A stretch of 26,006 nucleotides of DNA from IMG/VR virus record IMGVR_UViG_3300044546_000642, positions 1 to 26,006 of that record; one strand, 5' to 3'. The notes below the pieces were generated by a model. The model was not told the DNA's origin. It ran no database searches and saw only the letters and a list, made by a program, of their open reading frames with translations. Of the stretch, positions 1-26,006 are shown one piece after another. Both the position numbers and the translations under genes were made by a program. Each line of letters opens with the position of its first letter. Position 1 is the stretch's first letter. The stretch is from a virus.

Positions 1-868
1 CTCCGTCGAAGTCCGGAAAGCGTGTGAAGGCTGTTTCTGTTTCGGTGTCGGCTGTCCATTTCCGGCCCAAGCTACGTCCGGAAAATTTCGTTTCGCGGTA
101 GCTGGCGGCGGCGTGGGTCCATTTGCTAAGGGTCGGATCACCTCCGTTTGCTGGGAACCGGAGCCAAGTCCACGGTTCAATCTTGAAGGCTTGCACGCTC
201 TTGCATTGCCAAGCGTCTGCGATGGCCTCGACAATATTGGTATTTGTGCCAAAGACCCAACGTCCCTTGGTAGTGATTCCGGCGCAGAGGTTAGCCGTTC
301 CGTCCACTGCGGCGATCATGTCGCCATTCGGGGCGAGGGCGAGAAAGGCGGCGTATCCTTGCACGTTTTCCAAGTCTTTCTTCCTCGTCTCGTCCGTGCC
401 GTTTTCGGTCAGGGCATAGAGTATGTGCTGGCTGTCGCAAGTGGCTGACTTGTGAAGCTCGGACGGCTTACCGCCCCAACTGATCACGCCATTGTGGGCC
501 ATTGTCCATCCCTCGTGCCTGAATGGGTGGGTGTTCGGGATGCCTTGGCCGTGGGTGGCCGTCCGTCCGTGGATGATAACGGAGCGGTTCGGTTTATAGC
601 TTCCGGCCTGCTCGGCGCGCTTACTAATGGCGAAGGCATCGAAAGCTTGTCCTGCGTTCCTCCGGAGGGTTTGCAAGGCATCTAAGCTCTTGAATCCTTC
701 GGGCTGTAGGAAGCGGCCATGTAAGCCGTTTTGTCCGGCCTGAGCGAAGCCAAAGCCGTCCCGCTCTGATTTTTGCATTTCGAGTCGGGCGGCGATAATT
801 GCGCGTTCGGCTGCTGCTTTGTTTAGGGGTTTGGCCTGTTGGCCTGTCCATCCTGCGAGTTTACACAT
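1..868 (-). CDS. Class II glutamine amidotransferase (partial, runs off left edge)
   Basis: The frame is open from an ATG at 868 to the window edge (289 codons, no stop) and begins MCKLAGW. Class II amidotransferases use an N-terminal Cys, exposed after Met removal, to release ammonia from glutamine. Other family landmarks are visible in the right order: an HGRTATHG segment with Arg102 (compare the HTRWATHG of the PurF/AsnB type), HP at 114-115, AHNG with Asn126-Gly127, and CDS with Asp145. These match the glutamine-binding residues of the fold. It lies 37 nt downstream of the amidoligase gene on the same strand, which suggests the two act together, this protein supplying ammonia. No synthetase domain is visible in the 289 residues, so it looks stand-alone, although the C-terminus is missing. 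There is no SD; the ATG follows ACCAAACAAA. The base composition is richer in G+C than the phage late genes (for example 37 of 60 bases at 541-600). Confidence 0.88.
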   Translation of the reverse strand, partial: MCKLAGWTGQQAKPLNKAAAERAIIAARLEMQKSERDGFGFAQAGQNGLHGRFLQPEGFKSLDALQTLRRNAGQAFDAFAISKRAEQAGSYKPNRSVIIHGRTATHGQGIPNTHPFRHEGWTMAHNGVISWGGKPSELHKSATCDSQHILYALTENGTDETRKKDLENVQGYAAFLALAPNGDMIAAVDGTANLCAGITTKGRWVFGTNTNIVEAIADAWQCKSVQAFKIEPWTWLRFPANGGDPTLSKWTHAAASYRETKFSGRSLGRKWTADTETETAFTRFPDFDG

Positions 869-905
869 TTTGTTTGGTTCTTTCTGTTTTTGGTTGGTTG
901 TTGGA
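869..905 (-). promoter_or_regulatory. Non-SD leader of the amidotransferase gene
   Basis: On the minus strand this spacer has no GGAG-like SD. It is made of CCAACAACCAACC followed by A-rich DNA and ends ACCAAACAAA directly before ATG. The same end sequence and the same CCAACCAACC run precede the amidoligase ATG at 2171, so this appears to be a shared translation-initiation leader. The function is inferred from the duplication alone. Confidence 0.45.
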
Positions 906-2171
906 TTAAGCCGTGACCGTTTGCCCGGCGTTTGTATTTTCCGTGATAGTGCGGCGGCGGTAGCCTCTCAGCACTAGGTCGGACGCATCGAAGGCGGCGA
1001 CGAATTGAGCGGACATTTGTGTACCGATCCGGTCACGCGATCCCCGCGCTTTTTTGCGGAATGCGTTTAGCAGTTCGCGGAGCGTCTGCGGGTCGTTAGG
1101 TGCTGCCCAACGCGCAAAGGCCATGAAAGCATCAACGCAAATGTCGCGCTGAATCGGCGGCGGCGTGGAATGGTCGACAGTTTCGGACATTCGGGCCATC
1201 GACTGCATCAAGCGGGTCCGGAAGGCCCACTCAGAGGGTTTGCTTGTCGTCCCCCACAATCTGACTTCAACTGTTCCGGTTTCTTGCCAAGTGTTGCAAG
1301 AGACGGCTGCGGCTTTTATCCGGCGTGCTTCCGTGAAATGTGCTGGCGTGTTAGAAACACTAGACCAGCGACCATTTCGGCGGGATGCATTGGCAAGGTA
1401 GCGAAACCAAACGAGGTGCGTGCGGAAGGCGGCAAAAACTCGCGTGCCGATCTGAATATCCTTTTTGCAATTAAGGTGAATGTGACCGCCGTTTCTTTCC
1501 TGTGAGCCAATGCGGGACACTAGCTTGCACGCTTTTTCGGTGAGCAGCGGATTAACTCGGAAACGGATTTCCGGCTGTCCTCCTCCGTCACGGCCCACGT
1601 GCCAGTATTTTCGTTCCTCGCGTGCTCTGTAATAGTGGAGCGATCCGGCTTCAAGTTCACCAGAGCAGGCATAAAGCGGGAGTAGGTCGTGGTATTCCTT
1701 CCCCTCATATTTTCCCTTGTCTCCGAATAGCATATTCAGTTGGTGCTTTTCCATTCTCCGGAGGGCTCTTTCAACTCCGTATTCGGATTGATTTTGACTC
1801 TGAATCGCGTCTTCTACGAAGCGAAGAATCGTTTTGAAGGCAACCAGCTTTTTTCGGAGCAATGCGCGAAGAGCTTTCCGTCCTCGTAGAAGGGCGAAGG
1901 TTTCGCGGGTTTGCTGCTTCTTTTTTGCGGCGATTGAAAGATTCACCTGTTCGTTATGGTGCTCGATTAGGCGGTTCAAGCTCAGGTCAAAAACCTGCCG
2001 CACGCTGTCAGATAGGTAGCGCACGATCTGGTCAACATCGTATCGGTCAAGGCTCCAATATTGGTTATATTTGGCGTTTTGATTGTAGACTTCATGAGCG
2101 AGAAAGACGGCAACTTTTGCGGTCGGGTCTATGTTGGCCTCGGTCAGTTTTTTGATCTTATACGTGGTCAT
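906..2171 (-). CDS. Putative amidoligase-family enzyme (phage-type COOH-NH2 ligase)
   Basis: 421 aa from the ATG at 2171. The frame is open to 2252, but this start shares its upstream sequence with the next gene and the extra 27 codons look non-coding. Residues about 1-170 are charged and helical, with no family recognised. The C-terminal half shows the amidoligase pattern (glutamine-synthetase-like fold): a W-x-V-G-R-D-G-G segment followed by PEIRFRVNPL, then GGHIHLN with His230 and His232 (the family G-x-H-x-H motif), then GTVEVRLWGTT with Glu302 and Arg304 (the family E-x-R...T motif). Such enzymes form amide bonds with ATP, and family members in phages are often encoded beside glutamine amidotransferases. 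The neighbour at 1-868 fits this. The substrate is unknown: a peptide side chain, cell-wall peptide or small metabolite are all possible. The call rests on motifs, not on a database match. Confidence 0.72.
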   Translation of the reverse strand: MTTYKIKKLTEANIDPTAKVAVFLAHEVYNQNAKYNQYWSLDRYDVDQIVRYLSDSVRQVFDLSLNRLIEHHNEQVNLSIAAKKKQQTRETFALLRGRKALRALLRKKLVAFKTILRFVEDAIQSQNQSEYGVERALRRMEKHQLNMLFGDKGKYEGKEYHDLLPLYACSGELEAGSLHYYRAREERKYWHVGRDGGGQPEIRFRVNPLLTEKACKLVSRIGSQERNGGHIHLNCKKDIQIGTRVFAAFRTHLVWFRYLANASRRNGRWSSVSNTPAHFTEARRIKAAAVSCNTWQETGTVEVRLWGTTSKPSEWAFRTRLMQSMARMSETVDHSTPPPIQRDICVDAFMAFARWAAPNDPQTLRELLNAFRKKARGSRDRIGTQMSAQFVAAFDASDLVLRGYRRRTITENTNAGQTVTA

Positions 2172-2197
2172 TTTGTTTGGTTGGTTGGTTGGGTGTT
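2172..2197 (-). promoter_or_regulatory. Non-SD leader of the amidoligase gene with CCAA tandem repeat
   Basis: On the minus strand the spacer contains CCAACCAACCAACC and then AAACAAA before the ATG. The final ACCAAACAAAATG is identical to the leader of the amidotransferase gene at 868-880. There is no SD. This repeated context was used to choose the 2171 start. Confidence 0.45.
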
Positions 2198-2290
2198 CTA
2201 TTTTTTGGTGATAGTGACGGCCAGCAAGACTGCCGGAATCACTAGAAAGCATATAAGCTCAAGGGCTGTCTGGAGTGTTTCGAGGTGCAT
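2198..2290 (-). CDS. 30-aa single-span membrane peptide
   Basis: A short frame begins with ATG at 2290 and stops with TAG at 2198. The product starts MHLETLQTALE, then has one hydrophobic stretch at about residues 11-27 (ICFLVIPAVLLAVTI), and ends TKK. The acidic N-terminus and Lys-Lys C-terminus suggest a bitopic peptide with its C-terminus inside, but this is inference. Its ATG lies 3 nt after the stop of the upstream 66-aa gene and its stop lies 26 nt before the amidoligase ATG, which suggests one operon. No family is recognised. It could be a membrane anchor or partner for the amidoligase system, or chance; the hydrophobic profile and spacing favour a gene. Confidence 0.45.
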   Translation of the reverse strand: MHLETLQTALELICFLVIPAVLLAVTITKK

Positions 2291-2293
2291 GGT

Positions 2294-2494
2294 TTAGGGT
2301 TTAACGTTGCGGAGAAATCCATCGGCCTTGGAAAGAATCAAAGGCGAGATTCGGAAAGGAACATCGGCAAAGGCGGCGAAGGTTTCCAACGTGGCGTGCG
2401 TTCCATTTTCGGGGTTGTGCATTTTCAAGGAGCGCAGATACATGGATGCAAGTTGCAATCCCATTCCGGAAGCGGTTCTTTTTGTCTTGGTCAT
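2294..2494 (-). CDS. Hypothetical protein, 66 aa
   Basis: ATG at 2494, TAA at 2294. The product begins MTKTKRTASGMG and is basic at the N-terminus, with a probable amphipathic helix (LQLASMYLRSLKM) and no transmembrane span. No family is recognised. It is the first gene of the apparent minus-strand operon leading to the amidoligase and amidotransferase, ending 3 nt before the 30-aa membrane peptide. No SD is seen. Opposite-strand frames cover the same DNA, but the minus-strand reading fits the operon and its spacing. It could be a regulator or a substrate of the downstream enzymes; neither is shown by the sequence. Confidence 0.5.
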   Translation of the reverse strand: MTKTKRTASGMGLQLASMYLRSLKMHNPENGTHATLETFAAFADVPFRISPLILSKADGFLRNVKP

Positions 2495-2530
2495 GGTGAA
2501 ACTCTAAATCCGGATCGGTGAAAGGGCAAG

Positions 2531-2548
2531 AAATAGTTTGATCTATTT
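2531..2548. repeat. Inverted repeat AAATAG-6-CTATTT
   Basis: Perfect 6-bp arms with a TTTGAT spacer, 37 nt upstream of the ATG of the 66-aa gene. The position in front of the operon fits an operator for a dimeric regulator, but no regulator gene is visible in the window. Confidence 0.35.
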
Positions 2549-2642
2549 TGAAACTTTATTTCCTCACCTTGGCATGGTTCCTGCTAGGCCGGAAACCACC
2601 CTGTTCTGCGACCTGATAACCTTGTTAATTTTGCGATATGAG

Positions 2643-2747
2643 GCGTTTTTATTTTTTGAATGTGTCACCATAGCCAACCACTGCCAGATCTGCGTAAGTT
2701 ATTGATTTGCAACGGCTTACGCTTACGGAGTAAATAGATAAAAACGC
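2643..2747. repeat. Nested inverted repeats (10-bp outer, 7-bp inner)
   Basis: GCGTTTTTAT at 2643-2652 is the exact reverse complement of ATAAAAACGC at 2738-2747. Inside it, GCGTAAG at 2692-2698 pairs exactly with CTTACGC at 2716-2722. This could fold into a 105-nt structured RNA or a DNA cruciform. The function is unknown. Confidence 0.45.
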
Positions 2748-2890
2748 TTTATAGGGCAAGTGAGTGAGTTATCACATTGGCCCCGATATTTGCAACTCAA
2801 GGCTCACATCGTGGCCGCAACTTGGGAAAGCATTCTCAGCCTATTTGCAATTATGTAATCAGTTGTCAAATTCCCTGGCTGGAGCGTGCA

Positions 2891-2958
2891 TTCAATAAGT
2901 AAGAATTGATTAAGCAGTATCGCCGGCCAACCGATCAAAGTGCATTTGATTTATTGAA
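2891..2958. repeat. 8-bp inverted repeat with adjacent 7-bp direct repeat
   Basis: TTCAATAA at 2891-2898 is the exact reverse complement of TTATTGAA at 2951-2958. GTGCATT occurs just before or near each arm (2886-2892 and 2940-2946). Structure only; no function can be assigned. Confidence 0.3.
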
Positions 2959-2977
2959 ATCGCCCAAGGCTGTGATG

Positions 2978-3085
2978 GAGCAAAGCGAGAAGTGAAAACC
3001 AAGTCGCGCTAGGCTGTTGTTACACTGCCTAAAGGCGAGCGATAGCGAGCTTACAACGATCTACAACATATACGAGCGAAGCGAG
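2978..3085. repeat. Three copies of GAGC-(G/A)A-(T)-AGCGAG
   Basis: Copies: GAGCAAAGCGAG at 2978-2989, GAGCGATAGCGAG at 3037-3049 and GAGCGAAGCGAG at 3074-3085. The spacing is uneven (59 and 37 nt), so this is not a CRISPR array. The copies could be protein-binding sites or iteron-like elements. Confidence 0.4.
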
Positions 3086-3109
3086 TTATCCTAATGATCA
3101 ACTGCATTT

Positions 3110-3123
3110 AAAAAAAATTTTTT
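3110..3123. other. A8T6 tract
   Basis: Eight A followed by six T, in otherwise AT-rich non-coding DNA. Such tracts bend DNA and are common near promoters, origins and phage ends. No GC stem precedes it on either strand, so it is not a standard intrinsic terminator. Confidence 0.35.
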
Positions 3124-3189
3124 ACATATTTGAGATATGATATTGTATTCCGTGATAGTGAATTGAAATTTTGCAATATGGTAGGAGAG

Positions 3190-3389
3190 TCGCAAGAGGC
3201 TGCGATCATTCCGGCCCAATGGGCATGATGATTATGCATTATGCGTATTGTTTCGCGGCTTCAAGGCCAGAAATAGAGATCTAATCTATTCTAAGTTGTT
3301 GAGCCTCAAGGGTTTACGCTTGCAATGTGTCAAAGCTTGTGACATTTGGACGATACCGCACCCCCATTTTTAATTTAGGCCAAGGGGGT
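3190..3389. repeat. Cluster of short perfect hairpins
   Basis: Four small inverted repeats within 200 nt: TCGCA/TGCGA at 3190-3205, GCCC/GGGC with a 3-nt loop at 3214-3224, TGTCA/TGACA at 3328-3344, and ACCCCC/GGGGGT at 3360-3389. None is followed by a clear T-run. Each is short enough to arise by chance; the clustering is what is notable. Confidence 0.3.
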
Positions 3390-3507
3390 AAATCAGGAAA
3401 GCTGCAATACGTATAACCCGCTCGCATTTTTCTGCCAAAATCTTTTTCAGAACCAGAATGAAAATTGAGTACTAAATCTTAAATAGCTTAAAGCACACTT
3501 GAACTAC

Positions 3508-3553
3508 TGTCGAAAAAGTACGCAAATATCGACATATCTTCCCAACGTGTCGA
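3508..3553. repeat. TGTCGA sites: inverted pair plus a third copy
   Basis: TGTCGA at 3508-3513 faces TCGACA at 3529-3534, and another TGTCGA lies at 3548-3553. Possible binding sites just downstream of the peptidase gene (in the minus-strand sense). Confidence 0.25.
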
Positions 3554-3616
3554 AGCCGTAAACACATACCAATGTCCGCTTTAGTATACACAACCTAACA
3601 TTGCGTATAGCACACT

Positions 3617-3937
3617 TTACATTTGATTGGAAAAATCTGGAGCACACAGCCCTGTTCCCATCTGCTCAACCACTTTGCACATTGCTGTTGAAATGGTCTT
3701 ACCCAATGCGTCAATTGTCTCCTCCTGAATGTCAGGCAGACAAGCGTGGGCTATCTCATGGGCTACAAGCTCTACACCATACCGTTCAAGTGCATCTCTC
3801 TTGAAGACAATCTCTCGCTTCTCGTAGTCACACACTCCAACACTACGCTTGAGTGAAGGCTTTCCTGTTTTAACAATCCAAACTTCATTGCGAATTTTGA
3901 TTTGGAAATTGAGTTGTTTCTTCTTCTTGGATGGCAT
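3617..3937 (-). CDS. Minimal zinc-metallopeptidase-like protein (HEXXH)
   Basis: 106 aa. Residues 56-73 contain VELVAHEIAHACLPDIQEE, with a HEXXH motif (His60-Glu61...His64). Glu72/Glu73 downstream is a candidate third zinc ligand, as in ImmA/SprT-like minimal peptidases. The N-terminus is very basic (MPSKKKK), and residues 10-50 look like short beta strands. There is no signal peptide, so a cytoplasmic location is expected. The C-terminal 25 residues are not recognisable. It is the last gene of the late cluster and sits behind its own promoter candidate with a leader of about 220 nt. No SD is seen. The fold call is good; the target (a host repressor, restriction factor or phage protein) is unknown. 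Confidence 0.68.
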   Translation of the reverse strand: MPSKKKKQLNFQIKIRNEVWIVKTGKPSLKRSVGVCDYEKREIVFKRDALERYGVELVAHEIAHACLPDIQEETIDALGKTISTAMCKVVEQMGTGLCAPDFSNQM

Positions 3938-4161
3938 AAGATTAAGACGGTATTTGAGTTAAAATTGATTCTGAACATCGGTTATACATTAACTTTTAAA
4001 AGAATCTAGGATTAAGTTTATTCAAGGTACTTGATACCGTTACTTTACCATTCCCTTTGAGCTATCGTTAATCTGAGTGATTAACCAATGTCTTTTCCAA
4101 AGGGGATTTTTAACCTTAGCTTTAACACAATCCTCAACATATGCTTAAATGCGTTCTGAAG

Positions 4162-4191
4162 ATTGTACCCAAAGGGTGTCGTTCATGTCAA
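4162..4191 (-). promoter_or_regulatory. sigma70-type promoter TTGACA-18-TACAAT
   Basis: On the minus strand TTGACA (4186-4191) is followed after 18 nt by TACAAT (4162-4167). The -35 box is a perfect consensus and the -10 matches five of six. It points toward the peptidase gene at 3937. The spacer contains a small hairpin (ACCC-TTT-GGGT). It implies that host RNA polymerase reads the left end separately from the late genes. Confidence 0.6.
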
Positions 4192-4231
4192 GCATCTTTC
4201 TCCAACAATCTTAATCTGGTGTCGTAAGTGC

Positions 4232-4375
4232 TTACCTCTGTGCTAGATACAGCCCAACATTTGCTAAAGCGTAGCCAAACCACGTTATAGCCATTCCAAC
4301 ATCCCCTTTTCGGAACTGGTCTACTCCGATCAAGGCATAGATTACCATGACAAATAGGATCAAGGGGCCAGACAT
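4232..4375 (-). CDS. Small membrane protein, 47 aa
   Basis: ATG at 4375, TAA at 4232. The product starts MSGPLILFVMVIYALIGVDQ and ends GYALANVGLYLAQR. Two hydrophobic stretches (about 4-17 and 29-44) flank a charged turn (DQFRKGD), giving a probable helical hairpin in the inner membrane. It resembles small late-region membrane proteins of marine T7-like phages that contain a YAxANxGL motif; this is recalled from family knowledge, not searched. It lies 42 nt after the endolysin stop, beyond a small hairpin with a T-run. It may help lysis (holin or antiholin-like) or act like T7 gp19.5, which is also short and in a similar place. The role is unproven. Confidence 0.62.
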   Translation of the reverse strand: MSGPLILFVMVIYALIGVDQFRKGDVGMAITWFGYALANVGLYLAQR

Positions 4376-4379
4376 GGAT

Positions 4380-4398
4380 AAAAATGCCCTACAGGGGC
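4380..4398 (-). terminator. Weak terminator-like hairpin between endolysin and 47-aa gene
   Basis: On the minus strand, GCCC-CTGTA-GGGC is followed by A and then TTTTT. The 4-bp stem is short for an intrinsic terminator. It could attenuate transcription or simply protect the mRNA end. Confidence 0.3.
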
Positions 4399-4417
4399 CA
4401 TTCTGCTCAAAGAAAGG

Positions 4418-4918
4418 CTATATGCGAGGGACGATCCGGATGAAGTTTCGGGCAATGGACTTGTTTCGGGTCTTTTGGTAGACACCATCCCCTTCCCTAG
4501 ACCCTGCTCCGTTGGTGTTTCCCTCTACGGTAACGATCTTGCTGCCTAAGTCTCGGATAACGATACCAACATGGCTGAAATCGTAGACCACAATATCCCC
4601 AGCTTTGGCTTTAGCGTTGTCAGGGAATATCAGAGTGGTGCTAGGACGGTCTTCTGCCCATTGGAGGAAACCGTAAGCCAGTGCTGTCCTAGGTCGCCAC
4701 TTCTCAGGAACCACAGTCTTGAGGTTTAGCCACTTTACGGCTTCTGGGTCATCTAGCCACTGGTCTATTACCCAGCACACAAAGGCAGCACACCAAGGCC
4801 AAGCAGCGGGTCTGAGGGCCGTACACGCTTGGTATTCGCGGATCTTGGCTCCGCTGTTGGTTCCGCTTTCCTTTACTCCAATTTCTTCAGAAGCGATCTT
4901 AGCAATTAGGTTTGTCAA
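4418..4918 (-). CDS. Endolysin, CHAP/NlpC-P60-type cysteine amidase or peptidase
   Basis: 166 aa. The CHAP-like catalytic pattern is visible: Cys43 in WPWCAAFVCW, His116 in YDFSHVGIVI, and an EGNTN segment (Glu132/Asn134) as the polar third position, followed by a GxxxGDGVY strand. Enzymes of this type cut peptide or amide bonds in peptidoglycan. There is no signal peptide or separate wall-binding domain, as expected for a phage of a Gram-negative host that needs a holin. The start is a TTG at 4918, with AAAGGAGG upstream and a 4-nt overlap with the stop of the 40-aa gene, so translation is probably coupled. It stands behind TerL with several small membrane proteins, forming a lysis cassette. 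Confidence 0.78.
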   Translation of the reverse strand: MTNLIAKIASEEIGVKESGTNSGAKIREYQACTALRPAAWPWCAAFVCWVIDQWLDDPEAVKWLNLKTVVPEKWRPRTALAYGFLQWAEDRPSTTLIFPDNAKAKAGDIVVYDFSHVGIVIRDLGSKIVTVEGNTNGAGSREGDGVYQKTRNKSIARNFIRIVPRI

Positions 4919-5037
4919 AACTTGGTTCCTCCTTTAATAGATATTTCTTGTTTCTTAAAGTCAAAATTGGGACGTAGCGAGGAAAAAAGACGGATAAGGA
5001 AGGAACGTCTGTCTTCCTCAATGATTGGGTCATCCAT
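4915..5037 (-). CDS. Hypothetical protein, 40 aa, in lysis cassette
   Basis: ATG at 5037 preceded by AGAGGAGGT, one of the few strong SD sequences in the window, though only 2 nt from the ATG. The product starts MDDPIIEEDRRSFL and ends GGTKF; it is charged, has no membrane span and has no known family. Its stop overlaps the TTG start of the endolysin by 4 nt, and its start is 22 nt after the upstream holin-like gene. The same frame is open further upstream, but that part overlaps the holin-like gene and looks spurious. It may serve mainly to couple endolysin translation. Confidence 0.55.
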   Translation of the reverse strand: MDDPIIEEDRRSFLIRLFSSLRPNFDFKKQEISIKGGTKF

Positions 5038-5059
5038 GACCTCCTCTAAGTGTCGAAGC

Positions 5060-5365
5060 TTACTCGGACTCAGTGGTTGCTGGTCGGACTTCAATGTATG
5101 CGGTAACACCGTCAGGGGTAGTGCCGTTAACCACAGCACGAATTGTCTTAATTTCATTTTGTTGGGAAGCATTTGTCGCAATATTGACCAAAGACATGAG
5201 AAGTCCAACCACAAATCCAGTAACAGCCATCTGATCAACACTGCTGGCTAGGTTTGGATCGTAGGCAGCAAGTCGAGCTACCACAGCACCAACGCCAGTG
5301 GCGATAATCGGAGTTAGGATACCCCCAAGGCGGGAGGCAAAGAAGCGGATAAACCAAGTTTTCAT
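5060..5365 (-). CDS. Holin-like membrane protein, 101 aa
   Basis: Two hydrophobic segments (about 14-34, ILTPIIATGVGAVVARL; and 46-64, MAVTGFVVGLLMSLVNI) follow a short basic amphipathic N-terminus (MKTWFIRFFASRLGG). The tail (66-101) is soluble and ends acidic (TTESE). Size, topology and position before the endolysin suit a small holin. It is the second of two adjacent membrane genes after TerL, starting 4 nt after the stop of the first. No SD. Which of the membrane genes is the true holin cannot be settled from sequence. Confidence 0.6.
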   Translation of the reverse strand: MKTWFIRFFASRLGGILTPIIATGVGAVVARLAAYDPNLASSVDQMAVTGFVVGLLMSLVNIATNASQQNEIKTIRAVVNGTTPDGVTAYIEVRPATTESE

Positions 5366-5369
5366 ATCA

Positions 5370-5663
5370 TTAGGAGACTTTAAGTTTTTGGACAGCCGCT
5401 TCTACCGTGTAGCGAAGGAGGCTTTCTGAAGCATTGATTCCACGGCTAACAGCCGCTTCCCGAAGGGTGTTAATGGCTTCAGCACGCTTTTCCGCTCCGC
5501 TTTTATCAGTAGCAGCAAGAGCCGTAACTACTTCTAGGGCAATGGGTAGCAAAGCAGCGAGTCCTGTGGAAACAAGTTCCTGAAGGATCGGAAGGTAAAA
5601 GTTAAAAATGGAACTTGTGATTCCCATCAGTTTGGCGAGAAAGTTTTTCATATTGGTAATCAT
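5370..5663 (-). CDS. Membrane-associated protein, possible holin, 97 aa
   Basis: The ATG at 5663 overlaps the TerL stop (ATGA). Residues about 8-50 are hydrophobic (FYLPILQELVSTGLAALLPIALEVVTALAA), followed by a charged helical tail (SGAEKRAEAINTLREAA) ending AAVQKLKVS. The layout of a membrane N-terminus plus helical cytoplasmic tail resembles LL-H-type phage holins, but the match is by eye. It is translationally coupled to TerL and is the first gene of the lysis cassette. It could also be a virion-associated or packaging-related membrane protein. Confidence 0.5.
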   Translation of the reverse strand: MITNMKNFLAKLMGITSSIFNFYLPILQELVSTGLAALLPIALEVVTALAATDKSGAEKRAEAINTLREAAVSRGINASESLLRYTVEAAVQKLKVS

Positions 5664-7354
5664 ATTACGTTGGTGTAGCTGCTAATCCAAGTTTTTTCTT
5701 TTGGTTTATTTCCAAAAACTGAATCCATAAAGTTTCTAAGCTCTTCGTCCACCCTTGCATCCTTGGAATCTTGAACGGCTCGGTCAACGTCTCGGCCCAT
5801 TTGCTCTGTCCAGTAGGCTACAGCAATGGCTAGGGCATCCAAGCGGTCATCCTGACCCAAAGCACCACGATCCTTGGTGACACGGCTTAGCTGGTAGAAA
5901 AGCTGGTATCTCAGTGCCATATCTTGTGGTAGGTGCTGGTTTCCACGGTAGTCAGTTTCGATAAGCTTTTTATCGACAACAAGACGGTGCTGGTTAAGAA
6001 CTGGTTCCAAGGTGTCGATAATACGTAACTCCTTCTGTTTACTGTGCTTAACCTCCTCAACTGTACATGGATACAGTTTTCCTAGCACTGGCTTGAGAAG
6101 CTGCCCGAACATACCTCCACCGTAGTTTTCTTCGATAATGATTTTTGTTACGTTTTGGCGTTTGGCTATGATTGCAAGAGCTTTAAGGGTGTCTTCAGTG
6201 TAGCCGCTAGTAAAGCCACCAGACTCCATCAGGAACAGCATTCCGTGGAGGAACTTGATAACACAGTATGCAGTTTCGTCCCTGCCCCTACCTGATGGGT
6301 CAATGGACATAATGCTTCCTTCAAACGGCAACCACTCCTCTTTACTGACAAACATGGGACTGTGGTAGCGATCCCCGCTCAGTCCGACACAGGGGAGGTC
6401 ATCAATGACGTAATCAGGGGAACCAGCCCAAGCTACCTTCTGGGGAGCAAGCTGTGGATTAAGGGACATTACGCACAAATCGCTAAGCTTCAATGGGTAA
6501 CGCTCAATATCGGCAAGGCTAGTGTCTAGCATGAACTGAAGCTGGAAACCACTCCTGCCGTAACTGGCTTCACGCTCCATAAGGTCAAGGTCACTGAAGC
6601 GTTTAGGGTCAGTGGTCTTTCCGGATTGCAGTGGGTCTTTTTCCAAGACCTCAGTAATCATGGGAGCCAACTTTTCTCCGTAGCTTATTATCTTATTTTC
6701 ATCTGGAAACCTAGCAGGCCAAACACGGCACACATAGCCTCGCTCTTGGAGCTTGTTGTAAAGAGACTCTTCGCACTGTGGGGTTCCAAGGAACATGATC
6801 TTGCCGTCTGGTTTCAGCACGGCTTCAAACTCCTTAACCGCTTCGCCAATACGATCCCGCATTCCCTGAGTCATGGAGTTGTTGGCACTTTCTACGTCAT
6901 CGGCAATAATGATGTCGGCGCGACTTCCGGTAATCATTCCGGTAATACCTACTGACTTAACAGAGGCACTGTGAGCCGCACCTGATGTGCCTACGTCAAA
7001 GGCAATCTTACTGCTTCGCTGATCCTCGCTTGGCTTGAGGTGCTGGAGGATTGGCATCTCCGAGATAAGTCGGAGGGTAAAGGTGCTAAAGTCATCGGCA
7101 CGAGCTTTGGAAGCTGATACGACCAAGAACTTTAGTTCAGGATTTAGAAGAAGCTGGTGACAAACGAACGCACTAGTGACGTAGCTCTTACCAACGCCAC
7201 GAAAAGCTTCGATAATAGATCGTTTCGGCGCATTTTGAATGAAGTCCGCAATATCATATTGGATCGGTGTCGGGGCTGGTAAGTTAAGGTGTTTCCAGCA
7301 GACAAAGAGGAAGTTTCGGAAATCATGGAGACGAGGATCAATTGATACGTTCAC
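5660..7354 (-). CDS. terL: Terminase large subunit (T7 gp19-like)
   Basis: 564 aa from GTG at 7354 (T7 gp19 is 586). This start has AAGGAG upstream and gives MNVSIDPRLHDFRNFLF, which matches the usual start of T7-type large terminases; a TTG at 7396 would add 14 residues inside the upstream gene. Visible motifs: IQYDIADF near 31-38, Walker A FRGVGKS at 51-57, Walker B IIIADDVE at 148-154, then the nuclease domain with SIDPSGRGRDET, IIIEENYGG and DDRLDALAIAVAYW acidic residues. It packages DNA at the portal, using ATP, and cuts the concatemer. It overlaps the methyltransferase gene by 17 nt and the next membrane gene by 4 nt. Confidence 0.95.
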   Translation of the reverse strand: MNVSIDPRLHDFRNFLFVCWKHLNLPAPTPIQYDIADFIQNAPKRSIIEAFRGVGKSYVTSAFVCHQLLLNPELKFLVVSASKARADDFSTFTLRLISEMPILQHLKPSEDQRSSKIAFDVGTSGAAHSASVKSVGITGMITGSRADIIIADDVESANNSMTQGMRDRIGEAVKEFEAVLKPDGKIMFLGTPQCEESLYNKLQERGYVCRVWPARFPDENKIISYGEKLAPMITEVLEKDPLQSGKTTDPKRFSDLDLMEREASYGRSGFQLQFMLDTSLADIERYPLKLSDLCVMSLNPQLAPQKVAWAGSPDYVIDDLPCVGLSGDRYHSPMFVSKEEWLPFEGSIMSIDPSGRGRDETAYCVIKFLHGMLFLMESGGFTSGYTEDTLKALAIIAKRQNVTKIIIEENYGGGMFGQLLKPVLGKLYPCTVEEVKHSKQKELRIIDTLEPVLNQHRLVVDKKLIETDYRGNQHLPQDMALRYQLFYQLSRVTKDRGALGQDDRLDALAIAVAYWTEQMGRDVDRAVQDSKDARVDEELRNFMDSVFGNKPKEKTWISSYTNVI

Positions 7355-7970
7355 AGAGTATGGTTTCTCCTTCAGGGCCAGTACTGAACCGCACAATGTA
7401 CTTGTTCAGGTTGAGCCAGTTAAAAATCTGTTCGCAATGGGGATGTCCCTTCCAGATTTCCACACTAAGCAACTGAGGACGGCTTACCATATCGTCAAGC
7501 ACGGCCCATTCCATCCCTTCGCAGTCCAAGACCATTGCATCAATCTTTCCATCGTCGATCTGAGAGAAAGGAATAAGCTCAACATCGACAGAATCTCCGT
7601 TTGATGGGGTTGGTGACCAAGTTCCATCAATGTAGCTTGATCCGTTGTTCATCTTGAGATTAAACTTCCCATCGCACTGTCCTTTAAAGCCGACAGCCTT
7701 TTTGATAAGCTTAACTTCAGGCATTCCCTCTTTTTCTGGCATTTCAATAGGAACAGCAGCCGCCATGATGGGGTTTGGTTCAACAAGAATCATCTTATCG
7801 ACCAGATTTTTGTGGTAAACGTCAGGAGCAGCACTAATGTCCATCGGCCCAACACCACATTCGCAAAACGTCCGAAAACGGTTTTTACTGGGATTGATTT
7901 CTCTAATAAGGCTCATTAGATAAGAAATATCTGAGAACCACCGAATTTGTCTTACGTGATTTAAGTTCAT
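7338..7970 (-). CDS. FkbM-like SAM-dependent methyltransferase
   Basis: 210 aa with a class I methyltransferase layout: a glycine motif ECGVGP at 37-42, an acidic strand end ILVEPNP at 61-67, and VLDCEGMEWAVL at 147-158, which matches the FkbM D-x-E-G-x-E signature. FkbM enzymes commonly O-methylate sugars. The gene overlaps the glycosyltransferase stop by 4 nt (ATGA) and TerL by 17 nt, so it is co-translated with both. With the glycosyltransferase it could modify a host surface glycan, for example to block superinfection, or decorate a virion part. The acceptor is not evident. Confidence 0.75.
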   Translation of the reverse strand: MNLNHVRQIRWFSDISYLMSLIREINPSKNRFRTFCECGVGPMDISAAPDVYHKNLVDKMILVEPNPIMAAAVPIEMPEKEGMPEVKLIKKAVGFKGQCDGKFNLKMNNGSSYIDGTWSPTPSNGDSVDVELIPFSQIDDGKIDAMVLDCEGMEWAVLDDMVSRPQLLSVEIWKGHPHCEQIFNWLNLNKYIVRFSTGPEGETILCERIN

Positions 7971-9031
7971 AGGATTGTTTTTACTTTGTTAAGGACTCTT
8001 TCTGGATCAATGGTTCTCAAGACTTCGCATTCCAGTGTTTTAGAACACGGTTTGTCGTGAGGAAGTAACCCATTTTTGTTGTTGGAATGATGAAAACACG
8101 GAGCGCACTCACCGACAGCTTGAAAACACCACACTGATTTAAAGTAGCTGGTGCGGTACTGCCACTTGAACGGCCCATACAAACCTAATGCGGGGATGTT
8201 CATAGCTCCAGCAAAATGAATACTGCTGGAATCCGGCCCAATAATTAAATCGCAAGTTTTGAGAAATGATACGCTTTCCTCCCAAGAAAGTCCTGACTCA
8301 GAAAGGTTTATCAGGTTTGGGTTCTTGTCAGCAATGGCTATTGAATCGGGTTCCCCCAAAAGAACAACTTCGTACCCATCCCTGAGAAGCATTGTCACCA
8401 AAAGACATGAGTTTTGGTGAGGATAACACCTGACAGGGCTAGACGCACGCCACTGGTAACCGATCCGCTTGACTCCTTGTTTCTTCGGCCAGCGGGTGTG
8501 CATCAAGCTAACTTGATCTTCGTTTGGGACGTAAATAAGGTCTTTTTTGATTTGTTCGACATTCGGGAGAGGGATACCAGCCTTCCAAAACATAGCGTCC
8601 ACAGCATGAAAACCGTTACTGTGCTCCACAGCACCTTCAAGGTTGATGACTTTGGCGTATTCCGGAACATCCGCAACCTTGAGGGGAAAATTCAGAACAA
8701 CATCCACAGCAGGGCAGTTCTTGGCAACAAAATGATAAGAACTGTGGCAAGCAAGGTGCAGTTTACAGTCAGGCCAGCGGCGTTTGATTTCCTGAAGGAA
8801 GGGGAAACAGAACAAAATGTCTCCTGCTCCTCCAGCCCTAGTTACTAAGATGTTTGTTTTGGAGTGGTTGTAAGTGGAATCAAAAGGCTGGAACTCCACA
8901 CCGTCAACACGCACGTTTCCATCAGTTTTAGCTGCGTAAAACGCAACTTGTTGTCCTTCAACCCAATACGCAGTATCAGGCTCAAGCTCTTGTCCACCGG
9001 ACACAGGTTCAAAAAAAGTAAGAAGTCTCAT
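7967..9031 (-). CDS. Glycosyltransferase family 9 (heptosyltransferase-like)
   Basis: 354 aa from ATG at 9031, chosen because AGAGGA lies just upstream; a TTG 7 codons earlier is less likely. Residues 1-57 form a small beta-rich extension with no known family. The GT9/GT-B core begins at NILVTRAGGAGD (60-71), the loop typical of ADP-heptose:LPS heptosyltransferases. The sugar-nucleotide region shows DLIIGPDSSSIHFAGAM at about 261-277, then LGLYGPF. A Cys-rich segment (GECAPCFHH...PCSKTLEC) follows. GT9 enzymes add heptose-type sugars to LPS core at the inner membrane. It sits between HNH and FkbM, splitting TerS from TerL. A cell-surface target in a Gram-negative host is inferred. Confidence 0.85.
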   Translation of the reverse strand: MRLLTFFEPVSGGQELEPDTAYWVEGQQVAFYAAKTDGNVRVDGVEFQPFDSTYNHSKTNILVTRAGGAGDILFCFPFLQEIKRRWPDCKLHLACHSSYHFVAKNCPAVDVVLNFPLKVADVPEYAKVINLEGAVEHSNGFHAVDAMFWKAGIPLPNVEQIKKDLIYVPNEDQVSLMHTRWPKKQGVKRIGYQWRASSPVRCYPHQNSCLLVTMLLRDGYEVVLLGEPDSIAIADKNPNLINLSESGLSWEESVSFLKTCDLIIGPDSSSIHFAGAMNIPALGLYGPFKWQYRTSYFKSVWCFQAVGECAPCFHHSNNKNGLLPHDKPCSKTLECEVLRTIDPERVLNKVKTIL

Positions 9032-9065
9032 TTGTCCTCTTTTTAAGCGCAATCAGCGCGGGTTG

Positions 9066-9299
9066 TCAAAAAGATTTATCGCCTCGGTTAGCTTTTACGG
9101 AACGGATTCGGAGGTTCTTCATGCCGTTGCCCCCACCCTTTTTCATGGGGTGCTTGTGGTCAACATCCTTACCCTTCAGTTTGGCTTTGCCGTGCTTCTT
9201 GATCATCAAACGACGAGCTTTGTTCCGATTTGAGCGGTTTTTCCGCTGGCTCGGCTTGCTGTGGTATTCCCGATATTCTTCTGAGTAGTCTCTAGCCAT
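9066..9299 (-). CDS. HNH endonuclease (packaging-associated)
   Basis: 77 aa from ATG at 9299, which overlaps the TerS stop by 8 nt; an in-frame extension upstream lies inside TerS and is unlikely. Very basic N-terminus (KARRLMIKKHGKAKLKG), then the beta-beta-alpha metal core: DVDHKHP with Asp47-His48, GNGMKNLRI with Asn62, and KANRG with Asn71. This is the compact H-N-N variant common beside phage terminases. HNH proteins next to terminase genes help terminase cut DNA during packaging in HK97-type phages; a similar job here is inferred. There is no intron or free-standing homing context. Confidence 0.8.
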   Translation of the reverse strand: MARDYSEEYREYHSKPSQRKNRSNRNKARRLMIKKHGKAKLKGKDVDHKHPMKKGGGNGMKNLRIRSVKANRGDKSF

Positions 9300-9507
9300 T
9301 TGCGACTTTTTTATCTTCAAACGGAAGAACCAAGGCAAGCTTTTTAGCGGGGTGCTCTGCTTGTGGGACAACCGTGATGTTGTTGTCTTTGAGAAGCTGA
9401 CGAGCCACGTTTAGATCAGCGGCCCCTGCTTCTCCTGAGTTAATGCGATCCAGAAGCTCTTGAGCTAGGGTGGTGGATAGTTTCTCCAATACTTCTTCTT
9501 TATTCAT
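9292..9507 (-). CDS. terS: Terminase small subunit (T7 gp18-like)
   Basis: 71 aa from ATG at 9507 (T7 gp18 is 89). It starts MNKEEVLEKLSTTLAQELLDRI, then SGEAGAADLNVARQLLKDNNI and ends with LPFEDKKVANG. The two helical blocks joined by SGEA and the Leu-Pro-Phe-Glu end fit small terminases of T7-like marine and freshwater phages. It binds DNA and regulates TerL. The position after the tail fibre matches T7 gene 18. An in-frame upstream extension overlaps the previous gene and was not used. No SD. Confidence 0.75.
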   Translation of the reverse strand: MNKEEVLEKLSTTLAQELLDRINSGEAGAADLNVARQLLKDNNITVVPQAEHPAKKLALVLPFEDKKVANG

Positions 9508-9514
9508 GTGTTTT

Positions 9515-9730
9515 CTATCCAAAAAGTTTGTTTTTAACAACTTCAACAAGCAGGGCAGCACCCGATCCTACAGCAGCAGCCGCACCTAGGAAGTAGCTTT
9601 TGTGGTGCTCCAAGTCGCGTAGACGGCTATCGTGCGTGTCTAGCTTAACGTGCAGAGACTTGTGGTTCTCCAGAAGTGTGTCCACTTTGGATTCCAGCCG
9701 TCCTATGCTTCTGTTAAGTTCCTCACTCAC
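9515..9730 (-). CDS. Coiled-coil plus C-terminal membrane span protein (gp17.5 position)
   Basis: 71 aa from GTG at 9730. Residues 1-45 have heptad spacing (IGRLESKVDTLLENHKSLHVKL), and 47-66 are a hydrophobic span (YFLGAAAAVGSGAALLVEVV) with a short KNKLFG tail. The layout resembles XhlA-type haemolysin/holin-associated proteins. Between tail fibre and TerS it takes the place of T7 holin gene 17.5, so it is one of several holin candidates. It starts 8 nt after the tail fibre stop, with no clear SD. Confidence 0.62.
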   Translation of the reverse strand: MSEELNRSIGRLESKVDTLLENHKSLHVKLDTHDSRLRDLEHHKSYFLGAAAAVGSGAALLVEVVKNKLFG

Positions 9731-9738
9731 TGGCGTTT

Positions 9739-11211
9739 TTATTCGTAGGCAAGAGAGATTTCTCCGGCATCAAACGTGGTAGCGGGGCCGACAGTTGTAA
9801 CTCGCACCTGTGTTAGTACACTGGAAATTATCTTGGCCCCAGAACTAGAGCAAGCGCGTGCAGTTGTAGTTGAGCCTAAGTTACCCGAATGAACCCAAGT
9901 ATTTCCAGCAAGTCTACTTAATGTAGACGATCCATAAAAAAGGTTTGGGTTTGGTGCAACAGTACTACTAATTAAAAACCCAGTGTTTATCTGGTTAGAG
10001 CTTGCGGCTGGTACGCTATTGGTTATTCCAGAAATGCTTTGGTATCCGCTAACTTCAAAACCACTAGCAGTTCCAAGTTGTATAATTATATCAGTGTCTA
10101 CCAGTGTTGAAAGTCCGTTAATGTACACGTATACTCGGTTAGCCCAATCCGGTATTCCTGTAAAAACAACGGCAGCTAGTGGGCTGGCTACTTGATTACC
10201 AAGAAGCGAGTATTTTTGTTCAAGCTTTGCTGGAACGATGCTACCAGCCGCAATAACACTAGTGGGGAGCGTTCCTATTAGCTTTGCCGCATCAACTCCG
10301 TTTGCAATTTTGGCGTTGGTAACAGCGTCTGTGTTAATACTTGCTGCGGTTACGCATAAATTTGGAAGTGTCAAAGTTTTATCGGACAAATCCAAAGTAG
10401 AAGCTAGTTTGATAGGCGTTACAGCACCAGTAAGTATTTTGACACTAGTTATAGCATTAGCTAGTATCTTGGCACTAGTTACAGCATTAGTCTGAAGGGA
10501 AATTTCTCCAACGGAGTTTTCTACGGTCATCCGTGGATACCCAAGAAGAACGACCACAATAGAACTTGCGTTAACTGGAGCAGTAGCAAACGTAAGGGTG
10601 TCAGGAGTTACAGTATAGAGGGCTGGATCACGAACCACACCGTTAACTGTTACCAAGTAGTAAGTGGACGAAATAAGCGTAGCTCCAGTAATAGCAAAAA
10701 CGACAGCCGTTCCATTTCCAGTAAAGGCCCATCGGGTTGTGGGAGCAGCAACACCATAAGTGGCAAAGTTGTTTGCTGTCTGATCTACGTAGCTTTTGTT
10801 TGTGGCATCGTTGTTTTCTACAGGAGCCGGAAGAGACTGAATACGAGTGAAATTAGCTTCCCAGTTACCGAGACTGTTCTTGACCATCGAAACGTCATTA
10901 ATGTCGCGGCTTTCTTGGATCAGATAAAAGGCTTGCTTGCTGTCAGTGTCTAGATCGACTTCGTTTAGCCTAGCACCATCTACGTAGTCAACAAGTCGCG
11001 CTGAGAAGTCAGTGATGCGGCGAACTCGGACAATCGTTCCGTTAGCGGGAGGGCTGACAAAAACCACGTTGTTCCCCACCACGCTCCATCCAGTAGTAAT
11101 CTCGGTAGATCCGTAGAACACCTTAACGTGAACGTCACGGATGCGGTCAAAGGGGATAGCAAAGGAAACAGCCGATCCGTTAGCGGTGTAGTCTTGAAAG
11201 GTAAGTGCCAT
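9739..11211 (-). CDS. Tail fibre protein with T7 gp17-type N-terminus
   Basis: 490 aa (T7 gp17 is 553). The N-terminus (1-105, MALTFQDYTANGSAVSFAIPF ... ARLNEVDLDTDSKQAFYLIQ) matches the T7 tail-fibre domain that docks on the tail tube. Residues about 155-225 form a second beta-rich unit. Residues about 235-335 carry loose repeats of the form AVTSAKIL/AITSVKIL/AVTPIKLA, likely a fibrous trimeric shaft. The last 145 residues have no known family and are the expected receptor-binding tip. A TTGACA promoter candidate is upstream. There is no chaperone or endosialidase signature. The tip is the part most likely to vary between relatives. Confidence 0.88.
   Translation of the reverse strand: MALTFQDYTANGSAVSFAIPFDRIRDVHVKVFYGSTEITTGWSVVGNNVVFVSPPANGTIVRVRRITDFSARLVDYVDGARLNEVDLDTDSKQAFYLIQESRDINDVSMVKNSLGNWEANFTRIQSLPAPVENNDATNKSYVDQTANNFATYGVAAPTTRWAFTGNGTAVVFAITGATLISSTYYLVTVNGVVRDPALYTVTPDTLTFATAPVNASSIVVVLLGYPRMTVENSVGEISLQTNAVTSAKILANAITSVKILTGAVTPIKLASTLDLSDKTLTLPNLCVTAASINTDAVTNAKIANGVDAAKLIGTLPTSVIAAGSIVPAKLEQKYSLLGNQVASPLAAVVFTGIPDWANRVYVYINGLSTLVDTDIIIQLGTASGFEVSGYQSISGITNSVPAASSNQINTGFLISSTVAPNPNLFYGSSTLSRLAGNTWVHSGNLGSTTTARACSSSGAKIISSVLTQVRVTTVGPATTFDAGEISLAYE
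10433..10490 (-). repeat. 30-nt tandem duplication in tail fibre shaft
   Basis: Two 28-nt copies (10433-10460 and 10463-10490) differ at 3 positions and are offset by 30 nt, so each encodes one 10-residue shaft repeat (A-V/I-T-S-x-K-I-L). In-frame unit gain or loss would change fibre length without a frameshift. Confidence 0.6.
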
Positions 11212-11220
11212 ATATTTAAA

Positions 11221-11248
11221 TATTTAGGGATTATTTACTTGGTGTCAA
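11221..11248 (-). promoter_or_regulatory. Possible promoter upstream of tail fibre
   Basis: On the minus strand TTGACA (11243-11248) is followed after 16 nt by TAAATA (11221-11226), directly before an AT-only stretch and the tail fibre ATG at 11211. The -35 is perfect but the -10 matches only three of six, and it overlaps the stop of the upstream gene, so it may be chance. Confidence 0.28.
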
Positions 11249-14200
11249 TTCGGAAAATTTAAAGCGTCTTCCACTTGTTTACGGATTCCTTTGAGTCCTT
11301 CCCGCTTAACGCCACCCTTGAGGGCTTTATTGGTAATGTTTTTAACAAGAGAAGCTCGTTTAAACTCAGGATATTCTTCTTTGGTTAGCTCAAGAGCAGT
11401 GGAGCGATAAGTGGATATGTAACTCATAAGGAGCTTAGCTCTGGGGTTTTCTTCACCCTGAAGTATCTCATTTTCAAGGGATTGATACCCATCCGATTTG
11501 ATGACCATTTCAAGAGTGTCCCGCAAAGACATACCTTTTATTTTAATTTGTCCGATATTTTCCTGCCAGCGGTCATAAGCGTCTTGTCCCAGCTTAGGCA
11601 TGGTTTTTACCCCAAGGTTTTGATAAAGAAGACCCAAATCTGCTTCGTTTTCTTTTACGTCTTCAGCTTTAAGCAAATCTAAGAATTTCTGAGCAGAGAA
11701 ATCTCGTGTATCGTCAGAATCAGAAGCTAGTTTGGAAAAAAGCCCTCCTTTGTAAACAAAGCCACGAATGTCCCACCCTTTTCCGTCTTCAGTTCCGTAG
11801 TATTTTTCAGGACTAGAATAGTTCTGATTTAAGTTTAAAAGCTCCTCTATGATTGGATCGTTTTTAGTTGAGGAGACATAAAATGGGTTAAAATGATCAA
11901 CCAATGGGATTCCAGTAATTGCTGCATCAATGTCTTCTCCAAGCAAATTGTAAGCTTTCGGAAGATACATATCTTGTCCAAAAACAATTTCCCTTGTTGT
12001 TTCAGGCATACGACGAGCCATGTGCTGCGTGTAGCTATTAAGATCGTAAATAACCGGATCAGTGCTTTCCATGACAGGAGTAACCAATGAAGCACTTCTA
12101 CGTCCAAGGTAAGTAGTTAGTTTACGTCCGATGTCTCGTTGATCCTCGCTTACCCCTTTAAACAAATCTGACCATTGCTTGATGTTATTAAGGAACACTT
12201 TTTCTGTTAGCTGTGTCCCAACAACAAGACTAAGGATGCCAACCATATCGGCAGCATCTCTTTCATCATATTCCGGACGCTTCATGTAAGCAACAATGTC
12301 GGCAGAAGCCATTAAGAAAGCAGCGGTAGGCTCGTGAAGACGTTTAAACTCAAACAAGTAATGCTCTTCTGTTTCTCCATCTGGAGGGATAGCGTTAGGA
12401 TTATTTTTGATCTCTTCTTTTAGCCACCTTCCGATCCAAAAATCTTTAGGTATTTTAAAAGCGTAAGGAATGTTTCCTTTAGATAGCCATAATTTCCTTG
12501 ATTCTTTATTCTTAGGTCCGCCATCAGTCATTAAATTGTTAGCTCCACCCCAAAGTGCTAATGCGGTAAAAGCTGAGCCAGCAAGCTGTCTTCCGCGAGC
12601 CTGAGAAATTCGGAATGGATCCCCTGAAGCATAGGCTTCTGTGTATTCTTTTTGAATATTACGTAGAGACGTAAAGGGCTGCTTTCCTCCGCTAAAACGA
12701 ATACTTGCTGCTTTTTCAAGAAGAGCCGCAGTCGGTAGGTATCTTCCTGTCATTTTAAACAAATTTACAGGGGTCTGAACGAACAGGAAACCCAAAGACA
12801 ACCTAATCAAAGGATGGGCTTGCATGATTGCTTGGAACGACTTACCTATTGTGGGCTTTCCATTAAGCCTGTTTCCAAGCTCACTTTGATATGTAACTTG
12901 TCTAGCCCAATCATCAGCAAATTTAGCTAGTTCTCCCATTTCAGTATTAAACTTTTCGTCGGTTCTTTTAATTACCTCACCATAAGCATCTGCTCCAGTT
13001 ATCCCCTCAGATTCAACTTCCTTACGGACATCATCCATAATTCTGTCTCTGGTATACAGACGATTATTGCTGTCAATTAGAATATCAATTCTCTCGTTGA
13101 TGTAAGAATTTAAATCGTCACCCTTTAAACCTTTTTCTCTTCCTTCAATAAAAAGCTTAGTGTGGGCAGCAGCATAAGCGTTGCTTGCTTTTACAAAATC
13201 GTCAGCCGCAAGAATTGTTCTGTGAACGCTGCGAAATACTTCCCCAATAGCGTCTACAAAAACAGCACCCATTGGGTTTTTATTTGGGTCAATATTGTAA
13301 GTTTCAGAAGTAATCCAGCCCCTAGTTCTGTATTTACCCAGCTTTCCGTAAACAACACTAGCTGCTTTTTGACTCCAGCTTTTAGGATCTGTAATTCTTT
13401 GCCCTCTTTCAACAGGCATACCTCCACGGATTTCTTCAAGTTTAGAAGCGGCTTCTCCAAATTTAATCTCGCTGTTGCCTACAATGGAAGCAAATGCTTT
13501 TAAATTTGAATCAAATCTTTTTGTAGCATACTTAAAATAATTCAAGCTTGCTTCAACTGTTGCAAGTTCACGAATAACATCTTCATCTTTGGATTTTCCG
13601 AACAGCCGTTTAAGTGAGTTTACAACTACTCCGTAAGAACCAGACAAGGTTCCGTTTATTGGAGCTAGAACAGTTTCAGCAGCACCACCGATCACGTTAA
13701 TAATACTAGTATCAACCACACTCATTACTGATCCGGTCATAGCTTCTCCAAGCGAACCCACGGCAATGTCCATTTCAGACATATTAGCAATTCTAGCAAA
13801 CGCTTTGGGATTATCGCTTTTCAAAGCAAGAGAAATCATTCCCATAAGCTGCTCAGATTTATCTTTGGTAAGATTTTGAAAATCATCAATTCCTGCTTGT
13901 TTCATCAGTTTGTTGATAGTGGCGATGTTCCTGAATTTAGGATCCATATTACGGAAAGCGTGTCCCATCCGGCCCCAATTTCCCCTGATACGTTCGGCTG
14001 GTTTGAGAACCCGCTTAACTTCAAGAAAAAGAGACACAGCTTCAGCAAGAGCTTCTTCGCTGTTAGTAGCTCTTACTTTCTGTTCTGCCTTGCTTAAAGC
14101 TTCGATGGCTCTCTCGGTCATGTAACGAGCAGCAATTATTTGATAATTAAGTTCGTCTGAAGTTTTTGCACTACTACGCAGAGCCTCAATTCGTTCTTCA

Positions 14201-15612
14201 TATCCATGAGAATTAAGCCATTGCTCAGCGTCCCTAGCTCTTTTTTCAGCCGTCAAACTAGGAACTTTAAGTTCGTCTTTTAAAGCAATAGCCAAAGATT
14301 GCAAGGCACGTTCCGGTTCTCTCGTAATTGCGGCGTTAAGCAAATCTAGGTTTAGATTCCCAGCTTCCGCTGCTCGTTGGGAAATATCTCCGCTAATGTC
14401 TTGGTTAATCAAGGCCGCGAACTCTTTTAACTGAACAGCCGCTTGCTCGTTTTGTTGCCTTGCCGCTTCGGACATGGGAGGAAGAACTGAGGGAGTTACT
14501 TCGCCTGTCGCTTGACCCGATACGCTATCGCTAGGGCTTGTTTTAGGGACTTCCCCTCCCTGACCCCCAGTTTCAGGTTCCGGCGAAACGCCGCCTTGCT
14601 TTGTTTTTTCTCCAGTGGCACTAGTCTCACCTCCTTCAAGTTGACGCATCAGAGCCTCGGCAAGCTCACCATCGGAATCCGTAGAAACAGGCTCTAGAGG
14701 AGCTTCATCTGCGTTAAATCCTGCAATTTTGGTGAGTTTCTTACCAAGAGCAGTTGGCTTGTTCATCATTGCTCCAGCTACAGTCATTGCAGCAAGGCGA
14801 GCAAAATCAAAATTACCGTCTTCCATCGCTTGGCGAATGGTTTCAGCAGCAAGCTCCGTTCCGGCCCCAAACACCACGTTGGCAAGGTTTTCAATTCGTG
14901 CCTTGCCGATTGCAGTGGTTAGCTCTTTAGCTGCTGACTTTGAAAGAAGTTGACGGCTGAACGAAACAGCGTCTTTTACGTTTGAAAAACTAGGACGAAA
15001 TGCCACAGCATTCGGGGCAATTTGACCAATACCACTAGATACTGGATACCGTTCTTGGGCTGTTTTCAGGTAACCTTGCCATTGTTTGTAAGATTCAGGA
15101 GCAACGTACTCAAAAGCCATGTTTTGAGCTTGATCTGTAGCCCAGTAAGCAGCAGCAGAAGCGGCTACACCCCCAACAAATGCCGCACCAAGAGCCACAG
15201 GCCCAGTAGGAACCGCAACTAGTCCCGCTCCTGCCGCACCAACAGGAAAAGCACCCACAGCAGCTAACGTAGGAACAGCAACATCCACAGCTTGAGCAGT
15301 ACCCGCAGCTATAGCACCTAGTTTACTTTTTGGTTCCTCAATCCCAGTTGAAACAGCTTCCTCTGGTGGGGTAGCTACAGGAGCCGCTTCTTCTGGTGGA
15401 GTAACTACAGGAGCGGGAGCTTGGGCATCAGGTTGGGGAAGAACAATATCGGGAGCAGCTTGCTCAGTTGGCTGCATTTCAGGTTCCCTAAGAGGATCGT
15501 TCTCTGTAGCCAGACGGATTTCGTCATCCGATGGAACCAAAACTTGATCGGAAGACGGATCGGAATCTTCTAGGTTAGTAGACAAAAGTACGTTACGGAG
15601 TGCTTCAGACAT
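11245..15612 (-). CDS. Large internal virion protein (gp16-like)
   Basis: 1455 aa, similar in size and place to T7 gp16 (1318 aa), the ejection protein that crosses the cell envelope. Residues 1-95 are acidic and Pro/Ala-rich with a TPPEEA repeat. Residues 98-158 are strongly hydrophobic and Gly/Ala-rich (VDVAVPTLAAVGAFPVGAAG), suggesting membrane insertion. Residues 160-1455 are mostly helical, with no domain I can name. The N-terminal transglycosylase of T7 gp16 is not visible; instead the neighbouring gp15-like protein has a lysozyme domain. It starts 3 nt after that gene's stop and is followed by the tail fibre. No SD. Confidence 0.8.
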   Translation of the reverse strand: MSEALRNVLLSTNLEDSDPSSDQVLVPSDDEIRLATENDPLREPEMQPTEQAAPDIVLPQPDAQAPAPVVTPPEEAAPVATPPEEAVSTGIEEPKSKLGAIAAGTAQAVDVAVPTLAAVGAFPVGAAGAGLVAVPTGPVALGAAFVGGVAASAAAYWATDQAQNMAFEYVAPESYKQWQGYLKTAQERYPVSSGIGQIAPNAVAFRPSFSNVKDAVSFSRQLLSKSAAKELTTAIGKARIENLANVVFGAGTELAAETIRQAMEDGNFDFARLAAMTVAGAMMNKPTALGKKLTKIAGFNADEAPLEPVSTDSDGELAEALMRQLEGGETSATGEKTKQGGVSPEPETGGQGGEVPKTSPSDSVSGQATGEVTPSVLPPMSEAARQQNEQAAVQLKEFAALINQDISGDISQRAAEAGNLNLDLLNAAITREPERALQSLAIALKDELKVPSLTAEKRARDAEQWLNSHGYEERIEALRSSAKTSDELNYQIIAARYMTERAIEALSKAEQKVRATNSEEALAEAVSLFLEVKRVLKPAERIRGNWGRMGHAFRNMDPKFRNIATINKLMKQAGIDDFQNLTKDKSEQLMGMISLALKSDNPKAFARIANMSEMDIAVGSLGEAMTGSVMSVVDTSIINVIGGAAETVLAPINGTLSGSYGVVVNSLKRLFGKSKDEDVIRELATVEASLNYFKYATKRFDSNLKAFASIVGNSEIKFGEAASKLEEIRGGMPVERGQRITDPKSWSQKAASVVYGKLGKYRTRGWITSETYNIDPNKNPMGAVFVDAIGEVFRSVHRTILAADDFVKASNAYAAAHTKLFIEGREKGLKGDDLNSYINERIDILIDSNNRLYTRDRIMDDVRKEVESEGITGADAYGEVIKRTDEKFNTEMGELAKFADDWARQVTYQSELGNRLNGKPTIGKSFQAIMQAHPLIRLSLGFLFVQTPVNLFKMTGRYLPTAALLEKAASIRFSGGKQPFTSLRNIQKEYTEAYASGDPFRISQARGRQLAGSAFTALALWGGANNLMTDGGPKNKESRKLWLSKGNIPYAFKIPKDFWIGRWLKEEIKNNPNAIPPDGETEEHYLFEFKRLHEPTAAFLMASADIVAYMKRPEYDERDAADMVGILSLVVGTQLTEKVFLNNIKQWSDLFKGVSEDQRDIGRKLTTYLGRRSASLVTPVMESTDPVIYDLNSYTQHMARRMPETTREIVFGQDMYLPKAYNLLGEDIDAAITGIPLVDHFNPFYVSSTKNDPIIEELLNLNQNYSSPEKYYGTEDGKGWDIRGFVYKGGLFSKLASDSDDTRDFSAQKFLDLLKAEDVKENEADLGLLYQNLGVKTMPKLGQDAYDRWQENIGQIKIKGMSLRDTLEMVIKSDGYQSLENEILQGEENPRAKLLMSYISTYRSTALELTKEEYPEFKRASLVKNITNKALKGGVKREGLKGIRKQVEDALNFPN
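15357..15414 (-). repeat. 30-nt tandem duplication in gp16-like N-terminus
   Basis: Two 28-nt copies (15357-15384 and 15387-15414) with 3 differences and a 30-nt offset encode the repeated (A/V)-P-V-V/A-T-P-P-E-E-A unit of the Pro-rich linker. In-frame and probably tolerant of copy-number change. Confidence 0.55.
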
Positions 15613-15615
15613 AGA

Positions 15616-18444
15616 TTAAAGGGAACGCTGTTTGCTTAGAGCTTTTTGTTGACGGAGAAACTGAGCAATGTTTGTTTGAATTCGTTTTTGAACATACTCA
15701 TCAAGATTGCTTCCTGTAAAGCCTTTCTGTTGTCCTTCCTGTAAAAGATTATTTCTAACTTCTTCACTGTCAATACCCAATGTATTCATTAGCTGGGAAA
15801 GTGTAGTGTTGTTAAGGTCGGTAGGTTGAGCAACAGCAGCGTCTCCAGAATCAAAAAGAGCGATTTCTTTCAATCTACGGTTTTGAAGCCCCTTAGACTT
15901 AACTTTAACACCGTTTTTTGTCTCGTTAATGTATTCTACCATTTTCTGCTTCATTGCTGCTGGGTTCCCACCGAACCGCTTAATAACTGAAACACCTTCC
16001 CCTGTGTTGTAATCGAAAGAGATCAGCGCATTGCGTTGACCTTGACTAAGCATGATTCCAGCTTCTTCTTGAGCCATATCAATTCGCTCAGCGTGAGAAG
16101 CAATTTCCTCATTAAGCCGCTGAGCAGCCTCTTCTTTAGTGATAACTTCCCCTTCAAAACTTCGGGTTCCGTGTCCAATAGACCATTGTTTGTTATCCCA
16201 GTAAGCTTTTTCGTAGAACCCTTCAGCATCTTGAAGAAATGAGATCAAGTTCTGAGTTTGAGCAGGAGCGTCAATAATTCCTTGTTTTGCCTCACCTAAC
16301 ACCGCATCGAACTCGCGTTCATTTCGGAAGATAGGAGTATTCATTGGATTCTTTTTTATTTCCTCCACAGGAACAAGAATACCGTCTTCTGTTTTACCAG
16401 AAAGAACCGCTTTAGGACCGTAACCAATAATCGAAACCATTTTCTGATAAGCGTTATTTAGTCGTTGTTTTTCCTCCCCAGTAGCTACTCCTATTTGCTG
16501 AGCTAGGTATCGGAGTTCCTGCGGAGCTTTAGCAATTCGGACTTTAAAATCTACCGTTTCTGGTGTTGTAAGCCCAGACGGAGAAATAAATTGAAGCTGA
16601 TCAACCGCATCTTCAAAAACTGCAACTTTGTTAGCCATTGCTCCATATTGTTTAATGTTTTCTTGCTCTTTAGCAGCAGCAAGTGGGTTGTTTGTTTCGT
16701 TTAACTTTTGTGAAAGTCGTTTGGTTGTTTCGGAGTAAGCTTCGTTTACTGCTTCTTGAACAACACCAGCCCTACGTGTAGCGTTTTCTGGTTGACGCAA
16801 AGAAGGGTCGGCATTCAGTTTACGAGAAACAAGCTCAGTTGCGGTGTTGCGGAATACTTCTTCTCCAAATGTTTGAAGATCAGCAATTTTTTCGGTTTGA
16901 CCTCCGCTAAGTGCAGCAATTTCTCCTAAAGCCCCTTTTGGAATAACCAAGCTGGTAGCAAGTCCCTCCATGTTTCCTAGTTTACTGCTAAAGCCACCCT
17001 CATTCAGATAAGTCCCGATGTCAGCAGCGTCCTGCGCTTTCTTAGCGTATTTTTCGTAAGTAGCTCTTGTAAGTTGTTTACTGTCGTACATTGTCCGCAA
17101 AAGCTGTGCCGTTCCTAGCGGATCATTGATCATCTCGGTTTCAAGCCACCGAACGTCTTGAAGATAGTTTTGCTCGCTTTCTAGTGTTTCTTGAAAATCT
17201 ACTCGCAAGTCCCTTACTACACGCCTAAGTGCTGAAGGATTGTTTGCAAGTTCTGGATTGTCTTTTAAAGCGGCTTCTCTTCCAATTTTATCCAAATCGG
17301 TAGTAGTGTTTAGCGAGTCAAAAGTGCCTTGATCCTCGGCTTCTTGAAACACATTCAAAATGTTTTCTTCAAATTTTTTATTCTGCTCAGAAACTTTGTT
17401 TTTATTGATTGACTCAAGTTGAACAGCTTTGTTTTCCCAAGTTGCGTAAGCCCCACTAATAGCGGATTGAACCTCGGAAATGTCGGCCCAAGCTCCTGTT
17501 CCTGCTTTAAGCTTTGAAGCGGCATCCCTGAGAACCATCATGGCTTCTCTTGGAAGCATTTCTCCGTTGTTAACGGAGGCGTTGAGTCCCGCCACAAACG
17601 ATGAAGTAAACTGCTTTGTGGCATCTACTTGGGGGAAATCACGCCGAATGTTATCATAAGTAGTTTGAATGTCGCGGATAGAAGCGTCAGCAGCCAAAGA
17701 GCGATCATTGTCGTTTTCTAGCTTTAATCCTTCAATCAGCCCCTTAGTAAGACCGGAAATGTTTTGATCCAATCCTTCAAGTCTTGCGTTGTTAAAATTA
17801 GTTTCTCTTGCTCTCCGTGTAGAAGCAGCCACCCGCAACACTTCAGGGAAAGCGGCTTCTCTAAAAGCAGCGTAAGCCAGGGGGGAGCTAGTGACACCGG
17901 AACTGTTTGCATACTCATCAATGTAAGTGCTGAGAGTTGATTCAATAGGCTCAGTGCTGTCGGCTGTAGTCAGGGATTCGGCTTTGCCTTCCAGAAAGGC
18001 CGGAAGTCCAGTGAGAGCCATGTTTTTAGCTCCCTGCTCAAGATAGGCAAAACGGTATCTAGGATGGGCATTTTTAGGAAACAACCCCTGCTCTGCGGCT
18101 TTGTCTATTCCTAGTTTAAATACTTCAGCAACTTTAGTGGGGTCTACAATAGCGTCAGTCTTGGCTTTCTCTACTTGCGATCCTTCCCACTCCTTACGTT
18201 GGGTATAAGCAAGCTTACCAATCTCAGCGTTGAAATACTGAAGACCTTCAGCAAGCATGAATAGCCCTTTGTCTGGGGCTGTCTTTCCAATGTAGGGGGT
18301 GGGCTGCTGAACTGTGCTAGAAGCTCTTACTTGAGGAGGATTACCGACAGCCCTGCCTTGGAAATTAACCCTACCAGAAGGGTTGATCTGCATTAGATCT
18401 GTATCTGCTGCCCTTCTAGGTACTACGCGAGGAGGAATTGCCAT
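15616..18444 (-). CDS. Internal virion protein (gp15-like) with T4-type lysozyme domain
   Basis: 942 aa, longer than T7 gp15 (747). Residues 1-720 are mainly helical, as expected for the inner-core/ejection-channel protein. Residues about 729-870 form a GH24 (T4/RRRD-type) lysozyme: Glu741 in DAEGF, Asp750 nine residues later, and Ser755 before IGHGT, aligning with T4 lysozyme Glu11, Asp20 and Thr26; later NALISFDYNTGEG and LQNRRLKEIALF match the family helices. It likely opens peptidoglycan locally during DNA entry. The final 70 residues are helical and charged. The tight 3-nt spacings on both sides place it in the core-protein operon. T7 has its murein-cutting domain in gp16 instead. Confidence 0.85.
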   Translation of the reverse strand: MAIPPRVVPRRAADTDLMQINPSGRVNFQGRAVGNPPQVRASSTVQQPTPYIGKTAPDKGLFMLAEGLQYFNAEIGKLAYTQRKEWEGSQVEKAKTDAIVDPTKVAEVFKLGIDKAAEQGLFPKNAHPRYRFAYLEQGAKNMALTGLPAFLEGKAESLTTADSTEPIESTLSTYIDEYANSSGVTSSPLAYAAFREAAFPEVLRVAASTRRARETNFNNARLEGLDQNISGLTKGLIEGLKLENDNDRSLAADASIRDIQTTYDNIRRDFPQVDATKQFTSSFVAGLNASVNNGEMLPREAMMVLRDAASKLKAGTGAWADISEVQSAISGAYATWENKAVQLESINKNKVSEQNKKFEENILNVFQEAEDQGTFDSLNTTTDLDKIGREAALKDNPELANNPSALRRVVRDLRVDFQETLESEQNYLQDVRWLETEMINDPLGTAQLLRTMYDSKQLTRATYEKYAKKAQDAADIGTYLNEGGFSSKLGNMEGLATSLVIPKGALGEIAALSGGQTEKIADLQTFGEEVFRNTATELVSRKLNADPSLRQPENATRRAGVVQEAVNEAYSETTKRLSQKLNETNNPLAAAKEQENIKQYGAMANKVAVFEDAVDQLQFISPSGLTTPETVDFKVRIAKAPQELRYLAQQIGVATGEEKQRLNNAYQKMVSIIGYGPKAVLSGKTEDGILVPVEEIKKNPMNTPIFRNEREFDAVLGEAKQGIIDAPAQTQNLISFLQDAEGFYEKAYWDNKQWSIGHGTRSFEGEVITKEEAAQRLNEEIASHAERIDMAQEEAGIMLSQGQRNALISFDYNTGEGVSVIKRFGGNPAAMKQKMVEYINETKNGVKVKSKGLQNRRLKEIALFDSGDAAVAQPTDLNNTTLSQLMNTLGIDSEEVRNNLLQEGQQKGFTGSNLDEYVQKRIQTNIAQFLRQQKALSKQRSL

Positions 18445-18447
18445 ACT

Positions 18448-19233
18448 TTAGCCCCAAGCTTTCGTAGTAGTTTTGGAGGTAGTGGGAGTCCTAGGGGGAG
18501 CTTTAAGAGCCTGACCCAATCCCTTGTAGTCAACTTGGTTTGCCGCACTAGCCATTCCACCAGCCGCAGTCAGGAACGAAGCAAAGGCGTTTGGAGGTTG
18601 TTCCATTTGAGAAGGATCGTTGATGCGTGCTAGATTAAAAGTAGAACCCAAAGTATTAGAAGCAAGTCCACGTTGTAGCTGGTTGTAGTCAAAACCATAC
18701 TGCATATCGTAAGATTCTTTGGCACGAGAAAGCTGAGTCCGGACATCGCTGGAGCTTTGCTCGTAGTCAGCCAACAGAAATCCTTTCTCGCGTTCCATTA
18801 CCATTCGGTCTGAATACTCGTTACGCGCATAATCAGCAAGCAAAGCTGACACTGAAAGCCCACCGACACCCCCTTCAGCAGCCCTAACTAGAGCCGTAGC
18901 AGAAGCTTCTTTGTATGCTTTACCTACCTGACTAACTTCACTGTCCATAGCAGAAAGCTGGCGATTAAATTCTTGATCTGTGTTTTGCAGTGACCTAGTA
19001 GCATCTTCCATCATGTACTGCATACTCAAAAGCTGTGCCGCTTGCTGCTCAGAAAAAATCTGCTGCATCTGGATTCCTTCCATCTCGGAGCGTTGACGCT
19101 CAAGCATGGAAAGATAGCTTGCTTGGGCAGCAGATGATTCAGAAGCTTGCTGCTGTTGCTGGTAAGAAACGTAAGTAGTAGCAGCCGTAGCTGCCACAGT
19201 AATCAAGGCTGCTGATAAACCGTAGTCACACAT
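18448..19233 (-). CDS. Internal virion protein (gp14-like)
   Basis: 261 aa (T7 gp14 is 196). The N-terminus is hydrophobic (LSAALITVAATAATTYVSY, about 6-24), followed by a long Gln/Ser-rich helical region (QQQQQASESSAAQ), a GGVGGLSVSALLADY segment at about 121-135, and a basic Pro/Thr-rich C-terminus ending KTTTKAWG. GL/SG-turn plus ADYxxNE is typical of gp14-type core proteins of T7-like phages, which form an outer-membrane pore during ejection. It lies between the gp13-like and gp15-like genes with 3-nt gaps, matching T7 order. Confidence 0.8.
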   Translation of the reverse strand: MCDYGLSAALITVAATAATTYVSYQQQQQASESSAAQASYLSMLERQRSEMEGIQMQQIFSEQQAAQLLSMQYMMEDATRSLQNTDQEFNRQLSAMDSEVSQVGKAYKEASATALVRAAEGGVGGLSVSALLADYARNEYSDRMVMEREKGFLLADYEQSSSDVRTQLSRAKESYDMQYGFDYNQLQRGLASNTLGSTFNLARINDPSQMEQPPNAFASFLTAAGGMASAANQVDYKGLGQALKAPPRTPTTSKTTTKAWG

Positions 19234-19236
19234 AAG

Positions 19237-19719
19237 TTATTGTTTATGGATAAATTCGTAAAAAGGCAAGTCCATGTTTCCAAGTTGTCTGTGCTTTGCT
19301 ATAAACCTAAAACCCATGAATCTCAACCATTTAATGTGGATGTCGTTTTTAGCGTAGACCACGTTGCCAAGTAAAGGGTGTTTTTGGTGTAGGAAAGGCA
19401 TCCAATCCTTGCAGTAGCGGAGAAACTCCCTGTGGATGTCTTTAATCTGAGGGGTTCCCATCATCCATATGGCCCCGAACTGCTCGTTACAGTCAGTCAC
19501 CCCGAATATGGCAACCGGAGTGCCGTCTTTAAGGGTTAGCGTCCAGCAAGCATCTCCGGACAATTCCACACCTTGAGCCAGTAGATCCGAAGGATCAGCG
19601 TCTTCATCGTGGAAGCTCCGCATTTCAATTAAGTCTGCTTTACGCAAACGAGGCCCGATAAAGTAAGCGTCCTCTTTTTCGGCGTTTCTGACAATTACTG
19701 TTCGGTATTCAAGAATCAC
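19237..19719 (-). CDS. gp13-like protein with GNAT-like fold (DUF2833 type)
   Basis: 160 aa (T7 gp13 is 138), GTG start at 19719, 3 nt after the tail tubular B stop. It begins VIVRNAEKEDAYFIGPRLRKAD, like the first strand and helix of GNAT acetyltransferases, with VAIFGVTD as the middle strand and YAKNDIHIKWLRFMGFRFI near the end, the usual GNAT alpha4 layout. The acetyl-CoA pyrophosphate loop (R/QxxGxG/A) is not apparent, so catalysis is doubtful. In T7, gp13 is needed for proper internal core assembly. The role is inferred from synteny. Confidence 0.75.
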   Translation of the reverse strand: MILEYRTVIVRNAEKEDAYFIGPRLRKADLIEMRSFHDEDADPSDLLAQGVELSGDACWTLTLKDGTPVAIFGVTDCNEQFGAIWMMGTPQIKDIHREFLRYCKDWMPFLHQKHPLLGNVVYAKNDIHIKWLRFMGFRFIAKHRQLGNMDLPFYEFIHKQ

Positions 19720-19722
19720 GAA

Positions 19723-22176
19723 TTAAAATCGTTGTGCTCTGGTGACGTAGAATCCTTCCCAATCTGTTGTCATCAGACTAGACGGAAAAGGGGAATCGTT
19801 AACAATTGTCACACTCAAGCCTTCATTTTTACTCATTATTGGGAACCTAAAAGTACCGTTCTGGAGAGTCAAGGAGCTAATCAAACTGCCTCCTGTGCCT
19901 ATACGTGGCCCAGTGTAGGAATACTTGTAAGTGGATCTGTATTCGGGAGTTACCTCAACACGGAAATACAAGCTTTTGTTAAAAGTTATTGATCCTGTTT
20001 TTAGTTGAAAACGTCCGTCAGTTAGCGCAACCCTGCTGTTGCCAGAACCAGATCCGGTACGAATCATTGGTTTAGAGAACTTGTAAAAGAGGGAATAATT
20101 AATTCCAATCCAGAGGGGAACTGAAGTTACGTTTCCTTTGATGACTACGGTAGTTGCGGTTTGGGAGACTTTTGGGTAAACCCTTCCAGATGTGGAGTTT
20201 AAAGCTATGTTGGCTCGGCTGGTAACCTCTACATCATCATTTGCTGCTGAGATCGTGTAGGGCAGTGTGATAGTGGTTTGGTCTAGAGCAGTGTTAAAAG
20301 TCCGAGTTAGTCCAGTTTCAGTAATCTTCCTATCCAGACAAATAGTGAAATCCGAATCAGTATCAGTGTATCCAGATTCAATGTTAATCTTTTCAAGAAA
20401 AACACCGTCTGACCTACTAACAAGGAGATATAAGATGTTGTCCAAGAACTCTATACCTAGAATGTTTGCTGAAGAATCAATAGTCCACTTAGACCACGAA
20501 GATTGTAGTTTTTCATCCCCAGTAAAAAAGTATTTGTAGATGTAGAGTGTGTTTTTGTTCTCGTCACACATGAAAGCACATATCTGCTCGTTGCTAGAAG
20601 CTGTCATGTATGTGATGTTGCCTTTGATGTAAGAAGGAATTGATGCTGAAATATCAACAGCGTTAAATTCCAAGGTATCTTGGGTTACATAATACTCCAT
20701 AATTCCGGAGAAAGCCCCGCGATTAAAGGGAAAGAAGATGTTTTTACCAACGACAAGGGGCTTACCATCCTTCAAAGCATTAAACTCTGTGGTTTGCTGG
20801 ATACTAGCTGTTTTAGGTGTCAGAACGTCCTGAGAGGAAAGGTAGAACTGAGCCTGATCTGCAAACAAAACCAATCGCTCAGAGAACGGAACAGCGTGCC
20901 TGAGAACCGACACAAGAGTGTGGCTACTTGCTACGTCAATAGGATCGGAATCTAGCAGTGAAGTAGTGTCTGTCCTGAAAAAGTTGAAAAATCCAGAGGT
21001 TTCTGAAAGGATTACGTTTTCGTCCGAAAGGAACCCTAGCCGAGTCCTAAAAAAGAAAATATCGTTCAAAGTGTTACCAACAAAACTAGGAGGAGGGTTG
21101 CTTAAATCAGTTCCTACGTTCCTCTGCGACCACGAAGGAATGGTGTAGGTTTCAGCCCCGACAGCAATAGTTTGTCCAGCACAGGAGCTAAGAGCAAACT
21201 CACCGTTAGCAAGCCTGACAAGAACGTGAGGCATCGTGTTGGCATTTAACTCGTAAGCTTGATCCGGAGTTTGAGTCTCTTTCCAATATCCTGTTCCAAT
21301 CCCAGAGCCACTAGCAGCCACAAATTCAACCCAATAACCACTTTCGTCATCTTCCGAAAAGTCTGTTATTCTTACTTTTTGTCCGTGAAAAGCAACTAAT
21401 GGTAGGTCTGCTTCAGTTTTTTCCTCTTTAAACACGAGATTTAGTGCTGTGCTGTTAGAACTGCTTCCAGTGCTGTCAGCTACGTCAATAGTGAAGTCTG
21501 CTCCGTTTTTACGCTTAATATGGATGGACGAGTTGGTTACCGCACTGATGTCAAAAGTTGTGTTGATTCCGGTGTTAGCAACCAAAGCTGCCCTGATTTG
21601 TCCAGCGATTGTGGTTGTTGCGGCGTGCGGTAAATGGCTACTGTTGCCGCTAGTAATGCTAACTGAAGTACCGTTGAGAATTACCCGATAATCAGCCTCA
21701 AAAGCTCCTCGTGTAACAGTAACAACTGCTTGAATAGCTGCTGCTGGAGCTAACGCAGTACGCATCAAAGCTGTTTTTTTGGTGTTAAGAATGAACGTGT
21801 AATCAGCCACAGTAAGCGCACGGTAGTCTTGTTTTGGAGAGGTTGAGTTAAAATACGAAGGGATGGAGCTTCCCAAGATATTGACAGTTTTTTCGGTTCC
21901 TTGGAGATCGAACACCCTGACACTTGTTCCCGCAACGGAGAACACATACTGCTCTGTGGGGTCACGGTTAATGAAGTGAACAAAAGCGTTTGCAAGGGAG
22001 GAGTTCATTACCTTTTTGATGTGCTCAGTCGGGTTCCGTTTTACAAGACCCTCTACAACCGAACTAACCCCATTAATCTGTTCATCAGCTTGTGTAGCAA
22101 ACTTCAAAGCATCAGCCTGTTGACTGACACCGTTGATCAGGTTAGGGATGTTTGTTACTACAAGAGATTGAATCAT
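19723..22176 (-). CDS. Tail tubular protein B (gp12-like nozzle)
   Basis: 817 aa (T7 gp12 is 794). It starts MIQSLVVTNIPNLINGVSQQ, the conserved opening of T7-type tail nozzle proteins, followed by ADEQINGVSSVVEGLVKRNPTEH. The rest is beta-rich, with SFVGNTLNDIFFFRTRLGFLSDENVILSE near the middle, a strongly conserved nozzle stretch, and a C-terminal GFYVTRAQRF. It forms the hexameric tail tip on which the fibres sit. The ATG shares one base with the stop of tail tubular A (TAATG), so the two are coupled. Confidence 0.93.
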   Translation of the reverse strand: MIQSLVVTNIPNLINGVSQQADALKFATQADEQINGVSSVVEGLVKRNPTEHIKKVMNSSLANAFVHFINRDPTEQYVFSVAGTSVRVFDLQGTEKTVNILGSSIPSYFNSTSPKQDYRALTVADYTFILNTKKTALMRTALAPAAAIQAVVTVTRGAFEADYRVILNGTSVSITSGNSSHLPHAATTTIAGQIRAALVANTGINTTFDISAVTNSSIHIKRKNGADFTIDVADSTGSSSNSTALNLVFKEEKTEADLPLVAFHGQKVRITDFSEDDESGYWVEFVAASGSGIGTGYWKETQTPDQAYELNANTMPHVLVRLANGEFALSSCAGQTIAVGAETYTIPSWSQRNVGTDLSNPPPSFVGNTLNDIFFFRTRLGFLSDENVILSETSGFFNFFRTDTTSLLDSDPIDVASSHTLVSVLRHAVPFSERLVLFADQAQFYLSSQDVLTPKTASIQQTTEFNALKDGKPLVVGKNIFFPFNRGAFSGIMEYYVTQDTLEFNAVDISASIPSYIKGNITYMTASSNEQICAFMCDENKNTLYIYKYFFTGDEKLQSSWSKWTIDSSANILGIEFLDNILYLLVSRSDGVFLEKINIESGYTDTDSDFTICLDRKITETGLTRTFNTALDQTTITLPYTISAANDDVEVTSRANIALNSTSGRVYPKVSQTATTVVIKGNVTSVPLWIGINYSLFYKFSKPMIRTGSGSGNSRVALTDGRFQLKTGSITFNKSLYFRVEVTPEYRSTYKYSYTGPRIGTGGSLISSLTLQNGTFRFPIMSKNEGLSVTIVNDSPFPSSLMTTDWEGFYVTRAQRF

Positions 22177-22754
22177 TATCTGTCTAGGACGCTTGCTACA
22201 TCGTAGTTGTCAAACACACTGTAGTCTCCGGTATCTGCTTCATATTCACGTAGAGCAGCAAAAGCCGAAGCTTCATCTACAGCAAGCTGATTTGCGAGGT
22301 TATCACTACCTACCACTTTGGTCTGAAACACTCGCGTAGCTTTGGTTGTGATGTACGTCCTAAAAGGTTGTGGAAGGTAGTCCCAATCTAGAAGCTTAAC
22401 AAGGTCGGCTTTAAGATCGTAGTCAAACTCGTAAGTGTGGTTCTTGCTATCGTAGAGATAGGCTCCCCGCTGGACTACCTCAATGTAGAGGTAATCAACT
22501 TTGCTTACGTCTACCCGAACAATGTCAGGTGTAATTGAAATTCGTTTATCGTTAGCTCGGACAAGTAGATATTCTTTTTCGCTGTTGAAATGCCAACCCA
22601 TAGATTGGATTTGACGGCTGATTTCATCCAGAGTTTGTTCCGCTATGTCTGCGTCAACTGTGGTAGATCCCCCAAGTTGGTTAATAGGAGCTTCCCCGAT
22701 AGAAGAGAGCATCCAGTTTACAGCGTCCAGTTTAGAAGTAATAGAAAGTGCCAT
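22176..22754 (-). CDS. Tail tubular protein A (gp11-like gatekeeper)
   Basis: 192 aa (T7 gp11 is 196). It starts MALSITSKLDAVNWMLSSIGEAPINQL, a typical gp11 opening, followed by EQTLDEISRQIQSMGWHFNSEK, and ends in a basic/acidic DYDVASVLDR. It forms the ring between portal and nozzle. It lies downstream of the capsid gene, separated by the large hairpin at 22798-22880. No SD; the ATG follows an AT-rich stretch. Short overlap with tail tubular B. Confidence 0.92.
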   Translation of the reverse strand: MALSITSKLDAVNWMLSSIGEAPINQLGGSTTVDADIAEQTLDEISRQIQSMGWHFNSEKEYLLVRANDKRISITPDIVRVDVSKVDYLYIEVVQRGAYLYDSKNHTYEFDYDLKADLVKLLDWDYLPQPFRTYITTKATRVFQTKVVGSDNLANQLAVDEASAFAALREYEADTGDYSVFDNYDVASVLDR

Positions 22755-22797
22755 ATAAATGAAAGCTAGAGGGAATTTATCATTTGTTCAACTTAAA

Positions 22798-22880
22798 ATT
22801 TGAAAGGGAGGGAATCGGGCAGCAGAAGGTAAAATGAGCTAAACCCTTCTGACGAGAGCACCGAAACCCTCCCTTCAAAT
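22798..22880 (-). terminator. Two-tier hairpin after the capsid gene (candidate late terminator or RNA-processing site)
   Basis: The arms ATTTGAAAGGGAGGG (22798-22812) and CCCTCCCTTCAAAT (22867-22880) pair over 14 bp with one bulged base. Inside, CAGAAGG (22823-22829) pairs exactly with CCTTCTG (22845-22851) around a 15-nt loop. In the minus-strand sense it begins 11 nt after the capsid stop, and TTTT follows soon after the outer arm. T7 has its main late terminator in the same place. An RNase III-type processing site is an alternative. Confidence 0.7.
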
Positions 22881-22891
22881 GTTTTACAAGC

Positions 22892-23851
22892 TTAGGAACG
22901 CTTGATCACCACAACCGTTTCCGGACGCAGCGAACCGTGGCCCATCGCATACTTAGCAACCATCAGCGTGCCTTGGTGGGTAAGCTGGTACTCGGACTCA
23001 ACAGCGAGGTCGAGCAGCTTAACCGTGCCAACAGCAGCCTTGTGGCTGACCACAGCAACCGTGTTGGTGAAATCACCTTCATAGTTGGTGTTGGTTCCAG
23101 TTTCCTGCGAACCAGTATTGGTGGTAGGCAAGTTATTGGACTTGTAAACGCGAACACCACCGATAACAGCAACGCTGCCATCAGTGTACGAACCAACCGG
23201 AGCGGGCTTGCTAGGAGCAGAAAGCTCTTGCACAAGCGCATAGTACTCGGCGGGTTTGACCACAACGAAACGACCATCCGAAGGGACGTTCTTTTCGTCA
23301 AGGGTCTGAGCAGCCTCGTAGATAGCAGCAGCCAGATTCGCGCCAGTGGTAACCGCAGTGCCTTTGTTCAAGACAGTTCCGGTTCCGCTACCAGTGAACA
23401 CTTCAGCAGAACTAGCTGCCTTAATGAGCACTTTCAGTACGGTCTGGTCGAATTTCCGTGCCAGCGCACGACCAAGCTCAGACGAGTAGATGGAACGCAC
23501 ATCATAGTGGTTCATCGCCTCATCAATACGAGCAACAAAGGTCGAAGCAAGCAGGAGGTTGTCAATCGAGATAACCCGCTCGCCATGCTTGATAGCGGAC
23601 AGGTAGGAGTTACCGGAGTCGAGGATCGACTGACCAGCAACGTGATATTTCGCGGAGGCGATTCCCGTCACAGGAAACTGTGCGCTCTTGCCATTGGAAA
23701 TAGTGCGAACCGTATGCAACGGAGTCATGATGTTCTCAGTCGTGAAAGTCGTGAGAACCTCACCCGCAAACTTCTTCAGGAAGAGAGCATAAGCGTCACC
23801 AGTAGCGTTAATTTGGCCCAACCGCGAAGGAAGGGTATCAGAATTAGCCAT
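22892..23851 (-). CDS. Major capsid protein (gp10-like)
   Basis: 319 aa (T7 gp10A is 345). It begins MANSDTLPSRLGQINATGDAYALFLKKFAGEVLTTF and continues with TPLHTVRTISNGKSAQFPVTG, typical of T7-type HK97-fold capsids; later parts include DEKNVPSDGRFVVVKPAEYYAL and a YNLTHQ-like EYQLTHQG near the C-terminus. It is flanked by the scaffold gene, a promoter candidate and a strong hairpin, as expected for a highly expressed gene. Codon choice is more G/C-ending than its neighbours and it nearly avoids TTA, CTA and TCA on the opposite strand, which leaves a 306-codon antisense frame open. Confidence 0.95.
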   Translation of the reverse strand: MANSDTLPSRLGQINATGDAYALFLKKFAGEVLTTFTTENIMTPLHTVRTISNGKSAQFPVTGIASAKYHVAGQSILDSGNSYLSAIKHGERVISIDNLLLASTFVARIDEAMNHYDVRSIYSSELGRALARKFDQTVLKVLIKAASSAEVFTGSGTGTVLNKGTAVTTGANLAAAIYEAAQTLDEKNVPSDGRFVVVKPAEYYALVQELSAPSKPAPVGSYTDGSVAVIGGVRVYKSNNLPTTNTGSQETGTNTNYEGDFTNTVAVVSHKAAVGTVKLLDLAVESEYQLTHQGTLMVAKYAMGHGSLRPETVVVIKRS

Positions 23852-23980
23852 AATTAGTTATGTCTTTCTAGTTTAGTTTTTGTGTCTTGGTTATCCGAAT
23901 AGTCACGCGAGATTTTTCATAGGGTTGTTCCTCGCAAGGAGCCACTCTGTTAAATCTAACGATTTCTTCAGGTTGAAAAT

Positions 23981-24009
23981 CTTTTATCGTATATATAAGT
24001 AGCTGTCAA
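23981..24009 (-). promoter_or_regulatory. Promoter candidate for the major capsid gene
   Basis: On the minus strand TTGACA (24004-24009) is followed after 17 nt by TAAAAG (23981-23986, four of six matches). The -35 sits inside a short palindrome, TAGCT-6-AGCTA (24000-24015). A leader of about 120 nt follows, containing a hairpin TCCT-4-AGGA (23929-23940), before the capsid ATG. It could be host-type, or these bases could be part of a phage polymerase promoter. Confidence 0.42.
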
Positions 24010-24017
24010 TAGCTATT

Positions 24018-24854
24018 TTACAGTACGTCTGAAATTTCTAGTCTTTTTTCTACATCGCGGCGATAAGCAGGATCAGTTGCGTATCGAGAATCGGACATAG
24101 CCGTGACAACTTCAGCAGTACTGCGGAAAGGGGAAGTGCTTCCAGACATCGACTGTGATCCACCAATTAGTTTAGGAGCTTTACCGTTCTGAGCAACATA
24201 CTGCGCCCAAATACCTTTGGCAGCTAAACGAGCACTTGTGGCATCTTTATCAGAAACAATTGAATCGTAAGCATCAATTTCCTCTTTTGAGAGGTTATTA
24301 GCTGCCCAATCGACCATTGCTTTGTAGTTCTCTTCTCCTCCGACAGAGTTGTAAACTTCCGCAACTTGACGAGTTTGAACAGCTTCTACTCCCTCAATGT
24401 AGCGGTTAACTACCTCTTTAGGGATGCCCATTTCAGACAGTTCTTTAAAGGAGTTTTCAGAAAGCTCTCCTTTATCGGCCCATTCTTCAGAGTATTTGGA
24501 AAAGTCACGAGATTTAGGTTCTTCTGTGCTTTTTGCCTCTTTTACGCTTTCGGCTTCTTCTTGGAGAAGATCACCGATTTCGGAATCACTTTCAGGTTCC
24601 TTGGAAGGACTGCTCATCCTTTTCTCAAGCTCGGAATAAGCTTTAGCCATGTCCTCGGCTGATTTGAATTTCTCAGGGAGCCACTCAGGGCGGGATTCTT
24701 GATCCTCTTCGTGCTTGGGACGAGCCGTAGGAACACCCATCTGGTCAATTACCTCAATTTCTGGGATCTTGACTGCTGGGTTGTTAGTTTCGTTTTCAGA
24801 CACAGGAGCATCAGCACCAGATTCCGGCGATTTAATTTCGATGGTATTTGTCAT
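24018..24854 (-). CDS. Capsid assembly scaffolding protein (gp9-like)
   Basis: 278 aa (T7 gp9 is 307). Acidic, Ser/Glu/Pro-rich and low in aromatic residues, as in scaffolds. It has the RPEWLPEKFKSAEDMAKAYSE motif (55-74) shared by scaffolds of T7-like phages and a helical C-terminus (YATDPAYRRDVEKRL) that should contact the capsid. Located between portal and capsid genes in T7 order. It starts 39 nt after the portal stop. No SD. Confidence 0.9.
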   Translation of the reverse strand: MTNTIEIKSPESGADAPVSENETNNPAVKIPEIEVIDQMGVPTARPKHEEDQESRPEWLPEKFKSAEDMAKAYSELEKRMSSPSKEPESDSEIGDLLQEEAESVKEAKSTEEPKSRDFSKYSEEWADKGELSENSFKELSEMGIPKEVVNRYIEGVEAVQTRQVAEVYNSVGGEENYKAMVDWAANNLSKEEIDAYDSIVSDKDATSARLAAKGIWAQYVAQNGKAPKLIGGSQSMSGSTSPFRSTAEVVTAMSDSRYATDPAYRRDVEKRLEISDVL

Positions 24855-24893
24855 TTGTTATTTCTTATTCAATTTTAGGGTTAGTTTCTTTAA

Positions 24894-26006
24894 TTACCCC
24901 TTTTTTGCGGAAGGAGGAGTAAATCCTTCAAAATTAGTGGGCTGTCCCATCATCAGACTTGTGGCAGCAGCAGCCGTCTCAGGTGTTGAACTGGCAACTT
25001 GAGCAGCAGCCCTCAGTGCATCAGGAGCCATTTGCTGCATCATTTGAGCCTGTTGGGCTTGCTGGGCCGCTTGGGCTTCACCATCAAGTTCTTCTTGGGT
25101 CTTGATAAGTCCTTCAGTGTCAATGCCTAGAGCAGCAGCCCTGCGTGATAGATACTCAATAGGATTAAGGTAACGCATAGATTCCGGCCCCATCGTCTGC
25201 TGAACTCCAGCCAAGAACTGATCTAGCTTTATCAAATCGTTTCCACGGCCAAGGGCTTCAACGCCAGTAACAATCATGGGCTTGACGATCTCCTTTGGGA
25301 GTTTGGGCATACGTTTCTGCTTGGTCATCCGATCCATGATGTGACGGACAAGGGGAAGCTGAAATTCCTGACTCAAGATGGAATAAGCCCCGCCTAGGGT
25401 AGTTTCCAGTTCTTGAGCCATAAAGCGGATCTCCTCGGCAGTAACACGTTCGGCGTTGCGTTGAACCGCGCTATTGAGAAGAAACGCGAAAGAAAGACGA
25501 GCTTGAATGTCTTGGATAAGCTGGTTAACAATCTGAAGATCAGCACGCTTCTCTACTTGTAGTGTCGTTACATCGGTAGCAATTCCACTGATAAAGGCTC
25601 CGTTAGGGGCATCAGCAAGAGATTTGATTCTCGTTGTTCCGGTAGGGTTGACCATGAACACAACCTTGCTGGCAGCAGCAGTAGCTTCAACCACGGCACG
25701 GCACAGGGCTTCAAGAGAGCGGAGGTCACCAAGATACTCTTCAACAAAACCGCGCCCATAATCTTCACCGTCAATGCGGTTAAATCGGAGGGCAAGCCAC
25801 GGCATTTTATCTTCAGGGTAGTATCCCTTACTTTCCGGAACTTCCATTCCGTTAAGCTCTTGGCAAATCTCGTAACCTTCACCATCCTCTTCCAAGTAAA
25901 TTTTTGTGTAAAGATCGACGTATTCTTTGTTAACCCCAACATTTGGGTCGGCCAATAAAGACTTAACATTGTCGGGAAGGTTAAAAGGACTTACGCTTTC
26001 CTTGAC
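24894..26006 (-). CDS. Portal (head-tail connector) protein, gp8-like, partial at right edge
   Basis: The C-terminal 370 residues; the frame is open to the window end, so the N-terminus is missing (T7 gp8 is 536 aa). Characteristic stretches are DKMPWLALRFNRIDGEDYGRGFVEEYLGDLRSLE and AEEIRFMAQELETTLGGAYSIL, conserved in T7-type portals. A Gln/Ala/Met-rich helix (QQAQQAQMMQQM) near the C-terminus suits the crown/barrel. An apparent TTG start at 25955 is not real, since coding clearly continues upstream. It forms the dodecameric ring used for DNA packaging. Confidence 0.93.
   Translation of the reverse strand, partial: VKESVSPFNLPDNVKSLLADPNVGVNKEYVDLYTKIYLEEDGEGYEICQELNGMEVPESKGYYPEDKMPWLALRFNRIDGEDYGRGFVEEYLGDLRSLEALCRAVVEATAAASKVVFMVNPTGTTRIKSLADAPNGAFISGIATDVTTLQVEKRADLQIVNQLIQDIQARLSFAFLLNSAVQRNAERVTAEEIRFMAQELETTLGGAYSILSQEFQLPLVRHIMDRMTKQKRMPKLPKEIVKPMIVTGVEALGRGNDLIKLDQFLAGVQQTMGPESMRYLNPIEYLSRRAAALGIDTEGLIKTQEELDGEAQAAQQAQQAQMMQQMAPDALRAAAQVASSTPETAAAATSLMMGQPTNFEGFTPPSAKKG

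Follow-up and report, generated by a model that had tools for sequence, protein, structure and literature searches.

A two-enzyme amidoligase-like/class II amidotransferase cassette in at least four types of phage, usually accompanied by tiny membrane peptides

The window, i.e. the whole stretch of 26,006 nucleotides analysed here, is a 26-kb record of an uncultured virus with a minus-strand T7-type late module (TerL, holin, CHAP endolysin, tail, internal virion, capsid, scaffold and portal genes). At its low end lies a cassette that we read as a pared-down module which forms carboxamides with glutamine as ammonia source, is held at the membrane and plausibly modifies the host envelope; we assign to this reading as a whole a probability of roughly 0.4. 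It draws on gene content, catalytic residues, the fold of the ligase model, the constant pairing of the two enzyme genes and the recurrence of small membrane peptides next to them, all observed in the present work. The presence of single-transmembrane (TM) peptides of about 30 residues before the first and after the last enzyme of most cassettes is described here for the first time. The cassette strips the amidoligase/amidotransferase system to two enzymes, which the tiny membrane peptides accompany in unrelated phages. The travelling peptides point to the membrane, and so small a gene set is open to direct expression and testing.

Layout of the cassette

Four open reading frames (ORFs) stand in file on the minus strand, at the sites given in a preliminary description of this DNA: a 66-aa ORF (2294-2494), a 30-aa single-TM peptide, MHLETLQTALELICFLVIPAVLLAVTITKK (2198-2290), the 421-aa divergent amidoligase (906-2171) and an amidotransferase ORF of 289 aa that is open at the edge of the window (2-868), its 3' part lying outside. 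Contig L002/L004, which is 100% identical to the window over the cassette, completes the amidotransferase to 300 aa (L002:6304-7206).

The amidotransferase

The product of 2-868 (minus strand) can be identified from its sequence as a class II (Ntn) glutamine amidotransferase. The class II assignment proposed earlier stands for the family, since all 17 homologues match the GATase_6 profile (best E 1e-8), but the window protein itself, with 26.7 bits (E 6e-6), falls 0.3 bit short of the curated cut-off of 27; GATase_4 matches as well. The residues singled out in the preliminary description, Cys2, Arg102, Asn126-Gly127 and Asp145, are correctly located and invariant in the 17 homologues, and they are the glutaminase-site residues of class II enzymes. 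A sequence search against solved structures returned a weak match to penicillin acylase only, which is consistent with the Ntn-hydrolase superfamily but was set aside as evidence. The nearest match in an isolate phage is in Arthrobacter phage Ottawa/Kharcho, with 31% identity.

The amidoligase

The protein encoded at 906-2171 (minus strand) gave no confident match in Pfam, NCBIfam or PHROGs, no usable match in PADLOC, and none among solved structures by sequence search. The expectation that it would match Amidoligase_2 (PF12224) failed: the window protein has no match, and 3 of its 17 homologues match below the Pfam gathering score, the best at 18.4 against 22 bits. The alignment of these homologues nevertheless contains the invariant blocks GELE, DGGGQxE, NGGHIH and GTxExR, with E172/E174, D195/E201, H230/H232 and E302/R304 unchanged in all 17 sequences; the GGHIH (228-232) and E302/R304 residues had been read correctly from the window alone. 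The order of the motifs, ExE, D..E, HxH and G(S/T)xExR, is that of nine phage Amidoligase_2 proteins.

An AlphaFold2 model computed from the 17-sequence alignment (mean pLDDT 82) replaced an earlier one from five sequences (pLDDT 69, much of the core below 50). In this model, residues 164-382 form a predicted glutamine-synthetase-like core, in agreement with the fold expected beforehand, preceded by a helical N-terminal part of about 160 residues that is absent from most of the phage amidoligases compared. The best solved matches of the core were E. coli YbdK (1r8g; Z 12.8, rmsd 3.6 Å over 210 residues, 16% identity), Dop (Z 11.8) and glutamine synthetases (Z 11.7), all with Z scores above the background quoted by the tool for models without a clear match. 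The same families ranked first, more weakly, in a Foldseek search of the PDB (best E 3.2e-3). In the BFVD collection of viral structures, phage amidoligases came top (E 3.5e-7), and the named proteins among the 28 viral matches at E <= 1e-3 were mostly amidoligases.

Placement in Amidoligase_2 by profiles alone was tried and dropped. An hhalign comparison of the ligase family with the nine phage amidoligases scored 24.6 in a register that looked right, but the reversed control scored 24.4 and 2 of 200 column shuffles exceeded 24.6. As the comparison did not rise above these controls, fold and motifs are the basis of the assignment. Taken together, the fold matches, the sub-threshold Pfam matches in 3 of 17 sequences and the control-level profile-profile score place the protein, as modelled, in an amidoligase-like family of glutamine-synthetase fold outside PF12224 as currently defined. 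The family defined here is unrecognised by Pfam, NCBIfam and PHROGs, and the 50,697 isolate phage genomes searched contained no relative at E <= 1 with either of two queries.

It should be noted that one BFVD protein matching the ligase fold, A0A2L1J0D3 of Mycobacterium phage Tesla, is named 'glutamine amidotransferase domain protein'; the name may come from a neighbouring gene or from a fusion.

Pairing of the two genes and distribution in phages

A scan of 2.9 million viral contigs yielded 25 loci from each of the two genes. Wherever the contig reached far enough, the partner gene was adjacent and on the same strand, whichever gene the search had started from, and in ten long records both enzyme profiles matched side by side; the co-occurrence anticipated in the preliminary description thus holds in all informative relatives. 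The ligase gene precedes the amidotransferase gene, the order being reversed only in L095/L105.

The carriers represent at least four phage types. The first is the T7-type group of the window, and the second (L092, L098, L100, L103 and L122) has the cassette adjoining the terminase small subunit gene, with a DnaB-like helicase also nearby where identified. Larger genomes, on contigs of 48-74 kb (L088, L090 and L094), form the third, and L105 the fourth. Neither enzyme gene was present in the available records of 13 more distant TerL relatives, and the record of a nearer one, L012, ends within the ligase gene. Among 84,980 species genomes, a single pattern scan with the ligase gave no relative, and the corresponding scan with the amidotransferase gave two remote matches only, so that no prophage or host can be assigned.

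The small membrane peptides

The 30-aa peptide gene (2198-2290, minus strand) ends 26 nt before the amidoligase gene. Homologues occupy the same place in L005, L006, L007, L009, L012, L014 and L020, and in L005, L006, L009, L014 and L020 its amino-acid sequence is conserved in spite of many silent changes. The neighbouring 66-aa ORF (2294-2494, minus strand), in contrast, is missing from close relatives that retain the rest; in L005, L006 and L009 the region aligned with it does not contain the ORF. It is therefore either lineage-specific or no gene. Of the two tiny partner genes originally proposed, only the 30-aa one is thus conserved; the real second partner is a 32-aa hydrophobic peptide outside the window, which in L002/L004 starts one base after the amidotransferase gene.

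The generality of this arrangement was assessed in 15 cassettes by counting ORFs of 20-60 aa with a hydrophobic stretch of 17 residues, which had to end at most 100 nt before the first enzyme gene or to start at the end of the last one; expected counts were obtained by resampling these flanks with a first-order Markov model. An upstream TM-like peptide was found in 11 of the 15 cassettes (0.1-0.24 expected) and a downstream one in 10 (0.12 expected), counts that are non-independent because the cassettes are related. In L092, L096, L097, L098 and L100 the start codon of the downstream peptide overlaps the amidotransferase stop codon (ATGA, GTGA or TTGA), and several downstream peptides are accordingly predicted to be translationally coupled to the enzyme. 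On these grounds the peptides are likely to be functional partners of the enzyme pair, although they are not strictly required, as both are absent in L087, L090 and L094.

One might ask whether the peptides are themselves the substrates, a conserved acidic residue being amidated so as to switch the phage's own membrane peptide on or off in a toxin-like manner. Nearly every upstream peptide, and the majority of the downstream ones of the second group, does have a Glu within its hydrophobic stretch or bordering on it, although the peptides are otherwise dissimilar. However, the downstream peptide of the window phage has no Glu, only Asp8, the upstream peptide of L103 has none in its TM stretch, the three cassettes just mentioned lack both peptides, and a Glu may also serve contacts in a TM peptide of this length. 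We consider this idea very improbable; if true, the phage would encode a system that amidates membrane peptides of its own making and so switches how they act on the host membrane.

Comparison with known systems

The clusters of phiEco32/LUZ24-type phages (UFV-P2, SU7, CW02, BA6 and KZY1) likewise combine a class II amidotransferase with an amidoligase whose motifs come in the same order. They add a COOH-NH2 ligase, an ATP-grasp enzyme, a protein of about 190 aa and often GGCT, whereas the window cassette has the two enzymes only. Their amidotransferases, of about 440 to 670 aa where read, also exceed the 300 aa found here, and the window-type cassette has in addition a helical ligase N-terminus of about 160 aa and flanking TM peptides. 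In isolate phages such as UFV-P2, SU7, CW02, BA6, LAh_9 and KZY1, the amidoligase and amidotransferase occur with some of the COOH-NH2 ligase, ATP-grasp and GGCT genes (see also PMC3890496). As to such partners here, there is no other sizeable ORF from the SprT-like gene to the integrase in L006 and L009, and no COOH-NH2 ligase or ATP-grasp neighbour was recognised at the other loci, where the ORFs around the pair were read and in part profile-searched.

Closer in gene number is the gp65-gp66 pair of Arthrobacter phage Ottawa/Kharcho, in which a carboxylate-amine ligase gene precedes that of a short amidotransferase, but that ligase is shorter (324 aa) and could not be aligned by profile to the window ligase. 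E. coli YbdK has the glutamine-synthetase-like fold in common with residues 164-382 of the window ligase at the low identity given above, and acts without an amidotransferase partner. In MurT-GatD of S. aureus, also composed of a ligase and an amidotransferase, MurT is a relative of the Mur ligases and GatD a class I (triad) amidotransferase, and the likeness is analogous at most. MurT-GatD amidates a component of the S. aureus wall (PMC3267633).

Proposed function

The two genes very probably encode an ammonia-using, amide-forming enzyme pair. The class II amidotransferase would hydrolyse glutamine by means of its N-terminal cysteine (Cys2, after removal of Met1), and the ammonia would be handed to the amidoligase of glutamine-synthetase fold, which is expected to activate a carboxylate with ATP and convert it into a carboxamide. 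The one or two single-TM peptides encoded alongside may tether the enzymes at the inner membrane or aid the binding of a membrane-bound substrate.

Phage amidoligase/amidotransferase systems have been annotated for a long time, but the published accounts consulted gave no proven substrate for them. That the target lies in the host envelope is a tentative proposal, to which we would give slightly less than even odds; it derives from the membrane peptides, from a published proposal and from the fact that the window phage also encodes a GT9 heptosyltransferase-like protein, so that envelope-active genes are present. Two sources cite Iyer et al. (2009) for the proposal that the phiEco32 amidoligase alters the cell wall against superinfection (PMC10580990, PMC11318856). 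The likeliest target would be an envelope carboxylate of the host, e.g. in a peptidoglycan precursor, and its amidation might exclude competing phages or tune the wall for the phage's own lysis.

The same chemistry could instead be directed at a soluble metabolite or a small-molecule product, in auxiliary metabolism, nitrogen assimilation or a secondary-metabolite pathway, with the TM peptides as unrelated passengers. Amidoligases of the YbdK/GmaS fold act on small molecules, and YbdK is among the best structural matches of the window ligase. Moreover, amidoligase and amidotransferase genes of a Planctomycetes phage have been read as auxiliary genes of nitrogen metabolism (PMC10945688). Yet no pathway enzyme (GGCT, ATP-grasp or COOH-NH2 ligase) stands beside the pair in the relatives of the window, and unrelated passengers would not be expected to recur on both sides in distant phages, which makes a soluble target unlikely, though it keeps some weight.

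The GT9 gene (7967-9052, minus strand; E 6e-13) and an FkbM-methyltransferase-like gene (7338-7970, minus strand; E 0.0018) both lie within the late module of the window. Their sequences suggest modification of envelope or virion glycans, perhaps in a host with LPS. The cassette carrier L098 also has an FkbM methyltransferase, beside a DUF6492 protein.

Genomic position and promoter-like elements

The cassette had been described as lying beside a T7-like late module. This is true of the window contig, where about 1.1 kb of noncoding DNA separates the two, but in relatives the cassette adjoins integrase and RNA polymerase genes. In L006 and L009 the late side runs TerL, holin, endolysin, SprT-like gene and more than 1 kb of noncoding DNA; then follow the cassette (TM peptide, ligase, amidotransferase, TM peptide), further noncoding DNA, a tyrosine integrase, small ORFs, a dCMP deaminase and a T7-type RNA polymerase. 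On a circularised map the cassette therefore comes after the late end and heads the early side. From this position beside the integrase and RNA polymerase, that is, from gene order only, the cassette is probably made early in infection, or else in the lysogen.

An early slot beside the RNA polymerase would also suit an enzyme pair that amidates a host or phage protein, at a side chain or the C-terminus, and redirects the host early, as T7-type host-takeover genes do, and Dop, an enzyme of the ligase fold with a protein as its substrate, is one of the best structural matches. On the other hand, no protein partner was identified, and unrelated phages carry the pair beside the terminase small subunit gene and not in an early T7-type slot. 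We regard a protein target as distinctly improbable, and an envelope target as the preferred reading.

The noncoding zone that separates late module and cassette (2495-3616) has no conserved ORF, but contains conserved blocks in the alignment with L005, L006 and L009, and is a candidate terminal-repeat or regulatory region. A 9-mer, CACTATCAC, is found, always on the coding strand, in this zone (3152-3160, minus strand; same place in L005, L014, L106 and L108), over the 3' end of the TM-peptide gene, ahead of the amidoligase (2208-2216, minus strand; kept in L005, L014 and L020), over that of the amidoligase gene, ahead of the amidotransferase (943-951, minus strand; kept in L106, L108, L020 and L113), and after the cassette, against a mean of at most 0.2 per record in shuffled records. 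It resembles the CACTATAG core of T7-type promoters, and may be described from its sequence as a promoter-like element. Codon coincidence at the two coding sites was considered and rejected, as the same codons are used across lineages, the element is confined to the coding strand and it recurs in noncoding zones. Segments L004:8924-9011 and 3160-3070 of the window (minus strand), from the noncoding zones on either side of the cassette, both contain CACTATCAC and after it an AT-rich tract, GCAG and AACTCGCT; the arrangement looks as though a single regulatory block had been duplicated around the cassette.

Between the endolysin gene and the noncoding zone, the window has a candidate small SprT-like metalloprotease (3617-3937, minus strand; HEIAH motif, E 0.0025), 86-95% conserved in the nearest relatives. 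Finally, L094 (12624-13193) and L105 (10440-11012), phages that otherwise differ, both have an HhH DNA-glycosylase-like gene (phrog_11575, with no assigned function) at a distance of a few kb from the cassette.
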